Part shown: piece after piece, positions 1 through 64,000 of the stretch
Layout: each line of letters opens with the position of its first letter
Position numbering within the stretch: position 1 is the stretch's first letter
Assembly: GCF_000062885.1 (NCBI RefSeq)
Contig: NC_009142.1
Span: forward strand, 3,709,584-3,773,583
DNA length: 64,000 nt
Direction: 5' to 3'
Source: Saccharopolyspora erythraea NRRL 2338
GTDB lineage: Bacteria > Actinomycetota > Actinomycetes > Mycobacteriales > Pseudonocardiaceae
Notes under the pieces: model-generated
The model's input: the letters and a program-made list of their open reading frames with translations, nothing else
Told to the model about the DNA's origin: nothing
Database searches by the model: none
Translations under genes and position numbers: made by a program

Positions 1-315
1 CGGCCCGAAACGGCTGATCAGGGTGTTGGCCAGCACCCGAGCGCCACCGGTGACCTCCAGCAGCCGTCCGATCATGGCGCCGAGCCCGACCAGCAGGCCG
101 ACTGTCCCGAGCGTGCTGCCGAAGCCGTCGAGGAGGGTGTCGACCAGCTCGTCCAGCGGAATCCTGGTGGCCAGACCCACCAGCAGGCTCACCAGCACGA
201 GCGAGATGAAGGCGTGCAGGCGGAACTTCATGATCAGCAGTAGCAGCAGACCGACCGCGCCTGCGGCTATGAGAAGCAGCGGGCCCACGCCGTAGGCCGG
301 TTGCATCGTTTCCAC
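1..315 (-). CDS. GntP-family gluconate:H+ symporter, N-terminal part
   Basis: The first 105 codons of a membrane permease run off the left edge of the window. The protein opens with a short lead, then hydrophobic stretches rich in L, I, V and G (a helix near residues 9-25, another near 33-49), and continues through a glycine-rich segment ending ...GLGAMIGRL, as in GntP/gluconate permeases, which have about 450 residues and 12-14 helices. The GTG start at 315 is preferred over the in-frame ATG at 306 because GAGGAG lies 7 nt upstream of the GTG. Family members import gluconate or related sugar acids with protons. The substrate here cannot be told from this fragment. Confidence 0.75.
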   Translation of the reverse strand, partial: METMQPAYGVGPLLLIAAGAVGLLLLLIMKFRLHAFISLVLVSLLVGLATRIPLDELVDTLLDGFGSTLGTVGLLVGLGAMIGRLLEVTGGARVLANTLISRFGP

Positions 316-751
316 GTTGTGGCTCCTCGTCTTTGAGGGGGTGGGACGACGGTTGCCGGTACTTTGCCTCAATGGTCATACGATTACAACACCGGGTCTC
401 CTGTGACGTGGGGCACGCGGAGCAGTGATCAACTTCGCGCCTTCCTGGGACTTCCGGAGCGTGCTGGCGGGCGCAGCCGCTTGGTCGTGCGCGGGGTCCA
501 CGGCTCGGGTGGACGCGGAGCAGGCCGGCCTGGCGGTCGCGGAGTTGGTCGCCGCTGACCAGTGCACTGGCTACGGGTCGACAGTGCGGCGGGAGCCGCT
601 GTTTCGGTGAGCGCGGGCTCGGGCGCCGTCGCTTCGATCACCGAGAGTACGCAGGTGATCACCTGCTGTTTTGGCTCTGCTCATCGAATTGACTAATCTT
701 GCCGGTGACTACAACGTTCGCGGCGCTGTGCGGTTCGAGGAGAAAAGAGAC
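316..751. other. Intergenic region between divergent permease and SGNH hydrolase
   Basis: This 436-base stretch should hold the promoters of both flanking divergent genes. Several short open frames overlap here in all directions, but none has a convincing ribosome site or a recognisable product. A 61-codon GTG-started frame at 425-610 is the least implausible. A moderately AT-richer patch near 660-720 is the best place for the promoter of the SGNH gene. Confidence 0.4.
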
Positions 752-1555
752 ATGACAGGGCAGTGGTTCGTCCGCTACGTGGCGATCGGTGACAGCCAGA
801 CCGAGGGACTCCACGACGGCGACGAGCGCTCCGGCTACCGGGGCTGGGCGGACCGGCTCGCCGAGCACCTGAGCGAGCTGAACCCGCGGCTGCGCTACGC
901 GAACCTGGCGGTGCGGGGCAGCCTGGCCCGCCAGGTCCGGGCCGGCCAGTTGCCCGCGGCCCTGGAACTGGGACCCGACCTGGTCACCGTGTGCGCCGGG
1001 ATGAACGACGTGATCCGGCCGCGCTTCGACGCCGACCGCGTGTGCGGCGAGCTGGACGAGGTCGTGGCCGCCCTGGCCGCGCGCGGGGTGCGCGTGGTCA
1101 TCACGACGTTCCCCGACATCGGCAAGCTCATGCCGATCGCGCGGCGGCTGGTGCCGCGGGTCATCGCGCTCAACGCCGGGATCCGGGAGTCGGCCGCCCG
1201 CCACGGCGCCACGCTGGTCGACGCGTTCCCGCACGCCGCGATCGCCGACCAGCGGCTCTACAGCGCCGACCGACTGCACGCCAACGCCGAGGGCCACGCG
1301 CGGATCGCGGCGGCCGTGGCGCACGCGCTGGAGCTGCCCGGCTTCGACGACGGCTGGACCGCCCCGTTGGCCCCCGCGCCCCCGCGCCCGTGGTGGTCGA
1401 ACGCGCGGACGGAGGTGAGCTGGCTCGGCGGGTGCGTCGGCCCCTGGATCGGGCGCGGGCTGCTCGGCGCGTCGTCGGGCAACCGCCGGACCGCGAAGCG
1501 GCCGCTGCTCGCCCCGGTGGCCGTGCGCGGGGACCGCGAGCTCAGCGGGCGGTGA
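752..1555 (+). CDS. SGNH/GDSL hydrolase (esterase/lipase)
   Basis: This 267-aa protein carries the SGNH blocks in order: GDSQTEG with the nucleophile Ser15, the oxyanion-hole Gly56 (NLAVRG), Asn85 (GMND), and the D-x-x-H dyad in SADRLH near residue 200. Enzymes of this family hydrolyse carboxylic esters of lipids or acylated sugars. No signal peptide is visible, so it is probably cytoplasmic. The ATG at 752 is chosen over upstream in-frame starts because GAGGAGAAAAG precedes it and the family's block I then lies about 12 residues from the start, as usual. Its 3' end overlaps the convergent arginase-fold gene by 14 bp. The substrate is unknown. Confidence 0.85.
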   Translation: MTGQWFVRYVAIGDSQTEGLHDGDERSGYRGWADRLAEHLSELNPRLRYANLAVRGSLARQVRAGQLPAALELGPDLVTVCAGMNDVIRPRFDADRVCGELDEVVAALAARGVRVVITTFPDIGKLMPIARRLVPRVIALNAGIRESAARHGATLVDAFPHAAIADQRLYSADRLHANAEGHARIAAAVAHALELPGFDDGWTAPLAPAPPRPWWSNARTEVSWLGGCVGPWIGRGLLGASSGNRRTAKRPLLAPVAVRGDRELSGR

Positions 1556-2408
1556 GGGCGGCGTACATCGGCGCCATGGCGTCGAGGAGCGCGTCCGGCA
1601 CGACCGGTTCGGCGGTCTCCGGCCAGGATGCTTCGAACTCGCCGATCTCGAGGCCGACCAGCTCGCCCTCGGCCACGACGTCCGAGACCGCGTGCAGGTC
1701 CGCCAGCGACAGCCCGCCGGGAACGCGGTAGTCGGTCGGCACGATCCCGGGTTCGAGCACGTCGCAGTCGAGGTGGAAGTACACCGGCCGGCCCGCGATC
1801 GCCGCCCGCAGCTCGTCGGCGAGGTCCGGCCCCGGCGGCACGGAGCGGACCGCCCCGGCGTCGATGAGCGCCCGCTCCGGCGGGTCGACGTCGCGCGCTC
1901 CGCCGAGCACGATGTTGTCCAGCCGTAAACCGCCGCCCAGTCCGGAGTCCCACAGCCCGGCCGCGCCGGAGAGCGCCATGCCCCCGAGGTAGCCGGTCGT
2001 CGTGTTGTCCGGAGTGTTGAGGTCGGCGTGCCCGTCGAACCAGACCACGCAGGCGTCCGGCCGGTGCCGGGCGACGACGGGCAGCGTCGCGAGCGCGACG
2101 CTGCACCGGCTCAGCGCGGTCAGCGGCGCGAGCCCGCCCGACATCAGCCGCTCGTAGGCGCCGGACATCTCGCGCAGCGCGGGCAGGGCGGCGTCGAGCT
2201 CGGTGCGCCAGTCGGTGTTAAGCGCCGGTTCCGGCGAGCCGACGTGGCCGGCCGGCAGTCCGAACCGTTCGGACAGTCCGCGTGCGACCGCCACCGAACC
2301 GCGCATGGCGAGGTCGTTGTGGTCACCGGCGCGGCCTCGGAACACCGTCAATGCCACCCGCTCGTTCCCGGCCTGCGGCACCGGCTTCTCAGGATCGCGG
2401 GTGAGCAC
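1542..2408 (-). CDS. Arginase/agmatinase-superfamily protein
   Basis: The 288-aa ureohydrolase-fold protein shows the metal-binding segment WFDGHADLNTP (Asp, His, Asp ligands) and the second Asp pair in HLDCDVLEP, followed by a Glu in GLEIGEFE. Arginases, agmatinases and formimidoylglutamases use two Mn ions to cleave guanidino or related C-N bonds. One thing is odd. Where the family normally has GG[DN]HS with the first metal-binding His, this protein has LSRCSVAL, so that ligand appears to be Cys. Activity on arginine is therefore doubtful, and the substrate is left open. The GTG start has GGAGG 9 nt upstream. The gene converges on the SGNH gene. Confidence 0.8.
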   Translation of the reverse strand: MLTRDPEKPVPQAGNERVALTVFRGRAGDHNDLAMRGSVAVARGLSERFGLPAGHVGSPEPALNTDWRTELDAALPALREMSGAYERLMSGGLAPLTALSRCSVALATLPVVARHRPDACVVWFDGHADLNTPDNTTTGYLGGMALSGAAGLWDSGLGGGLRLDNIVLGGARDVDPPERALIDAGAVRSVPPGPDLADELRAAIAGRPVYFHLDCDVLEPGIVPTDYRVPGGLSLADLHAVSDVVAEGELVGLEIGEFEASWPETAEPVVPDALLDAMAPMYAALTAR

Positions 2409-2508
2409 TTCGGACGTCCTCCACTGGTTCGGCGTGTGCGGCGGACATGCCGCTACGAGCCGGAAAGTATCACCGGTCGCCGAGTGGCGGCCAACGAATT
2501 CCGCCGTC

Positions 2509-3507
2509 CTAGCGCCGGATCAGCGGTGCGACCACTTCGGCCCGGTTGGTCCACACGTAGCCGGTGAACTCCTCCGGCACGCGCCGCAGCGACTCCGGGG
2601 TGTCGAAACCCTCGGAGAAGCCGCCGGAACCCGCGACCAGCACCACCCGGCTTCCGACCGATTCCATGCGTTCGGTGAACTTCGACGGCCAGCCCCACAA
2701 CCACGGGGCATAGCCCTCGGGGACGTGCAGTTCGGTGTTCGCGCACGCGCCGGGAGCGGCTCCGGTCCAGCCGACCGCCTCGTAGCTCAGCAGGCAGTCC
2801 TTCATGATGGCCTTCGACATCGTCCGCACCCGCGGCAGCCGTTCCCGCACGACCCGCACCGGGGCATCCCCGCCGTAGACGGCGATCTCGGCCAGGCGTG
2901 GTGGGTCCAGCGCCGACAGGCGCCGGGCAAGCGCCTCGCCTTCGGCGGGGTCGTCGCTCTTGACGTGGATCAGCAGCGGCTCGTGCGGGAACTCGGCGAG
3001 CACCTCGTCCAGCGACGGCATCAGCCCCTCGCCCTTGCCCCGGAACGGGAAGGTCCGCCCGCCGTCGGCGGTGTAGCCGTACCCGACGTCGAGCCCGCGC
3101 AGCTCGGCCATGGTGAAGTCGCGCGTGGTGCCGGTGGCCTCGGTGCGGCAGTCCACCTCCCAGTCGTGGAACACCGCGAACTGACCGTCCCTGGTGATGT
3201 GCACGTCGAGCTCGACGAGGTCCGCGCCCGCGTCGAAAGCCGCGCGCATGCTCGGGATCGTGTTCTCCAGGTAGCCGTGCGGCGGCGGCGCGATCCGCTC
3301 GGCGGTGCACGTGTCGTTCTCCACGCCCTCCGTGCTGAACGTCTGCGCGAGACCGCGGTGCGCCAGCACGCGCGGCCGCTGGTCGGACGGCGCGGCGAGC
3401 AGGGACGTGTTGTTGAGGTAGGCGAATCCTGCCAGGAGCCCCAGGACGGCGGCGAGCGCGTAGCGCTTCTTGCGCAGGCGCGGGCGTTTCACGGGCATGG
3501 GGGCCAT
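2509..3507 (-). CDS. Glycerophosphodiester phosphodiesterase, membrane-anchored
   Basis: This 332-aa protein has a basic start (KRPRLRKKR), one hydrophobic segment near residues 14-30, then a GDPD TIM-barrel domain. The motifs are LAHRG near residue 50, ENTIPSMRAAFDAG, ELDVHITRDG and FHDW, which supply the catalytic His and metal-binding Glu/Asp of the family. Such enzymes release glycerol-3-phosphate from glycerophosphodiesters derived from phospholipids or teichoic acids. The anchor suggests the catalytic domain lies outside the membrane. The gene starts 8 nt after the SDR stop, so the two are co-transcribed. An alternative ATG at 3498 would remove three residues. Confidence 0.85.
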   Translation of the reverse strand: MAPMPVKRPRLRKKRYALAAVLGLLAGFAYLNNTSLLAAPSDQRPRVLAHRGLAQTFSTEGVENDTCTAERIAPPPHGYLENTIPSMRAAFDAGADLVELDVHITRDGQFAVFHDWEVDCRTEATGTTRDFTMAELRGLDVGYGYTADGGRTFPFRGKGEGLMPSLDEVLAEFPHEPLLIHVKSDDPAEGEALARRLSALDPPRLAEIAVYGGDAPVRVVRERLPRVRTMSKAIMKDCLLSYEAVGWTGAAPGACANTELHVPEGYAPWLWGWPSKFTERMESVGSRVVLVAGSGGFSEGFDTPESLRRVPEEFTGYVWTNRAEVVAPLIRR

Positions 3508-3515
3508 TGTCGCCG

Positions 3516-4271
3516 TCACATCAGACGCGCGAGCACCCGGAGCGGCAGGAAACGCATGAGCACGGACAACGCCGACCACGGCCACGGCGGCACGCACGCC
3601 CGGACCGGTTCGCGGTCGATCGCGCGGACCAGCGAGCGGCAGCCCTTCTCCAGCGGCGCCACCATGAAACCGCCCCCGGCCCTGGCGTTCATCTCGGTGC
3701 GGATGTAACCGGGGTAGATGGTGCTGACCTTGACCTGCCGCAGAGGTCCGCGCATCGTCTCGGCGCGCACGCCCTCGCCGAGCGCGGCCAGACCGGCCTT
3801 GGTCGCGGCGTAGGTGGTGGCGTTGCGCGGCATCCCGCGCCAGGCGCTCATCGAGGAGATCAGCACCAGGTGCCCGGCGCGCTGCTCGCGGAACGCCTCC
3901 ATCGCGGCCTCCACCTGGGCGAGCGCGGCGACGAAGTTGGTCTCGGCGGTCTGGCGGTTGGCCTCGAAGAAGCCCGTTCCCAGCGGTTTTCCCTTGCCCA
4001 GTCCGGCGTTGACGATGACGCGGTCCAGCGATCCGAGCCGGTCGCGGAAGTCGCGGAAGGCGGCGAAGACGTCGTCGTGGTCGTTGACGTCGAGCCGCCG
4101 GGTCACCACGGTGATCCGCGGGTGGTCGGCGGTGAGCTCGTCGCGCAGCCGGTCGAGGGGCTCGGTACGGCGGGCGCACAGCGCGAGGTCGTGGCCCTTG
4201 GCCGCGTACTCCCGCGCCATGCCCATGCCCAGCCCGGCACTGGCCCCGGTGATCACGATGTTCTTGCGCAT
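3516..4271 (-). CDS. Short-chain dehydrogenase/reductase
   Basis: The 251-aa classical SDR has the NAD(P)-binding TGASAGLG motif at residues 8-15, NAG near 90, the active-site Ser in LISSMSA and the YAATK Tyr/Lys pair. The C-terminus is Pro/Trp-rich and hydrophobic (PPWPWSALSVLMRFLPL), so it may associate with membrane. It probably reduces a carbonyl or oxidises an alcohol on a lipid-like molecule, but the substrate cannot be named. CGGAGG lies 6-7 nt before the ATG. The GDPD gene follows 8 nt downstream. A perfect 9-bp-arm inverted repeat 15 bp upstream of the start suggests repression by a TetR-type protein, but no TetR gene adjoins it. Confidence 0.85.
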   Translation of the reverse strand: MRKNIVITGASAGLGMGMAREYAAKGHDLALCARRTEPLDRLRDELTADHPRITVVTRRLDVNDHDDVFAAFRDFRDRLGSLDRVIVNAGLGKGKPLGTGFFEANRQTAETNFVAALAQVEAAMEAFREQRAGHLVLISSMSAWRGMPRNATTYAATKAGLAALGEGVRAETMRGPLRQVKVSTIYPGYIRTEMNARAGGGFMVAPLEKGCRSLVRAIDREPVRACVPPWPWSALSVLMRFLPLRVLARLM

Positions 4272-4285
4272 GCCATTCCTCCGAA

Positions 4286-4307
4286 CTACCGACCTACTGG
4301 TCGGTAG
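4286..4307. promoter_or_regulatory. TetR-type palindromic operator upstream of SDR-GDPD operon
   Basis: The arms CTACCGACC and GGTCGGTAG form a perfect 9-bp inverted repeat around TACT. Palindromes built on ACCGAC/GTCGGT are common TetR-family operators in actinomycetes. The site lies 15 bp before the SDR start codon, where a repressor would block transcription or its early elongation. Confidence 0.6.
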
Positions 4308-4360
4308 CAGAGCATGGCACGGTCGCCGGCTCGCGGCCAGCCTGCCTGTAGGGCCTCAAA

Positions 4361-4425
4361 TCTGATGTCCAATTCTCGGTTCTGATGTCCACTGTCTGTC
4401 CGAATGGACATCGGGCTGAGAATTC
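4361..4425. repeat. Cluster of short direct and inverted repeats
   Basis: The 11-mer TCTGATGTCCA occurs at 4361-4371 and 4381-4391. An inverted partial copy (TGGACATC) lies at 4405-4412, and AATTCTCGG at 4371-4379 is partly mirrored by CTGAGAATTC at 4416-4425. The patch is AT-richer than its surroundings and holds no gene. It could be the decayed end of a lost insertion sequence or a compound operator. The sequence alone does not decide. Confidence 0.35.
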
Positions 4426-4556
4426 GGCGATGGGTCGCTGGATCGGGTGATCGCGATCTTCGTGTGTTCACGAGTCATGGTCTTGGTGCCATACCGTCTG
4501 GGCTGCGCGCTTCCGTAGGTCTTCGGTGCCAGTGTGCGGGATTTCCCAGCGCGTAA

Positions 4557-5534
4557 TCAGTCTCCTTGTCGCGCGTCGGCGTGGCCGGCTAGCCGGCTGG
4601 CCAGTGCTCGCACCAGGTCGCGGAGGGCGTCGGGTTGTTCGACGACGAACGGCCGATCGAGGGCTGCGAGCAGGGGTGGTATCCATTCGAGCCGTTGTGC
4701 TCGTATCCGGGCCCGCACCCAGGAAGTGCCGGGATCGATCTCCTCCAGTTTGGCGACGGACGGTGGGAAGACGGAGCGGATCTGTTCGGGCGTCGATCGA
4801 ATCCGCACGGACACCTCGTGCTGGTACGGCGTCTCGGCGATCGCGGTCAGCACCCGCTGGGCGGGGTCGAATCCGACTGGTACGTCGAACGTTCCAACGC
4901 GCATCTCGACGGTCGTGATCCGGTCGACGCGGAACGTGCGCACCTGCCCGCTGGCGGAGTCGAAGCCGGTCAGGTACCACCGCCCGGAGTGGGCCACGAC
5001 CCCGTACGGATGGACGACGCGTTCGCTGGCACCGCCGTGGCCGGCGATGTAGCCAAGATCCACCGGGCGACGATCCCGCGCCGCCTCCGCGACGGTGAGC
5101 AGGACCTCGGCTTCCGCCGTGAGCGCCGATCGTGCGGGCGCTGTGAAGTCGGCGATCTCCAGCAGCGCGTCGAGCCGGCGGCCAAGAGCTTCGGGTAGCA
5201 CTCGGCGGACTTTCGCGACCGCGCTCTCGGCGGCCGCGACCGAGGTGCTGAGCAACCCGGCGCGCCGGCCCGCGACCAGACCGAGCAGGACAGCGAGTGC
5301 CTCCTCGTCGGTGAGCATCAGTGGAGGCATCCGATAGCCCGGGGACAGGCGGTACCCGCCGTGCCGCCCGCGCACCGAGCGGACCGGGATGTCCAGGTCG
5401 AGGAGGTGACCGACGTAGCGGCGGACGGTGCGCTCGTCCACGTCGAGTCGCTCGGCGAGCTCGGCGACGGTCCAGGTGCCTCCGCGCTGGAGGATCTCCA
5501 GCAATGCCAGTACACGGGCAATTGGCCGAGTCAC
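4557..5534 (-). CDS. WYL-domain transcriptional regulator (DeoR-like HTH)
   Basis: This 325-aa regulator has an N-terminal winged helix (residues 1-65: VAELAERLDVDERTVRRYVGHL, then the wing GRHGGYRLSPGYRMPPL) and a WYL sensor domain around residues 150-230 (HPYGVVAHSGRWYLTGFD, RTFRVDRI) with a C-terminal extension. WYL domains bind nucleic acid or small ligands and switch the HTH. The gene is divergent from the VOC protein at 5648, and an 8-bp-arm palindrome in their shared promoter is its likely binding site. This is the usual arrangement for a regulator controlling its neighbour. ATG and GTG options exist; 5534 keeps the whole HTH. Confidence 0.88.
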   Translation of the reverse strand: MTRPIARVLALLEILQRGGTWTVAELAERLDVDERTVRRYVGHLLDLDIPVRSVRGRHGGYRLSPGYRMPPLMLTDEEALAVLLGLVAGRRAGLLSTSVAAAESAVAKVRRVLPEALGRRLDALLEIADFTAPARSALTAEAEVLLTVAEAARDRRPVDLGYIAGHGGASERVVHPYGVVAHSGRWYLTGFDSASGQVRTFRVDRITTVEMRVGTFDVPVGFDPAQRVLTAIAETPYQHEVSVRIRSTPEQIRSVFPPSVAKLEEIDPGTSWVRARIRAQRLEWIPPLLAALDRPFVVEQPDALRDLVRALASRLAGHADARQGD

Positions 5535-5536
5535 GC

Positions 5537-5568
5537 ACAGGATCGTCCCAATACCGGGCGGATCCTGT
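5537..5568. promoter_or_regulatory. Inverted repeat in WYL/VOC divergent promoter
   Basis: ACAGGATC and GATCCTGT form perfect 8-bp arms separated by 16 bp, directly abutting the WYL start codon and lying about 80 bp before the VOC start. The position fits an operator for autorepression and control of the divergent gene. Confidence 0.45.
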
Positions 5569-5647
5569 CCACTATTACCCCTAGCGTGTCCGGTGTCCCC
5601 TCGGAGGACGGGGTCAGAACCGCCCTCCAGCGCAGAAAGGATCCACC

Positions 5648-6052
5648 GTGCAGCTTGTCTCTGTCCGCGTCATCACCAACGACGTCGTCCGTCTTGTCGA
5701 GTTCTACGAGCAGGTGACCGGCCTCGATGCGCGGCGGCCCGCCGAGCAGTTCGCCGAGTTCGTAGGCCCGTCGTGCACGTTGGCCATCGGCAGTGCCGAG
5801 ACGATGGCGCTGTTCAGTGCCGGGGCGGCCGTACCCGAGTCGAACCGGACCGCGATCCTCGAGTTCCTCGTCGAGGACGTCGACCGAGAGTACGAACGGC
5901 TGACGAGCATGGCTGTCGCCCCCGAGATCGTGCAGAAGCCGACCACGATGCCGTGGGGAAACCGCTCTCTGCTGTTTCGCGACCCCGACGGCAACCTGGT
6001 CAACTTCTTCACCCCGCTTACCGACGGGGCCCGCGCAAGACTCGCCCGCTGA
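5648..6052 (+). CDS. VOC-superfamily (glyoxalase/bleomycin-resistance fold) protein
   Basis: The 134-aa protein has the paired beta-alpha-beta-beta-beta modules of the VOC fold: an opening SVRVITNDVVRLVEFYEQVTG, a central AILEFLVEDVDREYERL and the closing signature LLFRDPDGNLVNFFTP with the usual metal-ligand-region Asp and Asn. Family members include glyoxalases, dioxygenases and drug-binding proteins. Nothing visible identifies the ligand. The GTG start follows AAAGGA by 6 nt. The gene is divergent from a WYL regulator that probably controls it. Confidence 0.82.
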   Translation: MQLVSVRVITNDVVRLVEFYEQVTGLDARRPAEQFAEFVGPSCTLAIGSAETMALFSAGAAVPESNRTAILEFLVEDVDREYERLTSMAVAPEIVQKPTTMPWGNRSLLFRDPDGNLVNFFTPLTDGARARLAR

Positions 6053-6319
6053 CCGGCCCTAACAGCGGCCGGACGGTCGACGCCGAGGAAATGCCAAGAG
6101 CTTGAGACTGATCTTGGTTAAATCGGTTTGAGACAACCGCGAGAACCGCAGGTCGAACAAGATCAAGATGTCACGCGGTTTGAGCTCCTACACTGCCCTG
6201 GACGTCGCCGGACTCGGGACGAAATGCCCGGGAAGCCGACCCGGCGAGCGGGCAGGGTGGGCGTCGGGGCCGCGCCCGCCGGGCGGCCCCGACGGTGTTC
6301 GCCGAGGCTGGGAGACCTG

Positions 6320-7147
6320 ATGGGCGTGATCACGACCAAGGACGGCACCGAGATCTTCTACAAGGACTGGGGTTCGGGGCGTCCCGTCGTCTTCAGCCAC
6401 GGCTGGCCCCTCAGCGCCGACGCCTGGGACGACCAGATGGTGCTGGTGGCCTCGCGCGGCTTCCGGGCCATCGCCCACGACCGCAGGGGGCACGGGCGCT
6501 CGGAGCAGCCGTGGAGCGGCAACGACATGGACACCTACGCCGACGACCTGGCGGCGCTGCTCGACGTGCTCGCCCTGGAGAACGCGGTGCTGGTCGGCCA
6601 CTCGACCGGCGGCGGCGAGGTGACCCGCTACATCGGCCGCCACGGCACCGCCCGCGTGGCCGGGGCGGTGCTGCTGAGCGCGGTCCCGCCGCTGATGCTG
6701 CGCACCGAGCACAACCCCGGCGGCCTGCCGATCGATGTCTTCGACGAGATGCGCACGGGCGTCGCCGCCGACCGGTCGCAGTTCTACCGCGACCTCAGCG
6801 AACCGTTCTACGGCGCGAACCGGCCCGGCTCGGCGGTCTCGCAGGGCCTGCGCGAGGCGTTCTGGCTGATGAGCATGCAGGTCGGGCTCAACGCCGCGCT
6901 GGAGTGCATCAGGGCGTTCTCCGAGACCGACTTCACCGACGACCTGCGCAGGATCGACGTCCCGACGCTGATCTTGCACGGCGACGACGACCAGATCGTG
7001 CCCATCGACGCCTCCGCGCGGAAGTCGGCCGAACTGGTCCGCGGCGCGACCCTGAAGGTCTACCCCGGCGCCTCGCACGGGCTCGCCGCCACGCCGGAGT
7101 ACAAGGACGCGTTCAACTCCGACCTGCTGGAGTTCATCTCCTTCTAG
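6320..7147 (+). CDS. Alpha/beta hydrolase (cofactor-free haloperoxidase/arylesterase type)
   Basis: This 275-aa alpha/beta hydrolase has the oxyanion region [10 protein letters not shown], the nucleophile elbow GHSTGGGEV with Ser95, the acid Asp in [10 protein letters not shown] and His in GASHGLA near the C-terminus. The GGGE elbow and overall length match non-haem chloroperoxidase/arylesterase proteins, which hydrolyse esters and show perhydrolase activity. The ATG at 6320 gives the canonical start; a longer in-frame extension upstream has no family support. The stop codon TAG is created jointly by the genomic TA and the first G of an IS630 element inserted there, and the uninterrupted site would also have read TAG. 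The protein is therefore intact. Confidence 0.87.
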
Positions 7148-8238
7148 TGTCGTGAGTCGTTAATTCGTTGGCAGTAGGCTGCGAGGGTTTGGAAGATTTC
7201 GTCGGCGGTCTTGGTCCAGACGAAGGGTGTGGGGTCGGCGTTCCAGGATTCGATCCAGGCGCGGACGTCTGCTTCGAGTTCGGTGACGCTGCGGTGGGCG
7301 GATCGGCGGAGTTTGCGGTTGGTCAGCTCGGCGAACCACCGTTCGACGAGGTTGAGCCAGGAGGCGCTCGTGGGGGTGAAGTGCACGTGGAAGCGCGGGT
7401 GGCGCAACAACCATTTCTTGATCACGGGTGTCTTGTGCGTCGCGTAGTTATCACAGATCAGGTGCAAGTCCAGTTCGGCGGGAGTGTTCTTGTCGATGGT
7501 CTTCAGGAATTTCAGGAACTCCTGATGGCGGTGCCGCCGGTAGTGCTGGCTGATGATGGATCCGGTGGCCACGTCCAGGGCGGCGAACAGGCTGGTGGTG
7601 CCGTGCCGGACATAGTCGTGGGTCATGCGCGCCGGGGTGGTGGGCATGACCGGCAGGATCGGCGCGGTGCGATCCAGAGCCTGTATCTGGGATTTCTCAT
7701 CGACGCAGAGGACCAGGGCGTTTTCCGGTGGGTCCAGGTAGAGGCCGACGACGTCTCGGACCTTTTCCACGAACAGCGGATCGGTGCTGAGCTTCCAGGT
7801 CTGCACCAGGTGCGGCTTGAGCTCAAAAGCCCGCCAGATCCGGGAAATCGCCGTCTGCGACATCCCGACCGCGTTCGCCATCGAACGAGTCGACCAATGC
7901 GAGTCCTCGTTCGGCGGCGCCTCCTCCAGTGTCTTGGCGATCACGGTTTCGACCTGTTGGTCAGTGATCGTGCGCGGGGCACCCGGCCGGGGCTCGTCCG
8001 ACAATCCCTCCAGGCGATCAGCGACAAAGCGGCGGCGCCACTTCGTCACCGTCGGAGGGGAAATCTGCAACTGCCGCGAGACGTCCATGTTGGACACTCC
8101 CTCGGCGCAGGCGAGCACGATCCGTGCCCGCAACGCCAACGCCTGCGCGGTTTTCGGGCGACGCGCCCACCTCTGAAGCGTCTCCCGTTCAGCGTCCGTC
8201 AACGCCAAATCGGGCAAACGCGGACCTCTACGACCCAT
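7144..8238 (-). CDS. IS630-family DDE transposase
   Basis: About 364 aa. An N-terminal pair of helix-turn-helix regions (residues 30-150: [24 protein letters not shown], later [17 protein letters not shown]) binds the element ends. The catalytic core has the three acidic residues in [15 protein letters not shown] and [11 protein letters not shown], as in IS630 transposases, which cut and paste DNA at TA. The ATG at 8238 is used; in-frame GTG/TTG codons upstream, to 8256, could also serve. The stop codon TAG uses the target TA plus a flanking host base, so the reading frame ends exactly at the element boundary. It overlaps the hydrolase stop by 4 bp. Confidence 0.92.
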
Positions 8239-8276
8239 CACCAAAACATACAACAAACTTCCAACTCAGGACACTA
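7145..8276 (-). mobile_element. IS630-family insertion sequence with TA target duplication
   Basis: The element occupies 7147-8274 (1128 bp) between TA dinucleotides at 7145-7146 and 8275-8276, the target duplication typical of IS630/Tc1-mariner elements. Its ends form an imperfect inverted repeat: left GTGTCGTGAGTCGTTAATT, right (reverse complement) GTGTCCTGAGTTGGAAGTT. A single complete transposase gene fills it. Intact ends and an intact gene suggest fairly recent insertion. It landed between the alpha/beta hydrolase and the sigma-factor operon without breaking either coding sequence. Confidence 0.9.
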
Positions 8277-8438
8277 GGGCCGGTATCGCTGGGGTCGGCA
8301 TCGCGCTGGTGCTCGCCGCCGGCCGCTGTGGACGGCTCCTCAGCCACGGCGTCCTGAGGCTGCTCCGGAGCGGGCCACGGGCGAGTGACACGGCGGCGGC
8401 GGTGCAACCGATCCGCGCGGTCGGTGTTCTCCTGGAAC

Positions 8439-9050
8439 ATGGGTGACATGCCAGCCGAGCCGGACGACTCCGGCGAGGTCCTCGCCGCGCTCGCCGACGA
8501 CCTGGACGAGGGCTTCGCCGTGCTCGTGCGCGCCTACTCGCGGACGGTGTACTCGGTCGCGTACCGGCTGTGCGGCCGGGACACCGACGCCGAGGACCTC
8601 GCGGCCGAGTCGCTGCTGCGCGCGTACCGGTCGCTGCGCGGCTACGACCGCGACCGCATCCTGCGGTTGTCGCTGCGCTCGTGGCTGGTCACGATCGTGC
8701 TCAACGCGTGGCGCAACCTCCTGCGCGACGCGGGCAGACGGCCGGGGCAGGTGCCGATGGCCGAGCTCCCGGAGCGGTCGGTCGCAGGCCCCAGCGTCGA
8801 GGAGCAGGTGGAACGCCTGGAGACCCGCGACGAGCTGGGCGCGCTGGTGGCGCGGCTGCCGGAGAGCCAGCGGATCGCGGTCGTGCTGCGCCACGTCGTG
8901 GGCATGCCGATCGCGGAGGTGGCCGCGGCGATGGACTGCCCGGAGGGGACGGCGAAGTCGCACGTCTCACGGGGTCTGCGGCGCATCCGCGAGGACTACA
9001 CCGCCGCCGCGCGTCCCGCGGCGGCGGCCGGAGGGAGGAGTACCCGATGA
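8439..9050 (+). CDS. ECF-type RNA polymerase sigma factor
   Basis: The 203-aa protein has sigma region 2 (FAVLVRAYSRTVYSVAYRLCGRD and the DAEDLAAE core-binding/-10 segment, residues 28-75) and region 4 (LPESQRIAVVLRHVVGMPIAEVAAAMDCPEGTAKSHVSRGLRRI, residues 130-175), without region 3, as in ECF sigma factors. It heads a tightly overlapping operon: its TGA lies within ATGA, the start of the Ada-like gene. No anti-sigma gene is present, so control may be by promoter autoregulation or through a repair protein in the operon. Starts at 8439 and 8448 are both possible. The inferred role is directing transcription of the alkylation-repair genes downstream. Confidence 0.88.
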   Translation: MGDMPAEPDDSGEVLAALADDLDEGFAVLVRAYSRTVYSVAYRLCGRDTDAEDLAAESLLRAYRSLRGYDRDRILRLSLRSWLVTIVLNAWRNLLRDAGRRPGQVPMAELPERSVAGPSVEEQVERLETRDELGALVARLPESQRIAVVLRHVVGMPIAEVAAAMDCPEGTAKSHVSRGLRRIREDYTAAARPAAAAGGRSTR

Positions 9051-9811
9051 GGGTCAACAGGCACAGTTCACTGGAGGCGGCGCTGGCCGATCTCCTCGAC
9101 GAGCCGCCCAGGCCGCTCGCGGACCGGATCTTCGCCGAGTGGACGCGGGCGCGCAGCCGGTTCGGGCCGGTCGACGTGGCGTTCAACCGCCACGGCGTCA
9201 TGTTCGTCCGCACCGCGGAGTCCGAGCAGGACGACGCTGAGTTCCGGGAGGCGTTCCGGCAGGTGTTCGAACAGCCGTTGCGGCGCGCCGAGCGCGAGCC
9301 CACCGGGATGCTCACGGCTCTGCGCCGCAACCGGACCAGGTCGATCCAGGTCGACCTGCGGCACCTGCCGGACTTCGACCAGGAGGTGCTGCGGGCGACC
9401 CGGCTCATCCCGGCGGGCCAGACCCGTCCGAGCGCCTGGGTGGCCCGGGAGGTCGGCCGCCCAGAGCGGGCACCCGCGGTGGACGTGGTGCTGGCGCGCA
9501 ACCCGGTCCCGGTCGTCGTCCCGTGCCACCGCGTGACCCGCGGCGAGAGCGGCGAGCACGTGTTCGGCGCGCGGGCACAGGAACGCATGCTGCGGTCGGA
9601 GGAGGTCAACCTCGACGAGGTCCGGGAGCTCGCCGAGTCCGGCGTCCACTACCTCGGCAGCGACACCACCAACATCGTGTGCTTCCCGACCTGCCACAAC
9701 GCCAGGCGGATCAGCGCCGCCCACCGGCGCGGCTTCGGTACCGTCGAGGCGGCCGAAAAGGCCGGGTACCGGCCGTGCAGGCACTGCCGTCCGGTCGAGA
9801 TGGCATCGTGA
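9047..9811 (+). CDS. Ada-like fusion: O6-alkylguanine-DNA alkyltransferase + Ada zinc domain
   Basis: A 254-aa protein with two DNA-repair domains in the order opposite to classical Ada. Residues about 95-190 match the OGT/MGMT fold, with the active-site PCHRV (methyl-accepting Cys) preceded by IPAGQTRPSAWVAREVGRP. Residues about 200-252 match the Ada N-terminal methylphosphotriester domain: C-x3-C (CFPTC) and C-x2-C (CRHCRP) supply all four zinc/acceptor cysteines. The AraC-type HTH of Ada is absent. OGT transfers alkyl groups from O6-guanine to itself; the Ada zinc domain repairs phosphotriesters and, once methylated, normally promotes DNA binding. The gene overlaps its neighbours by 4 bp on both sides (ATGA, GTGA). 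Confidence 0.88.
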   Translation: MRVNRHSSLEAALADLLDEPPRPLADRIFAEWTRARSRFGPVDVAFNRHGVMFVRTAESEQDDAEFREAFRQVFEQPLRRAEREPTGMLTALRRNRTRSIQVDLRHLPDFDQEVLRATRLIPAGQTRPSAWVAREVGRPERAPAVDVVLARNPVPVVVPCHRVTRGESGEHVFGARAQERMLRSEEVNLDEVRELAESGVHYLGSDTTNIVCFPTCHNARRISAAHRRGFGTVEAAEKAGYRPCRHCRPVEMAS

Positions 9812-10284
9812 CCGGCGCGGAGGTCGGCAAGGTGGTCGAGCTGCTGCGCGAGCTGGAGGCGACCCTGGTCAACATCGGGCACGGGCGGGACGCGGGCTCG
9901 GCCGAGCGGGCGGCCCGGTTCGTCCGCGCGTGGAGCGCGGCGGGCGGCGAGATCGGCGCGGTCGTGTCGTGGCCCGCCCGCGCCGCTTCCTGGCTGAAGC
10001 CGGCGTGCCGGCTGGTCGCCGGAGGGCCGGATGCCTGGGTGGTGGCCGACGAGCCGACCGGCTGGACCGGATTCGGCCGCAGACTGGCGGCCGTCGGTGG
10101 CTGGCGGCCGGACCGCACGGTCGCCTTCGCCGGGCTCGCCGATCCGCTCCTGCCGGCAGCGGTCGGAGCCGCGGCCACCGACGGTATGAGAGGGGCCGCA
10201 TCGGACGGTTCGGGCTGGATGTTCGCCGACGGCCGACTCATCTCCCGAGGTACCGGGGGAGGGACGGTGACGCCATGGAGATGA
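9808..10284 (+). CDS. Uncharacterised 158-aa protein in alkylation-repair operon
   Basis: The GTG start overlaps the Ada-like stop (GTGA), and the gene's own TGA overlaps the start of alkB, so it is translationally coupled inside the operon. The protein is compact, alpha/beta-looking, with no signal peptide or membrane segment. Features are an N-terminal helix (VGKVVELLRELEATLVNIG), a Trp-rich centre (VVSWPARAASWLKPACRL, WVVADEPTGWTGFGRRLA) and AFAGLADPLLPA near residue 115. I do not recognise a catalytic motif. It resembles short actinobacterial proteins sometimes labelled as ABC transporter substrate-binding fragments, which says nothing about function. Operon position suggests a repair or signalling accessory role. 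Confidence 0.75.
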   Translation: MTGAEVGKVVELLRELEATLVNIGHGRDAGSAERAARFVRAWSAAGGEIGAVVSWPARAASWLKPACRLVAGGPDAWVVADEPTGWTGFGRRLAAVGGWRPDRTVAFAGLADPLLPAAVGAAATDGMRGAASDGSGWMFADGRLISRGTGGGTVTPWR

Positions 10285-10928
10285 TTCCCCGGCCGCGCAC
10301 CGAACTGGCACCGGGCGCGGTCCACGTACCGGACTGGCTGGATCCAGGACAGCAGCGGATGCTCGTCCGGGCCTGCCGGGAATGGGCGACCGGCCCCGCA
10401 GGCATGCGGGCCGCCCGCATGCCCAACGGGGCCGTCATGTCCGCGCGGACCGTCTGCCTGGGCTGGCACTGGTATCCGTACCGGTACTCGCGGACGCTCG
10501 ACGACCAGGACGGCTCGCCGGTCAAGCCGTTCCCGTCCTGGCTCGGAGATCTCGGCAGGCGAGCGGTCGCCGACGCCTACGGTGACGACTTCGACGCGGC
10601 GGACTACCGACCCGACGTCGCGCTGATCAACTACTACGACGACTCGGCGCGGATGGGGCTGCACCAGGACAAGGACGAGCGCGCGCCGGATCCGGTGGTC
10701 TCGCTCAGCCTGGGCGACACAGGCATGTTCCGCCTCGGCAACACCGAGAACCGCAACCGGCCGTGGACCGACGTCGAGCTCTGCTCGGGAGACCTGCTGG
10801 TGTTCGGCGGCCCCTCGCGGATGGCCTACCACGGCGTGCTGCGAATCCTGCCCGGTACCCGCGAGCCGGACATCGGGCTCGACCGCGGCAGGCTGAACAT
10901 CACGATGCGGGTGTCCGGTTTGGACTGA
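10275..10928 (+). CDS. alkB: AlkB-family Fe(II)/2-oxoglutarate-dependent DNA dealkylase
   Basis: This 217-aa dioxygenase has the iron triad in HQDKDE (His and Asp) and YHGVLR (His), and the 2-oxoglutarate-binding RLNITMR (R-x-N-x-T-x-R) at the C-terminus, the full AlkB signature. AlkB oxidatively removes methyl groups from 1-methyladenine and 3-methylcytosine in DNA. The protein also keeps the NYY segment (ALINYYDDSARMGLHQD) that precedes the iron motif. Two starts are possible: ATG at 10275, or ATG at 10281, which overlaps the preceding TGA as ATGA like the other junctions in this operon. It is the last gene of the sigma-Ada-unknown-AlkB set. Confidence 0.93.
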   Translation: MEMIPRPRTELAPGAVHVPDWLDPGQQRMLVRACREWATGPAGMRAARMPNGAVMSARTVCLGWHWYPYRYSRTLDDQDGSPVKPFPSWLGDLGRRAVADAYGDDFDAADYRPDVALINYYDDSARMGLHQDKDERAPDPVVSLSLGDTGMFRLGNTENRNRPWTDVELCSGDLLVFGGPSRMAYHGVLRILPGTREPDIGLDRGRLNITMRVSGLD

Positions 10929-11053
10929 CGGTCTTGTCGGCGGTCCCGCGCGAAGATCCGCATCGCTCTGGCCAAACTCGCCGCGTCAACTTCCCCAGAA
11001 CTGCAACCGGTTCCGCTCATCGGTGTTCTTCATGGTGTGGGCGCGATGCTCAC

Positions 11054-11075
11054 CTCCGCCGCCACAACGGCGGAG
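11054..11075 (+). promoter_or_regulatory. Leader hairpin before SDR gene
   Basis: CTCCGCCG and CGGCGGAG pair perfectly (8 bp) around CCACAA, ending about 10 nt before the AGGAG ribosome site of the gene at 11096. It could be a 5' leader stem affecting translation, an operator, or a terminator of upstream transcription. Confidence 0.45.
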
Positions 11076-11095
11076 AAATTCCACAGGAGTACACG

Positions 11096-11902
11096 ATGGA
11101 TCTGAACCTCTCCGGCCGGGTCGCGGTGGTGACCGGCGCTTCCAAGGGCATCGGACTCGCGGTGACCCGCACGCTGCTGGCCGAGGGCGCCCGCGTGGTG
11201 GCCACCTCCCGGAAACCTTCCCAGGAGCTCGACGAACTCGCCGGTCCCGACCTGGTGCACTTCCCCGCCGACCTGATGGACCCGGAGGCACCGGCCGCGC
11301 TCATCGCGCACGCGGTGGAGGTCTTCGGAGGACTCGACATCCTGGTCAACAACGCGGGCGGCCCGCCTCCGGGCGTCACCCTGCCCAGGGGCTCGTTCAT
11401 GGACGCGACCGACGAGCAGTGGCGGATGATGTTCGAGCTCAACCTCTTCTCGGTGGTCCGCGCGATCAGGGCGGCGATTCCGGCGATGCTGGCGCGGGGC
11501 GGTGGCTCGATCGTCAACGTCTCCTCCGGCAACGCGCGCCAGCCGTCCCCGATCAACGTCGACTACGGCGCCGCCAAGGCGGGTGTGAACAACCTGACCA
11601 AGGTGCTGGCGGGCGAGTACGGCCCGCAGGGCCTCCGCGTGAACACGGTCTCGCCGGGGCCGGTGCGCACTCCCTTGTGGACCGAAGAGGGCGGTGTCGC
11701 CGACCTGATCGCCGCGCAGGCGGGAATCGACCGCGAGAGCGTCCTGTCCTCGGTCGTGCCGGAGATGATGAAGCTGGCCACCGGGCGGCTCGCCGATCCG
11801 CAGGAGGTAGCCGACGCGGTGGTGCTGCTCGCCTCGCCCCGCTCGGGCAGCACCACAGGTGCCGACTTAGCCGTCGATTCGGGCTTCCTCAAAGAGGTGT
11901 GA
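11096..11902 (+). CDS. Short-chain dehydrogenase/reductase
   Basis: The 268-aa classical SDR has TGASKGIG at residues 13-20, NNAGG near 88, the active-site Ser in IVNVSSGNA and Y-x3-K in VDYGAAKAGVNN. The segment RVNTVSPGPVRTPLW is the usual SDR C-terminal substrate-side motif. It resembles 3-oxoacyl-ACP reductase-like dehydrogenases. The substrate is unknown. A clear AGGAG lies 7 nt before the ATG, and a perfect hairpin precedes it in the leader. It is a separate transcription unit from the repair operon, and its transcript probably ends at the hairpin at 12058-12087. Confidence 0.88.
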   Translation: MDLNLSGRVAVVTGASKGIGLAVTRTLLAEGARVVATSRKPSQELDELAGPDLVHFPADLMDPEAPAALIAHAVEVFGGLDILVNNAGGPPPGVTLPRGSFMDATDEQWRMMFELNLFSVVRAIRAAIPAMLARGGGSIVNVSSGNARQPSPINVDYGAAKAGVNNLTKVLAGEYGPQGLRVNTVSPGPVRTPLWTEEGGVADLIAAQAGIDRESVLSSVVPEMMKLATGRLADPQEVADAVVLLASPRSGSTTGADLAVDSGFLKEV

Positions 11903-12057
11903 GGTCACCTCGGAGGCTCGCGAGCGCACGACAGAAGGCTGATCGGGGGCAGGGAGAGAGGAGCGTGAAGAACGACGGGCGGGTGAAGACGCTCGGATCC
12001 TGTCGACGCAGCCGCTGGGAGCTGGGCAGGGCAGTGGTGGCACGGGCAAAACGCCGT

Positions 12058-12087
12058 GTGATGGGTGCCATGTCGGGCACCCATCAC
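12058..12087 (+). terminator. Strong stem-loop, probable terminator
   Basis: GTGATGGGTGCC and GGCACCCATCAC form a perfect 12-bp stem with loop ATGTCG, 155 bp after the SDR stop. There is no T-run, as is common in high-GC actinomycetes. It lies just before the 26-bp repeat array. Confidence 0.6.
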
Positions 12088-12105
12088 GCGGACCCCCAGT
12101 GATCA

Positions 12106-12286
12106 ATCGACGTGATGCGCGTCAGCCGGTCCTGACGTGACGTGTGTCAGCCATTTCCTGACGCGATGTCCGTCAGTCGCTTCCTGACGCGGTATTCGTC
12201 AGCGGGTTCCTGATGTGATGTGCGTCAGCCGGTTCCTGATGCGAGTTGGGTCAGTTGGTCCCTGGCACAGCGGAGGTCAGAGACCA
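12106..12286. repeat. Tandem array of 26-bp palindromic units
   Basis: Five well-conserved contiguous 26-bp units run 12131-12156, 12157-12182, 12183-12208, 12209-12234 and 12235-12260. They are flanked by a near-copy (12106-12130) and a degenerate copy (12261-12286). Each unit reads roughly CCTGAYG-N8-GTCAG-N6 and contains an inverted repeat (in unit 2 CTGACG...CGTCAG with a 7-bp gap). There are no unique spacers, so it is not a CRISPR. The array fills the gap between the convergent SDR and the TIR-associated operon, ending 21 bp beyond that operon's last stop. A related sequence GATCA[AG]TCGACGTG occurs on both flanks (12101 and 12307). Confidence 0.85.
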
Positions 12287-12307
12287 ACTGACGTGGCTTG
12301 CCTCGGA

Positions 12308-13669
12308 TCAGTCGACGTGGTGGCCGTTGAGGTCGCGGCCTGTGGGTTGGAACGGCGTCTCCACGGGGTCGCCGTGTGGCCGGACGACGTGTCCGTTCTC
12401 CGCCTCGTCCTGTTGGGCACCGTTGCCCGCATGGGAACCACCGCCGCCCGCGGACACGGTGTCGCCGGCGGGGTCCGTCCCGTCGGGGTCCACAGTGGAG
12501 TCCGGCCCGGAGTCCCGGTCAGTGTCGGGAGTGGCAGGGGAGGGGTGGTCGAACCGGCGCCGGATCTCCGCGGCCTCCTCGGGCTTGCCCGCCGTATCGA
12601 CGAGCTTGGCGAACCGGTTCGCCAGCAGCGCGCCGCGGTCGCTGTCCGGATCGAGGTCCAGCGCCGTCATCAGGTCGGCCAGCAGGTCGGTGGTGTTGCG
12701 GTGCTCGGCCTCCGGGAAGTGCACCGTGAAGTCGGAGAACGCGCCGTCGGGGAAGGCGTGGTAGCCGTTGCCGCTCGCGGAACCGGTACTGGAGCCCGAA
12801 CCGGCACCGGACCCGAATCCGGCACCGGAGCCTGAAGCGGCGTCCGCCGCGTACTGCTCGGACGCCAGCCTCAGGTACAGGTCGGGGACGTCGGTGCCGG
12901 TCGCGGCAGCGGAAAGCTTCGCCAGCGGCCCGATCAGCTTGACCGCCTGCTCCACCTGCGTCTCGTTGTTGGCCAGCCACCACACCAGGGCGCTGCCCGG
13001 GTTCTTGAGCACGTCGTCGCTGAGGTACGTGCGCTTGTTGCGCTCGTGGTTGCGCTCGTGCTCCCACACCTCCTCGTCCTTGCGGACGTCGGAGAGCTTG
13101 CGCAGGCGCCGCAGGTCGGCCTCCGACAGCGTCAGCGCGACGTTGTTGGCCATGCTCTCGACCCGACCGGTCTCGTCGCGCAGCACGGTACCCAGCACCG
13201 CGTTGAGCTTGTGCTGCACGACGGTCCGCCGCTCCGGCGTGCCCTGGGCGGTGATGTCCCTGGCCCGGCTGAGGACCGAGTCGATGGCCAGCCCGCCCGG
13301 GTTGGCGTGCGGTATGCCCGGTGGGTTCGGCACCGGTCGCCACCAGACCGTGGCGGAGAACAGGAAGTCGTAGTCGGCGACCGAGCTGGGCAGCGCCACC
13401 TCGGTCACGTCCTCCTGCTGGTACGGCAGCGGCGCCGGCTGCTCGACCGGTGCGGGATGCTCGGTGACGGTGTCCAGCTCCCGCTGCATCCGGCGCTGGT
13501 TGTTCTGGTCGATGAGCTTCCTGGCGACGAGGTACGGAATCGTCAGCAGCGCCAGGGTGATCAGCGCCCACAGCCAGCCGTTCATCCCCGTGCCGACGGC
13601 GATGCCGGTCGGGACCAGCACGCAGGCCGCGGTGATGAACGCGACCAGGACCTTGTTCTCGGAGTTCAT
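12308..13669 (-). CDS. Membrane protein with two N-terminal helices and Gly/Ser linker (TIR operon)
   Basis: A 453-aa protein with two hydrophobic helices at residues about 7-26 and 30-48, then a charged cytoplasmic body (residues 50-300; many E/R/K, with VWEHERNHERNKRTYLSD), a Gly/Ser-rich linker near 300-330 (GSGAGFGSGAGSGSS type), a short folded part (FPDGAFSDFTVHFPEAEH) and a low-complexity acidic tail ending HHVD. I do not recognise the family. Its ATG overlaps the stop of the P-loop protein (ATGA), so it is coupled to the TIR/P-loop pair. Membrane location makes it a candidate executor or anchor of the system. That role is inference from position only. Confidence 0.8.
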   Translation of the reverse strand: MNSENKVLVAFITAACVLVPTGIAVGTGMNGWLWALITLALLTIPYLVARKLIDQNNQRRMQRELDTVTEHPAPVEQPAPLPYQQEDVTEVALPSSVADYDFLFSATVWWRPVPNPPGIPHANPGGLAIDSVLSRARDITAQGTPERRTVVQHKLNAVLGTVLRDETGRVESMANNVALTLSEADLRRLRKLSDVRKDEEVWEHERNHERNKRTYLSDDVLKNPGSALVWWLANNETQVEQAVKLIGPLAKLSAAATGTDVPDLYLRLASEQYAADAASGSGAGFGSGAGSGSSTGSASGNGYHAFPDGAFSDFTVHFPEAEHRNTTDLLADLMTALDLDPDSDRGALLANRFAKLVDTAGKPEEAAEIRRRFDHPSPATPDTDRDSGPDSTVDPDGTDPAGDTVSAGGGGSHAGNGAQQDEAENGHVVRPHGDPVETPFQPTGRDLNGHHVD

Positions 13670-15639
13670 CGTTGCATCTCCTGACTGCCTTCGGTGGTTG
13701 ACTCGTCTGCTTCGAAGCCCTGCGCGCGGTCGATCCGGCGCAGCAGCGAGTCGCGCGTCGCCGCACGCGCCGGGTCCTCGTGCGCCCAGTCGCGGGCCGT
13801 CACGTAGAGACCGCCGAGCGCGTCGCCGTCGTCGCGGGAGGCCTCCACGAGGATGTCGAGCGGGCGCGCGTCGGAGACGGAGGAGTCCAGCCAGGCCCGC
13901 GCGCCGTCGCCCCACACGTCCCTGCCTCGGCCGGACAGCACCGAACCCCAGCCCTTCACGAGCTGCGCCCGCACTGTCGTGTCGCCGAGCAGCCGCCGGT
14001 CCGCCCGCATCCGATCGGTGAACGGCGGGGAAGCCACCAGCTCCAGGAACAGACCGGCATCGGTGCCGTTCCAGTGCGGCGAAGCCTGTTCGCCGGCGAG
14101 ACGGTCGAGCAGGCGGCGCAGCTGCCGCCGGTCCCGCTCGACCAGTCCGAGGAGCGCATCGCGCGCCGCCGCACGCACGACCCCGCGCCCGCGCCTGGCG
14201 AGATGGTGCAGGCGGACCAGCGCCTGGTCCGGATGGTCCGGCGCGAGCACATCCGCGCAGACCTGGACCACCACGAGCGCGAGGTCCTGCGGCAGGCTCT
14301 GATCGCGGGACCAGCTGTAGATCTGGCTCCGGAAGTGCCCGCCGTGCTCCTCGTGCCGCAGCCCCAGCGTCAGCGCCTCGGCGGCCAGCGGCAGGTGCGG
14401 GGAAGGACGCCCGCTCTCGGTCCGCTCCGCCCAGCGCTCGACCAGGTGCACCAGGTCGTCGGGTCGCCCCACCCGCAGGGCGTGCGCGGCGAAGCGCGGC
14501 ACCAGGGCGCCGCGGTCGGCCTCGCCGAGCAGCCGCAGTCGCACCAGCTTGTCGATCCACGTCCGGTACGACAGCCGCAGATCCGGGAAGTTGTTCCAGA
14601 AGTGGGTGAGCACCGCCTCGTCGTAGGCCAGCGTGTCGAAGCGGACGCGCTGGTCGCGGTCCACGCCGACGCCGATGTCGGTCAGCCGTTCGGCCAGGTC
14701 GGCCTGCTCCAGCGCCGGGGTGCCGTCCGGCGTGTGCCCCACGACGGAGAGCAGCAGCGTGGCGGCGTGGAAGACCGCGTCCGAGCGGCAGCCGGTGAGC
14801 ATCGCGGTCGACAGCAGCAGGGCACGCGACCAGGCGTCGCGCTTGTCCCTGACCCGCGCCGCGACTTCCGCACCGCGCTCCTTGCGGGCGTTGATGGCCT
14901 GGGTGAGCCAGGAGGAGAATCCGCCGCCGCGGTCGGCTTCGGAAGCGAGCCGGGTGAGCCTCGACAGCTCCCGCAGCTCGCGCATCGCCGCCGAGGCGAG
15001 GTAGTCGGCGAGCTCGGGCATGCCGAGATCGCCTTCGCGGAAGTCGATGCCGTCTGCTCGCAGGTGCTGCTTGAGCACCCGCGACCCGTTCGGCCGCCCG
15101 ATACCGACGACGAGGTCGCCGAACTCGTCGCGCAACAGGTGCTCGTGGTGGCGGGGAAGCACGGCCACCAGCCGCGCCTCGTGCTGCTCCAGCGCCGCCC
15201 GCACCGAGCCGAGTTCCGGTTGGACCGAACGGAAGCGGGCCTCGTCGGTGGCCGCCAGGTCGAGCAGGTACCGGCCGCCTGCGGCGATCTGGGCGGACAG
15301 CGAGATCTCCGGATCGTCGTGCAGCTCCTCGAACCTGCCGCCGTCGGGCCCCAGGTCGTGCAGCAGCATCTTCGCCGCGGCCCGTCGTCCGGTGCCGGGA
15401 TCACCGGTCAGCAGCACCATGCCCGGTCGGGTCAGCCGTTCGGTCGCCGCACCGAAGTCGCGGGGCGGGACGAACCGCTGGGCCAGCCGGCGCAGATCGT
15501 CCTCCGCCACCAGCATCAGGTCCCTGCCCTGCCTTGTCAGGCGGCCGGACTCGCGGTCCAGGTAGTAGTTGATGTGGTTGGTCTGGTCACCGCTGCCGGC
15601 GGTGACCGGCCCGGTCGCGGTTTCGATCCACGTCGTCAT
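13666..15639 (-). CDS. Large P-loop-like (STAND/NTPase-type) protein with effector-matching N-terminal motif
   Basis: This 657-aa soluble protein begins with a short adaptor-like tail (residues 9-27), where GPVTAGSGDQTNHINYY resembles the C-terminus of the adjacent TIR protein. A nucleotide-binding region follows with LLTGDPGTGRRAAA (residues 76-89). This fits a Walker A loop except that the usual Lys and Ser/Thr are Arg-Arg, so ATP hydrolysis may be impaired or lost. The remaining 450 residues are mostly helical, Leu/Arg/Ala-rich, possibly superhelical repeats. Layout (short N-terminal motif, NTPase-like region, helical C-terminus) resembles bacterial NLR/STAND sensors. It overlaps both neighbours by 4 bp. 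Sensor function is inferred. Confidence 0.78.
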   Translation of the reverse strand: MTTWIETATGPVTAGSGDQTNHINYYLDRESGRLTRQGRDLMLVAEDDLRRLAQRFVPPRDFGAATERLTRPGMVLLTGDPGTGRRAAAKMLLHDLGPDGGRFEELHDDPEISLSAQIAAGGRYLLDLAATDEARFRSVQPELGSVRAALEQHEARLVAVLPRHHEHLLRDEFGDLVVGIGRPNGSRVLKQHLRADGIDFREGDLGMPELADYLASAAMRELRELSRLTRLASEADRGGGFSSWLTQAINARKERGAEVAARVRDKRDAWSRALLLSTAMLTGCRSDAVFHAATLLLSVVGHTPDGTPALEQADLAERLTDIGVGVDRDQRVRFDTLAYDEAVLTHFWNNFPDLRLSYRTWIDKLVRLRLLGEADRGALVPRFAAHALRVGRPDDLVHLVERWAERTESGRPSPHLPLAAEALTLGLRHEEHGGHFRSQIYSWSRDQSLPQDLALVVVQVCADVLAPDHPDQALVRLHHLARRGRGVVRAAARDALLGLVERDRRQLRRLLDRLAGEQASPHWNGTDAGLFLELVASPPFTDRMRADRRLLGDTTVRAQLVKGWGSVLSGRGRDVWGDGARAWLDSSVSDARPLDILVEASRDDGDALGGLYVTARDWAHEDPARAATRDSLLRRIDRAQGFEADESTTEGSQEMQR

Positions 15640-16409
15640 CGCCGGTCCTCGCCGCCGTCGCCGAAGCGCTGGCGGATCCTGCCCTTGTTGTTCGCGACGT
15701 GGTTGACGCCGTCGCCCGACGAGTGCGTGGAGTTGTTGTACTGGTTGCCGCTACCGGTGTGCAACGGTCCGTCCGCCCTGTCGATGTAGGTGCCGATGTT
15801 CCCGGCGACGTTGCCGATCCCGCCGCTCTGGTTGTTGTGGTAGACGTCGGCCTGCACCACCCAGCCGGTCACGTTGCCCACGCTGTTGTAGGTGTTGCCC
15901 GCCGCGGCCGGCTTCGGTGCCTCCTTGCCGCTCCTGTCGACCAGACCGGGAACCAGCTCCGAGAGCTTCGCGGCGATCTGCGCCAGGTCCGCTTCGGAGT
16001 TGCGCAGGTCCAGCCGCCGGTACTGGCAGTCGGCGAGCTCGGCCAGCGCGGGCGGCAGGTCGGCCCTGGCCAGCCTTTCGGTCGTCCTCCCGACCAGGAC
16101 GGGCACCACGCGGATGCCCCGGTCGAACGCTTCGAGGATCTCCCGGCGCGTCCAGTCGGACTCGTCGTCCAGCGCGTTGCGGCCGTCGGCGCCGCGCGCG
16201 GTGAGCCAGCGGGGACCGATGACCACCAGCAGCACCCGGCACTGGCGCACGGCGGCGACGAGCCGCTCGGTGAAGTCCTCGCCGGGCTCGATCGACTTGC
16301 TGGCGCGGAAGATCCGTTCGCTGCCGAAACGCAGGGACAGGTCCTGGTCGATGAGAGCGGCTGCGGACTCGTCGTCACCGGTGCGGTAGTTGATGAAGAC
16401 GTCGTGCAC
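15636..16409 (-). CDS. TIR-domain protein with C-terminal RHIM-like amyloid motif
   Basis: The 257-aa protein starts with a TIR domain (residues 1-157): VFINYRTGDDE box 1, a central VLLVVIGPRWL strand-helix, and DWTRREIL, where Glu90 aligns with the catalytic glutamate of NAD-cleaving TIRs such as SARM1 (DWVHKEI). A linker leads to a Gly/Asn-rich tail. Residues 178-187 read GNVTGWVVQA, matching the G-x-V-x-G-x-VVQA core of actinobacterial RHIM-like (PP) amyloid signalling motifs, and 214-225 read GPLHTGSGNQYN. The GTG start has AAGGAG 8 nt upstream. It precedes the P-loop gene with an ATGA overlap. The predicted role is NAD+ depletion or signalling on oligomerisation. Confidence 0.88.
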   Translation of the reverse strand: MHDVFINYRTGDDESAAALIDQDLSLRFGSERIFRASKSIEPGEDFTERLVAAVRQCRVLLVVIGPRWLTARGADGRNALDDESDWTRREILEAFDRGIRVVPVLVGRTTERLARADLPPALAELADCQYRRLDLRNSEADLAQIAAKLSELVPGLVDRSGKEAPKPAAAGNTYNSVGNVTGWVVQADVYHNNQSGGIGNVAGNIGTYIDRADGPLHTGSGNQYNNSTHSSGDGVNHVANNKGRIRQRFGDGGEDRR

Positions 16410-16474
16410 GGCGGTGTTCTCCTTCTGGTGCCGGGAAAGGTGCTCTCTGGTGTCGCGGGGGGGGGAGCTCGCGC

Positions 16475-17770
16475 TCAGGCGGTGGGCGCGGTGGGGTCGT
16501 GCAGTGCGGCGGTCAGCCGCGGGTAGAGCTCGCGGACCGCCGGGTGGGTGTGGAAGCGGGCCAGGGTGCGGGCCAGCCGGCGCAGATCGGTCAGCACCGT
16601 CGCGGAGCTGACGACCTCGACCGAGCCGAGCAGGTGCGCGGTCAGCTCGCAGGCGTGGTCGATCTCGCCCGCACCGGCGTGGGAGAGCGCGCGGCGGACG
16701 CCGTAGCGGGCGTGGCTGCGCAGCGCGTGCGCGGGCAGCCGGGCGATCTCGCGGTCCATGATCTCGGCCGCCTCGCGCGGGCGGCCGAGGTCGTGCAGGC
16801 ACCACCCGGTCACCATCGCCACCGGGTCGGTGAGGTTCACCGTGCCGAGCACCGGGGCCTCCGACTCCCGCGCGTCGCGGGCCAGCAATTCGCGGGCGCG
16901 GTCCAGGCTGCGCAGGCACCGGTCGTAGTCACCGGCCAGGGCGTGGCCCTGCGCTTCGCGCTGCGCGGCCAGCCCGTGGATGCGCGGTGGTGCCGTGGTG
17001 TTCTGCGCCTGCCGGGCCAGCCCGACGGTGTGCGCGGCGTCCTCCCGGTACAGCGTCACCAGCGCGCGCCGGACCAGCGAGTAGGTGGCCAGGTCGTGGT
17101 CGTCGCCGGCCGCGGCCAGCTCCACCGCGCGGTCGGTCCACCACAGGGCTGCGCGGTCGTCCCCGGACTCCTGGGCCATCCACCCCGCGTACTCGGCGTA
17201 GCGGGCGGTCAGCGCCAGCAGCGGGCCGCGTGTGCGGGAGCCGGCGTTGGACGACAGGCCGCGCAGCGTGTGCGTCTGCGCGATCAGCGTCGGCAGCACC
17301 ACACCGGGGCTCGCGGTCTGGCCGAGCCGGCGCAGCTGGCCGAACAGCTCGCGGAAGGTCTCCAGCGGCGCCGGCTGGGCGGCCGTCGCGGCCATACCGC
17401 GCCCGCCCAGGCCGAAGCCGAGCATCGAGGCCGCGCCCGCGGCCAACGCCTGCCTGCGGTCCATCGGCCGGAACCGGCTCGTCCCGTCATCGCTCAGGTT
17501 CAACATCCACACCTCGCCGTCGTCGCCCGTCTCGGGCAGCCGCACTCCGGAGGCGGGCGCGGGGACCAGCGCGGCGAGCGCGCCCCCGGCGTCGAGGGCG
17601 GCGTCGCAACGGCGGGCCAGGTCGGGCTGGGCGGGTTTGAGGCCGGTTTCGACCTTGCTGAGGTAGCCCTTGCTGTAGTGCACCCGCCGGGCCAGTTCCG
17701 ACAGCGCCATGCCGGCGGCGATGCGCAGCCTCCGGAGTTCTGCTCCGAACAGTGTCGGCCGGTCGGACAC
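16475..17770 (-). CDS. XRE-family regulator with TPR-like C-terminal region
   Basis: A 431-aa protein with a Cro/CI-type helix-turn-helix at residues 8-62 (LRRLRIAAGMALSELARRVHYSKGYLSKVETG) and a long Ala/Leu/Arg-rich helical C-terminus (residues 130-430) with repeated helix pairs like TPRs. Between them, DRRQALAAGAASMLGFGLGG resembles a twin-Arg-like or hydrophobic helix often seen in this regulator type. The GTG start has GGAGG 5 nt upstream. Its stop is 65 bp before the TIR start, on the same strand, so it probably leads the TIR operon and controls it. Such HTH-TPR proteins often respond to peptides or to partner proteins. Confidence 0.85.
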   Translation of the reverse strand: MSDRPTLFGAELRRLRIAAGMALSELARRVHYSKGYLSKVETGLKPAQPDLARRCDAALDAGGALAALVPAPASGVRLPETGDDGEVWMLNLSDDGTSRFRPMDRRQALAAGAASMLGFGLGGRGMAATAAQPAPLETFRELFGQLRRLGQTASPGVVLPTLIAQTHTLRGLSSNAGSRTRGPLLALTARYAEYAGWMAQESGDDRAALWWTDRAVELAAAGDDHDLATYSLVRRALVTLYREDAAHTVGLARQAQNTTAPPRIHGLAAQREAQGHALAGDYDRCLRSLDRARELLARDARESEAPVLGTVNLTDPVAMVTGWCLHDLGRPREAAEIMDREIARLPAHALRSHARYGVRRALSHAGAGEIDHACELTAHLLGSVEVVSSATVLTDLRRLARTLARFHTHPAVRELYPRLTAALHDPTAPTA

Positions 17771-17922
17771 TCGAACCTCCGGGTTTCCCGTCTCCTGCTG
17801 GGTGGGCGCGCGGGCAACGCCTGGCTGCCGGGCGCGGTGGCGGACAAGCTGGGCGGTGGATGCGGAACGTGCGTACCAGGTTACGGAAGGGAGTCAATCC
17901 CTTGATCCGCAGGGAGACCGGA

Positions 17923-18186
17923 ATGATCAGGAAGATCCGCACGCCGGGCGTTTCGCTGCGCGTGCTGCTCACGGTGGGGTTCACGCTGGTGCAGGCATGG
18001 GCGGTGGTCGCGGCGGCGGGACTGGCCAGACCGGAGGAGGGCGCCGTCGTCGCCCTGGTGCTCGTGCTCGCCGCCGCGCTCATCGCCGTCCTAGACGCCT
18101 GGAGGGATCTGGGCGCCTACCTCCGCAACGCAGGCCGCCTGCCGGTGGATTGTGGCGAAACCGGCGGCCGTGATGGGGGTGGATGA
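17923..18186 (+). CDS. Small two-helix membrane protein
   Basis: An 87-aa protein with a basic start (MIRKIRTPG), two hydrophobic segments (LLTVGFTLVQAWAVVAAAG, about residues 14-32, and a second at about 39-57) and a short polar tail. AGGGAG lies 6 nt before the ATG, and a strong terminator follows 8 bp after the stop, both supporting a real gene. It is divergent from the XRE regulator and may share its promoter region. No family recognised; it could be an accessory to the TIR system or unrelated. Confidence 0.65.
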   Translation: MIRKIRTPGVSLRVLLTVGFTLVQAWAVVAAAGLARPEEGAVVALVLVLAAALIAVLDAWRDLGAYLRNAGRLPVDCGETGGRDGGG

Positions 18187-18194
18187 GGGTGTTT

Positions 18195-18228
18195 CCCGTT
18201 TCCCGTCGGGGCGTCGACGGGAAACGGG
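18195..18228 (+). terminator. Terminator of small membrane protein gene
   Basis: CCCGTTTCCCGTC and GACGGGAAACGGG form a perfect 13-bp stem with an 8-base loop, starting 8 bp after the stop at 18186. Confidence 0.75.
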
Positions 18229-18239
18229 CGGCAAAAGCA

Positions 18240-18269
18240 GGAGCGCCGGACCCGCGGGTCCGGCGCTCC
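18240..18269 (-). terminator. Terminator of PLP enzyme gene
   Basis: GGAGCGCCGGACCC and GGGTCCGGCGCTCC form a perfect 14-bp stem around GC, 12 bp past the stop of the convergent gene at 18282. It forms a back-to-back pair with the stem at 18195-18228. Confidence 0.75.
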
Positions 18270-18281
18270 CGTCAACCGTCC

Positions 18282-19472
18282 TCAGTGGACCTTGCGCAGT
18301 GCTTGCCGCACGTCGGCCCACAGGTCTTCGGGGTGTTCGATGCCCACGGCGATGCGCACGGTCCCCGGCCCGATGCCGACCGCTTCCAGCTGCCGCTCGT
18401 CGAGCTGGCGGTGCGAAGTGCCGGCGGGGTGGGAGACGAGCGTCTTGACGTCGCCGAGCGACACGGCGGCGAGCGCCAGTCGCAGCGCGTCGCTGAAAAC
18501 CCGCCCCGCTTCCCGGCCGCCCGCGAGGTCGAGGCCGAGGACACCGCCCCCGGCGCCGCCGTCGAGCAACCGGACCGCGAGTTCCCGGTCGGGGTGGGAC
18601 TCCAGGCTCGGGTGGTGCACCGCGGTGACGGCCGGATCGGCGGACAGGCGTTCGGCCAGCAGCTTCGCGTTGTCGCACTGCCGCTGGACGCGCAACGACA
18701 GCGTCCGCAGTCCGCGCAGCGCCAGCCACGCCGGGATCGGCGCCGCCGTGGCGCCGAGCTGGCAGGAGTAGTCGCGGATCCGCCGGTGGCGCTCGCGGTC
18801 GGCGAAGACCGCGATCCCGCCGAGGGTGTCGCCGTGCCCGCCGATGTACTTGGTGGTGGAGTGCACGACGACGTCGGCGCCGTGCTCGATCGGCCTGCAC
18901 AGCACCGGGGTCGCGAAGGTGTTGTCCACGACCGACATCACCCCGTGCTCCCGCGCGACCGCGAAAAGCCCCGGCAGGTCGGCGATCCTGGTGGTGGGAT
19001 TGCCGATCGTCTCCAGGTAGAGCAGCTTGGTGTTGGGCCGCAGCGCGGCCCGCATCTCCTCGACGTCGTGCCCGGACGCGTGCGTCACCTCGACGCCCCA
19101 CCGCTGGGCGAGGTCGGCCAGCAGCGCCAGCGTCGCGCCGTAGAGGCCGCGCTGGGCGATGACGTGGTCGCCGGAGGAGAGCGAGCCCAGCAGCACGGTG
19201 CTGATCGCACCCATGCCCGATGCCGCGGCCAGCGCCGCCGCACCGCCTTCCAGTCCGGCGACGGCCTTCTCCAGCGCGTCGACCGTGGGATTGCCGTACC
19301 GGTTGTAGACGAAGGCCTCCGGCTCGCCCCTGAAGGCGGCGTCCTGCGCCTCGGGGTCGTCGAAGGCGAAGATGTGGTTCTGGTAGATCGGGACACCGAG
19401 CGGGCGGCTTGCCCCGTCCGGTCGGGGGATCGGGGTGTGAACGGCGCGGGTGTCGAGGTGGAACTCGCTCAT
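18282..19472 (-). CDS. PLP-dependent Cys/Met metabolism enzyme (cystathionine synthase/lyase, methionine gamma-lyase or OAH sulfhydrylase type)
   Basis: This 396-aa fold-type I PLP enzyme has the phosphate/Tyr segment VYNRYGNPT, AAASGMGAISTVLL, the PLP Asp region VVDNTFATP, the Schiff-base Lys in VVHSTTKYIGGHGD and the C-terminal SLGDVKTLVSHPAGTSH of the Cys/Met family. These enzymes perform gamma- or beta-elimination/replacement on homocysteine, cystathionine or O-acyl-homoserine. The exact reaction is not decidable here. The absence of neighbouring sulfur genes gives no help. It is followed by its own strong terminator. Confidence 0.88.
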   Translation of the reverse strand: MSEFHLDTRAVHTPIPRPDGASRPLGVPIYQNHIFAFDDPEAQDAAFRGEPEAFVYNRYGNPTVDALEKAVAGLEGGAAALAAASGMGAISTVLLGSLSSGDHVIAQRGLYGATLALLADLAQRWGVEVTHASGHDVEEMRAALRPNTKLLYLETIGNPTTRIADLPGLFAVAREHGVMSVVDNTFATPVLCRPIEHGADVVVHSTTKYIGGHGDTLGGIAVFADRERHRRIRDYSCQLGATAAPIPAWLALRGLRTLSLRVQRQCDNAKLLAERLSADPAVTAVHHPSLESHPDRELAVRLLDGGAGGGVLGLDLAGGREAGRVFSDALRLALAAVSLGDVKTLVSHPAGTSHRQLDERQLEAVGIGPGTVRIAVGIEHPEDLWADVRQALRKVH

Positions 19473-19567
19473 GCGCTCATCCTGCGCAACACCTCACGGG
19501 CCGGCCATGGCCAATTCGGCACTGGTGGCCCGCGCGAGCTCGGTGCCGCTGCCCGCGCGAGCCCTGC

Positions 19568-21001
19568 TCACCCCTGCGCGGCGTCGGCGTCGTAGCCGAC
19601 CGGCTCCCAGCGCTTGACCAGCAGTGCGGCCAGGCCCATCGCCGGTGCCAGCGCGATGACCCAGAAGACGCCGGTGGCCAGCGCGCTGCTCAGCACCGGG
19701 AAGAAGAACAGCGACAGCGTCGCACCGACGCGCACCACGCCCTGGTTGAAGCCGATTCCCGTGCCGCGCATGGAAGTCGGGTAGCTCAGCGAGGCGAAGC
19801 TCATGAAGTGCGCACCAGGACCCGACGCCTGGGCGAACATGAACGCCCCGAGCATGAACAGCGCGGCCAGCACCCAGGCGGTCTCCGACGGCTTGCCGAT
19901 GAGGGCGAGCGCGACGAGCGCGACGAACTGCGTGGCGAACCCGGCCACCGTCATCGGCCACGCGCCCGCGCTGTTGGCCAGGCGGATGCCCAGCAGGCCG
20001 CCGGTCACGGCGAAGACGAGGTTCAGCACCAGCGACGCGCTGATGGTGTTGAGCGCTCCCTGGCCGAGCAGGCTCGCGATGATGATCGGCAGGCCGTAGG
20101 CGATCGCGTTGTAGCCGAAGGTCTGGCCCAGCCCGATGACCATCGCCTGCAGCGTCCGGGAGCGGTAGCGGCGGTGGAACAGGCGCGCGAAGTCGCGCAG
20201 GCCCCCGGCCTGCCGCGTGCGCGGTGCCTTCGCCTCGGCGTCGTCGGCCACCACCGCGTTCACGCCGTAGGAGCGGCGCAGGATGTGCGCGGCGCGCTCC
20301 AGGTCGCCCTGATCGGCGGCCCACGACGGGGACTCGTTCATGTACTTCTTGCGCACCAGCAGGATCACGACCGCCGGCACCGCGCCGAACCCGACGGTGA
20401 ACCGCCACAGCAGGTCGTGGTGGGCGTCGGGCAGCAGGAAGTACAGCGCCATGATCACCACGTAGCAGGCGCTGGTGGCCACGTACCAGGCAGGCGACCA
20501 CGCCGCCGTGCGCGAGCCCTTGCTGCCCCGGCCGCGCAACCGGGAGAACTCGGCGAGGAACGCCATGGCGACCGGGATGTCCATGCCGACGCCGAAGCCC
20601 ATCAGGAACCGGAAGAAGACCAGCACCTCGGCGTTGGGCGCCACCGCGCAGCCGAGCGCGGAGACCACGAAGAACAGCATGTCGGCCATGAACACCCGGT
20701 ACCGGCCGAGCCGGTCCACCAGGTAGCCGCCGAGCCAGGCACCGAAGATGGCCCCGACGCTGATCGACGCCGTCACCGCGCCGGCGCCGGCCGGGCCGAG
20801 CTGGAACTGCTCCCGGATGTCGGTGATGCCGTAGGCCAGCGAGGTCAGATCGTAGGCGTCCAGGAAGATGCCGCCCAGCGCGAGCAGCACGATCATCCGG
20901 GCGTGGCTGCCGCGCGCGGCGCCGGAGTTGACCAGTTCGGTGACGTCGCGGGCCGAGCGGATGAGCACCGGCTCGCGCTCGGTGACCGGCTGGGCGGACA
21001 C
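19568..21001 (-). CDS. MFS transporter, sugar-porter/aromatic-acid type
   Basis: A 477-aa protein with 12 predicted membrane helices, a cytoplasmic N-terminus, the MFS loop 2-3 motif GGYLVDRLGRYRVF near residue 100 and a matching central loop (residues 240-290) rich in charges. FLDAYDLTSLAYGITDI in helix 1 resembles metabolite:H+ symporters that take up sugars, organic acids or phosphate. The GTG start at 21001 is chosen because AGGAG lies 6 nt upstream; the longer frame adds no homologous sequence. It probably imports a small organic acid or sugar. No adjacent catabolic gene narrows this. Confidence 0.86.
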   Translation of the reverse strand: MSAQPVTEREPVLIRSARDVTELVNSGAARGSHARMIVLLALGGIFLDAYDLTSLAYGITDIREQFQLGPAGAGAVTASISVGAIFGAWLGGYLVDRLGRYRVFMADMLFFVVSALGCAVAPNAEVLVFFRFLMGFGVGMDIPVAMAFLAEFSRLRGRGSKGSRTAAWSPAWYVATSACYVVIMALYFLLPDAHHDLLWRFTVGFGAVPAVVILLVRKKYMNESPSWAADQGDLERAAHILRRSYGVNAVVADDAEAKAPRTRQAGGLRDFARLFHRRYRSRTLQAMVIGLGQTFGYNAIAYGLPIIIASLLGQGALNTISASLVLNLVFAVTGGLLGIRLANSAGAWPMTVAGFATQFVALVALALIGKPSETAWVLAALFMLGAFMFAQASGPGAHFMSFASLSYPTSMRGTGIGFNQGVVRVGATLSLFFFPVLSSALATGVFWVIALAPAMGLAALLVKRWEPVGYDADAAQG

Positions 21002-21225
21002 GGGCGACTCCTGGGATGTCGGGTGGGACACGCCGGACGGTCCACATAGGTCCGGTCCGGGCGAGCGGCCTGTTCCGCCGCCGCGAAAGGACATTACCTC
21101 CGCGGAGCACCCCGTCCACATGGTGAAACCGTGGTCATCGTGTCCAGTGAGGACGGTCACTTGGATGCCGCGCTGCGTGATCGATCGGTCGCTCTTGGTG
21201 CGGGGCGGGCAATCCGTGGCGAGGA

Positions 21226-21894
21226 TCAGACCGGTTCGCGCTCTACCAGTCCGGCCTCGTGGGCGATCAGCGCCGCCTGGACGCGGTTGTGAACCTGCAC
21301 GCTGCGCAGGATCGTGTCCACGAAGACCTCGACGGTGCCTTCCACGACGTGCATCCGCCGGGCGATTTGGGCGTCGGTCAGTCCGCGGCCGAGGAGCGCG
21401 AGGATCTCGCGTTCGCGCGGGGTCAGACCGACGATCAGCTCGCGCGCCCGGGTCGTGTTCGCCGCCGGGCTCCCGGCGGCTCCGAGCTGCTCGACGATCC
21501 AGCGGGCGATCTCGGGTGTGAGCGCCACACCGCCCCCGGCGGCCGACCGCACGCCCTCCGCCGGCTCCCCGTTCTCCGCGGACTTGAGCAGGAACCCGGA
21601 GGCGCCGGCGGTGAGCGAGCACGGGATGTGGGACTCCTCGCGCAGCTCGGTCAGCAGGAGCACGCGCGTGCCGGCCATGGTCCGTCCGAGCTCGTCGGCG
21701 ACCGCGATGCCGTCCACGCCCGGCATGGCGATGTCGATCAGGGCGACGTCGGGCCGGTGCGTACGCGCGAGCTCGAGCGCCTCGTGGCCGCCGGCCGCCT
21801 CGGCCACCACCTCGATGCCGGGGTCGGCCTCGAGCGCGGTGCGCACGCCGGCCCTGGCCAGCGGTTCGTCGTCGGCCACCAGTACTCGGATCAT
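21226..21894 (-). CDS. NarL/FixJ-family response regulator (orphan)
   Basis: The 222-aa regulator has a receiver domain (residues 1-120) with the acidic pair DDE at 8-10, the phosphoacceptor Asp in LIDIAMPG, the switch Thr in LLLTELR and the conserved Lys in FLLKSAE. A LuxR-type HTH follows (LTPREREILALLGRGLTDAQIARRM). The recognition helix (VVEGTVEVFVDTILRSVQV) departs from the usual GTVKTHVSRI pattern, hinting at altered DNA specificity or weakened binding. No histidine kinase lies nearby. The neighbours are universal stress protein genes, so it may be part of a stress or dormancy response. Confidence 0.87.
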   Translation of the reverse strand: MIRVLVADDEPLARAGVRTALEADPGIEVVAEAAGGHEALELARTHRPDVALIDIAMPGVDGIAVADELGRTMAGTRVLLLTELREESHIPCSLTAGASGFLLKSAENGEPAEGVRSAAGGGVALTPEIARWIVEQLGAAGSPAANTTRARELIVGLTPREREILALLGRGLTDAQIARRMHVVEGTVEVFVDTILRSVQVHNRVQAALIAHEAGLVEREPV

Positions 21895-22273
21895 CGGGCT
21901 CTCTTCGGTCCTTCGGGGAGTTCTCGGCTCACGGCGGGCCGGACCCGGTCGTCCGGCGGCCTCTTCGGGCACCAGCCGCACGCCCGCGGAACGCACAACC
22001 GGAACAACAGCGCTTCAGGGCGCCGCGCGCTCGGCCGGCAGTGCCGGCACACCGCGCTTCCGGGGCCCTGGAAGCATACGTTCCGGAGCGAAGGGGAGTC
22101 GGCACGGGTGCGAGCGCGGCTGAACGCAGCACATGCGCGCTGCGCCGGGTGTCGGAGGGTTCCGCCGCCGTCTGGTGCTGGATCCACGAGCCGGAAAGCG
22201 TGTTGCTTCGTAGCACTGGACCAGTCGGTGGCATTCGGGGTAGCCGGTACGCCTCCTTCCAAAGGCCCCGAAC
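21895..22273. other. Intergenic region upstream of response regulator
   Basis: This 379-base gap lies between the response regulator start and the USP stop, both on the minus strand. No coding frame here has a credible product. It contains only short GC-rich palindromes (for example GCCGGCAGTGCCGGC near 22033) and should hold the regulator's promoter and the USP operon's terminator. Confidence 0.4.
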
Positions 22274-23095
22274 TCAGGGATTGGTGGAGCGGATCACCGC
22301 CACCGGACACGGTGCGTGGTGCAGGGCGCCCGCCGCCACCGACCCCAGCAGCAGACCGGTGAACCCGCCGCGCCCGCGGTGTCCGACGACCAGGAGCCGG
22401 GCGTCGGCCGCGGCCTCCCGCAGCGCGGCGACCGGGTGCTCGTTGGTGGCGATCCTGCGAACCGGTACGTCCGGGTACGTCGACGCCCACCCGGAGAGCT
22501 GCTCGGCGAGGTGGCGCTCGGCGTCGGCGCGCAGCTCGTCGCGATCGGGGTGCGGGAACGGGCCGGGGTGAAAGTAGGCGTCGGGCAGCGCCTGCACGGC
22601 CACCAGATCGGTGCGGCACCGCGACGCCGCCTCGAAGGCGAAGTCCAGCGCGGTCCGGCTTCCCCGCGAGTTGTCGACGCCCACGACGACCGGGCCCGTG
22701 GTGCCGTGACCGCGCACCACGACGACCGGGCAGGCGCCGTGCATGGCCACCGAGGCGCTCACCGAGCCCAGCAGGGCCTCGACGAAGCCGCCGTGCCCGC
22801 GCGAGCCGACCACGAGCAGCTCGGCCATCGCACTGCGGCGCACCAGCTCGTCGATGGGGTGGCCCTGGGTGGTCTCCTCGGCGAGCTGCACGCCCGGCAC
22901 CTGCTCCCGGCACGCCGAAGCCGCCTCGGCCAGCGCTTTCGCGGCCTGCTCGGCGCGCCCCGGATCGTCGTTGACCAGCAGCAGGCGCAGCGGGATGCCG
23001 CGCAGGTCTGCCTCCCGGGCCGCCCACAGCGCCGCATCGGTGGACGGCGCCGACCCGTCGACGCCCGCGACCACGGGCAACCTCGATCGCGTCAT
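22274..23095 (-). CDS. Universal stress protein, tandem two-domain
   Basis: This 273-aa protein consists of two USP domains (about 1-135 and 140-273). Each opens with VVGVDGS/VVGVDNS and ends in the ATP-binding loop G-x2-G-x9-GS: GSRGHGGFVEALLGS and GHRGRGGFTGLLLGS. ATP-binding USPs of this layout are induced by stress and dormancy in actinobacteria. It lies 15 bp downstream of a second USP gene of the same length on the same strand, with which it is probably co-transcribed. The pair looks like an old tandem duplication. Biochemical role unknown. Confidence 0.9.
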   Translation of the reverse strand: MTRSRLPVVAGVDGSAPSTDAALWAAREADLRGIPLRLLLVNDDPGRAEQAAKALAEAASACREQVPGVQLAEETTQGHPIDELVRRSAMAELLVVGSRGHGGFVEALLGSVSASVAMHGACPVVVVRGHGTTGPVVVGVDNSRGSRTALDFAFEAASRCRTDLVAVQALPDAYFHPGPFPHPDRDELRADAERHLAEQLSGWASTYPDVPVRRIATNEHPVAALREAAADARLLVVGHRGRGGFTGLLLGSVAAGALHHAPCPVAVIRSTNP

Positions 23096-23110
23096 GGCAG
23101 GCTCCTCCCG

Positions 23111-23932
23111 TCATCGCCGTCCCGTGCTGCGCTCGTCGCGGACCACGGCCACCGGGCAGGTGGCGTGGTGCAGCACGCCCATCGCGACCGAGCCGGTCAG
23201 CAGACCCGGGAACCCGCCGAGACCGCGGTGGCCGACGACGAGCAGGAGCGCTTCGCGGGCGGTCTCGGTCAGTTCGGCGACCGGGTGGCCGCGCACGGCC
23301 AGCTCGCGCACCGCGACGTCGGGGTGGTCACCGCGCCGGCCCGCGAGCTGTTCGGAGAGGCTGCGTTCGGCGCTCTCCCGCGCGGCGGCCTCCCGGTCCA
23401 GCGACGAAGCACCCCGCTCGGCCCGCCACACCTGGGCGGCGACGAGGTCCACCCCGTGCACCGAGGCGGTCTCGAAGGCGAAGCCGAGCGCCTGCCTGCT
23501 GTGCGGAGAGCTGTCGACGCCGACGACCACCGGCCCCCGGGGGTGCTGTTCGCGTACCACCACGACCGGGCAGTGGGCGTGCCCGGCGACCTTCGTGCTG
23601 ACCGAGCCGAGCAGGACCCCGGCCAGCGCGCCCCGGCCGCGCGAGCCCACCACGACCAGCCGCGCGAGCGCCGAGATCCGGACCAGCTGGGTGGCGGGGT
23701 TGCCCAGCTCGGTCATGTTCGCGACCTCCAGCCCGGGGTGCGTCTCGCGGCACATCTCGCCGATCTCGCGCGCGGTCTGCTTGGCGAGGTGGTTCAGCTG
23801 CGGATCGGGGTTGACGGCCAGCACGTGCAGGGGGGCGTGGCGCAACGCCGCCTCACCGGCCGCCCACCGCGCCGCGGCGACCGAGCGCCGGGAGCCGTCC
23901 ACTCCGACGACCACTGGTCCATCCGGCATCAT
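23111..23932 (-). CDS. Universal stress protein, tandem two-domain
   Basis: Again 273 aa with two USP domains, each with the G-x2-G-x9-GS nucleotide loop (GSRGRGALAGVLLGS and GHRGLGGFPGLLTGS) and the opening VVVGVDGS / VVVGVDSS. The start at 23932 has AGGGGGA 6 nt upstream; the two adjacent ATG codons differ by one residue. It precedes its paralogue by 15 bp in one operon. The DUF3040 gene lies 157 bp upstream on the same strand, and a DevR-like box lies further upstream, consistent with a redox/hypoxia or starvation regulon. That regulation is inference. Confidence 0.9.
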   Translation of the reverse strand: MMPDGPVVVGVDGSRRSVAAARWAAGEAALRHAPLHVLAVNPDPQLNHLAKQTAREIGEMCRETHPGLEVANMTELGNPATQLVRISALARLVVVGSRGRGALAGVLLGSVSTKVAGHAHCPVVVVREQHPRGPVVVGVDSSPHSRQALGFAFETASVHGVDLVAAQVWRAERGASSLDREAAARESAERSLSEQLAGRRGDHPDVAVRELAVRGHPVAELTETAREALLLVVGHRGLGGFPGLLTGSVAMGVLHHATCPVAVVRDERSTGRR

Positions 23933-24089
23933 CGGCTTTCCCCCTGGAGGCCGACGCAGGTTCCACCGCGCCGCGCGGCACCGCCCTATCCAGGATGACC
24001 GGGCGGTCCCGGTGTCAAACGTCGTGGCCGCCGTCACGTGCGGTGGGGGCCATCCGGGAGTGCATAGTGGACGGATCGCCGCCGCTGGT

Positions 24090-24356
24090 TCAGGCGGTGC
24101 GGAAGCTCCAGTCCCGCACGGCGATCAGCACGACGGCCAGGATGCCCGCGCTCACGAAGGCGCCGCCCTCGCCGAGGAACAGGCACAGCACGGCGAGCAG
24201 CGCTGAGAGCAGCCCGAGCACCAGGCGCGGTGGCACCCTGCGCGGGGACCACCGCCGAAGGCTCGGGTCCGTGAGGGCCCGGGCGAACTCCGGGTCCTCG
24301 ATGCTGAGCTGGTCCTCGATCTCCTCGAGGCGCCGACGCTCATGTCTTGGCAGCAT
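24090..24356 (-). CDS. DUF3040-family small membrane protein
   Basis: The 88-aa protein starts MLPRHERRRLEEIEDQL, the charged helix typical of DUF3040, followed by ARALTDPSLRRW and two hydrophobic helices at about 44-60 and 64-80. Members are small actinobacterial membrane proteins of unknown function. The ATG at 24356 has GGTGGAGG 6 nt upstream. It lies on the same strand as the two stress proteins downstream and is likely in the same stress cluster. Confidence 0.8.
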   Translation of the reverse strand: MLPRHERRRLEEIEDQLSIEDPEFARALTDPSLRRWSPRRVPPRLVLGLLSALLAVLCLFLGEGGAFVSAGILAVVLIAVRDWSFRTA

Positions 24357-24826
24357 GGACAACCTCCACCAGATCGGTTGCCGTCGAACTGCTCCCGATG
24401 GATCTCGACCGGCTGTCCCCCCAGGGTGCCTGAAGTGGCCAGGTTCAGCAGAAGAGTCCTATGACCCGGGTCGGCGCGCGACTGGGCCGTTCGGAGGTAT
24501 CAGGCGGCACGGACGGCGGTACCGATGTGGCCGGAGGGGCGCTGAGTGCCTGGGCAAGCGCGCGGTTCCACCCGTCCGGCCGCAGCGAACCTCCGTTCGA
24601 GTGTGGTGTTCGCCTCTGCCGATCGGCCTAGTCGGCGGTCCGCGCAGCCCTCGGTCGCGACTCGCTCGGAGGCGGGAGAGCCGTTGGCGACGCCCGTGAT
24701 CGCCGACGGGGGCGCTTGCCCGTCGCGGTGACTGAAAACGGATGGTGCGGGTGGGGTGTGTTCTGGTACTCAACCATTCGGGCCGCGGAACCTTCCCGGC
24801 GGCGGTGGTGCGGGAGAGGGAGGCCG
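24357..24826. other. Divergent promoter region between DUF3040 and vgb
   Basis: This 470-base region should carry promoters for DUF3040 (minus) and the streptogramin lyase (plus). A partially palindromic GAGTCCTATGACCC at 24454-24467 is annotated separately. Short frames in it have no credible product. Confidence 0.45.
24454..24467. promoter_or_regulatory. DevR/DosR-like inverted repeat
   Basis: GAGTCCTATGACCC reads on the other strand as GGGTCATAGGACTC, a GGGWC-N4-GWCCC-like palindrome with one mismatched pair. NarL-family DevR/DosR sites have a similar form. It lies 98 bp before the DUF3040 start, in front of stress genes. One weak match of this kind can occur by chance. Confidence 0.3.
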
Positions 24827-25729
24827 ATGGCGCGCGAGAGGACCGTGGAGATCCGAGAACACGAGGTGCCGGATCCGGCGGGCGGCCCCTACGGGATCAC
24901 CGCGGGCCCGGACGGCGCCCTGTGGTTCACGCTGGTCCACAGTGGACTTATCGCGAGGCTCGCGCCAGGCGGGGAGGCCACCACTCACCGGCTCGACGCG
25001 GACTCGGGGCCCGCGATCATCACCGCGGGGGCCGACGGTGCCCTGTGGTTCACCGAGCACCGGGCGCACCGCATCGGACGGCTCACGACCGAGGATGGGC
25101 TCACCGAGTTCGCGCCGCCGACACCGCAAGCGGGTCCCTACGGACTCGCCACCGGCGCCGATGGCGCCCTGTGGTTCACCGAGGCCAGCGCCGGACGAAT
25201 CGGCCGCATCACCGCGGAAGGCGAGATCGCCGAGTTCGGGCTCCCGGTCCCCGGGGCCTTCCCGTCCATGATCGCCGCCGGGCCGGACGATGCGATGTGG
25301 TTCACCGCGAACCAGGCGAACGCGATCGGCCGGATGTCCTTCGATGGCACCGCGGTGCTGCACGAGCTGCCGACGGAGGCGGCCGCGCCGGTCGGGCTCG
25401 CGCTCGGCCCGGACGGCGCGCTGTGGTTCACCGAGATCGGCGCCGGGCAGATCGGCCGCGTCACCGCAGATGGGGCGATCAGCGAGTTCCCGTTGCCGGA
25501 CCGCACTTCCCGTCCGCACGCGATCGTGGCTCGCGGGGACGAGCTCTGGTTCACCGAGTGGGGCGCGAACCGGGTCGGCCGGATCGACCTCGACGGCCGG
25601 ATCGACGTCCACGAGCTGCCGACGCCGAACTCCGAGCCGCACGGCATCGCGGTCGGCCAGGACGGGGCGCTGTGGGTGGCGCTGGAAAACGGGGCGCTCG
25701 CCCGCGTCGCGCCGGAGTCGCACGACTGA
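24827..25729 (+). CDS. vgb: Virginiamycin B (streptogramin B) lyase
   Basis: The 300-aa protein is built from seven repeats of about 42 residues, each containing G-x-DGALWFT, forming the seven-bladed propeller of Vgb. Length matches characterised lyases (about 295-300). Conserved active-site candidates are His in SRPHAIV, Glu in LWFTEWGANR and His in SEPHGIAV. Vgb opens the cyclic depsipeptide streptogramin B by an elimination at the ester bond, without hydrolysis. GGGAGGCC lies before the ATG. In a soil actinomycete it may be self-protective, resistance, or act on another compound. No streptogramin biosynthesis gene is nearby. Confidence 0.88.
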   Translation: MARERTVEIREHEVPDPAGGPYGITAGPDGALWFTLVHSGLIARLAPGGEATTHRLDADSGPAIITAGADGALWFTEHRAHRIGRLTTEDGLTEFAPPTPQAGPYGLATGADGALWFTEASAGRIGRITAEGEIAEFGLPVPGAFPSMIAAGPDDAMWFTANQANAIGRMSFDGTAVLHELPTEAAAPVGLALGPDGALWFTEIGAGQIGRVTADGAISEFPLPDRTSRPHAIVARGDELWFTEWGANRVGRIDLDGRIDVHELPTPNSEPHGIAVGQDGALWVALENGALARVAPESHD

Positions 25730-25794
25730 ACAGGTGGCCGGATCGCGGCCGGTCCGGTCTCGTTGGGCGAACCGGATTTTCCCGGTGACGCGAA

Positions 25795-26451
25795 CTAGCG
25801 GCGGCGGGCGAGTGTGACGCCGTCGGCGATGCCGAGCATCACCTGCTCGACGCGGTCGTCGGCGAGCACGTGCTCGTTGAACCGCCGGATCGCCGCGGCG
25901 TTGCCCTCGGCGCCGGGCTCGACCACCCCGCCGTGGTAGAGCACGTTGTCGGCGATCAGGAGGCCGCCGGCGCGCATGCGCGGCACCAGTTCCTCCCAAT
26001 AGTCCACGTACCCGGGCTTGTCGGCGTCGATGAAGGCCAGGTCGACGGCGGGTTCGCGCGGCAGTGCGCGCAGGGTGTCGAGCGCGGGCGCGAGCCGGAG
26101 GTCGATGCGCTCGGCCACCCCCGCCCGTTCCCAGTAGCGCCGGGCGACCGAGGTCCACTCCTCGGAGATGTCGCAGGTCAGCAGTCGTCCACCGGTGGCC
26201 AGCCCGCGGGCCAGGCACAGCGTGGAGTAGCCGGTGAAGGTGCCGACCTCCACGGCGAACTCGGCGCCGACGAGCGAGGCCAGCAACCTCAGCAGCGCGC
26301 CCTGCTCGGGCGGGACCTGCATCTGGGCCCGGTCGCCGGTCAGGCGTGCGGTCTCGGCGGCCAGGTCGGTGAGCACGGGGTCCGGCGGGGTCCCGTGCGC
26401 GACGAGATAGGTCTGCAACTCGGGATCGAGCTGACCGGACAACCGCGCCAT
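25795..26451 (-). CDS. Class I SAM-dependent O-methyltransferase
   Basis: A 218-aa enzyme of the catechol/caffeoyl-CoA O-methyltransferase family. It has the SAM site VEVGTFTGYSTLCLA at about 65-79, the acidic LLTCDISEEW, the metal-site FIDADKPGYVDYWE and LLIADNVLYHGGV. The Asp residues of FIDADK and ADN bind the divalent metal that positions a catechol-like substrate. AGGAG lies 5 nt before the ATG. It converges on vgb and is divergent from the ClpC-like gene. The substrate is unknown. Confidence 0.88.
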   Translation of the reverse strand: MARLSGQLDPELQTYLVAHGTPPDPVLTDLAAETARLTGDRAQMQVPPEQGALLRLLASLVGAEFAVEVGTFTGYSTLCLARGLATGGRLLTCDISEEWTSVARRYWERAGVAERIDLRLAPALDTLRALPREPAVDLAFIDADKPGYVDYWEELVPRMRAGGLLIADNVLYHGGVVEPGAEGNAAAIRRFNEHVLADDRVEQVMLGIADGVTLARRR

Positions 26452-26658
26452 GCCTGCTCCTGCCTGATGTGTGGGACGAGCCTCAGGTGGGCAGCTTACG
26501 GGGAATCCTCGCCCGCCCGGCTTTGTTCCCCACCGGTGCGCCACGAGTGATCGGCTCCGGCGGCTCCGCCGGGGGTGAGGGCTGTGACGCCTGAGCCGTG
26601 TGGTCGTGAAACGAGTGATCTGAGACACGTGGGAATTATCAGGGTCGCTGGCACGTTG

Positions 26659-26679
26659 GTTGATAGCAACAGGCTCAAC
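26659..26679 (+). promoter_or_regulatory. HAIR-like (HspR) operator before clpC-like gene
   Basis: GTTGATA-N7-GCTCAAC matches the HspR inverted-repeat layout CTTGAGT-N7-ACTCAAG at the TTGA and CTCAA cores, with 7-base arms and a 7-base gap. It lies 37 bp before the ATG at 26716. HspR represses heat-shock genes, including Clp ATPases, in actinobacteria. Confidence 0.5.
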
Positions 26680-26715
26680 TATGACGGCGACGAGCGCCGT
26701 GCGAGGAGGGTAGGA

Positions 26716-29232
<2,517 letters not shown>

Positions 29233-29251
29233 TCGGGCTCCAGCGGAAGCG

Positions 29252-29283
29252 GAGGGCGAGGCGCGAACGTGCGCCTCGCCCTC
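29252..29283. terminator. Bidirectional terminator between clpC-like gene and USP
   Basis: GAGGGCGAGGCGC and GCGCCTCGCCCTC form a perfect 13-bp stem with loop GAACGT, followed by TTT. It lies 19 bp after the ClpC-like stop and 21 bp from the convergent USP stop. Confidence 0.8.
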
Positions 29284-29304
29284 TTTCGCGTCCGGGAGCC
29301 GATG

Positions 29305-29727
29305 TCAGGTCTTGGGCGCGCGAACCACCATCACCGGACAGGTGGCGTGGTGGATGCAGTACTGGCTCACCGACCCGAGCAGCACTCCGGTGAAGCCGCC
29401 GTGCCCGCGGTTGCCCAGCACCAGGATGTCGGCGTCCTCGGACTCCTCCAGCAGCGCCTTCGCGGGATGGCCGTTGGCGACCTGCTTCTCGATCTCGACG
29501 GTCGTGCCCTCGGGCGCCACCTCGCGCAGGGCGTCTCCCAGGGTCTCGGCGGCGCGGGCGTTGAGGTCCTGGGAGGGCGCGTCCTCCCAGCCGTAGATGG
29601 GCGGGCTGTCCCACGCCATCATCGCCACGATGCGGCTGCCCGTCAGCTCCGCCTGGCGCAGCGCCCAGCGCAGCGCGGCCTTGGACTCGGCCGATCCGTC
29701 CACGCCCACCACGATCTTGTCCGCCAT
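29305..29727 (-). CDS. Universal stress protein, single domain
   Basis: A 140-aa single-domain USP with the start KIVVGVDGSAESKAAL and the ATP-binding loop GNRGHGGFTGVLLGS. It is about half the length of the two tandem USPs at 22.3-23.9 kb and clearly related to their halves. It converges on the ClpC-like gene. ATP-binding USPs accumulate under stress or growth arrest. ATG 29727 gives the canonical start. Confidence 0.9.
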   Translation of the reverse strand: MADKIVVGVDGSAESKAALRWALRQAELTGSRIVAMMAWDSPPIYGWEDAPSQDLNARAAETLGDALREVAPEGTTVEIEKQVANGHPAKALLEESEDADILVLGNRGHGGFTGVLLGSVSQYCIHHATCPVMVVRAPKT

Positions 29728-30143
29728 CCCCGCCTCCGGCGTCGGTGCCCCGTCGCAGCACACCCTGCTCCGGACTGCCGCGTTCCGCGCGCCGAGCCCG
29801 GCCGGTTCAACCGGTGACGGGGCAGGGCGGGGAGATCACCGTCGGGACCGGGCGCGGGCGCCCGCAGAACCAGATCACGTCCTCGTTCACCGCGCCGTTC
29901 TCGTCACCGTCGCGGTCCCCGGAGGGCCGCCTGCGGTACAGGGCCGCCTATGAGGTCGAGCGTGTCCCGCGCTCCGTCGAACGGCGGTAACACTACTCCG
30001 CGCTGGACACGATCCCGCACCCCCTTGTGCGTGCACCCGAGTAGGCCGAAGCCTAGCGGCTCCGGCCTGGGGGCGGTGCCGCTTCGGCGCGAGGGGCACA
30101 CGAATCCACAGTGGATGTTGGTGTCAGGGATCGATCCGCCCGC
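29728..30143. other. Intergenic region between USP and AMP ligase
   Basis: This 416-base gap lies upstream of the USP start and beyond the AMP-ligase stop. It holds a GCCGAAGC/GCTTCGGC stem (30045-30052 with 30082-30089) that may end the ligase operon. No coding frame here has a credible product. Confidence 0.4.
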
Positions 30144-31709
30144 TCAGCGCGTGGTCGGCCCGGCCGCTGGTCCCGTTCCTCCGGCCAGGCGCGCCGTCCG
30201 GAGCTGCGATCGGCGGATCTTGCCCGCATCGTCGCGCAACGGTGTGGTGACGAACTCGAAGCTGCGCGGCATGCGGTAGGGCGCCAGCCGCGACCGCAGG
30301 TGCCGGACCAGGTCGGCCTCCGGCACCGACCGGCGGGTGACGACGATGGCGTGCGGCACGTTGCCCAGGTCGTCGTCGGGCAGACCGACCACGCAGCTGT
30401 CCACCACCGCGTCGTGCTGGCCGAGCGCGGCCTCGATCTCGGCCGGGTACACGTTGGCCCCGCCGACCAGGATCATGTCCGCCTCGCGGTCGCCGAGGTA
30501 GAGGTAGCCGTCCTCGTCGAACCAGCCGATGTCGCCCAGCGACTCCCAGCCGTCGGGGTCGGGGTGCGCCTGTGCGCCGAGCAGCCGGTAGGTCGCCTCG
30601 ACGTCCGGGGCGCGCCGCATCCACACCTTGCCCTCCCGGCCCGGTGGCAGCACCCGGCCGTCGGCGTCGCGGATCTGCATCTCACCGCGCAGGACGCGGC
30701 CGACCGAGCCCGGGTGGGCCAGCCACTCCGGCGCGGTGATCACTGTCGTGGCCTGCGCCTCGGTGCCCGCGTAGAGCTCGCGCACGATCGGGCCGACCCA
30801 GTCGATCCACGCGCGCTTGAGCCACACCGGCACCGGCGCCGCGGTGTGGAAGACGGTGCGCAGGCTGGACAGGTCGGCCGCGGCGCGCACCTCCTCGGGC
30901 AGCCGCATGATCCGGCCCATGGTCGTCGACACCACGTACAACCAGCTCACGCGGTGCCGCTCGACCAGGCGCAGCACCTGCGCGGCGTCGAAGCGGCGCA
31001 TCAGCACGACGTGGTTGCCGCGCAGCAGCCCCAGCGCGACGCTCATGTTCGGCGCGTTGTGCGACACCGGCGAGGGGACCAGCACCACGCCGCCGTGCTC
31101 GATGCCGAAGACGTCGGCCGACAGGTCGGTCTCCTCGACCAGCGCCGGACGGCCGGCGACGATCACCTTGGGCCGTCCGGTGCTGCCGCCGGAGGTCGGG
31201 GCCTTCCACGCGGGCGAGACCACGGCCGGCAGAGGGCCGTCGTCCAGTGCGGGGTCGGGCTGGTGGTCGGCCGGGAGAAGCGCCCGTCCGCCCGCGACCT
31301 CGGCGCCGACGTCGCCGATGACCAGTGCCGGTTCGGTGAGGTCGATGATCTCGCGCAGCTCGGAGACCGGCAGCTTCGGGCTCAGCGGCTGCGGGACGGC
31401 ACCGGCCTTCCACGACGCCAGCTCGGCGACCACGAACGCGATGCTGTTGGGCACGACGATGCTCACGAAGTCGCCGTGGCGTACTCCGCGCGCGATCAGG
31501 TCGCGCGCCAGGCGGTTCGACATCGACTCCAGGCCGCGCCTGGTGATCGACACGTCGTCGCAGGTCAGGGCGAGCCGGTCGGGTTCGGCGGAGGCCAGCT
31601 CGGCGAACCGGACGACGAACGGCGTGCCCTCGGGACCCGGCGTGTCCTGGTGGCCGGGCGTGCCCTGGTGAACGGGTGCGCCTGGCGGCTTCGGTTGATC
31701 CGCGTGCAT
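30144..31709 (-). CDS. AMP-dependent acyl-CoA synthetase/ligase
   Basis: A 521-aa class I adenylate-forming enzyme. A Pro/Gly-rich N-terminal tail (GTPGHQDTPGPEGTP) precedes the large domain with the P-loop-like APTSGGSTGRPK, VRELYAGTEAQ, and the GWFDEDGYLYLGDREADMI hinge. The small domain has NVYPAEIEAAL and the catalytic Lys in RDDAGKIRRSQL. The adenylation motif SGGSTGRPK is slightly altered from [ST]SGTTGxPK. It should activate a carboxylic acid with ATP and load it to CoA. Upstream genes (racemase family, NCS1 permease) suggest a small imported carboxylate. GAGGAGG precedes the ATG, and a long palindrome lies just upstream. Confidence 0.86.
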   Translation of the reverse strand: MHADQPKPPGAPVHQGTPGHQDTPGPEGTPFVVRFAELASAEPDRLALTCDDVSITRRGLESMSNRLARDLIARGVRHGDFVSIVVPNSIAFVVAELASWKAGAVPQPLSPKLPVSELREIIDLTEPALVIGDVGAEVAGGRALLPADHQPDPALDDGPLPAVVSPAWKAPTSGGSTGRPKVIVAGRPALVEETDLSADVFGIEHGGVVLVPSPVSHNAPNMSVALGLLRGNHVVLMRRFDAAQVLRLVERHRVSWLYVVSTTMGRIMRLPEEVRAAADLSSLRTVFHTAAPVPVWLKRAWIDWVGPIVRELYAGTEAQATTVITAPEWLAHPGSVGRVLRGEMQIRDADGRVLPPGREGKVWMRRAPDVEATYRLLGAQAHPDPDGWESLGDIGWFDEDGYLYLGDREADMILVGGANVYPAEIEAALGQHDAVVDSCVVGLPDDDLGNVPHAIVVTRRSVPEADLVRHLRSRLAPYRMPRSFEFVTTPLRDDAGKIRRSQLRTARLAGGTGPAAGPTTR

Positions 31710-31727
31710 CCGGCTCCTCCTCGAACC

Positions 31728-31762
31728 ACGGTGGCGGTCCGCGAACCGCGGACCGCCACCGT
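31728..31762. promoter_or_regulatory. 35-bp near-perfect palindrome before AMP-ligase gene
   Basis: ACGGTGGCGGTCCGCG and CGCGGACCGCCACCGT pair over 16 bp with an AAC loop, 18 bp before the ligase start and 64 bp after the racemase stop. The repeat TCGAACCA flanks both sides (31721-31728 and 31763-31769, the latter shortened by the last base). It could terminate the racemase transcript, attenuate the ligase or bind a regulator. Confidence 0.6.
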
Positions 31763-31826
31763 CGAACCAACCACCCTTCGCGCGCCAAGGCCAAGACGAA
31801 GCACGCAACACTGCGATAGGCCGAAC

Positions 31827-32555
31827 CTATGCCCGCGAACCGGTGACCGGCCATCCCGTGATCGTCTTGCGGCGGGGCGCCGGGTAGGCGCTGGGCGAGC
31901 TGCGCAACCCCAGCCGCACCAGCGTCTCGGCGAGTCCCACCGCGGCGGTCACGCCGTCGACGACCGGTACCGAGGTCGCCTCCTCGACGTGCTCGGCCAG
32001 CCCGGCCATGCCCGCGCAGCCGAGGCAGATCACGTCGGCCCGGTCGACGTCCACGGCCTGCACGGCCTGCTCGGCGATGCGCCTGGCCGCGAGATCGGGA
32101 TCGGCCTCCAGCTCAAGCACCGGCAGGTCGGTGGCGCGCAACGACACGCACCGCTCGGCCAGGCCCGCCACGCGCAGCCGGTCCTCGATCTGGCCCAGCG
32201 TGCGCCGCAACGAGGTGACCACGGCGTAGTTGCGGCCGAGCAGCCCGGCCACGTGCGCGGCGGCCTCGGTGATGTCCACGACCGGCACGCCGAACAGCTC
32301 GGCCAGCCCTTCCTTGCCGTGCTCGCCGAAACCGGCGAGCACGACGGCGTCGAAGGGTTCCCGGACCGCCGCGACGCGGTCCATGACCGCGACCGCGGCG
32401 AGGTAGCTCTCGAAGCTGCCCTCGACCGACTCGGGGCCGAACGAGGGCGTCACCGCGACGACCTCGGTGCCGGGTCCGGCGGCTTTCATCGCCTGCTGCC
32501 GGACGGCCTCGGTGACGGCTTCGGTGGTGTTGACGTTGGCGATGACGATGCGCAT
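31827..32555 (-). CDS. Asp/Glu/hydantoin racemase-family protein
   Basis: The 242-aa protein has the family's N-terminal VIANVNTTEAVTEAV, VVDITEAAAHVAGLLG, and a C-terminal cysteine in ICLGCAGMAGL. Classical hydantoin/allantoin racemases use two cysteines. Here the first expected position reads VLAGFGEHG, with Gly where ACF-type enzymes have Cys, so racemase activity by the two-base mechanism is uncertain. A substitute residue or another reaction is possible. It sits between an NCS1 permease (100 bp upstream) and an AMP ligase, consistent with hydantoin, allantoin or similar N-compound use. Confidence 0.83.
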   Translation of the reverse strand: MRIVIANVNTTEAVTEAVRQQAMKAAGPGTEVVAVTPSFGPESVEGSFESYLAAVAVMDRVAAVREPFDAVVLAGFGEHGKEGLAELFGVPVVDITEAAAHVAGLLGRNYAVVTSLRRTLGQIEDRLRVAGLAERCVSLRATDLPVLELEADPDLAARRIAEQAVQAVDVDRADVICLGCAGMAGLAEHVEEATSVPVVDGVTAAVGLAETLVRLGLRSSPSAYPAPRRKTITGWPVTGSRA

Positions 32556-32655
32556 TCGCTTCCTTCGTCGGGGTCAGTGGATGCCGCAGGCGCCGGTGGA
32601 CCGGCTCAGGCGGTCACCGGAGACGTCGCGGCGCAGCCGGTCGCGGAGCAGTGGT

Positions 32656-34134
32656 TCACTCGGCGGGGACGGCGATGGCTTCGCCGTCCACGTCCCGGAA
32701 ATCGGGCTTGCTGTCGCCGATGGCGGCGTAGATGACCGCGCCCAGGATCGCCCCGATGAACCAGGAGAACCCGGAGGCGGACTCGAAGGCGGGCACCAGC
32801 GCCACGACGACCGAGATGGCGGAGGCCGGGACGAACGCTCCGACGGCCTTGAGGTTGTAGCCGTTGCGGTAGTGGTAGTCGCTGTGCGGATCCTCGCTGT
32901 AGAGGTCCGGGACGTTGACGCGGCCCTTCCGCAGCAACCAGTAGTCCGCCATGATGACGCCGAAAACGGGGCCGAGCAGCGCACCGAGGCCGCTGAGGAA
33001 GTAGTTCACGACCACGGGGCTGTCGTAGAGGTTCCAGGGCAGGATGACCAGGCCGATGACGGCGCTCACCAGCCCCGCCCGGCGGAAGTTCAGCGTCCGC
33101 GGGAAGAGGTTGACCAGCACGTAGATCGGTGCGACGAAGTTGGCCAGCAGGTTCACCGCGATCGTCAGGACGACCAGGGCGACCGAGGCGCTGGCCAGCA
33201 TCACCAGGTTGGGAATCGTCTGGACGATGTCGGTCGGGCTGGTGATCACCCGTCCGTCCAGTTCGAACTGCGCGCCGCCGAGAACGACGACGATGGCTGC
33301 GAACAGCAGCATGTTCACCGGAATCCCGACGAGGTTCCCGCGCACGATCGACCGGCGGCTCTTGGCCGCGCGCGTGAAGTCGCAGAAGTTCAGCACGAAC
33401 GTCCCGTAGATCACGACCCAGAGCGCGGCACCCTGCAGGATCTGCAGCCACATCGCCCCGCCGGTGAGCGGCTGCGCGGTGGAGAAGGAGATGGAACCGC
33501 CCGCCCGGAGGAACATCCAGATCGCCAGCGCGGACATCGTGATGAGGGTGGTCGGTGCGGCGATCGCCATGTACTTGCGGATCACGTGCATGCCGTAGCT
33601 GACGATGAGGACCTGGATCGCCCAGAGCGCGAGGAAGGTGATCCAGCCGAGCGCCGACAGCCCCAGCGCGGATCGGTCCTGCAATGACTGCAACCCGGGG
33701 AATATGGCCACCAGGAGCGCGTTCAGCACCGACGACGCGAGATAGGTCTGGATGCCGAACCAGGCGATGGCGACGATACCGCGGACGGCGGCCGGAATCC
33801 GCGCGCCTTTGGTGCCGAACGCGATCCGGCTCATGACCGGGAAGGGCACTCCGGTCTTGTGCCCCATGTAGCCCGACAGCGTCAGGAGCAGGAACAGCAG
33901 CGCGGACGCCAGCAGGAAGGCCAGCAGGATGCCCCAGACGTTGAGCCCGAGCGCGAAGAGGCCGATGGCGAAGGCGTAGTTGCCGAGGCTGTGCACATCG
34001 TTGGCCCAGAGCGTGAAGACGTTGTAGGCGCCCCAGCGGCGCCCCGCCTTCTTGGTCGGGGCGAGGTCGTAGCTGTACAGAGCCCGGCCGGTGCCGGCCG
34101 TGTCGGCGGCCGATCGGTCGTCGGTGGCGGTCAT
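32656..34134 (-). CDS. NCS1-family nucleobase/allantoin/hydantoin:cation symporter
   Basis: A 492-aa membrane protein with about 12 helices. The opening NVFTLWANDVHSLGNYAFAIGL and FGIQTYLASSVLNALL are typical of NCS1 carriers, and AANY/WNLY segments in helices 8-10 support it. NCS1 proteins import uracil, cytosine, allantoin, thiamine or hydantoins with H+ or Na+. The downstream racemase and ligase suggest a hydantoin/allantoin-type substrate. The ATG has GGAG 8 nt upstream. A GCCTTG-N5-CAAGGC repeat 39 bp upstream may be its operator. Confidence 0.88.
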   Translation of the reverse strand: MTATDDRSAADTAGTGRALYSYDLAPTKKAGRRWGAYNVFTLWANDVHSLGNYAFAIGLFALGLNVWGILLAFLLASALLFLLLTLSGYMGHKTGVPFPVMSRIAFGTKGARIPAAVRGIVAIAWFGIQTYLASSVLNALLVAIFPGLQSLQDRSALGLSALGWITFLALWAIQVLIVSYGMHVIRKYMAIAAPTTLITMSALAIWMFLRAGGSISFSTAQPLTGGAMWLQILQGAALWVVIYGTFVLNFCDFTRAAKSRRSIVRGNLVGIPVNMLLFAAIVVVLGGAQFELDGRVITSPTDIVQTIPNLVMLASASVALVVLTIAVNLLANFVAPIYVLVNLFPRTLNFRRAGLVSAVIGLVILPWNLYDSPVVVNYFLSGLGALLGPVFGVIMADYWLLRKGRVNVPDLYSEDPHSDYHYRNGYNLKAVGAFVPASAISVVVALVPAFESASGFSWFIGAILGAVIYAAIGDSKPDFRDVDGEAIAVPAE

Positions 34135-34172
34135 GAGGCCACTCCAAGGTTTCGACGTTGAAACATTCGGTT

Positions 34173-34189
34173 GCCTTGATTCACAAGGC
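34173..34189. promoter_or_regulatory. Inverted repeat upstream of NCS1 operon
   Basis: GCCTTG-ATTCA-CAAGGC is a perfect 6-bp-arm palindrome 39 bp before the NCS1 start, a plausible repressor site. Confidence 0.4.
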
Positions 34190-34633
34190 TGTTGTGGTTG
34201 TTCGAGTCCGGGACGCCGTCCGCTCGGACGAGCCGCGTGCTGGCCGTGGCGCGTGGCCGGGGGAGCCACGGCGCGGTCGCAATGCAACGTCCTCGGCCTT
34301 GTGGGCCGGCGGAACAGGTCGAAACGGCGCCCGCTCCATCCACCGCTCGTGGTCCGCGATGGTAGTTCGCCGGGCATCGATCACCACGCCGCGCGCGGTG
34401 CGTCGGACCTGCTCAGGGCCATGAGAGGCACCGTCGGTCAGGCGTGCTCGTCAGACGCTGCAGGTCTTCCAGCGCTGTTGTTCCGGCGTCGCGAGGCCTG
34501 CGTTGTGGGGCCGCTCGCGGAGGGGACGTCCGCGGGTCGGGGGGAGCGCGGAGCCGGGGGTCGGGGCGTCGGGTCGGCGGCGCCGTCCGTGGGTTCGGTC
34601 GACACGTGCATCACCGCATTCCGCGATGTGGAA

Positions 34634-34651
34634 GTATATCGGAATGTATAC
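34634..34651. promoter_or_regulatory. GntR-like AT-rich inverted repeat
   Basis: GTATATCGGAATGTATAC has near-mirror arms (GTATAT/GTATAC) in a notably AT-rich patch inside a GC-rich gap. GntR/FCD regulators often bind TGTATAC-like sites, and such a regulator is encoded at 35428. Confidence 0.4.
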
Positions 34652-34838
34652 GTAAGGTAGATGTCAGGTGAGACGCAGTCAATACTGCGGTTGTTCCGCG
34701 CCGGTTACGAGTGGACTTCGAAGTCGGGGCGAGCACGGTCGGCGGCTGTGCCTTCGTGGTCGGAAACGGCGGTAGCTCTGCTGGTCGGCAGCGTCGTGTC
34801 GTGCCGGGAAGCCCGGTCCTGCCGATAAGCTGCGTCGC

Positions 34839-35369
34839 GTGGAGCTGACCGGTACGCCGAGTACCCGCCTGGTCGTGATCCGGGGAAACTCCGGCGCCGG
34901 GAAGAGTTCGACCGCCCTCGCGGTGCGCTACCGGCTCGGTCGCACCTGCGCGCTCGTGCAACAGGACGTGATGCGGCGGGTCGTGCTGCGGGAGCGGGAC
35001 GTGCCCGGCGGCGCGAACGTCGGCCTGATTTCCACGGTCGCCCGCTACGCCCTGGACCACGGCTACCACGTGATCGTCGAAGGCATCATGAGCGCCGAGC
35101 GCTACGGCGAGATGCTGCGGTGCCTCGCCGAGGACCACCGCGGCCGGACGTGGTTCTACTACCTGGACGTGTCCTTCGACGAATCGCTGCGCAGGCACGC
35201 GACCCGGCCACAGGCCGCCGAGTTCGGCGCGGACGACATGCGCGGCTGGTACCGCCCGGGCGATCTGCTCGGCGTCGCCGGTGAACACCTCATCCCGCAG
35301 GAGTCCGCGTTGCCCGACACCTGCGCCCGCATCCTCGCGGAGGCGTTCGGGATGCGGTCAACGGACTGA
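34839..35369 (+). CDS. P-loop kinase-like ATPase
   Basis: The 176-aa protein has a Walker A site GNSGAGKSS at residues 16-24, then a DVMRR acid/Arg segment (residues 43-47) and VIVEGIM, the pattern of small nucleoside/antibiotic kinases and zeta-toxin-like phosphotransferases. FYYLDVSFDESLRRH is the lid/Arg region of this superfamily. The substrate is not evident: candidates are a nucleoside, aminoglycoside or similar small molecule. The GTG start follows GATAAGCTGCG with no strong ribosome site, so the start is tentative. Confidence 0.78.
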   Translation: MELTGTPSTRLVVIRGNSGAGKSSTALAVRYRLGRTCALVQQDVMRRVVLRERDVPGGANVGLISTVARYALDHGYHVIVEGIMSAERYGEMLRCLAEDHRGRTWFYYLDVSFDESLRRHATRPQAAEFGADDMRGWYRPGDLLGVAGEHLIPQESALPDTCARILAEAFGMRSTD

Positions 35370-35427
35370 CCTCGGCCGAGTCGAGGAACGCAGGACAAGC
35401 CGCCTCGTGAGGACCCGGGTCCCTGCC

Positions 35428-36087
35428 TCAGAACAGGATGCGTTCCAGGACCATCTTGCGGCTGGAGTGCACGTGCCGCTTCGCGACGTCGGCCGCGCGC
35501 TCGGCGTCACCGGCCGCGATGGCCGCGTGCAGCTCCTCGTGCTCGCCGCAGACCCGCTCGGGCTCCATGTTGAGCCGGAACATCCAGGCGAGCCTGCCGT
35601 GCAGCGGTTCCAGGATCGACGCGAGCAGGTCGTTGCCCGCCAGCGTGACGAGCTGGTCGTGGAAGGCGGCGTTGGCGGTGGACATGGTCTCGATGTCGCC
35701 GGCCTCGTGGGCCTTGCGGGCCTGGTCGGCGAGCTCGGCCATCCGCCGCACGCCCGCGGTCTCGCCGCGCTGGGCGGCCAGCCGCGCGGCGAAGACCTCC
35801 AGCGCCTCCCGGACCTCGAACAGCTCCTCGGCCTGGTGGCGGTCCAGGCCGCGCACGAACACGCCCCGCCTGCGGGGCATGACCTCGACGAACCCCTCGC
35901 TCTGCAGCATCCGGATCGCCTCCCGGACCGGGACCCGGGAGATGCCGAACTCGGCGGCGATGTCCTGTTCGAAGAGGCGGTCGCCGGGGCGCAGCCTGCC
36001 GTCGGCGATCCTCGCCTGCAGTGCGTCCCGAACCTGGTCGCGCAGGGGCACGCGCGCTTCGGTGCTGGTCTCTCCGGTGACGGGCAC
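35428..36087 (-). CDS. GntR-family transcriptional regulator, FCD subfamily
   Basis: A 219-aa regulator with a winged helix at residues 10-75 (RDQVRDALQARIADGRLRPG, FGISRVPVREAIRMLQSEG) and a C-terminal FCD helical ligand domain with its metal/acid-binding Asp/His sites (FHDQLVTLAGN, HEELHAAI). FCD regulators sense small carboxylates, often catabolic intermediates. The GTG start at 36087 follows GGAGGG. It is divergent from the HTH protein at 36216, with two tandem operators between. It may also act on the NCS1/racemase/ligase operon to the left, through the GTATA site. Confidence 0.88.
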   Translation of the reverse strand: MPVTGETSTEARVPLRDQVRDALQARIADGRLRPGDRLFEQDIAAEFGISRVPVREAIRMLQSEGFVEVMPRRRGVFVRGLDRHQAEELFEVREALEVFAARLAAQRGETAGVRRMAELADQARKAHEAGDIETMSTANAAFHDQLVTLAGNDLLASILEPLHGRLAWMFRLNMEPERVCGEHEELHAAIAAGDAERAADVAKRHVHSSRKMVLERILF

Positions 36088-36153
36088 GGTCCCTCCTCGA
36101 TCCGATGATCCCAGCCTAGTGAGAACCACGGCGCACAGTCCCGGGAACCGGGT

Positions 36154-36199
36154 TGTGAACCCGAGGTTTACAGCGCTAATGTGAACCGCAGGTTTACAG
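36154..36199. promoter_or_regulatory. Two tandem 20-bp operators
   Basis: TGTGAACC-CG-AGGTTTACAG (36154-36173) and TGTGAACC-GC-AGGTTTACAG (36180-36199) are near-identical direct repeats, 26 bp apart, each an imperfect palindrome (GTgAACC...GGTTtAC). They lie just before the 36216 gene start, with TAATGT between them as a possible -10. Confidence 0.7.
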
Positions 36200-36215
36200 T
36201 AGGGGGAGTGGGCGG

Positions 36216-36920
36216 ATGGATACCGCGAACGCGACGGGACGCGCCGACGAACTGGTCCAGGACCTCACCGCGGTGGTGCGCACCGGGGTGGAGGTCGACG
36301 ACCCCGGCGCGATGCTCGAGGACCGCGGCGACGACCAGCGGCTCCGCCGCGAGGCGCTGGCCGGGGTGCGCGCCGCGCTGGCCGTGGAGGGGCTGGTGTC
36401 GGAGGCCGCGCTGCGCGGAGTGGAGGTGGCGGTCGCCGACGCGGTGTGGCTCGGCGCGAGCCTGGCCGACCTCAGCGCGGTCACCGGCCGCTCCAGGCAG
36501 GCCGCGCGCAAGCGCTGGCCCGCGCTGGGCGGCATCTACCGCAGGCGCAAGTGGCTGGCCAACCACGTGGACGACACGTTCTACATGGTCCGGCTGCTGC
36601 TCGACCGGTCCGACGGGCTCGCGCCCGGCGAGCCCGAGCAGTTCCGGACCGCCGTGCGGGAGCTGCGCGAGGCGCTCACCCGGTCCGAGGCCGACTTCGA
36701 CTCCGAGTCCGACTTCGATGACAACGCCGCCAGGTCCGCCGGTCGCCCGCCCGCCGCGCGCTGGCGCGCGCTGGACGAACTGGTCGACGTCCACCTCCGG
36801 CGCGTCATCGCGCTCGCGGGCGAACCCGCGAACCCGGACGCGGGCTTCGCGCTGCACGGTGCCGGTGGCGTCCTCGGCTACTACCACCACGCGACGACCG
36901 GGACCGGCGAGCAGGAGTGA
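36216..36920 (+). CDS. HTH-containing protein of unknown function
   Basis: This 234-aa protein has an HTH at residues about 75-112 (ASLADLSAVTGRSRQAARKRWP) of the type used in actinobacterial small DNA-binding proteins. A longer charged C-terminus (residues 120-234) contains an acidic run EADFDSESDFDDN. Two near-identical palindromic operators abut its start, so autoregulation is likely. AGGGGGAG lies 7 nt before the ATG. I do not recognise the C-terminal family. Its stop abuts the convergent xthA stop. Confidence 0.78.
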   Translation: MDTANATGRADELVQDLTAVVRTGVEVDDPGAMLEDRGDDQRLRREALAGVRAALAVEGLVSEAALRGVEVAVADAVWLGASLADLSAVTGRSRQAARKRWPALGGIYRRRKWLANHVDDTFYMVRLLLDRSDGLAPGEPEQFRTAVRELREALTRSEADFDSESDFDDNAARSAGRPPAARWRALDELVDVHLRRVIALAGEPANPDAGFALHGAGGVLGYYHHATTGTGEQE

Positions 36921-37718
36921 TCAGAGGTCCAGGTCGATCACCAGGGGCGCGTGGTCGGAGGCGCCCTTGCCCTTGCGGGCCTCCCGGTCGACGTAGGAGT
37001 CCGACACCGCGCCGGTGAACCGGGGGTCGCCGTAGGCCAGGTCGATCCGCATGCCCATGTTCTTCGGGAACGCCCCGGCGCGGTAGTCCCAGTAGGTGAA
37101 CGGGACGTCGTACTTCAGGGCGCGCGGGTAGACGTCGGCGAGCCCCGCCGCGCGCAGGTCCGCCAGCGCCGACCGCTCGGGCTCGGTGACGTGCGTGCTC
37201 TCGGCGAACGCGCTGATGTCCCACACGTCGTCGTCGGCCGGCGCGATGTTGAAGTCCCCGAGGACCGCGAACGCCCGGCCGTGATCGCGTTCGGCGGCGA
37301 CGGTGTCGCGCAGCGCTTCCAGGAAGCGGAGCTTGTAGTCGTAGTGCGGGTGGCCGACGTAGCGGCCGTTGGGCACGTACACCGACCACAGCCGCACCCC
37401 GGCGCAGCTCACGCCGATGGCGCGAGGTTCGTTCACCTCGAACATCGCGCCTTCGGGCAGGTAGCCGGGTTCACCGGGCAGTCCGCGCCGGACCTCGTCG
37501 AGGCCGACGCGCGACAGCACGCCGACCCCGTTCCACCGCCCGGTGCCGTAGGCGGCGACCTCGTAGCCGAGCGCGGAGACCTCGGCCACCGGGAACATGT
37601 CCGAGGAGCATTTGAGCTCCTGCACGCACAACACGTCCGGCGAGGCCGCCGACAGCCACTCCAGCAGCCTCGGCAGCCGGGCCGTGACGGAGTTGAGGTT
37701 CCAGGTGGCGATCCGCAT
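36921..37718 (-). CDS. xthA: Exodeoxyribonuclease III
   Basis: A 265-aa ExoIII/AP-endonuclease with the family blocks in order: ATWNLNSV, CVQELKCSS (catalytic Glu), YVPNGRYVG, VLGDFNIAP (Asp/Asn), MRIDLAYGD and the C-terminal GASDHAPLVIDL (His). It nicks abasic sites and removes 3' blocks in base excision repair. It lies next to a stand-alone LigD-type polymerase; a repair grouping is possible but not shown. Confidence 0.93.
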   Translation of the reverse strand: MRIATWNLNSVTARLPRLLEWLSAASPDVLCVQELKCSSDMFPVAEVSALGYEVAAYGTGRWNGVGVLSRVGLDEVRRGLPGEPGYLPEGAMFEVNEPRAIGVSCAGVRLWSVYVPNGRYVGHPHYDYKLRFLEALRDTVAAERDHGRAFAVLGDFNIAPADDDVWDISAFAESTHVTEPERSALADLRAAGLADVYPRALKYDVPFTYWDYRAGAFPKNMGMRIDLAYGDPRFTGAVSDSYVDREARKGKGASDHAPLVIDLDL

Positions 37719-37918
37719 GCCGGAAGCGTGGCACAGGCCACCCGCGTGGCGCCGTCGTGGTTGGGCCGCTGGGGGTTCGGGTACGCGGTTGAGGTGACCA
37801 GGAACTGCGGCCGGGGCGGATGTGGCCCGGCGGGCCCGTGCCCAGGTGCGACGGTGGGTCCGCGGAACCTCGATCGGCTCCGGGTGGAGCTACACGGACG
37901 AGGCGGAGGGGTGTTCGG

Positions 37919-38797
37919 ATGACCGCGAACTCCGAGACGCTCGACATCGACGGCAGGTCGGTGGAGCTGTCCAAAGGGGACAAGGTCATGTACCCCGACG
38001 ACGGTTTCACCAAGCGCGACGTCGTCTGCCACTACCGCGCGGTGGCGCCGGTGATGCTGCCGCACGTGCGGGGGAAACCGTTGACGCTGCGGCGGTTCCC
38101 GGATGGCATCGGCTCCGGCGGTTTCTTCCAGAAGGAGGCCTCGGAGCACTTCCCGGACTGGATCCGCGTCGTTTCGGTGCCGCAGCGCGGCGCCGACGAC
38201 TCGGTTCACCACGTCGTCGCCGACGACGCGGCCACGCTGGTGTACCTGGCCAACCAGGCATGCCTGGAGTTCCACGTCGCGCTGTCCACTGCGGACGACC
38301 TGGAGCACCCGGTGCTGGCCGTGGTCGACCTGGACCCGCCCGAGTCGACCGGCATCGCCGACCTGCGCTCGATCACCAAGGACATGTGCGACCGGTTCCG
38401 CGACGCCGGACTGGATCCGTTCGTCCAGGCCACCGGGGGCAAGGGCTTCCACGTGGTGGCGCCGCTGGACGCGCGGAGGGACTTCGACGACGTCCGCGCC
38501 CACATGGCCGAGATCGCCGACCGGGCGGCGCAGGAGGACGAGCGGCTGACCACCCAGCAGCGCAAGGACAAGCGCGGCGACCGCGTTTTCCTGGACATCA
38601 ACCGCAACGCCTACGGGCAGACGATGATCGCGCCCTACTCGCTGCGAGCACGACCGGGGGCCCCGGCTGCGACCCCGATCGACCTCGCCGAGATCAGCCG
38701 CGCGACGCCGAACCGCCACGGCCTGGCCAACATGACGCGCCGGCTGGCCAGGAAGGCGGACCCGTGGGCCAGGATCGACCGCCACGCGGCGGTGTGA
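37919..38797 (+). CDS. LigD-type NHEJ polymerase (primase-like) domain protein
   Basis: The 292-aa stand-alone polymerase of the LigD PolDom family has VVDLDPPE (two catalytic Asp), GGKGFHV (third conserved box) and FLDINRNAYGQTMIAPYS. LigD polymerases fill gaps and add nucleotides, often ribonucleotides, in bacterial non-homologous end joining with Ku. Here neither the ligase nor the nuclease domain is fused, and no Ku gene is in the window. The start is ATG 37919, after GGAGGGGTGTTCGG. A small acidic DUF5709 gene follows 14 bp downstream. Confidence 0.9.
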   Translation: MTANSETLDIDGRSVELSKGDKVMYPDDGFTKRDVVCHYRAVAPVMLPHVRGKPLTLRRFPDGIGSGGFFQKEASEHFPDWIRVVSVPQRGADDSVHHVVADDAATLVYLANQACLEFHVALSTADDLEHPVLAVVDLDPPESTGIADLRSITKDMCDRFRDAGLDPFVQATGGKGFHVVAPLDARRDFDDVRAHMAEIADRAAQEDERLTTQQRKDKRGDRVFLDINRNAYGQTMIAPYSLRARPGAPAATPIDLAEISRATPNRHGLANMTRRLARKADPWARIDRHAAV

Positions 38798-38811
38798 AGG
38801 AAGGAGCGAGC

Positions 38812-39165
38812 ATGTCGGACCCACTCGACGCCACCACGCCGTCACCGGACGAGGCCCCGACGCAGGAGCCGGCCGACCCGGCCAACCTGCAGTCCGCGCC
38901 CGACCTGGACGAGGACGAGCTCGGCGTCGACCCGCTGGAGAGCGGCGTGGAACCGGCCGAGGGCTGGTCGCCGGTCGCCGAGGGCAGGCCGACGCCGAGG
39001 GAGCAGCGCGAGGGCGACTCGATCGACGAGCGGTTGCGCTCGGAGGAACCGGAGGGCCCGGGCTCGGTGGAGCCGCCGCTGGCCGAGAGCCGGATGCACG
39101 AGCTCGACGAGAGCATCGACCAACGGGCCGAGCAGGAGGTCTCCGACGGGGCGACCGAGGAGTAG
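38812..39165 (+). CDS. DUF5709-family acidic protein
   Basis: A 117-aa highly acidic protein with repeated Glu/Asp and the segments DEDELGVDPLESGVEP and PAEGWSPVAEGRPTP, which mark DUF5709, an actinobacterial family of unknown function. It is likely disordered. GAAGGAGCGAGC lies before the ATG. It follows the polymerase gene closely and is probably co-transcribed with it. Confidence 0.85.
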   Translation: MSDPLDATTPSPDEAPTQEPADPANLQSAPDLDEDELGVDPLESGVEPAEGWSPVAEGRPTPREQREGDSIDERLRSEEPEGPGSVEPPLAESRMHELDESIDQRAEQEVSDGATEE

Positions 39166-39280
39166 CCGCCCACCGGGCCGGCACGTCGTGCGTGCGGCGC
39201 CTCGTAAGCTGTCCGGAATGGCGGGCGGTGGGCGCCGCCGCGCACGACCGCCGGAGCGCGCTGTGCCGGAAAGGGTGGGA

Positions 39281-40495
39281 ATGGCCGCAGCAGGCAGCAA
39301 GGGGGCCGCGGGCGCGGTGCGCAACACCCGGCCGCGCAACCGCAGGACGCAGATCGTGGCCGCCGCGTCGGAGCTTTTCCACGCCCGTGGCTACCCGCGG
39401 GTCGGCATGAGTGACATCGCCGAGGCCGTCGGCGTCGGGCCCTCCGCGCTCTACCGGCACTTCGCCAGCAAGCAGCGGCTGCTGACCGAGGTGGTGCTGG
39501 AGGAGTTGCGCCCGTTCGGCGAGATCCTCGGCCGCGTCGGGACCGACGACCTCGACGCGCTGGTGGCCGAGCTGGCGACCGCCGCCCTGGACCACCGCAG
39601 GCTGGGCGTGCTGTGGCAGCGCGAGGCGCGGCACCTGCCCGCCGCCGAGCGCGAGAAGCTCAAGGGCGAGCTGCGCGCGGTGGCGGGCGGGCTGGCCGAC
39701 CTGGCGCGGGTGCGCAGGCCCGGACTGGCCGAGGAGGACGCCCGGTTCCGGGGCTGGTGCCTGTTCAGCGCCCTGACCAGCCCGTCCTACCACCAGGTCG
39801 AGCTGCCCAGGGCGGAGTTCGAGGGGCTGCTGCGCAACATGGTCGCGGTGGTCACCGACCAGCAGCCCATGGCTCTGGCGTCGCGGCGCACCGCCGAGCC
39901 CGCGACGTCCCCGCTGCTGGCCAGGCGCGCGTCCCGGCGGGCCGTGCTGCTGTCGGCGGCGACCCGGCTCTTCGCCGACAACGGCTTCACCGCGGTGACC
40001 ACCGACGACATCGGTGCCGCCGCGGGCATCGCGGGCCCGAGCGTCTACAGCCACTTCGCCAGCAAGCAGGAGCTGCTGGGGGCGGTGATCGCCCGCGGCT
40101 GCGCCTGGCTGGAGATCGAGCTCGAACGCACCCTGACCGCCACCGGCGACGCCGAGGAGGCGTTGCGCGAGCTCCTGCACTCCTACATCACCTTCGCCTA
40201 CGACCACGGCCGGTTCATCGACATCCTGGTCACCGAGGTCGGGCACCTGCCCGACGCCGAGCGGCACCGGGCGCGCCAGACCCAGCACGACTACGTCGCG
40301 GAGTGGGTGGCGCTGCTGTGCCGGGTGCGGCCCGATCTCGACCGCGTCCCTGCGCGGGTGCTGGTGCAGGCGGCGCTGACCGCCGCCAACGACATGGCGC
40401 GCACGGGGACGGTGCGCGACCCCGACGCGGTCGCGCGCGTCGGCAGCGCCCTGATGTTCCGCACCGATGCCTATCGGGCATTCACTTATGGGTAG
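39281..40495 (+). CDS. Two-HTH TetR-family regulator (TetR-TetR fusion)
   Basis: A 404-aa protein with two complete TetR DNA-binding domains: TQIVAAASELFHARGYPRV...HFASKQ near residues 20-65 and VLLSAATRLFADNGFTAV...HFASKQ near 225-270. Each has its own ligand/dimer region. Tandem TetR proteins occur in actinobacteria (Mce3R of M. tuberculosis is the known example) and can bind as a monomeric two-headed regulator. The gene directly precedes pccB and may control the carboxylase operon or lipid catabolism. The start is uncertain: ATG 39281 is used; in-frame GTG 39263 and ATG 39218 are alternatives. Confidence 0.85.
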   Translation: MAAAGSKGAAGAVRNTRPRNRRTQIVAAASELFHARGYPRVGMSDIAEAVGVGPSALYRHFASKQRLLTEVVLEELRPFGEILGRVGTDDLDALVAELATAALDHRRLGVLWQREARHLPAAEREKLKGELRAVAGGLADLARVRRPGLAEEDARFRGWCLFSALTSPSYHQVELPRAEFEGLLRNMVAVVTDQQPMALASRRTAEPATSPLLARRASRRAVLLSAATRLFADNGFTAVTTDDIGAAAGIAGPSVYSHFASKQELLGAVIARGCAWLEIELERTLTATGDAEEALRELLHSYITFAYDHGRFIDILVTEVGHLPDAERHRARQTQHDYVAEWVALLCRVRPDLDRVPARVLVQAALTAANDMARTGTVRDPDAVARVGSALMFRTDAYRAFTYG

Positions 40496-40557
40496 CAAGT
40501 GCGTGGGGGCGCGGCTTTAGCGGTGCTCGGGAGGGCTACCACGGCGTCACATCCCGG

Positions 40558-40586
40558 TTGACGCTGCTGAGGGCGTGCGCTAGCGT
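40558..40586 (+). promoter_or_regulatory. Sigma-70-type promoter of the pcc operon
   Basis: TTGACG (40558-40563), a 17-bp spacer and TAGCGT (40581-40586) fit a housekeeping promoter about 97 bp before the pccB start. Confidence 0.55.
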
Positions 40587-40682
40587 CCGCCTGCAGGCCC
40601 ATCGGTCCGCCCGCTGCTGGCGGGGTGCGCCGCCGGTGCGGCTTCGCCGATCATCCGCAACGAGCCAGGAGAAACCGCAGCG

Positions 40683-42323
40683 ATGAGCAGTGCGACCGAA
40701 CCTGTCGGGGTGCCGCCGGCGGAGGCACCGGACATCCACACCACCGCGGGCAAGCTGGCCGACCTCTACCGGCGCAACCACGAGGCCGTGCACGCGGGTT
40801 CGGAGCGCGCGGTCGCCAAGCAGCACGCCAAGGGCAAGCGGACCGCCCGGGAGCGCATCGACATGCTGCTCGACGAGGGTTCCTTCGTGGAGCTCGACGA
40901 GCACGCCCGCCACCGGTCGACGAACTTCGGCATGGACGCCGACCGCCCCTACGGCGACGGGGTGGTGACCGGCTGGGGCACCGTCGACGGCCGCCGGGTC
41001 TGCGTGTTCTCCCAGGACTTCACCGTGTTCGGCGGGTCGCTGGGCGAGGTGTTCGGCGAGAAGATCGTCAAGGTCATGGACCTGGCGATGAAGACCGGCT
41101 GCCCGCTGGTGGGCATCAACGACTCGGGCGGGGCGCGCATCCAGGAGGGCGTGGCCGCGCTCGGGCTCTACGCCGAGATCTTCAAGCGCAACACCCACGC
41201 CTCGGGGGTCATCCCGCAGATCTCGCTGATCATGGGGCCGTGCGCGGGCGGTGCGGTCTACTCGCCCGCGATCACCGACTTCACCGTGATGGTCGACCAG
41301 ACCTCGCACATGTTCATCACCGGCCCGGACGTCATCAAGACGGTCACCGGCGAGGACGTCTCGTTCGAGGACCTCGGCGGGGCGCGCACGCACAACGAGC
41401 GCTCCGGCAACGCCCACTACCTGGCCACCGACGAGGACGACGCGATCTCCTACGTCAAGGAGCTGCTGTCGTTCCTGCCGTCGAACAACCTGTCCTCCTC
41501 GCCGGTCTTCCCCGGCGCCGAGGTGGAGGAGGGTTCGGTCGCCGACGGTGTCGGCGATGCCGACCTGGAGCTGGACGCGCTGGTCCCGGACTCGCCGAAC
41601 CAGCCCTACGACATGCGCGAGGTCATCACCAGGCTCGTCGACGAGGGCGAGTTCCTGGAGGTCTCGGCGCTGTTCGCGCCGAACATGCTGTGCGGGTTCG
41701 GCCGGATCGAGGGAGCCAGCGTGGGCGTGGTGGCCAACCAGCCCATGCAGCTCGCGGGCACGCTGGACATCGACGCCAGCGAGAAGGCCGCTCGGTTCGT
41801 GCGGTTCTGCGACGCCTTCAACATTCCCGTGCTGACGCTCGTGGACGTCCCGGGCTTCCTGCCCGGCACCGGGCAGGAGTGGAACGGCATCATCCGCCGG
41901 GGCGCCAAGCTGCTCTACGCCTACGCCGAGGCCACGGTGCCGCTGGTCACCGTGATCACGCGCAAGGCCTACGGCGGCGCCTACGACGTGATGGGCTCCA
42001 AGCACCTCGGTGCCGACATCAACCTGGCGTGGCCGACCGCGCAGATCGCGGTGATGGGCGCGCAGGGCGCCGCCAACATCCTGTACCGGCGCCAGCTCGC
42101 CGAGGCCGCCGAGCGCGGTGAGGACGTGGAGGCGCTGCGGGCGCGGCTCCAGCAGGAGTACGAGGACACCCTGTGCAACCCGTACGTGGCCGCCGAGCGC
42201 GGGTACGTGGACTCGGTGATCCCGCCCTCCCACACCCGGGGTCACGTGGCGCGGGCGTTGCGGATGCTGGCCGACAAGCGCGAGGCGCTGCCGGCCAAGA
42301 AGCACGGCAACATCCCCCTCTGA
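40683..42323 (+). CDS. pccB: Propionyl-CoA carboxylase, carboxyltransferase beta subunit
   Basis: The 546-aa crotonase-like carboxyltransferase has [13 protein letters not shown] in the N half, [12 protein letters not shown], and [12 protein letters not shown] and [12 protein letters not shown] in the C half. The Asp in AYDVMGSK corresponds to the substrate-selectivity residue (Asp422 in S. coelicolor PccB), where acetyl-CoA-preferring AccB has Ile, so propionyl-CoA is favoured. It transfers CO2 from biotin to propionyl-CoA, giving methylmalonyl-CoA, a polyketide extender unit and odd-chain/BCAA intermediate. AGGAG lies before the ATG. Epsilon and biotinylated alpha genes follow in the same operon. 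Confidence 0.92.
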
Positions 42324-42378
42324 CACCACCGATCCCCTGTGAACGCCCCCTGCGACACCGGGGGTCTAGGAGGACACA

Positions 42379-42627
42379 GTGCACAGCGATGAGTCCGAGC
42401 GGCCGGTGCTGCGGATCGTGCGCGGCGAGCCCGACGACGTCGAGCTGGCGGCGCTCACCGCGGCGCTGGCCGCGGTGAGCGCCGCGGCGGCCGCGGCGCA
42501 GACAGAGCCCGAGCCCACCGGTTGGTCGTTGTGGGCCGACCGGTCGGCGGCCCTGCGCCATCCCGCCGGCCGCAGGCCGCTGCGGCCCGGCCCGGCGGCG
42601 TGGCGCACCTCCGCCCTTCCCCTGTAA
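42379..42627 (+). CDS. Acyl-CoA carboxylase epsilon subunit
   Basis: A short 82-aa protein with the epsilon-subunit core PVLRIVRGEPDDVELAALTAALAA, an Ala-rich helix and a Trp/Arg tail (WSLWADRSAALRHP). AccE/PccE stabilises and activates the alpha/beta complex in actinobacteria. The GTG start follows AGGAGG. It sits between the beta and alpha genes, the standard place for this subunit. Confidence 0.88.
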   Translation: MHSDESERPVLRIVRGEPDDVELAALTAALAAVSAAAAAAQTEPEPTGWSLWADRSAALRHPAGRRPLRPGPAAWRTSALPL

Positions 42628-42663
42628 AGCAATTCCCCGCGCGAGCTAGGAGCCCTGGTCGAG

Positions 42664-44469
42664 ATGACCGCAGAACGCATTGCCGAGACCACTGTGGACA
42701 ACACCGTCATCTCCGGTGCCATCAAGAAGGTGTTGGTGGCGAATCGGGGTGAGATCGCGGTGCGGGTGATCCGGGCTTGCCGGGATGTGGGGGTGGGCAG
42801 TGTGGCGGTGTATGCGGAGCCGGATGTGGATGCGGTGTTCGTGCGGTTGGCCGATGAGGCGTTCGGGTTGGGTGGGTCGACGGCGGCGGAGTCGTATCTG
42901 GACATCGGCAAGGTGATCGATGCGGCGCAGCGCTCAGGGGCGGATGCGGTGCATCCGGGTTATGGGTTCTTGTCGGAGAACGCGGATTTCGCGCAGGCGG
43001 TGCTGGATGCGGGTCTGGTGTGGGTGGGTCCGTCGCCGGAGGCGATCCGGGTGTTGGGGGACAAGGTGACCGCGCGGCGGATCGCGTTGGAGGTGGGGGC
43101 GCCGTTGGTGCCGGGGACCGAGGAGCCGGCGTCGGGTGCTGATGAGGTGGTGGCGTTCGCTGAGGAGCACGGGTTGCCGGTGGCGATCAAGGCGGCGTTC
43201 GGTGGTGGGGGCCGGGGGTTGAAGGTGGCGCGCAGCCTGGAGGAGATTCCGGGGTTGTTCGAGTCGGCGGTGCGGGAGGCCGAGGCGGCGTTCGGTCGGG
43301 GTGAGTGTTTCGTGGAGCGGTATCTGGACCGGCCGCGGCATGTGGAGGCTCAGGTGCTGGCGGATCGCCATGGTGGTGTGGTGGTGGTGGGGACGCGGGA
43401 TTGTTCGTTGCAGCGGCGGCATCAGAAGTTGGTGGAGGAGGCTCCGGCGCCGTTTTTGAGCGAGGAGCAGCGGGAGCGGATCCATACCGCGGCGCGGGAG
43501 ATCTGTGCGCGGGCGGGTTATGCCGGTGCCGGGACGGTGGAGTTCTTGGTGGGTGCGGACGGGACGATCTCGTTTTTGGAGGTCAACACGCGGTTGCAGG
43601 TGGAGCATCCGGTGTCGGAGGAGACCACGGGGCTGGATCTGGTGGTCGAGCAGTTGCGGATCGCGGCGGGTGAGCGGTTGTGGTTGCGGGAGGATCCGGT
43701 GCCGGTGGGGCATGCGATCGAGTTCCGGATCAACGGGGAGGATCCGGGGCGGGATTTCCTGCCGGCGCCGGGCACGGTGCGGCGGTTCGTGGTGCCGTCG
43801 GGTCCGGGGGTGCGGGTGGATGCGGGGGTGGAGTCCGGGAGTGTGATCGGGGGGCAGTTCGACTCGTTGTTGGCCAAGGTGATCGTGTGGGGGCGGGATC
43901 GGGCGCAGGCGTTGGCGCGGTCGCGGCGGGTGCTGGCCGAGATGCGGGTGGAGGGGCTGGCCACGGTGTTGCCGTTCCACCGGGCGGTGGTGGCCGATCC
44001 GGCGTTCACCGCCGAGGACGGGTTCGGGGTGCACACGCGGTGGATCGAGACCGAGTTCGACAACACGCTGCCGCCGTTCGACGGTGCGAGCGAGGCCGAG
44101 GCGGGGGTGGGGCGGCGGACGGTGGTGGTCGAGGTCGGTGGTCGTCGGTTGGAGGTGTCGCTGCCGGCTGATCTCACGCCCGCGGCGGCGCCGGCCGGGG
44201 GTGCGGGGCGGCCGCGGCGGCGGTCGGCCGGCGGTGGTGGTGCGGGCTCGTCGGGGGATGCGGTGACCGCGCCGATGCAGGGCACGCTGGTCAAGCTGGT
44301 GGTGGCCGAGGGCGACCGGGTCAGCGCGGGGGACGAGATCGCGGTGCTGGAGGCGATGAAGATGGAGAACCCGGTGCTGGCGCACAAGGACGGCACCGTC
44401 ACCGGACTGACCGCCCAGCCCGGCGCCACCCTCACCCAGGGGAGCACCCTCTGCGAACTCAAGGACTGA
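42664..44469 (+). CDS. Acyl-CoA carboxylase alpha subunit (biotin carboxylase + BCCP)
   Basis: A 601-aa fusion: biotin carboxylase (residues 15-460) with [16 protein letters not shown], the ATP-grasp GGGGRGLK loop, [18 protein letters not shown], then a biotinyl domain with EAMKMENP (Lys566, 35 residues from the C-terminus). It supplies carboxybiotin to PccB. Codon use differs sharply from all neighbours over about 42720-44260: many GAT, CAT, TTG, GTG and GGG codons and very strong strand G-richness, with normal usage returning at both ends. This suggests a recombined or recently acquired central segment. The operon ends at the stem at 44474. Confidence 0.92.
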
Positions 44470-44473
44470 GCAG

Positions 44474-44512
44474 GCGGGCGCGAGCCGCGCGGGCATAGGC
44501 GGCTCGCCCCGC
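44474..44512 (+). terminator. Terminator of the pcc operon
   Basis: GCGAGCCGC and GCGGCTCGC form the inner 9-bp stem, extended by GCGGG/CCCGC with a one-base bulge, starting 4 bp after the alpha-subunit stop. Confidence 0.65.
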
Positions 44513-44541
44513 TCCGGTGCGGCCGAACGTGGACCGCTCGT

Positions 44542-45057
44542 TCAGACGAACGGGCGGTTCACCTCGCTCACCAGCTCGCCGCGGTGCACCTCGTCGAAGA
44601 CGGCCCGCGCCTTCTCGGCGATCTCCGGCGCGGCCCTGCGCAGCTCGGCCGCGTCGGCATCGCGGATGCCGTCGTCGGCGACCCCGGCCCGATCGAGCAG
44701 GCCGGCGAGGTCGGACAGCTCATCGCGCAGCCACTCGAACGGGCTCGCGGTGAGCCGGTCGCTCCACTCCCGCCGCACGGGCTCGGTGCCCTCGAACCGC
44801 GAGTGGTAGTGGGCCCGGTCGAAGGACTCCGGCGGCGAGCCGACGGCCACGAAGATGTCGGCACGCCACACCGGGCGGTCGATCACGACGCGCTGGGCGG
44901 CGAACTCGGTGCCCTGCCAGTCCTGGCGCTCGCGGATCCGCAGCTCGAGCCGGACGCCGCGCTCCGGCCCCTCGTCCTTCGCGCCGGCGCTGGTGTTCTC
45001 GAAGTGCATGTCGCGGAGGAGGACGCCGACGCGTTCGAAGATGTAGCCGTACAGCAT
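44542..45057 (-). CDS. Uncharacterised conserved 171-aa protein
   Basis: The protein starts YGYIFERVGVLLRDMHFENTS and has alternating strands and charged helices (VRLELRIRERQDWQGTEF, VVIDRPVWRADIFVAVG), with a His/Arg-rich HYHSRFEG. No signal or membrane segment. It resembles actinobacterial proteins of unknown function, but I cannot name a family with confidence. ATG 45057 is the natural start. It is divergent from the broken GNAT gene. Confidence 0.7.
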   Translation of the reverse strand: MLYGYIFERVGVLLRDMHFENTSAGAKDEGPERGVRLELRIRERQDWQGTEFAAQRVVIDRPVWRADIFVAVGSPPESFDRAHYHSRFEGTEPVRREWSDRLTASPFEWLRDELSDLAGLLDRAGVADDGIRDADAAELRRAAPEIAEKARAVFDEVHRGELVSEVNRPFV

Positions 45058-45185
45058 TCGAGCTCCGTTCTGCGCGAAGTCCGGTTGGGCACCATGGTGG
45101 CCCCGGTCGGCTTCGCCCGGTACCGGCAACCGTGCGCCGACCCGATCGTGTGCTGGTCCGCCCCAGCCATCGCTACTCTGCGTCC

Positions 45186-45750
45186 ATGGCTGGTCAACCG
45201 CTGCCACTGCCGCGGATCGACGGCGACGCGGTGTCGTTGCGGGGAGTGGCGCGAGTCCGACATCCCGCGCCTGGTCGAGGCGTTCAACGATCCGGTGATC
45301 GTCGGAACGCTGCTGGACCCGGTGCTGCCGTTCACCGAGGAGCACGCCCGAGCCCGGCTGGAGCGCTTCGAAACCGCGCGCCGCGACCGCGCCGGGGTGA
45401 CGGCCGCGGTCGTCACCGACGGCCCGGCGATCGGGTTGCTCGGACTCACCGGTCTCGACTGGCAGCACGAGTCGGGCACGCTCGGGTACTGGATGCACGC
45501 CGACGGGCGTGGGCGGGGGCTGGCGGCAGCCGGGGTGAACCTGTTCGTCGCGTGGGCCTTCGAAACCCTCGGGCCGGCCCGCGTGGAACTGACCACCTCC
45601 CCTTCCAACACGGCGTCCCGGAGCCTCGCCGCGCGGTGCGGCTTCGTCTGCGAGGGCCGCCTGCGCTCGCACCTGCGAGGGACGGACGGCCGGCGGGACT
45701 CGATGCTCTACAGCCGGCTGCCCGTCGACCCGGTACCGGCGGCCGGGTGA
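45186..45750 (+). pseudogene. GNAT N-acetyltransferase with a frameshift
   Basis: The ATG at 45186 begins a GNAT-like N-terminus (LPRIDGDAVSLR), but the conserved continuation WRESDIPRLVEAFNDPV and the acetyl-CoA region GYWMHADGRGRGLAAAGVNLF lie in another frame. An extra G in the run 45241-45244 (GGGG where GGG would give LREWRES) explains it. The second half alone has no plausible start. The gene is therefore a pseudogene, or a homopolymer error in the assembly. The intact product would be a RimJ/RimL-type acetyltransferase of about 187 aa. Confidence 0.75.
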
Positions 45751-45867
45751 GGATGTCAAGGGACGGGATGTGCCGGTCCCGCCCGGTTCGGCGACACTGT
45801 GTCGCTGCCGCCGGCCGCGGCGGCTGATCGACACTCGCACGAACGCCACCCGGGACGTGGAGGTCGC

Positions 45868-47292
45868 ATGAACGAGCACAGCCGGTCCACCGAACTCGCC
45901 GATCTCCCCGCCGTCGACCTGGTCGCCGGCTACCGCACACGCACGCTCTCACCCGTCGAGGTCGTGGAGTCGGTGCTCGACCGCGTGCAGGCGTGCGAGC
46001 CGCTGCTGTGCGCGACCTACGCCCTGGACCCCGACGGCGCCCGCGCGGCCGCGCGCGAATCGGAGCGGCGGTGGGGCAGGGGAGAGCCGGACGGGCCGGT
46101 CGACGGCGTGCCGGTGACGATCAAGGAGAACATCGCAACCAGGGGCGTCCCCGTCCCGCTCGGCACCGCCGCGACCGAGCGGGTCCCGGCCGCCGAGGAC
46201 GCACCCGCCGCCGCCCGGCTGCGCGAGAGCGGCGCGGTGATCCTGGGCAAGACCACGATGCCCGACTACGGCATGCTCTCCTCCGGCGCCTCCAGCTTCC
46301 ACCACCTCGCCCGCAACCCATGGAACCCCGACCGAACCCCGGGGGGCTCGAGCGCAGGCGCGGGCGCGGCGGCCGCCGCCGGCTACGGGCCGCTGCACGT
46401 GGGCACCGACATCGGCGGTTCCATCCGGCTGCCGGCGGGCTGGTGCGGGATCGTCGGGCTCAAACCGAGCTTCGGCCGCATCCCGGTCGACCCGCCCTAC
46501 ATCGGCCGGGTCGTGGGCCCGATGACCCGCACTGTCGCCGACACCGCGCTGCTGGCCTCCGTGCTGGCTGCGCCCGACGAGCGCGACCACACCGCGCTGC
46601 CGCCCGCCGACATCGACTGGGCGGCGCTGGACGGCGACGCCCGGGGCCTGCGCATCGGCCTGCTGCTCGACGGCGGCGCCGGGCTCCCCGTCGAGCCGGC
46701 CGTCACCGACGCGGTGCGGGCAGCCGCGGAGCGGTTCGAGGCCGCGGGCGCGGTGGTCGAGCCGCTCGCGCCGATCCTGACCAGGGAGATGCTCGACGGC
46801 CTCGACCTCTTCTGGCGCTACCGCGCGTGGAACGACATCAGCGCCCTGCCGGAGCAGCGCCGCGCCCACGTCCTGCCCGACATCGCGGCGTGGGCGGCGG
46901 GTGCGCGGGATGCCTCCGCGGCGCAGGTCTTCCACGGTTTCAGCCAGATGGACGCGATCTCGGCCTCGGCCAACCGGGCGGTGCGCGGCCTGGACTTCCT
47001 GCTCTCTCCGGTCGCCCCGATCCCGGCCTTCCCCGCCGAGCAGGCGTATCCGACCGGTGACTCGCGGCTGCCCATGGAGCACATCGCCTTCACCGTGCCG
47101 TTCAACATGTCAGGCCAGCCCGCGGTCTCGGTCAACTGCGGATACACCCCCGACGGGCTGCCCATCGGCCTGCAGATCGCGGGACGCCGGTTCGACGACG
47201 TCGGGGTGCTGCGGCTGGCGAGCCTGCACGAGCGGATCCGCCCGCCGCAGCGTCCCTGGCCGTCACCCGTCGGCAGCAGGACCGCGGGCTGA
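45868..47292 (+). CDS. Amidase-signature-family amidase
   Basis: The 474-aa protein has the amidase Ser-cisSer-Lys triad: Lys in VPVTIKENIATRG, Ser in TPGGSSAGAGAA and Ser in GTDIGGSIRLPAGWCG. These enzymes hydrolyse carboxamides (for example acyl amides, indoleacetamide or GatA-like targets). GatA function is unlikely because GatB/C are absent. GGAGGTCGC precedes the ATG. It is the first intact gene after the broken GNAT. The substrate is unknown. Confidence 0.9.
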   Translation: MNEHSRSTELADLPAVDLVAGYRTRTLSPVEVVESVLDRVQACEPLLCATYALDPDGARAAARESERRWGRGEPDGPVDGVPVTIKENIATRGVPVPLGTAATERVPAAEDAPAAARLRESGAVILGKTTMPDYGMLSSGASSFHHLARNPWNPDRTPGGSSAGAGAAAAAGYGPLHVGTDIGGSIRLPAGWCGIVGLKPSFGRIPVDPPYIGRVVGPMTRTVADTALLASVLAAPDERDHTALPPADIDWAALDGDARGLRIGLLLDGGAGLPVEPAVTDAVRAAAERFEAAGAVVEPLAPILTREMLDGLDLFWRYRAWNDISALPEQRRAHVLPDIAAWAAGARDASAAQVFHGFSQMDAISASANRAVRGLDFLLSPVAPIPAFPAEQAYPTGDSRLPMEHIAFTVPFNMSGQPAVSVNCGYTPDGLPIGLQIAGRRFDDVGVLRLASLHERIRPPQRPWPSPVGSRTAG

Positions 47293-47420
47293 CGGCCGCC
47301 TCGCGGCGCACCGCTTCGGCGACGTCGTCCGATGCCGCGCCGGCTCGGCGAGTTCGACGTCGATCGGGCCGTCTCCAGCGCCGGCTCGACGGGCTGGAGG
47401 TCCACTTCGGACGGCTGGCG

Positions 47421-48380
47421 TCAGCCGTCGAGCAGCTCGCTGAACCGCCGCAGGTCGACGTTGCCGCCGGAGAGCACGACGCCCACCCGGCCGCGCGCGG
47501 GTGCGCGCCCGGCGAGCAGCGCAGCCAGAGCGGTCGCGCCGCTGGGCTCGACGACGATCTTCAGGCGTTCGAACAGCAGCCGCATCGCCGCGCGGATCTC
47601 GTCGTCGGAGACCAGCACGACCTCGTCGACCAGGCGCCGCACGACCTCGAACGTCAGCTCGCCGGGTGCGGTGATCGCCTGACCGTCGGCGATCGTGCGG
47701 GGCACCGGGATCTCGACCCGGTGGCCGGCCGACAGCGACCGCCGCACGTCGTCACCGGCCTCGGGCTCGACCCCGATCACCCTCGTCGCCGGACTCAGCG
47801 CGCGCACGGCGGTCGCGCAGCCGGAGATGAGACCGCCGCCGCCCACCGGCACCACGAGCGCGTCGAGCTGTCCGGCCTCCTCGACCAATTCCAGCGCAGT
47901 GGTGCCCTGGCCCGCCATCACGTCGTGGTGGTCGTAGGGCGGGACCACCGTCAGCCCGTGCTCGGCGGCGAGCTGCTCGGCGATCTGCCTGCGGTCCTGC
48001 GAGTAGCGGTCGTAGCGGACGATCCGGGCGCCGTACCCGGCGGTCGCCTCGGCCTTGGCGACCGGGGCGTCGTGGGGCATGACGATCGTCGCCGTCGTGC
48101 CCGCCAGCCGTGCGGCCAGTGCGACGGCCTGCGCGTGGTTGCCCGACGAGTACGCCGCGACTCCCCGTTCGAGCCGGGCGGAGTCGAGCCGGGAGATCGC
48201 GTTGTAGGCGCCGCGGAACTTGAACGCACCCACCCGCTGGAAGTTCTCGGCCTTGAGCAGCACCTGAGCGCCGAGCCGTTCGTCGAGGGTCCTGGAGGTC
48301 AGCACCGGTGTCCGGTGCGCGACCCCGCGCAGCCGTTCCGCCGCCGCCTTGACGTCGTCGAAGGTCAGCACATCGCTCAC
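47421..48380 (-). CDS. Threonine/serine dehydratase family PLP enzyme
   Basis: A 319-aa fold-type II PLP protein without the C-terminal ACT domain of biosynthetic IlvA. It has LLKAENFQRVGAFKFRGAYN (Schiff-base Lys), the substrate loop SSGNHAQAVAL and the phosphate-binding VGGGGLISG. It may act as catabolic threonine ammonia-lyase, serine dehydratase or serine racemase. The lack of ACT suggests no isoleucine feedback. GTG start. It converges on the amidase. Confidence 0.87.
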   Translation of the reverse strand: MSDVLTFDDVKAAAERLRGVAHRTPVLTSRTLDERLGAQVLLKAENFQRVGAFKFRGAYNAISRLDSARLERGVAAYSSGNHAQAVALAARLAGTTATIVMPHDAPVAKAEATAGYGARIVRYDRYSQDRRQIAEQLAAEHGLTVVPPYDHHDVMAGQGTTALELVEEAGQLDALVVPVGGGGLISGCATAVRALSPATRVIGVEPEAGDDVRRSLSAGHRVEIPVPRTIADGQAITAPGELTFEVVRRLVDEVVLVSDDEIRAAMRLLFERLKIVVEPSGATALAALLAGRAPARGRVGVVLSGGNVDLRRFSELLDG

Positions 48381-48453
48381 CGAGCACCCCCGTGTGATCG
48401 CCGATGCACCACTGTATTCCGCGGGATGCCGTCGGCACAGGCCCCGGGCGGGG

Positions 48454-49107
48454 TCACCAGGTCCGGTTGTCCGGGCCCCAGCTCTCCGGCAGCCCGGCCG
48501 TGGCCAGGTCGATCGCGCGCTCGACCAGTTCGACCATGCGGTCCAGCTCCCGGCTCGGGTCCGCGCACATGGCCTCCATGCCGATCCGCAGCGCGGCGTA
48601 GACGACGCCTACGAGGATCCGCGGGCGCATGTCCGCGGCGGGGTCGACACCCTCGCGCTCGGCGATCTCGGTGGTCAGCCGCTCCTCGGTGGCCGCGGTC
48701 CGGCGCAGGTTGCCCGCCAGCAGCGCGGGCGTCTTGTTGATCAGGTGCTGGATCCGCAGGAAGCGCCGGACCCCCTCGCTCGTCGCCGAGTCGCGCACCA
48801 TCGCGAGCACCGCGTGCCGGAGGGCGGCCAGCGGCGCCTCCCGGGACGGACGCGCCCGCAGCGCCTCGACCACCAGTTCGTCGAACGCGGCGGCCTTGGC
48901 CAGCGCGATGTCCTCCTTGCCCGCGAAGTAGCGGAAGCACGTCCGGGGCGAGATGTCGACCTGCGCGGCGATCTCGTCGATGGTGGTGGTGTCGTAGCCG
49001 TTCTCCAGGAAGAGGTCCACCCCGGCGTCGATCAGCGCTGACCTGGTGCGCTGCTTCTTGCGGGCGCGGAGGCCGACCTGCTCGGCGGGGACGCTCATGG
49101 CGTTCAT
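48454..49107 (-). CDS. TetR-family transcriptional regulator
   Basis: The 217-aa TetR has an N-terminal HTH (TRSALIDAGVDLFLENGYDTTTIDEIAAQVDISPRTCFRYFAGKE) and a helical ligand domain. It is divergent from the MDR-family oxidoreductase at 49249. A perfect TGTCA-N5-TGACA palindrome lies between them near the promoter, so it probably represses itself and that gene. An alternative start at 49098 removes three residues. Confidence 0.87.
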   Translation of the reverse strand: MNAMSVPAEQVGLRARKKQRTRSALIDAGVDLFLENGYDTTTIDEIAAQVDISPRTCFRYFAGKEDIALAKAAAFDELVVEALRARPSREAPLAALRHAVLAMVRDSATSEGVRRFLRIQHLINKTPALLAGNLRRTAATEERLTTEIAEREGVDPAADMRPRILVGVVYAALRIGMEAMCADPSRELDRMVELVERAIDLATAGLPESWGPDNRTW

Positions 49108-49184
49108 TGTGCCGGACGGCAGTGGACGTCATTGGTCACTCGATGACGAGCGGCACACGATGACCTAAGACACTGGCCGCCATA

Positions 49185-49199
49185 TGTCAGTCGCTGACA
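49185..49199. promoter_or_regulatory. Probable TetR operator between TetR and MDR gene
   Basis: TGTCAGTCGCTGACA is a perfect palindrome (6-bp arms, 3-bp centre), about 50 bp before the oxidoreductase start in the divergent promoter. A related GTCA-N6-TGAC site lies near 49134. Confidence 0.6.
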
Positions 49200-49248
49200 C
49201 TTTATGTATCGTCGGGGACGGCAACCGCACAGCCGCGAAGGAGCGATC

Positions 49249-50265
49249 ATGTCGTACAAGAGCCTGGAGGTCCGCCTGGCCGCCCGTCCCAAGGGATGGC
49301 CGACCGATGAGACCTTCGAGTTCGCCGAGGTCGAGGTCGGCGAGCCCGCCGAGGGGCAGGTGCTGGTCCGCAACCTCGTGATGAGCGTCGACCCGTCGAT
49401 GCGGGGCCGGATGAACGCGGGCAAGTCCTACGTCGAGCCGTTCGAGGTCGGCGAGCCGATGACCGGCGGCGCGCTCGGCGAGGTCGTGTCCTCCCGCGCC
49501 GAGGGCGTGCAGCCGGGCGACCTCGTGGTGCACTGGCAGGGCTGGCGCGAGTACGCGGTCGTCGACGGCAAGCGCACGCTGAAGGTCGATCCCGACGCGG
49601 CCCCGCTCAACGCCTACCTCGGCGTGCTGGGCATGATCGGGATGACCGCCTACGTCGGCCTGGTGGAGATCGCTTCCGTCAAGGAGGGCGACGTCGTCTT
49701 CGTCTCCGGTGCCGCGGGCGCGGTCGGCGCGGTGGCCGGCCAGATCGCCAAGCTCAAGGGCGCCTCCCGGGTGATCGGCAGCGCGGGCAGCGCGGAGAAG
49801 GTCCGCTACATCACCGAGGAGCTCGGCTTCGACGCCGCGTTCAACTACAAGGACGGCCCGGTCTACGACCAGCTCAAGGCCGCCGCGCCCGACGGCATCG
49901 ACGTCTACTTCGACAACGTGGGCGGCGAGCACCTGGAGGCCGCGATCTCGGTGCTCAACGACTTCGGCCGGGTCGCCGAGTGCGGGATGATCTCGCAGTA
50001 CAACAACTCCGAGCCGCAGCCCGGTCCCCGCAACATGACGATGCTGGTGCAGAAGCGGCTCACGCTGCGCGGGTTCATCGTCATCGACCACGCCCACCTG
50101 CGGGACCAGTTCCTGGCCGAGGTCGGCCAGTGGCTGCGCGAGGGCAGGATCCACTACACCGAGACCGTCTACGAAGGACTGCGCAACGCGCCCGAGGCGC
50201 TGCTGGGCATGATGCGCGGTGAGAACACCGGCAAGACGCTGGTGAAGATCGCCGACCGGAGCTGA
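49249..50265 (+). CDS. MDR-superfamily NADP-dependent oxidoreductase (PTGR/CurA type)
   Basis: A 338-aa zinc-free medium-chain reductase. It has an N-terminal GroES-like part (VLVRNLVMSVDPSMRGRMN) and a Rossmann part with VFVSGAAGAVGAVAGQIAKLKG near 155, YFDNVGGEHLEAAI and the C-terminal LVKIA. This layout matches 2-alkenal/curcumin/prostaglandin reductases (leukotriene B4 dehydrogenase-like), which reduce reactive alkenes with NADPH. GAAGGAGCGATC precedes the ATG. The divergent TetR and its operator suggest induction by an electrophilic ligand. Confidence 0.9.
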   Translation: MSYKSLEVRLAARPKGWPTDETFEFAEVEVGEPAEGQVLVRNLVMSVDPSMRGRMNAGKSYVEPFEVGEPMTGGALGEVVSSRAEGVQPGDLVVHWQGWREYAVVDGKRTLKVDPDAAPLNAYLGVLGMIGMTAYVGLVEIASVKEGDVVFVSGAAGAVGAVAGQIAKLKGASRVIGSAGSAEKVRYITEELGFDAAFNYKDGPVYDQLKAAAPDGIDVYFDNVGGEHLEAAISVLNDFGRVAECGMISQYNNSEPQPGPRNMTMLVQKRLTLRGFIVIDHAHLRDQFLAEVGQWLREGRIHYTETVYEGLRNAPEALLGMMRGENTGKTLVKIADRS

Positions 50266-50270
50266 GCGCC

Positions 50271-50302
50271 GGTTCCCCGCCCCCGGCGCGGGGCGGGGAA
50301 CC
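50271..50302. terminator. Terminator between convergent oxidoreductase and TetR genes
   Basis: GGTTCCCCGCCCC and GGGGCGGGGAACC form a perfect 13-bp stem with loop CGGCGC, 5 bp after the oxidoreductase stop and touching the TetR stop. Confidence 0.75.
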
Positions 50303-51066
50303 TACTCGGTCCGTCTGGCGCGCACGAACGCGTCGATGCCGTCGAGGATGCGCTGCAACCCGAACTCGAAGGTGTGCTCGGGGTCCTGCGCCGAACCGTG
50401 CGCCTCGCCCGCCGCGGAGCCGACCCTGGCCGCGGTGGGGAAGCGCGCCGGATCCATGATCCGGTTGAGCAGGGGAGCGTGCGCGTGCCACCACTGCTCG
50501 TCGCTGACCCCGGTCCGCTGCTCGGTCTGCGCCGCCTCCACCGAACGCCGGGCCGCGCCCTCCACGTGCCCCAGCACGAGGCTGAGCATCGAGTCCATCT
50601 CGACCTCGGACAGCCCCAGCCCGGCCACCGCGCCCAGCTCGTAGTCGTACTTGGCGATGACGTTGGGCCCCAGCACCGCGCGACCGGTCGCGACCTGCAG
50701 CATCCACGGGTGCCGGTGGTAGAGCGCCCAGTTCTCGCGCGCGATCCGCTCCAGCCTGCCGCGCCAGTCGCCGTCGGCCTCGGGGCGCGCGGTCTCGCCG
50801 TAGACGGTGTCGAGCATGGCGTCGAGCAGCTCGGCCTTGCCGGGCACGTAGGTGTAGAGCGACATCGTGCCGACGCCGAGCCGCTCGGCGACCCGCCGCA
50901 TCGACAGCGCCGCGATGCCCTCGGCGTCGGCGAGCTCGATCGCGGCGGCCACGATCCGGTCGGCGTCGAGGTCCGACCGCCCCCGGCGCCCGCCCCGCTG
51001 CCGGCTCCGCCACAGCAGGGCCAGGCTGCGGGCGGGATCACCGCCGCCGCTGTACTCCGTCGCCAT
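50302..51066 (-). CDS. TetR-family regulator with TetR_C-type ligand domain
   Basis: About 254 aa. A Gly/Arg-rich lead precedes the HTH (ADRIVAAAIELADAEGIAALSMRRVAERLGVGTMSLYTYVPGKAEL), with a long C-terminal domain of the tetracycline-repressor class (WALYHRHPWML, AGLGLSEVEMDSML). ATG 51066 is preferred because GGGTGG lies 5 nt upstream; ATG 51078 would add four residues. It is upstream of, but 77 bp apart from, the NmrA-like gene. Its target is unknown. Confidence 0.87.
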   Translation of the reverse strand: MATEYSGGGDPARSLALLWRSRQRGGRRGRSDLDADRIVAAAIELADAEGIAALSMRRVAERLGVGTMSLYTYVPGKAELLDAMLDTVYGETARPEADGDWRGRLERIARENWALYHRHPWMLQVATGRAVLGPNVIAKYDYELGAVAGLGLSEVEMDSMLSLVLGHVEGAARRSVEAAQTEQRTGVSDEQWWHAHAPLLNRIMDPARFPTAARVGSAAGEAHGSAQDPEHTFEFGLQRILDGIDAFVRARRTE

Positions 51067-51142
51067 CGGTCCACCCATCGCCGAACAACGTCCGGTACAT
51101 GCTACGGCGGGAGTGGCCGGCGCCCGAAGTGCGGCGCGGTCG

Positions 51143-51943
51143 TCACTCGGCGGGGTGGGTCCGCAGCCATTCCGCCCAGGTGGTCTTGCCCCGGCGTCCG
51201 TCCGGACACGTGATGTGGGTGGCGATCCGGGTCAGCCTGCGGGGAGCGGGCACGGTGACCACCTTCCTGGAGCGGTGCCGGGCGCGCTGCCACTGCTCGA
51301 CGACCTCGGCGAAGGTCAGCACCTCGGGACCGCCGAAGTCGGTGCGGTGCCCGCCCGGGCCCTCCGCGAGGCATTCGACGACGTACTCGGCGAAGTCGCG
51401 GGCGTCGACCGGCTGCGTCGGCAGCGAGGTCGGCAGCGGCAGCACCGGCAGCCGGGTCGCCTTGCCGAGCATCCGGTCGAGCAGCCAGTGGAACTGGGTG
51501 GAGCGCATGATCGACCACGGCACGTCGGCGACGCTGACCAGTTCCTCCGCGGTGTGCTTGAGCCGCAGGTACGGCCCGACCGGGCGGTCGACGCCGACGA
51601 TGGAGATGTAGGCGAAGTGCCCGACCCCGGCGTCGGTCGCGGCCTCCAGCAACCGGGCCGTGCCGTCGACGTCGACGTCGGGCGGACTGCGCCAGAAGTC
51701 GGCGGGCAGCAGGTAACCCCGCTGCGCGGCGGGCGACATGGTGGCCGCGTGCAGCACGACCCGCGCGTCGGCGACCAGTTCGGCAACGCCTTCGCCGGTG
51801 GCCAGATCGCCCTGCACCCACTGCACGTCGTCTTCGGCGCCCGGACGGCGGGTCAGCACCCGCACCCGGTACTTCGGCCTGAGCAACTCGACGAGCTCGC
51901 GCCCGAGATGTCCTGTGCCTCCGGTGACTGCGACGGTCTCCAT
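51143..51943 (-). CDS. NmrA/atypical SDR NAD(P)-binding protein
   Basis: A 266-aa Rossmann protein with VAVTGGTGHLGRELV at residues 4-18, VLTRRPGAEDDVQWVQGDL, VLHAATMS and a PVDARDFAEYVVECL segment, as in NmrA-like and NAD(P)H-binding proteins. A complete Y-x3-K pair is not evident, so redox sensing or epimerase-like roles are possible. It is transcribed divergently from the acyl-CoA synthetase at 52123. Confidence 0.85.
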   Translation of the reverse strand: METVAVTGGTGHLGRELVELLRPKYRVRVLTRRPGAEDDVQWVQGDLATGEGVAELVADARVVLHAATMSPAAQRGYLLPADFWRSPPDVDVDGTARLLEAATDAGVGHFAYISIVGVDRPVGPYLRLKHTAEELVSVADVPWSIMRSTQFHWLLDRMLGKATRLPVLPLPTSLPTQPVDARDFAEYVVECLAEGPGGHRTDFGGPEVLTFAEVVEQWQRARHRSRKVVTVPAPRRLTRIATHITCPDGRRGKTTWAEWLRTHPAE

Positions 51944-52122
51944 GGCACCCCCGAAGCCGGTTCGGCGTTTTGTCCTCACTGTCCCATTGCGCAGTGGGGG
52001 TGGCGACTCGGTTCGGGCCCGCTCGCGGTCAGCCGAATGGTTGACTTCGCAACTTTGCTCACTAGTGTGGGTTCGCATCCGGGCCGTGGGCCGCCGAGGC
52101 CCCGCAGAGCGACGGAGAGCGG

Positions 52123-53775
52123 ATGAGCGTCTACGACGAGCGCCCATGGCTGGCCCGATACGACGCGGGGCAGCCGCACGACATCGAGCCGGAGTTCGCC
52201 AACGCGCTGGAGATGTTCGCGGCGTCGGTGCGCGCGGCACCGGACCGGCCGGCGGTGAAGTACTTCGACGGAGTGCTTTCCAGGTCCGAACTGGACGAGC
52301 TGTCGGACGCGTTCGCCTGCGGGCTGCTGGACCGGGGCATCCGGCGGGGCGACCGGGTGGCCCTGTTCCTGCAGAACGTCCCGCAGTTCCTCGTCGCGCT
52401 GCTCGGCACCTGGAAGGCCGGCTGCGTCGCGGTCGCGATCAACCCGATGAACAAGCAGCGCGAGCTTTCCCTGCTGCTGCGCGATTCCGGCGCGCGGGCG
52501 CTGGTCTGCCTGGAGTCGCTGCACGGCCCGGTCGCCGGCCCGGTCCTCGGCGAGACCGACGTGGAGCTGGTGATGACGACCTCCGAGCTGGAGCACCAGT
52601 CCCGCGACGACCCGCGCGTCCTCGGGGACGTGCGGCGCATCCGGTGCGAGGGTGCCGAGGACATGTCCGCGCTCATCGAGCGCTTCCGGGGACGGCGTCC
52701 GCCCGCGGTCGAGCTCGGCCCCGACGACGTTGCGGTGCTGACCTACACCTCCGGCACCACCGGGCCGCCGAAGGGCGCGATGAACACCCACCGCAACCTC
52801 GTGTTCAACGCCCGCGCCGTGCGGGACTGGGTCGGCATCGGCGAGTCCGACGTGGTCTTCGGTGTCGCGCCGCTGTTCCACATCACCGGGATGGTCGCGC
52901 ACGCGGCCCTGGCGCTGCTGACCACCGCGCCGCTGGTGCTGTTCTGCCGCTTCGAGCCGAACGCGGCCGTCGACCTCATCCGGGAGCACCGGCCGACCTT
53001 CACCATCGGCTCCATCACCGTCTTCATCGCCCTGATGAACGCGCCCGAGGCGACGAGCGCGGACCTGAGCTCGCTCACCCGCGTCTACTCCGGCGGGGCT
53101 CCGATCCCGCCGAGCACCACGAGGGCGTTCCAGGAGCGCTTCGGGCACTACATCCACAACATCTACGGGCTCACCGAGACGACCGCGCCCACGCACGCCG
53201 TTCCGCTGCACGGCGAGGCACCCGTCGACCCGGAGTCGGGCGCGCTGTCGATCGGGGTGCCCATGTACAGCACGGTCGCCCGGATCGTCGGCGACGACGG
53301 GGCCGACCTGCCCGCGGGGCGGATCGGCGAGGTCGTGGTGCGCGGGCCGCAGGTCGTCGCGGGCTACTGGAACAAGCCGGAGGAGACCGCGGGCGCCCTG
53401 CCCGGCGGCTGGCTGCACACCGGCGATGTCGGGTACATGGACCATGTCGGCTGGTTCTACCTGGTGGACCGCAAGAAGGACCAGATCAACACCGGCGGCT
53501 ACAAGGTCTGGCCACGCGAGGTCGAGGACGTGCTCTACGAGCACGAGGCGGTGCGCGAGGCGGCCGTGGTCGGCGTTCCCGACGAGTACCGGGGCGAGAT
53601 GGTCAAGGGTTTCGTCAGCCTGCGGCCGGGGCTGACCGCGAGTCCGGAGGAACTCGTGGACTTCTGCAGGCGCCGGATGGCCGCGTACAAGTACCCGCGC
53701 CAGGTGGAGGTCCTGGAGGAGTTGCCCAAGACCGCGACGGGCAAGCTGCTGCGCAGGCAGCTGCGTGCACGCTGA
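52123..53775 (+). CDS. Long/medium-chain acyl-CoA synthetase-like AMP ligase
   Basis: The 550-aa adenylate-forming enzyme has the P-loop [15 protein letters not shown] (residues 206-220), the A5 motif [10 protein letters not shown], the hinge [22 protein letters not shown] and the C-terminal catalytic Lys in [12 protein letters not shown]. All motifs are canonical. It should activate a carboxylic acid and load it onto CoA. A fatty or aromatic acid is likely; this cannot be refined. It is followed 88 bp downstream by an FAH-family gene. Confidence 0.9.
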
Positions 53776-53863
53776 ACCGGTATCCCGGAACCTGTTCGGC
53801 CCGCCGCCCGGCGTGGTAGAGATTAGTCGGAGCGCCTACGGCCGGATCTCTGCGAGGTGAGCG

Positions 53864-55033
53864 GTGTCCCTGGTCAACAACCCGTTCGACGTCCTGCCCG
53901 CCGACTGGCGGACCGCCCTGCTGGTGGGCCGCGTGCACGATCCCGACGAGCAGGGGCCTAGCGTCGTCGTGGTCGCCGGTGACGAGCTGCTCGACATCTC
54001 CGGTGCCGCGCCGACCCTGTCGCAGCTGCTGGAGTCCGAAGACCCGGCGGAGCTGGCGCGCACCGCGCAGGCGCGCAAGAGCTGGCCGCTGGCCGAGGTC
54101 CTGGACAACACCCTGGGCGACCGCACGGGCCCGCACCTGCTCGCACCCGCGGACCTGCAGGTGATCAAGGCGGCCGGGGTGACCTTCGTGCGCAGCATGC
54201 TCGAGCGGGTCATCGAGGAACGCGCGGCGGGCGATCCCGACCGGTCCGCGCTGATCCGGGCGCAGGTCGAGGCCGCGATGGGCGGCACGCTGGCCGTGGT
54301 CGACCCCGGCTCGCCCGAGGCGGCGGCGGTGAAGGAGTGGATGGTCCGCGACGGCCTGTGGTCGCAGTACCTCGAGGTCGGGCTCGGGCCGGACCCGGAG
54401 GTCTTCACCAAGGCACCGGTGCTGGCCGCGGTCGGCACCGGCGCCGAGGTCGGCGTGGCCGAGGACTCGCGGTGGAACAACCCCGAACCCGAGCTGGTGC
54501 TCGCGGTCCGGTCCGACGGGCGGATCACCGGGGCGACGCTGGGCAACGACGTGAACCTGCGCGACGTCGAGGGCCGCAGCGCGCTGCTGCTGCCCAAGGC
54601 CAAGGACAACAACGCCTCCGCCGCGCTGGGGCCGTTCCTGCGGCTGTTCGACGACGGCTTCGGCCTCGACGACGTGCGCCGCACCGACGTGCGCCTGGAG
54701 GTCGTCGGCGAGGACGGGTTCGTGCTGGACGCGCTGAGCTCGATGCGCGAGATCAGCCGCGACGTGCTCGAGCTGGTCGCCGCGACGGTCGGGCGCCACC
54801 ACCAGTACCCGGACGGCATCATGCTCTACACCGGCACGCTGTTCGCGCCCACCGAGGACCGCGATGCCGAGGGCGCGGGCTTCACCCACCACCTCGGCGA
54901 CGTCGTCCGGATCTCCTCGCCCCGCCTGGGCACGCTGGCCAACCGCGTCAACCACGCCGAGAAGTGTCCGGAGTGGACGTTCGGTATCGGCTCGCTGATG
55001 ACGAACCTGGCCGCGCGCGGACTGCTGGGCTGA
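53864..55033 (+). CDS. Fumarylacetoacetate hydrolase-family protein
   Basis: This 389-aa protein has the FAH C-terminal domain from about residue 180: EVGVAEDSRWNNPEPELVLAV (metal Glu residues), GNDVNLRDVEG and LYTGTLFAP, with a long N-terminal extension typical of the larger clade. FAH proteins cleave C-C bonds or hydrate/decarboxylate acylpyruvate-like compounds. The GTG start is used. Together with the preceding CoA ligase it may serve aromatic or keto-acid breakdown. Confidence 0.85.
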   Translation: MSLVNNPFDVLPADWRTALLVGRVHDPDEQGPSVVVVAGDELLDISGAAPTLSQLLESEDPAELARTAQARKSWPLAEVLDNTLGDRTGPHLLAPADLQVIKAAGVTFVRSMLERVIEERAAGDPDRSALIRAQVEAAMGGTLAVVDPGSPEAAAVKEWMVRDGLWSQYLEVGLGPDPEVFTKAPVLAAVGTGAEVGVAEDSRWNNPEPELVLAVRSDGRITGATLGNDVNLRDVEGRSALLLPKAKDNNASAALGPFLRLFDDGFGLDDVRRTDVRLEVVGEDGFVLDALSSMREISRDVLELVAATVGRHHQYPDGIMLYTGTLFAPTEDRDAEGAGFTHHLGDVVRISSPRLGTLANRVNHAEKCPEWTFGIGSLMTNLAARGLLG

Positions 55034-55113
55034 CCGGCGCCGGCGGCTGACCGGCGCGCGCGGCGGGCGCTGGCACCCGGCGGTGAGCGGCCAAGCGTCC
55101 GGGGGCTACGAGG

Positions 55114-56091
55114 TCAGCCGTCCATGGGCAGCCAGTTCCCCATGTAGTCGTAGGAGAACTCGCCTCCGCGCTGCTCGCCGTCGACGATCTCGCCGAACCG
55201 CGGCGCATCGGCGCTCACCGTCTCGAACGGTGCGCCGCTCGCGGTGCCGTCGCTGCGCACCACGACCTCGTCCTGCTGCCCTCGGTACTCGGTGGTGACC
55301 ACGAGCTCCCACTTGCACCAGCAGCGGCTGGTGACCGCGGTCAGCTCGAAGCCTTCCTGCTCGTCCTTCGCCAGGGTGAGGTTGTGGCTGTGCAGGTAAG
55401 GCGTGCTCGTCTGGCTCTCCTCGTCGAAGGTGCGCACGGCGCCGTCGGCGTCGAGGTCGACCATCACGCGCTCCAACGGTTCACCGCCCTGGGTGCCGGC
55501 GTAGAGCATGGTGCCGTCGGGCACGGGCAGCCGTTCCAGCACGCGGGCCCGCATCCCGACCACGGACACGGTCTCGCGGCGATGCCCGGTCAGCACCACC
55601 TTGTACCTGGTGGCGCTACCGCAGTCGGGAATGCACGCGGAGAGGAAGCGCCGACCACCCAGCGCGGACATCTGCTCGGCGGCGGTCTCTTCCTGACTGG
55701 TGGGGCCGTTGCCGATGTCGGCGCTCTCCAACTGCGCCGAGATGCGTCCCGCCTCGGCGATTTCGGCGGGGGACAGGGCCTTCTCGAACACCCAGTTCCA
55801 CCCGTCGCCGTTGACGTCCCACAGCTGCTCGACACGTGCCACCACCGGAGGTTCGGTCTCCAGCTGGGCATCCTCGTGCCGCTTGACGGATTCCTGCGCG
55901 AGGACTTCCTGCTCCGGGGCCCGCTCGAAGGTCACCCACGCGCCGTACTGCGCACTCACCAGCGCGATCACCAGTGGAATCACGACCACGGTGGCGACCG
56001 TTGCGCCGATCGCCCACCACTTCCCGTGGTTCCGCGACGGCGTCCGCCGACCGGCCCCCGCAACCCGAACCCTGCGCCCGCGCCTGCTCAT
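55114..56091 (-). CDS. Single-pass membrane protein with large extracytoplasmic domain
   Basis: A 325-aa protein with an Arg-rich N-terminus (MSRRGRRVRVAGAGRRTPS), one strongly hydrophobic helix (residues 27-47) and a soluble, negatively charged body with several beta-like stretches and Cys-x-Cys (RCWCKWELVV) and IPDCG segments that could form disulfides. It is probably anchored with the body outside. No family recognised. GGAGG precedes the ATG. The RCK gene lies 102 bp upstream on the same strand. Confidence 0.75.
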   Translation of the reverse strand: MSRRGRRVRVAGAGRRTPSRNHGKWWAIGATVATVVVIPLVIALVSAQYGAWVTFERAPEQEVLAQESVKRHEDAQLETEPPVVARVEQLWDVNGDGWNWVFEKALSPAEIAEAGRISAQLESADIGNGPTSQEETAAEQMSALGGRRFLSACIPDCGSATRYKVVLTGHRRETVSVVGMRARVLERLPVPDGTMLYAGTQGGEPLERVMVDLDADGAVRTFDEESQTSTPYLHSHNLTLAKDEQEGFELTAVTSRCWCKWELVVTTEYRGQQDEVVVRSDGTASGAPFETVSADAPRFGEIVDGEQRGGEFSYDYMGNWLPMDG

Positions 56092-56193
56092 GGCCCCTCC
56101 AGGTGACCAGTCGGGCACACATCGTAGCAAGCCGAGATCGCCGCAGAACGCGGTTCAGGGCAATTCCGGCATCAGGGAAGTCCCGAGTGAGGA

Positions 56194-57519
56194 TCAGTGC
56201 GCGGGCGCGGGCACGCCGGGGCGGGCCCACTCGCGGGTGTCGACCACCGCGCCGTCGGCCAGCAGGGCGTGGACGTCGTGGCCCGAGGTGAAGGTGGTCA
56301 GGGGCGCGAGTCCCAGCGCGGTGGCGGCGATGAACGATCCGCCGATCAGGTTCACGTCGCAGGCGGTACCGATGCGGAACAGCGACTGCGACTCCGAGGT
56401 GACGTCGTCGTCGCCCCCGGCGCGCAGCACGATCCGCTGGTCGGGCGCGACCGCGCGGGCCGCCACCGCCACGGCGATGTTCTCCAGCACGTCCGAGGAC
56501 ACCGCCACGATCGCCCTGGCGCGGCGCAACGACAGCTTGCGCAGCAGGAAGCGGTCGCCGCCCCGCCCGAACATGACCGGGATGTCGAGCGACCTGGCCA
56601 GCGGCACGCACGGCGCCGACCGGTCGCGCTCCACCGCCACCACGCCGATGCCCAGCCGCTGGAGCTCCGTGCACAGCCGCGTACCGACCTGGCCGAGCCC
56701 GACGACGATGACGTGGCCACGGCGCGGAACGGCGCGGGCGCCGACGATGCCGGTGAAGCGCCCCGAGGTCATCCGGTCGACCAGGCCCGCGGTGAACAGC
56801 GCCGAGAAACCCAGCACGCACAGAAGGGTCAGCGTCGACAGCGCGTGGTACCAGGCGGGGGCGTGTTCGGCGGCTTCGCTGGCCGAGACCGTCGTCAGCG
56901 TCTTGGCCGCGTTCCACGCGGCGGTCACCCCGGGCTCGTGCAGCACCAGCACGCCGAGCACGGTGTCGAGCAGGAACACCAGTAGCAGTCCCGCCAGGCC
57001 GGCGAGCAGGGAGCGGGTCGTGCCCTCCAACGGCCGGAGCTGGGCGTGGACCCAGTTGCGGACCGGGCGCCTGCCGTCGATCTCGTGCTTGCTCAGCGGC
57101 GCCGCGGACAGCCCCACCGGCGTGCGTGTCACGCCGACATAGCGCCCGGACGCGGTCGAGGTGAGGCTGACCAGTTCGTCGGCGATGCACGGGCCGAGCA
57201 GGGCGGGCACCAGCGCCTCGGTCATCCCGATCACCTTGCAGTTGGGCACCGACCGGACGACCTCGCCCGCCACGGTCCGGTCGAACAGGGTGACCAGCAG
57301 GGCGACGCCGGGCCTGGCGTGCTCGACCATCAGCGCGTAGCGCAGCACGCGGATGTCGTCGCGCGACACGATCACCACGACGTCGACCTCGCCGGCCAGC
57401 GCGTCGGCGAGGTCGACCGCGGTGGGCGAGCCGAGCCGGCTCAGCTCCGCACCCCAGCGGACGGCGTGCTCGGCGACGGAGTCGGCGAGGTCGTCCTCAC
57501 CGATCAGCAGCAGGCGCAT
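56194..57519 (-). CDS. RCK-transmembrane-RCK ion-channel-like protein
   Basis: A 441-aa protein with an N-terminal Rossmann/TrkA-N domain (MRLLLIGEDDLADSV, residues 1-115), a central membrane part (helix at about 168-190, a re-entrant-like WNAAKTLTTVSASEAA, helix at 225-245), then a second RCK domain with VIVVGLGQVGTRLCTELQRL. The pore segment reads TTVSASE in place of the K+ filter TVGYG, so selectivity may be lost or different (CASTOR/POLLUX-like cation channels are one known parallel). The RCK sites should bind nucleotide. Function is uncertain. Confidence 0.8.
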   Translation of the reverse strand: MRLLLIGEDDLADSVAEHAVRWGAELSRLGSPTAVDLADALAGEVDVVVIVSRDDIRVLRYALMVEHARPGVALLVTLFDRTVAGEVVRSVPNCKVIGMTEALVPALLGPCIADELVSLTSTASGRYVGVTRTPVGLSAAPLSKHEIDGRRPVRNWVHAQLRPLEGTTRSLLAGLAGLLLVFLLDTVLGVLVLHEPGVTAAWNAAKTLTTVSASEAAEHAPAWYHALSTLTLLCVLGFSALFTAGLVDRMTSGRFTGIVGARAVPRRGHVIVVGLGQVGTRLCTELQRLGIGVVAVERDRSAPCVPLARSLDIPVMFGRGGDRFLLRKLSLRRARAIVAVSSDVLENIAVAVAARAVAPDQRIVLRAGGDDDVTSESQSLFRIGTACDVNLIGGSFIAATALGLAPLTTFTSGHDVHALLADGAVVDTREWARPGVPAPAH

Positions 57520-57823
57520 CAGGCGACCCCGTCGACCGGCCGGACGGAGGCGGCGCGCCCGCGGCGGTGGCGGGTCGGGGAATCGACGGCCATGGGCGGT
57601 GTCCTCCTGGGTCTCGGCGTTGCGATGACCCTAGGCAGCGCTCGCGGCGGGCGGCATTGTGCGAACAGCTACCGTTGGCCGCTCCCGGTTGGGCGATCCG
57701 CCAAGCTGATCGCCGCCCGCCGCGGCAGCCGCCGCGCGGCGACGAGACGCGGCTCACTTTCCTGTTGCGTTGTAACGGATTTCCGGTAACGCGCGATCAA
57801 GGGGGTGAAGGGGTGAGAAGATC
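57520..57823. other. Divergent intergenic region with short repeats
   Basis: This 304-base region lies between the RCK gene start and a small membrane-peptide gene. It includes GTAACGGATTTCCGGTAAC (57772-57790), with GTAAC as a direct repeat. Frames in it have no credible product. Confidence 0.4.
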
Positions 57824-57958
57824 GTGTTCGTCGTTGTCGTTGCTCTGTTCTTCGTGCTGATCATGGGTGCCATCATGTTCACCGACCTGGTCGAGGGCGG
57901 TGCCACCGAGCTCAAGGCGTCGCTGGCCGGCCTGGTCCGGCGCGCCCGCTCGCACTGA
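57824..57958 (+). CDS. 44-aa single-helix membrane peptide
   Basis: The GTG frame encodes a peptide with a 20-residue hydrophobic run (VFVVVVALFFVLIMGAIMF) and a short cationic tail ending RRARSH. AAGGGG lies upstream, and the stop is followed 4 bp later by a perfect 15-bp terminator stem, so it is likely a transcribed gene. No family known. It may be a small membrane regulator or an uncharacterised housekeeping peptide. Confidence 0.65.
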   Translation: MFVVVVALFFVLIMGAIMFTDLVEGGATELKASLAGLVRRARSH

Positions 57959-57962
57959 GCAC

Positions 57963-57993
57963 AGTGGACACGCCGCCCGGCGGCGTGTCCACT
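57963..57993. terminator. Terminator shared by small peptide gene and convergent MFS gene
   Basis: AGTGGACACGCCGCC and GGCGGCGTGTCCACT pair perfectly over 15 bp around one C, between the stops at 57958 and 58002. Confidence 0.8.
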
Positions 57994-58001
57994 CCGCTCG
58001 T

Positions 58002-59321
58002 TCAGCCCTCCAGCCGCTCCACCTTGTCGACCAGGAAGACGTAGCTGAGCGCGCCCATCAGCGCGACGCAGCTCATGAACACCAGTCCGCCGGCGAACGA
58101 CCCGGTCGCGTCGACGATCATGCCGATGACGATCGGGGTGCTCGCGCCGCCGAGGTTGCCGACGAAGTTGAACACCCCGCCGGTGAGTCCCACCATCCGC
58201 GACGGTGCGATCTCCGGCGGCAGCAGCCAGGAGATGGCGGCCATGCCCTGGGCGAAGAACGCCACGGACATGATCGCCACGATCAGTCCGACGTCGTCGA
58301 CGTAGTTGGCCGCGACGATGACGGTCGCCAGGAACAGCCCGGTGATGATCGGCGTCTTGCGCGCGACGTTGACCGAGACGCCGCGGCGCAGCATCGAGTC
58401 CGACCACCAGCCGCCGAGCAGCACGCCGGCCAGGGCGGCCAGGTAGGGGATCGAGGCGTAGAAGCCGGCCTCCATCAGCTCCAGTCCCCTCGACTGGGTG
58501 AGGTAGCTGGGGAACCAGGTCAGGAAGAAGAACATCGCGCTGTTGATCGCGAACTGGCCCAGGTAGATGCCCCACAGCCGCTTCCTGGTCAGCAGGTAGC
58601 GCAGGTCGGCCCAGTTGAGCTTGGCCGAGCTCGGCACCACGTTGGCCCGCCCCAGGTGCCGCTCCTCGATGTGGGCCAGTTCGTCGTCGTCGACCCGCGG
58701 GTCCTCCTGCGGGGTGTTGCGGATCTGGCGGAACCACACCACGGCCCAGACCAGGCCCGCCACGCCGGTGACCACGAAGACCGACTGCCAGCCGAACGCC
58801 ACGACCAGCATCGACAGCACGGGCACGGCCAGCGCCAGCCCGACGTACTCGCCCGCGGTGTAGATCGCGGTGGCGCGACCCCGCTCGGAGCTGGGGAACC
58901 AGGACGCTGCCAGGCGTCCGTTGGCCGGGAAGGCGGGGGCCTCGAGTACCCCCAGGCTCGCGCGGACCGCGAACAGCGAACCGAACCCGCGGGCCAGCGC
59001 GGTCGCCACCGTGGCGAGCGACCACAGCACCAGGGCCCAGCCGAAGGCCAGCCGCGGCCCGATCCGGTCCAGCAGCCAGCCGCCGGGGATCTGCAGGAAC
59101 GCGTAGCCCCACGAGAACGCCGAGAGGATCACGCCCAGCTCGGTGGCGCTGAGCCCCAGGTCGTGCTGGATGTGCGGTGCCGCGACCGACAGGTTGGTCC
59201 GGTCCAGGTAGTTGATCGCCGTGCTGACGAACAGGACCGCGAGGACCACGTAGCGGATCCTGACGCGTCGTTTCCGGACCGCCGGGTGGTTCGTGCTGCC
59301 GTTCTGGGCCTGTACTGCCAT
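58002..59321 (-). CDS. MFS transporter, anion:cation symporter type
   Basis: A 439-aa, 12-helix MFS protein with INYLDRTNLSVAAPHIQHDL in helix 1, the motif GGWLLDRIGPRLAFG after helix 2, and PAFPANGRLAASWFP, typical of the ACS family (D-galactonate, glucarate, glucuronate and aromatic acids). It probably imports a sugar acid or aromatic carboxylate with H+. Upstream at 59359-59390, TTCGC... and ...GCGAA half-sites resemble an IclR-type operator, weakly. Confidence 0.88.
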   Translation of the reverse strand: MAVQAQNGSTNHPAVRKRRVRIRYVVLAVLFVSTAINYLDRTNLSVAAPHIQHDLGLSATELGVILSAFSWGYAFLQIPGGWLLDRIGPRLAFGWALVLWSLATVATALARGFGSLFAVRASLGVLEAPAFPANGRLAASWFPSSERGRATAIYTAGEYVGLALAVPVLSMLVVAFGWQSVFVVTGVAGLVWAVVWFRQIRNTPQEDPRVDDDELAHIEERHLGRANVVPSSAKLNWADLRYLLTRKRLWGIYLGQFAINSAMFFFLTWFPSYLTQSRGLELMEAGFYASIPYLAALAGVLLGGWWSDSMLRRGVSVNVARKTPIITGLFLATVIVAANYVDDVGLIVAIMSVAFFAQGMAAISWLLPPEIAPSRMVGLTGGVFNFVGNLGGASTPIVIGMIVDATGSFAGGLVFMSCVALMGALSYVFLVDKVERLEG

Positions 59322-59518
59322 GTCCGCTCCTGGGTAGCCGAGGACCCGATCACTGTGTTCGCATTACGCACACTTGTTCTTATCGCGAATGTAGGGAATG
59401 TAAGGACGGGTTACAGGCGTGTCAATGGCCGCGTCCGCCGAAGAGCGCCGGAGGTCGCCCGGGATGCGAAGGTCGAACGGGCGGTCTCAACCGCGTTCGC
59501 GGCGACTAGCCTGGAGGG

Positions 59519-59905
59519 ATGGCGAGCCGCCGGCCCAATCCCGCGCAGTGGGTCTGGTACGCGTTCGGCGGCCGGCTGCCGGACCGGTATGCCGAGTGGG
59601 TGCTGCACGACGTCACCTGCCGGACGTGGCTGCTGCGCCACGTCGCCCGCGCGCTCACCCAGATGCTGCCGTTCTGCGCGCTCGTGCTGCTGCTCCCCGG
59701 TCCGCTGTGGATCCGGCTGACCTCGATCGCGCTGGGGCTGATGGTCGGACTGTTCTACTCGTTGTGCTTCGCGGTGGAGATGGCCGAGCACCGGGTGATC
59801 AAGCACGGCTACCCGCCGGGCATCGGGCGGCAGACCCGGACGCTGAACCGGGACGTGCGCCGGGCCGAGCGCCACGGCGTCGGATACCACCCGTGGTGGG
59901 AGTGA
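59519..59905 (+). CDS. DUF5313-family small membrane protein
   Basis: The 128-aa protein begins with RRPNPAQWVWYAFGGRLPDRYAEWVLHD, the hallmark of DUF5313, then two hydrophobic helices (MLPFCALVLLLPGPLWI and LTSIALGLMVGLFYSLCF) and a basic tail ending HPWWE. Members are actinobacterial membrane proteins of unknown function. ATG 59519 is used. It is alone between divergent metabolic genes. Confidence 0.85.
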   Translation: MASRRPNPAQWVWYAFGGRLPDRYAEWVLHDVTCRTWLLRHVARALTQMLPFCALVLLLPGPLWIRLTSIALGLMVGLFYSLCFAVEMAEHRVIKHGYPPGIGRQTRTLNRDVRRAERHGVGYHPWWE

Positions 59906-60007
59906 GCAGGTGGCCGTTTCCCGGCACCCGTCATCCCGATCATCCGAACGCGCCGTAGCCCGCTAGGCTCGCGGTGCCGAGCCGACCGACCTGGAGGGCG
60001 CTTGCCG

Positions 60008-61417
60008 ATGGGCCGTGCCGACGCGCGGGCACGTCGTGCGCTCGCCGATGCCGAGCCCGCCGTCTACTGGACCTCCCGCACCGAACCGCCCGCGCCGGCC
60101 GAACCGCTGCCCCGCTCGTCGAAGGCGGACCTGGCCGTCGTCGGCGGCGGGCTCACCGGGCTCTGGGCGGCGGTGCTGGCCAAGCTGCGCGACCCCGGCC
60201 GCGAGGTCGTGCTTCTGGAGAAGTACCGGATCGGCGGCGGGGGCAGCGCCCGCAGCGGCGGCTTCCTCTCCGAGTCGCTGACCCACGGGCTCGCCCACGG
60301 CGCCTGGCTGTGGCCGGAGGAGATCGGGACCCTGGTCGCGCTCGGAAGGCGCAACCTCGCCGCGGTCGAGGAGTTCGTCGCGGCGGAGGGCATCGACGCC
60401 GGCCTGCGCATGTGCGGCAAGACCAGCGTCGCGACCGAGCCGCACCAGGTCGGCGAGCTCAGCGACGAGCTCTCGCTCTACCGCGAGCACGGCTTCGAGG
60501 CGGTCTTCCAGGGCGCGGGCGGCGTGCGCGCCGACATCGCGTCCCCGACCTACCGGGCCGGCCTGCGGCTGCCCGGCGCCGGGGGCCTGGTCGACCCCGC
60601 CCGCCTGACCTGGGGATTGGCCCGCTCGGCCAGTCGGCTGGGCGTCGCGGTGCACGAGGACACCCCGGTCCGCGCGCTGCGAGATCGCGGTGGAGCGGTG
60701 GACGTCGTCACTCCACACGGGACGGTGCGCGCGGCAGGCGCCGTCGTCGCCACCAACGCGTTCCCGCCGCCCCTGCGCGGGATCCGGCGCCACGTGCTGC
60801 CTGTCTGGGACCACGTGCTGGTGACCGAGCCGCTCGCCGACGAGCAGTGGCGCTCGGTCGGCTGGCGCGACGGCCAGGGCGTCACCGACAGCCACAACAA
60901 CTTCCACTACTACCGGCCCACCCCTGACGGGCGGATCCTGTGGGGCGGCTCCGAGGCCCACTACTACTTCGGCGGACGGACCGGGGCCCGGCAGGCCCGG
61001 CGGCCGGGCCCGTACGAAGCGCTCGCGGCGGGCTTCTTCGACACGTTCCCGCAGCTGGAGGGGATCGCTTTCACACACCGGTGGGGCGGACCGATCGACT
61101 CCACCGCGCGGTTCACCCCGGTGTTCGGCACCCGCTGCTCCGGCCGGGTCGCCTACGCGGTCGGCTACACCGGCCTCGGGCTCGCGGCGTCGCGCTTCGG
61201 CGCCGGCGTCGCGCTCGACCTGCTGCGCGGCGAGGAGACCGAGCTGACGCGGCCCGCCATGGTCCGGCAGAAACCGGTGCGGTTCCCGCCGGAGCCGCTG
61301 CGGTGGCCGCTGGTGCAGTACACGCGGCGGGCGTTGGCCAAGGCCGATGCGCGTGGCGGACGCCGAGGGCGGTGGTTGCGCCACCTCGACCGGCGGGGCA
61401 TCGGCCTGGGGTCCTGA
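60008..61417 (+). CDS. FAD-dependent amine oxidoreductase (DAO/PuuB-like)
   Basis: A 469-aa flavoprotein with the dinucleotide-binding site LAVVGGGLTGLWAAVLAKL near residue 40, VVLLEKYRIGGGGSARSGGF, and the C-terminal AYAVGYTGLGLAASRFGAGVALDLL. It fits D-amino-acid/glycine/gamma-glutamylputrescine oxidase-type enzymes, which oxidise amines or amino acids. GGAGGG lies before either the TTG at 60002 or the ATG at 60008. A terminator stem overlaps its stop. The amidohydrolase and aminotransferase downstream suggest nitrogen catabolism. Confidence 0.87.
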   Translation: MGRADARARRALADAEPAVYWTSRTEPPAPAEPLPRSSKADLAVVGGGLTGLWAAVLAKLRDPGREVVLLEKYRIGGGGSARSGGFLSESLTHGLAHGAWLWPEEIGTLVALGRRNLAAVEEFVAAEGIDAGLRMCGKTSVATEPHQVGELSDELSLYREHGFEAVFQGAGGVRADIASPTYRAGLRLPGAGGLVDPARLTWGLARSASRLGVAVHEDTPVRALRDRGGAVDVVTPHGTVRAAGAVVATNAFPPPLRGIRRHVLPVWDHVLVTEPLADEQWRSVGWRDGQGVTDSHNNFHYYRPTPDGRILWGGSEAHYYFGGRTGARQARRPGPYEALAAGFFDTFPQLEGIAFTHRWGGPIDSTARFTPVFGTRCSGRVAYAVGYTGLGLAASRFGAGVALDLLRGEETELTRPAMVRQKPVRFPPEPLRWPLVQYTRRALAKADARGGRRGRWLRHLDRRGIGLGS

Positions 61418-61447
61418 AGCGCCACGCGGAACGACCTGGCGCTTCAG
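61414..61447 (+). terminator. Terminator overlapping the FAD oxidase stop
   Basis: CTGAAGCGCCA and TGGCGCTTCAG form a perfect 11-bp stem with a 12-base loop. The gene's TGA is inside the first arm. Confidence 0.7.
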
Positions 61448-61918
61448 GGTGCTCTCCGCCGTTCGGGCGGGCGGACCGCGTCCGCACGGCGCACAGCCGA
61501 AGCCGGTGGCGTGGTCGGGCGCCCACCGCCGGACTCGGCATCCTCCACAGTGGAGATCGCGGGCGACCGATTGCGTGGCGGTCGACGTCAGCCGCCAGCA
61601 GCCCCCTCGCCGGGGCTCGGCAACGGCCCGCCTTCCGCGCCCGGACAGACCGGGATGCGCATTCGCCCGACACACCGGCGATTCGCCCGCTCGAGCGAAT
61701 TGCGGGCGGTCGTCGGCGCGGCCTCTTCCGGCATCTGCGCTCGCCGGGACACGTCCGATGATCCGCGGCCGAGGTTGTTGTCACCGTGAGTGACAGCGCG
61801 GTCATTGCACGTGTGTGGCGCTGGTCATATGTTCGGGGTGCGGGCGGCGACCGCCCGGCACCGCGCCCTCGGCGGACGTCCGAGCGGGCGGGCGACGAGG
61901 CGAAGGGGTGCCGAGCCG
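61448..61918. other. Gene-free region upstream of C-N hydrolase
   Basis: A 471-base stretch with no credible coding frame. It holds TGTCAC-CGTGA-GTGACA at 61779-61795, a perfect 6-bp-arm palindrome 124 bp before the hydrolase start, a candidate operator for the hydrolase-aminotransferase operon. Confidence 0.45.
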
Positions 61919-62761
61919 ATGTCCAATCTCGTTCGTGCCGCGCTGGTCCAGGCGAAGTGGACCGGCGACACCGGCTCGATGATCGACGCGCACGAGAAGC
62001 ACGCCAGGGCGGCGGCCGCCGAAGGCGCGCGGATCATCGGGTTCCAGGAGGTGTTCAACGCGCCGTACTTCTGCCAGGTGCAGGAGAACGAGCACTACCG
62101 GTGGGCCGAGCGGATCCCCGACGGCCCCACCACGCAGCGGATGCGGGAGCTCGCGCGGGAGCTGGGCATGGTCGTGGTCGTGCCGGTCTTCGAGGCCGAC
62201 GGGCCGGGCTTCTACTACAACAGCGCGGCGGTGATCGACGCCGACGGCACCTACCTGGGCAAGTACCGCAAGCACCACCTGCCGCACCTGCCCGGCTTCT
62301 GGGAGAAGTACTACTTCCGGCCCGGCAACCTGGGCTGGCCGGTGTTCGACACCGCCGTGGGCAAGGTCGGCGTCTACATCTGCTACGACCGGCACTTCCC
62401 GGAGGGCTGGCGCGCGCTGGGGCTGGCCGGCGCCCAGATCGTCTACAACCCGTCGGCGACCAGCCGGGGGCTGTCGGCCTACCTGTGGAAGCTCGAGCAG
62501 CCCGCCGCGGCGGTGGCCAACGAGTACTTCGTCGCGGCCATCAACCGGGTGGGCGTCGAGGAGTACGGCGACAACGACTTCTACGGCAGCAGCTACTTCG
62601 TCGACCCCTATGGGAGGTTCGTCGGCGACGTCGCCAGCGACACCGACGAGGAGCTCGTGGTCCGCGACCTCGACCTCGACCTGATCGACGAGGTCCGCAC
62701 GAAGTGGGCCTTCTACCGCGACCGCAGGCCCGACGCCTACGGACCGCTGACCACCCCCTGA
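61919..62761 (+). CDS. Carbon-nitrogen hydrolase (beta-ureidopropionase/N-carbamoyl hydrolase type)
   Basis: A 280-aa nitrilase-superfamily enzyme with the Glu-Lys-Cys triad: GFQEVFNAP (Glu), KYRKHHLPHLPGF (Lys) and VYICYDRHFPEGWR (Cys). The CYDRHFPE box and NEYFVAAINRVG are typical of beta-ureidopropionase and N-carbamoylputrescine amidase. It should hydrolyse an N-carbamoyl group, releasing NH3 and CO2. The class III aminotransferase 28 bp downstream would deaminate the amine product (beta-alanine or a diamine), completing a catabolic step. Confidence 0.9.
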   Translation: MSNLVRAALVQAKWTGDTGSMIDAHEKHARAAAAEGARIIGFQEVFNAPYFCQVQENEHYRWAERIPDGPTTQRMRELARELGMVVVVPVFEADGPGFYYNSAAVIDADGTYLGKYRKHHLPHLPGFWEKYYFRPGNLGWPVFDTAVGKVGVYICYDRHFPEGWRALGLAGAQIVYNPSATSRGLSAYLWKLEQPAAAVANEYFVAAINRVGVEEYGDNDFYGSSYFVDPYGRFVGDVASDTDEELVVRDLDLDLIDEVRTKWAFYRDRRPDAYGPLTTP

Positions 62762-62789
62762 CCGCCACCGGCCACGAGAGGAACCACGC

Positions 62790-64000
62790 ATGGCGAGCAC
62801 CGGCGTGCACACCGACCTGGTCAAGCGGCGCCGCGCGGTACTGCCGGACTGGCTGTCGCTGTACTACGACGAGCCGATCGACCTCGAACGCGGCGAGGGC
62901 AGGCACGTCTGGGACGCGGAGGGCAACCGCTACCTGGACTTCTTCGGCGGGATCCTGACCACCATGACCGCGCACGCGCTGCCGGAGGTGACCGCCGCGG
63001 TCAGCGAGCAGGCCGCGCGCATCCTGCACTCCTCGACGCTGTACCTGAACCGGCCGATGGTCGAGCTGGCCGAACGGGTCGCGGAGCTCTCCTGCATCGA
63101 CGAGCCACGGGTGTTCTTCACCGCCAGCGGCACCGAGGCCAACGACACCGCGCTGCTGCTGGCCACCGGCTACCGGGCGTCGAACCAGGTCCTCGCGCTG
63201 CGCAACAGCTACCACGGGCGGTCGTTCTCGGCGCTGGGCATCACCGGCAACCGGGCCTGGTCCCCGACCAGCCTGTCGCCGGTGCAGACCTCCTACGTGC
63301 ACGGCAGCCGCAGGCCGGGAACGCCGATGGCGGACCTGCCCGACGAGGAGTTCACCGACGCGTGCGTGGCCGATCTCGAGGACGTGCTAGGGCAGCTCAA
63401 CGGCAACGTGGCCTGCCTGATCGCCGAGCCGGTCCAGGGCGTCGGCGGTTTCACCACGCCGCCGGACGGGTTGTTCGCACGGTTCAAGGAGGTCCTCGAC
63501 CGGCACGGCATCCTGTGGATCAGCGACGAGGTGCAGACCGGCTGGGGCCGCACCGGCGAGCACTTCTGGGGCTGGCAGGCGCACGCCGCCAACGGCGGGC
63601 CCGACATCGTCACCTTCGCCAAGGGCATCGGCAACGGCCTGTCCATCGGCGGGGTCGTGGCCAGGGCCGAGATCATGAACAGCGTCGCGGCCAACTCCAT
63701 CTCCACCTTCGGCGGCAGCCCGGTGACCGCGGCGGGCGCGCTGGCCAACCTCGACCACCTCGTCGCCCACGACCTGCAGGGCAACGCCCGGCAGGTCGGC
63801 GCGGTGCTGCGCGAGCAGCTCGACGCCGCGCTGGGGCGGCTGCCCGCGCTGGGCGACGTCCGGGGCAAGGGACTGATGATCGGCGTCGAGCTGGTCCACC
63901 CGGGCACCGGCGCGCCCGCACCGGAGCTGGCCACCTGGGCGCTGGAGGAGACCAGGCGGCAGGGGCTGCTCGTCGGCAAGGGCGGGATGCACGGCAACGT
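62790..64000 (+). CDS. Class III PLP aminotransferase, C-terminus cut by window end
   Basis: The first 403 residues of an aminotransferase with VWDAEGNRYLDFFGGI, FTASGTEANDTALLLATG, NSYHGRSFSALGITG, LIAEPVQGVGG, ILWISDEVQTGWGRTG and the PLP Lys in VTFAKGIGNGLSIGG. Matches omega-amino acid/beta-alanine or 4-aminobutyrate transaminases, usually 430-460 aa. It follows the C-N hydrolase by 28 bp in one operon. Together they fit the last steps of reductive pyrimidine breakdown or polyamine use. Dihydropyrimidinase is not in the window. Confidence 0.9.
   Translation, partial: MASTGVHTDLVKRRRAVLPDWLSLYYDEPIDLERGEGRHVWDAEGNRYLDFFGGILTTMTAHALPEVTAAVSEQAARILHSSTLYLNRPMVELAERVAELSCIDEPRVFFTASGTEANDTALLLATGYRASNQVLALRNSYHGRSFSALGITGNRAWSPTSLSPVQTSYVHGSRRPGTPMADLPDEEFTDACVADLEDVLGQLNGNVACLIAEPVQGVGGFTTPPDGLFARFKEVLDRHGILWISDEVQTGWGRTGEHFWGWQAHAANGGPDIVTFAKGIGNGLSIGGVVARAEIMNSVAANSISTFGGSPVTAAGALANLDHLVAHDLQGNARQVGAVLREQLDAALGRLPALGDVRGKGLMIGVELVHPGTGAPAPELATWALEETRRQGLLVGKGGMHGN

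Follow-up and report, generated by a model that had tools for sequence, protein, structure and literature searches.

At positions 8439-10928 of the window (the whole 64,000-nt stretch of Saccharopolyspora erythraea DNA that was analysed) lie, in this order, genes for an ECF sigma factor, an OGT that carries an Ada-type zinc domain at its C-terminus (OGT-Zn), ORF3 and AlkB. Neighbouring genes share 4 nt each, and the overlap at the alkB junction becomes 10 nt if alkB starts at 10275. Reading frames were set by homology anchoring, as GC content at third codon positions misassigned parts of this GC-rich operon. The ORFs and their overlaps agree with an earlier note on this DNA, which described an overlapping operon with the ECF sigma factor first and alkB last, and whose title left out ORF3. 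The features of the locus are as follows:

7144-8256, transposase gene with DDE_3 and HTH domains, directly upstream of the operon
8404..8428, + strand, predicted sigma-specific promoter (-35 GCAAC at 8404-8408, 14-nt spacer, -10 GGTGTT at 8423-8428)
8439..9050, + strand, ECF sigma factor (Pfam Sigma70_r2, E 2.3e-15; r4_2, E 6.9e-15)
9047..9811, + strand, OGT-Zn (N-terminal helical extension, aa 1-28; OGT fold, aa 28-188; zinc domain, aa 198-249)
9808..10284, + strand, ORF3, 158 aa, modelled as a single lobe of a LivJ/LivK-like type 1 periplasmic-binding fold
10281..10928, + strand, AlkB-type 2OG-Fe(II) dioxygenase (2OG-FeII_Oxy_2, PF13532, E 6.1e-46; alternative start 10275)
11003..11027, + strand, second predicted sigma-type promoter copy, just downstream of alkB (PWM score 30.3, outside the training set)
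11096..11902, + strand, short-chain dehydrogenase (SDR; Pfam adh_short_C2, E 1.2e-54), downstream of the second promoter

The sigma factor carries no region 3 family up to E 1 and no extra domain in Pfam. Its reading frame offers an ATG at 8439 and another at 8448, and the former was adopted because the promoter spacing fits. No anti-sigma domain was found by Pfam in the operon proteins, nor in 10 flanking proteins of 9 other loci, which upholds, at the level of domains, the claim that the operon has no anti-sigma gene. One related locus, L041, calls for caution: some 3 kb upstream of its sigma-OGT pair there is a different ECF sigma together with a zf-HC2 protein resembling an anti-sigma factor. 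The zf-HC2 protein belongs beside that other sigma, and cross-control there is possible.

The domain order of OGT-Zn was examined with Pfam, which places DNA_binding_1 at aa 109-187 and Ada_Zn_binding at aa 198-249 (PF02805, 41.7 bits against a cut-off of 23) and detects no AraC HTH family up to E 1, just as the earlier note had read it: a domain-swapped Ada-like protein with OGT first, the zinc domain last and no AraC HTH. All four zinc ligands (C212, C216, C244 and C247) are present, each being kept in 48-50 of 52 alignment rows, and C212, the equivalent of Ada C38, occurs in all 50 rows having a zinc domain. The acceptor motif PCHRV is likewise present, with C160 as the acceptor, and Cys160 and His161 are found in 52 of 52 rows. 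Profile searches matched 1sfe and the N-Ada entries 1adn, 1zgw and 1u8b, and the predicted structure (mean pLDDT 81.5; 60-62 over the first 20 residues) compares with 1sfe at Z 18.5 and with 1u8b at Z 6.5. Residue 1 of M. tuberculosis Ogt pairs with residue 29 of the model. Two otherwise conserved positions are substituted in both the window protein and that of a congener, namely Y129S (Y in 50/52 rows) and R143P (R in 49/52); we take these to be the base-flipping Tyr and the Arg finger of OGT, occupied here by S129 and P143. Two further Ada_Zn genes are present in the window genome.

The two distal genes are less uniform in their assignment. The ORF3 model, built from 6 sequences (mean pLDDT 82.8), superposes on 7ylt_A with Z 19.6 over 143 residues at an rmsd of 2.3, that is, on one lobe's worth of a 361-residue chain, short of the two lobes that define type 1 binding proteins; its Pfam match to Peripla_BP_6 (20 bits) lies below the 31.7 cut-off, no signal peptide was seen on inspecting the translation by eye, and sequence searches returned no solved relative up to E 5. 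The AlkB translation shows HxD...H and RxNxTxR, presumably the AlkB-type motifs, and scores below the NCBIfam equivalog cut-offs (PRK15401, 111 bits against 267; TIGR00568, 96 against 231). PADLOC gave no defence-system match for any of the four genes.

In a pairwise comparison, the whole four-gene operon was also found in the congener, with dN/dS values of 0.31 for sigma, 0.32 for OGT-Zn, 0.32 for ORF3 and 0.16 for alkB (0.13 for the SDR), which by this measure show purifying selection on the four operon genes. That the operon is a degenerate or non-functional copy is thus very improbable: an insertion sequence, whose transposase we take to be IS630-like from its DDE_3 and HTH domains, does adjoin the operon on its upstream side, and Y129 and R143 are gone from the OGT, but the congener's operon is free of the insertion, each of the two species has kept the two promoters intact, and the dN/dS values speak against decay.

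The association of sigma and OGT was then followed across 52 loci, picked by OGT similarity and independently of sigma. Sigma lies directly before OGT in all 52 (two loci being broken), a count to be read with the sampling in mind, since sigma genes without OGT would have gone unseen in loci found via OGT. Together with the congener operon and its dN/dS of 0.16-0.32, this adjacency argues that the operon is not a product of chance. The pair is present in at least two actinobacterial orders, with ORF3 and alkB as optional members and the remaining flanks varying by lineage; Oxygenase-NA, ORF3, alkB and other OGTs are variable, and only this OGT is constant with sigma. A 4-nt sigma/OGT overlap occurs in 42/52 loci when starts are chosen by a rule biased towards overlap, and within-protein distances of sigma and OGT correlate at 0.88 (50 loci; shared species history uncorrected). 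No sigma-OGT fusion occurs among the 52 loci. A second ECF sigma in the window genome, only about 30% identical, is likewise paired with an OGT.

A common motif, GCAAC-N14/15-GG[TG]GTT, stands immediately ahead of the start codon of sigma in 50 of the 52 loci, and this putative promoter of the sigma gene is new in this analysis. The two exceptions are L071, which is broken, and L036, where sigma overlaps an Oxygenase-NA gene that itself has the motif upstream. Autoregulated promoters with their own -35 and -10 elements are common, although not universal, for ECF sigma factors. The site at 8404 scores 35.6, as a member of the matrix training set, and since the start codon follows 10 nt past it, the transcript is probably leaderless. 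The strict leaderless pattern occurs at only two places in the 8.2-Mb genome, 8404 and 11003. The looser pattern GCAACN{14,15}GGKGTT gives 32 matches in this genome against 7 in the control, 9 of them copies of one near-identical repeat; when scored, none but the two window sites came out above 26, and the next best reached 25.2 (30 scored; 2 matches without locus).

The reach of the motif in relatives was assessed with a matrix built from the 50 sigma promoters and a match threshold of at least 16, which returned 66 rows against 1 in the reversed control (1.68 Mb). These rows comprise the 50 training promoters, 3 duplicate rows and 13 distinct further sites nearby, of which 5 precede Oxygenase-NA, 3 precede OGT2, 1 precedes the SDR at 11096..11902, a possible regulon member, and 4 have no clear repair gene. 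The last four, in L044, L059, L072 (upstream of an MFS gene) and L174 (close to a regulator gene), were excluded from the candidate regulon. Oxygenase-NA carries a motif scoring above 13 in 9/30 genomes with the pair, compared with 0/14 genes in 12 genomes without it, at a cut fixed after the scores had been seen; chance expectation at such a score is 0.001 per 320 nt. The other 21 of the 30 pair genomes have no scoring motif at Oxygenase-NA (one of them, L241, being unscorable), and the Oxygenase-NA of the window genome, also without one, follows another ECF sigma/OGT pair. Among six alkB genes located away from the pair in pair-bearing genomes, five have no motif and one has a one-mismatch version. 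The occurrence of the motif both before sigma and at Oxygenase-NA and OGT genes of pair-bearing genomes indicates that sigma probably drives its own gene and alkylation-repair genes, and the promoter sequences shared among relatives suggest that the pair could be a stand-alone switch for methylated-DNA repair.

These observations bear on the earlier proposal that sensing and transcription are split between two proteins, with the zinc domain sensing alkylation and sigma supplying transcription. The second half fits well, as sigma most likely supplies transcription, given the conserved promoter at sigma and at some repair genes; an essential sensing role for the zinc domain is unlikely, as it is missing from two loci, L012 and L013, that have retained the same sigma, OGT and promoter. 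L012 is placed inside zinc-bearing relatives with a support of 0.975, a nested loss, and together the two loci indicate that the conserved module can do without the zinc domain. The fuller version, in which methylated OGT-Zn would be a coactivator of sigma, an Ada split in two, is therefore one that we regard as improbable, the more so because no HTH is left to target a promoter. It draws on the retention of C212 in every zinc-domain row, on the window genus having lost Y129 and R143 of the OGT while the zinc domain is intact, and on an E. coli Ada-sigma subunit interaction, reported in a title cited in PMC4437013.

The reading that we prefer, at close to an even chance, is a self-contained alkylation-response module in which OGT(-Zn) stands in for an anti-sigma factor. 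The ECF sigma would use GCAAC-N14/15-GG[TG]GTT to transcribe the operon that encodes it and, among many relatives, further alkylation-repair genes as well, and would be co-translated, mostly by the 4-nt overlap, with OGT, its sole constant partner. Unalkylated OGT(-Zn) would restrain sigma, perhaps by the N-terminal helical extension that is missing from free-standing OGTs; irreversible alkylation of C160, and of C212 where the zinc domain is present, whether by lesions in DNA or directly by the agent, would release it, and positive autoregulation would then restock the repair protein. Direct action of agents is described for Ada, whose C38 and C321 are methylated in this way according to an excerpt of PMC4437013. 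Gene order and the lack of any other constant partner are what point to OGT as a possible brake, and from them we infer the sigma-OGT contact, its sign, the decisive cysteine and induction by alkylation. A sharper form, which we advance tentatively, makes OGT(-Zn), a suicide repair enzyme, itself the anti-sigma and its one-time, irreversible cysteine alkylation the signal, so that lesions would be counted by consumption of the brake; the OGT of the window genus may then have dropped DNA repair and been kept chiefly as a sensor.

It is also possible, if somewhat doubtful, that sigma directs a repair regulon in which OGT-Zn is an effector only, sigma itself being checked by low transcription of its own gene, by proteolysis or by a regulator encoded elsewhere. 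A repair operon with the sigma gene at its head matches the picture expected of simple autoregulation, and ECF sigmas without an anti-sigma use transcriptional control, conformational change, proteolysis or phosphorylation, as outlined in a section of PMC8999054. The anti-sigma-like protein of L041 fits this alternative, as does a hint of another regulator in 11 Nonomuraea-type genomes (one of them named [Actinomadura] parvosata), where the element GTCCGAAAAYCG precedes the repair operons in 11/11; 10 of these 11 genomes have GGTGTT no more than 75 nt from the first repair gene, with a scoring -35 in 1. Against it, a mere effector need not be constant, yet OGT accompanies sigma in 52/52 loci (found via OGT) while other repair genes vary, and the second, distant ECF sigma of the window genome is OGT-paired as well.

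Most of what is known about inducible responses to alkylated DNA concerns Ada, an activator of the AraC type. In at least two orders of actinobacteria this task appears to be carried out by a dedicated ECF sigma, together with its conserved promoter and a set of repair genes, which includes Oxygenase-NA or OGT in several relatives, and ORF3 and alkB within the sigma operon itself in some. Among the titles and abstract openings listed by searches of an open-access library, none described this operon. Canonical ECF sigma/anti-sigma pairs have the sigma gene first, a coupled partner second and an autoregulated promoter; the present operon shares the first two traits and, with its putative promoter, may share the third, whereas its partner is a repair enzyme without a detected anti-sigma domain. 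The closest described group is ECF122, whose sigmas lie beside 6-O-methylguanine DNA methyltransferase genes and whose mechanism is given as uncharacterised (PMC8999054). As in that group, the window sigma adjoins an OGT gene and has no anti-sigma gene; compared by description only, the portion of PMC8999054 devoted to ECF122 is silent on any zinc fusion, promoter or regulon, and the second ECF-OGT pair of the window genome could equally be ECF122. The promoters, the cysteines and a deletable partner thus offer a handle on the control of ECF sigmas without an anti-sigma, ECF122 included.

With E. coli Ada, OGT-Zn shares the combination of an OGT domain and a four-cysteine zinc domain in one protein, and the operon shares with ada-alkB the inclusion of alkB (PMC4437013, in part). 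Relative to classical Ada, the domain order is reversed, the AraC HTH is missing and a dedicated sigma is provided as a separate protein. AdaA/AdaB is a split Ada system, and split Ada systems use an AraC-type regulator. Ada functions are also split in mycobacteria, between Ada-AlkA and Ogt, as summarised in PMC7432924. The present operon resembles such systems in dividing Ada functions among several proteins, and differs in that the role in transcription, theirs being AraC-type, would here fall to an ECF sigma factor.

The operon consists of four genes, the end of each of which overlaps the start of the next:

8439-9050, + strand, ECF sigma factor (Pfam Sigma70_r2 and r4_2)
9047-9811, + strand, OGT with a C-terminal Ada-type zinc domain (OGT-Zn; DNA_binding_1 109-187, Ada_Zn_binding 198-249)
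9808-10284, + strand, ORF3, single LivK-like lobe (binding-protein fold)
10281 (or 10275) to 10928, + strand, AlkB (Pfam 2OG-FeII_Oxy_2)

The open reading frames and Pfam domains bear out an overlapping operon headed by an ECF sigma factor and ending with alkB, as described in the earlier note, and the proposed domain order, OGT first and zinc domain last without an AraC HTH, was upheld by Pfam (which found no AraC HTH in OGT-Zn), profile and model. The Ada_Zn_binding match spans profile positions 14-64 of 65, and a profile of 29 sequences matches both the OGT of E. coli Ada (1sfe) and N-Ada (1u8b, 1adn and 1zgw, the latter two at chain residues 25-77). In the AlphaFold prediction (mean pLDDT 81.5), 156 residues superpose on 1sfe with Z 18.5; within residues 190-251, 58 superpose on 1u8b with Z 6.5, a fold match that would be weak alone but with which the sequence profile concurs. 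Two further Ada_Zn genes in this genome (8.2 Mb, single contig) encode longer proteins with the zinc domain first. The ORF3 model corresponds to a single lobe of the LivK-like binding proteins, with Z 19.6 over 143 residues at rmsd 2.3; no export signal was visible by eye in its translation, the protein is apparently cytosolic, and its gene adjoins alkB in several genomes. G324, the one other genome of the genus examined, carries the same operon with OGT-Zn 92% identical, and dN/dS (NG86) between the two was 0.31 for the sigma factor, 0.32 for OGT-Zn, 0.32 for ORF3, 0.16 for alkB and 0.13 for a short-chain dehydrogenase gene (SDR, 11096-11902).

OGT-Zn matches (E < 1e-30) were found in 10 of 298 genomes of the window's order, as grouped by the search tool, and scanning named genomes turned up 42 loci in Nonomuraea (Streptosporangiales), Pseudonocardia (Pseudonocardiales), Amycolatopsis, Streptosporangium, Sphaerisporangium, Bailinhaonella, Actinoallomurus, Solihabitans, Gandjariella and others. 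Together with the window and the nine other matches in the order, this makes 52 loci, two of which (L071 and L075) look broken. The same sigma gene lies immediately 5' of the OGT gene at 52/52, a sample that, being found through OGT, cannot reveal sigma genes without it; the two overlap by 4 nt at 42 loci when starts are chosen by a rule that favours overlap. Not every pair has ORF3 and alkB beside it: both occur in the window, L007, L034, L038 and L039, and ORF3 without alkB in L010, L041 and L042. Loci L005-L013 are short, and the longer L173, which corresponds to L005, has alkB and Oxygenase-NA (PF09859) further downstream; an SDR gene also lies downstream of its OGT-Zn gene. Nonomuraea-type genomes carry a separate operon, of varying completeness, with a free-standing OGT (OGT2), Oxygenase-NA, ORF3 and alkB.

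The OGT residues Cys160, His161, Asn152 and Glu185 are present in 52/52 aligned rows. The zinc-domain C212 is present in 50, being absent only from L012 and L013, and the remaining three zinc cysteines in 48 or 49. The L012 and L013 proteins, which have no zinc domain, stop shortly past the OGT domain, and reading the following 700-odd bases in three frames revealed no zinc motif by eye. In a midpoint-rooted tree, both have zinc-bearing sisters: L008/L009 for L013 (support 1.0) and L006 for L012 (support 0.975); the absence in L012 therefore looks like a loss. The window protein, like that of G324, has itself lost Tyr129 and Arg143 (Y in 50/52 rows, R in 49/52), which, going by work on human MGMT, are the counterparts of the base-flipping tyrosine and the arginine finger, so that its repair of O6-methylguanine may be weak.

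At 50 of the 52 loci the sigma start is preceded by GC[AC]AC, a spacer of 14-15 nt (16 in one) and a second box, which reads GG[TG]GTT in 49 and differs from it by one base in the other. An ATG or GTG follows the second box by ~6-14 nt, a distance that points to a leaderless transcript. The two exceptions are the broken L071 and L036, where sigma overlaps an Oxygenase-NA gene that itself has the motif upstream. A weight matrix built from these 50 promoters and run over both strands of 1.68 Mb of neighbourhoods gave 66 rows scoring at least 16, vs 1 in reversed sequence: the 50 training promoters, 3 duplicates (L039 twice; L182 repeating the window's two sites) and 13 distinct others. The latter precede Oxygenase-NA in L034, L036, L037, L038 and L173, OGT2 in L037, L039 and L184, and the window's SDR (site at 11003), while those in L044, L059, L072 and L174 precede no clear repair gene. 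The L072 site (near 8171, - strand) lies before what is presumably an MFS transporter gene and the L174 site (near 6016, - strand) near a presumed SARP-like regulator gene. The strict leaderless pattern occurs in the window genome only at 8404 and 11003 (control, 0), and both sites are kept in G324; the second sigma-type promoter and the SDR it fronts span 11001-11902. An element at ~7139-8316, IS630-like as we judge from its DDE_3 and HTH transposase domains, is absent from G324 and ends upstream of the sigma promoter, leaving it untouched.

The regulon was examined by scoring the 300 nt 5' of Oxygenase-NA, or of an OGT2 directly ahead of it, with a cut of 13 that was chosen after the scores were seen and at which 0.001 sites are expected by chance per 320 nt. 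Scores exceeded the cut in 8 of the 24 pair genomes reached first (5 more of 29 have no Oxygenase-NA) and in 1 of another 6 that come from a family sample and have an OGT-Zn match, a total of 9/30; the 30 include L241, which starts at a contig end and was unscorable. Among 12 genomes of the same sample without an OGT-Zn match, 0 of 14 genes passed (top score 7.9). Against a regulon driven by this sigma factor, no scoring site was found at Oxygenase-NA in 21/30 pair genomes, the window genome included, and the motif was absent before alkB away from the pair in 5 of 6 cases, L194 having a one-mismatch version. Of 11 Nonomuraea-type genomes, 10 (all but L200) have GGTGTT no more than 75 nt from the gene that heads the Oxygenase-NA operon; the -35 scores in one only (L199). 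All 11 (L198-L205, L209, L213 and L220) have GTCCGAAAAYCG upstream of OGT2 or Oxygenase-NA, mostly just 5' of the GGTGTT box; a similar sequence precedes Oxygenase-NA in L035 and L039, and it is possibly the site of a further regulator. The co-occurrence of the sigma-type promoters would be explained most simply if the sigma factor reads them.

Anti-sigma genes are usually coupled to their sigma genes. That none is present here, as had been noted earlier, agrees with our search, which covered the operon and, at 9 other loci, 10 flanking proteins and found no anti-sigma domain. Also to be set against the regulon reading is L041:1731-3145, where a zf-HC2 protein accompanies a different ECF sigma ~3 kb upstream of the pair; most other Nonomuraea loci have a weak second sigma match (26-31% identity) in a similar place. 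OGT-Zn has an N-terminal extension of ~28 residues, the first 20 modelled at low confidence, which M. tuberculosis Ogt is without (its residue 1 is matched with residue 29 of the model). Since a positively autoregulated sigma would need a brake, and OGT is its only constant gene-coupled partner and carries this extension, we tentatively favour, as a close call, that OGT would act as the brake, one released by alkylation. The main rival, that OGT is an effector only, seems less likely. With OGT as brake, the zinc domain would broaden the damage sensed; the earlier proposal that it is the essential sensor does not sit well with L012 and L013, which are without it.

The Oxygenase-NA gene of the window genome sits ~0.8 Mb away behind a different ECF sigma, ~30% identical to the first, and an OGT without a zinc domain (L272:2072-3231). 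This second OGT is also extended at its N-terminus, its Methyltransf_1N match beginning at residue 45, vs residue 4 in the free-standing OGT2. At several loci the second pair has a different upstream element near the start, CTCACrT then CGTCTAC, as seen by eye.

No report of the zinc fusion, the promoter, the regulon or the second ECF-OGT pair was found in the open-access literature searched. One review describes ECF122 as ECF sigma factors without anti-sigma factors, located beside 6-O-methylguanine DNA methyltransferases and of uncharacterised mechanism (PMC8999054), and the link between sigma and OGT is therefore, on that description, already known as gene context.
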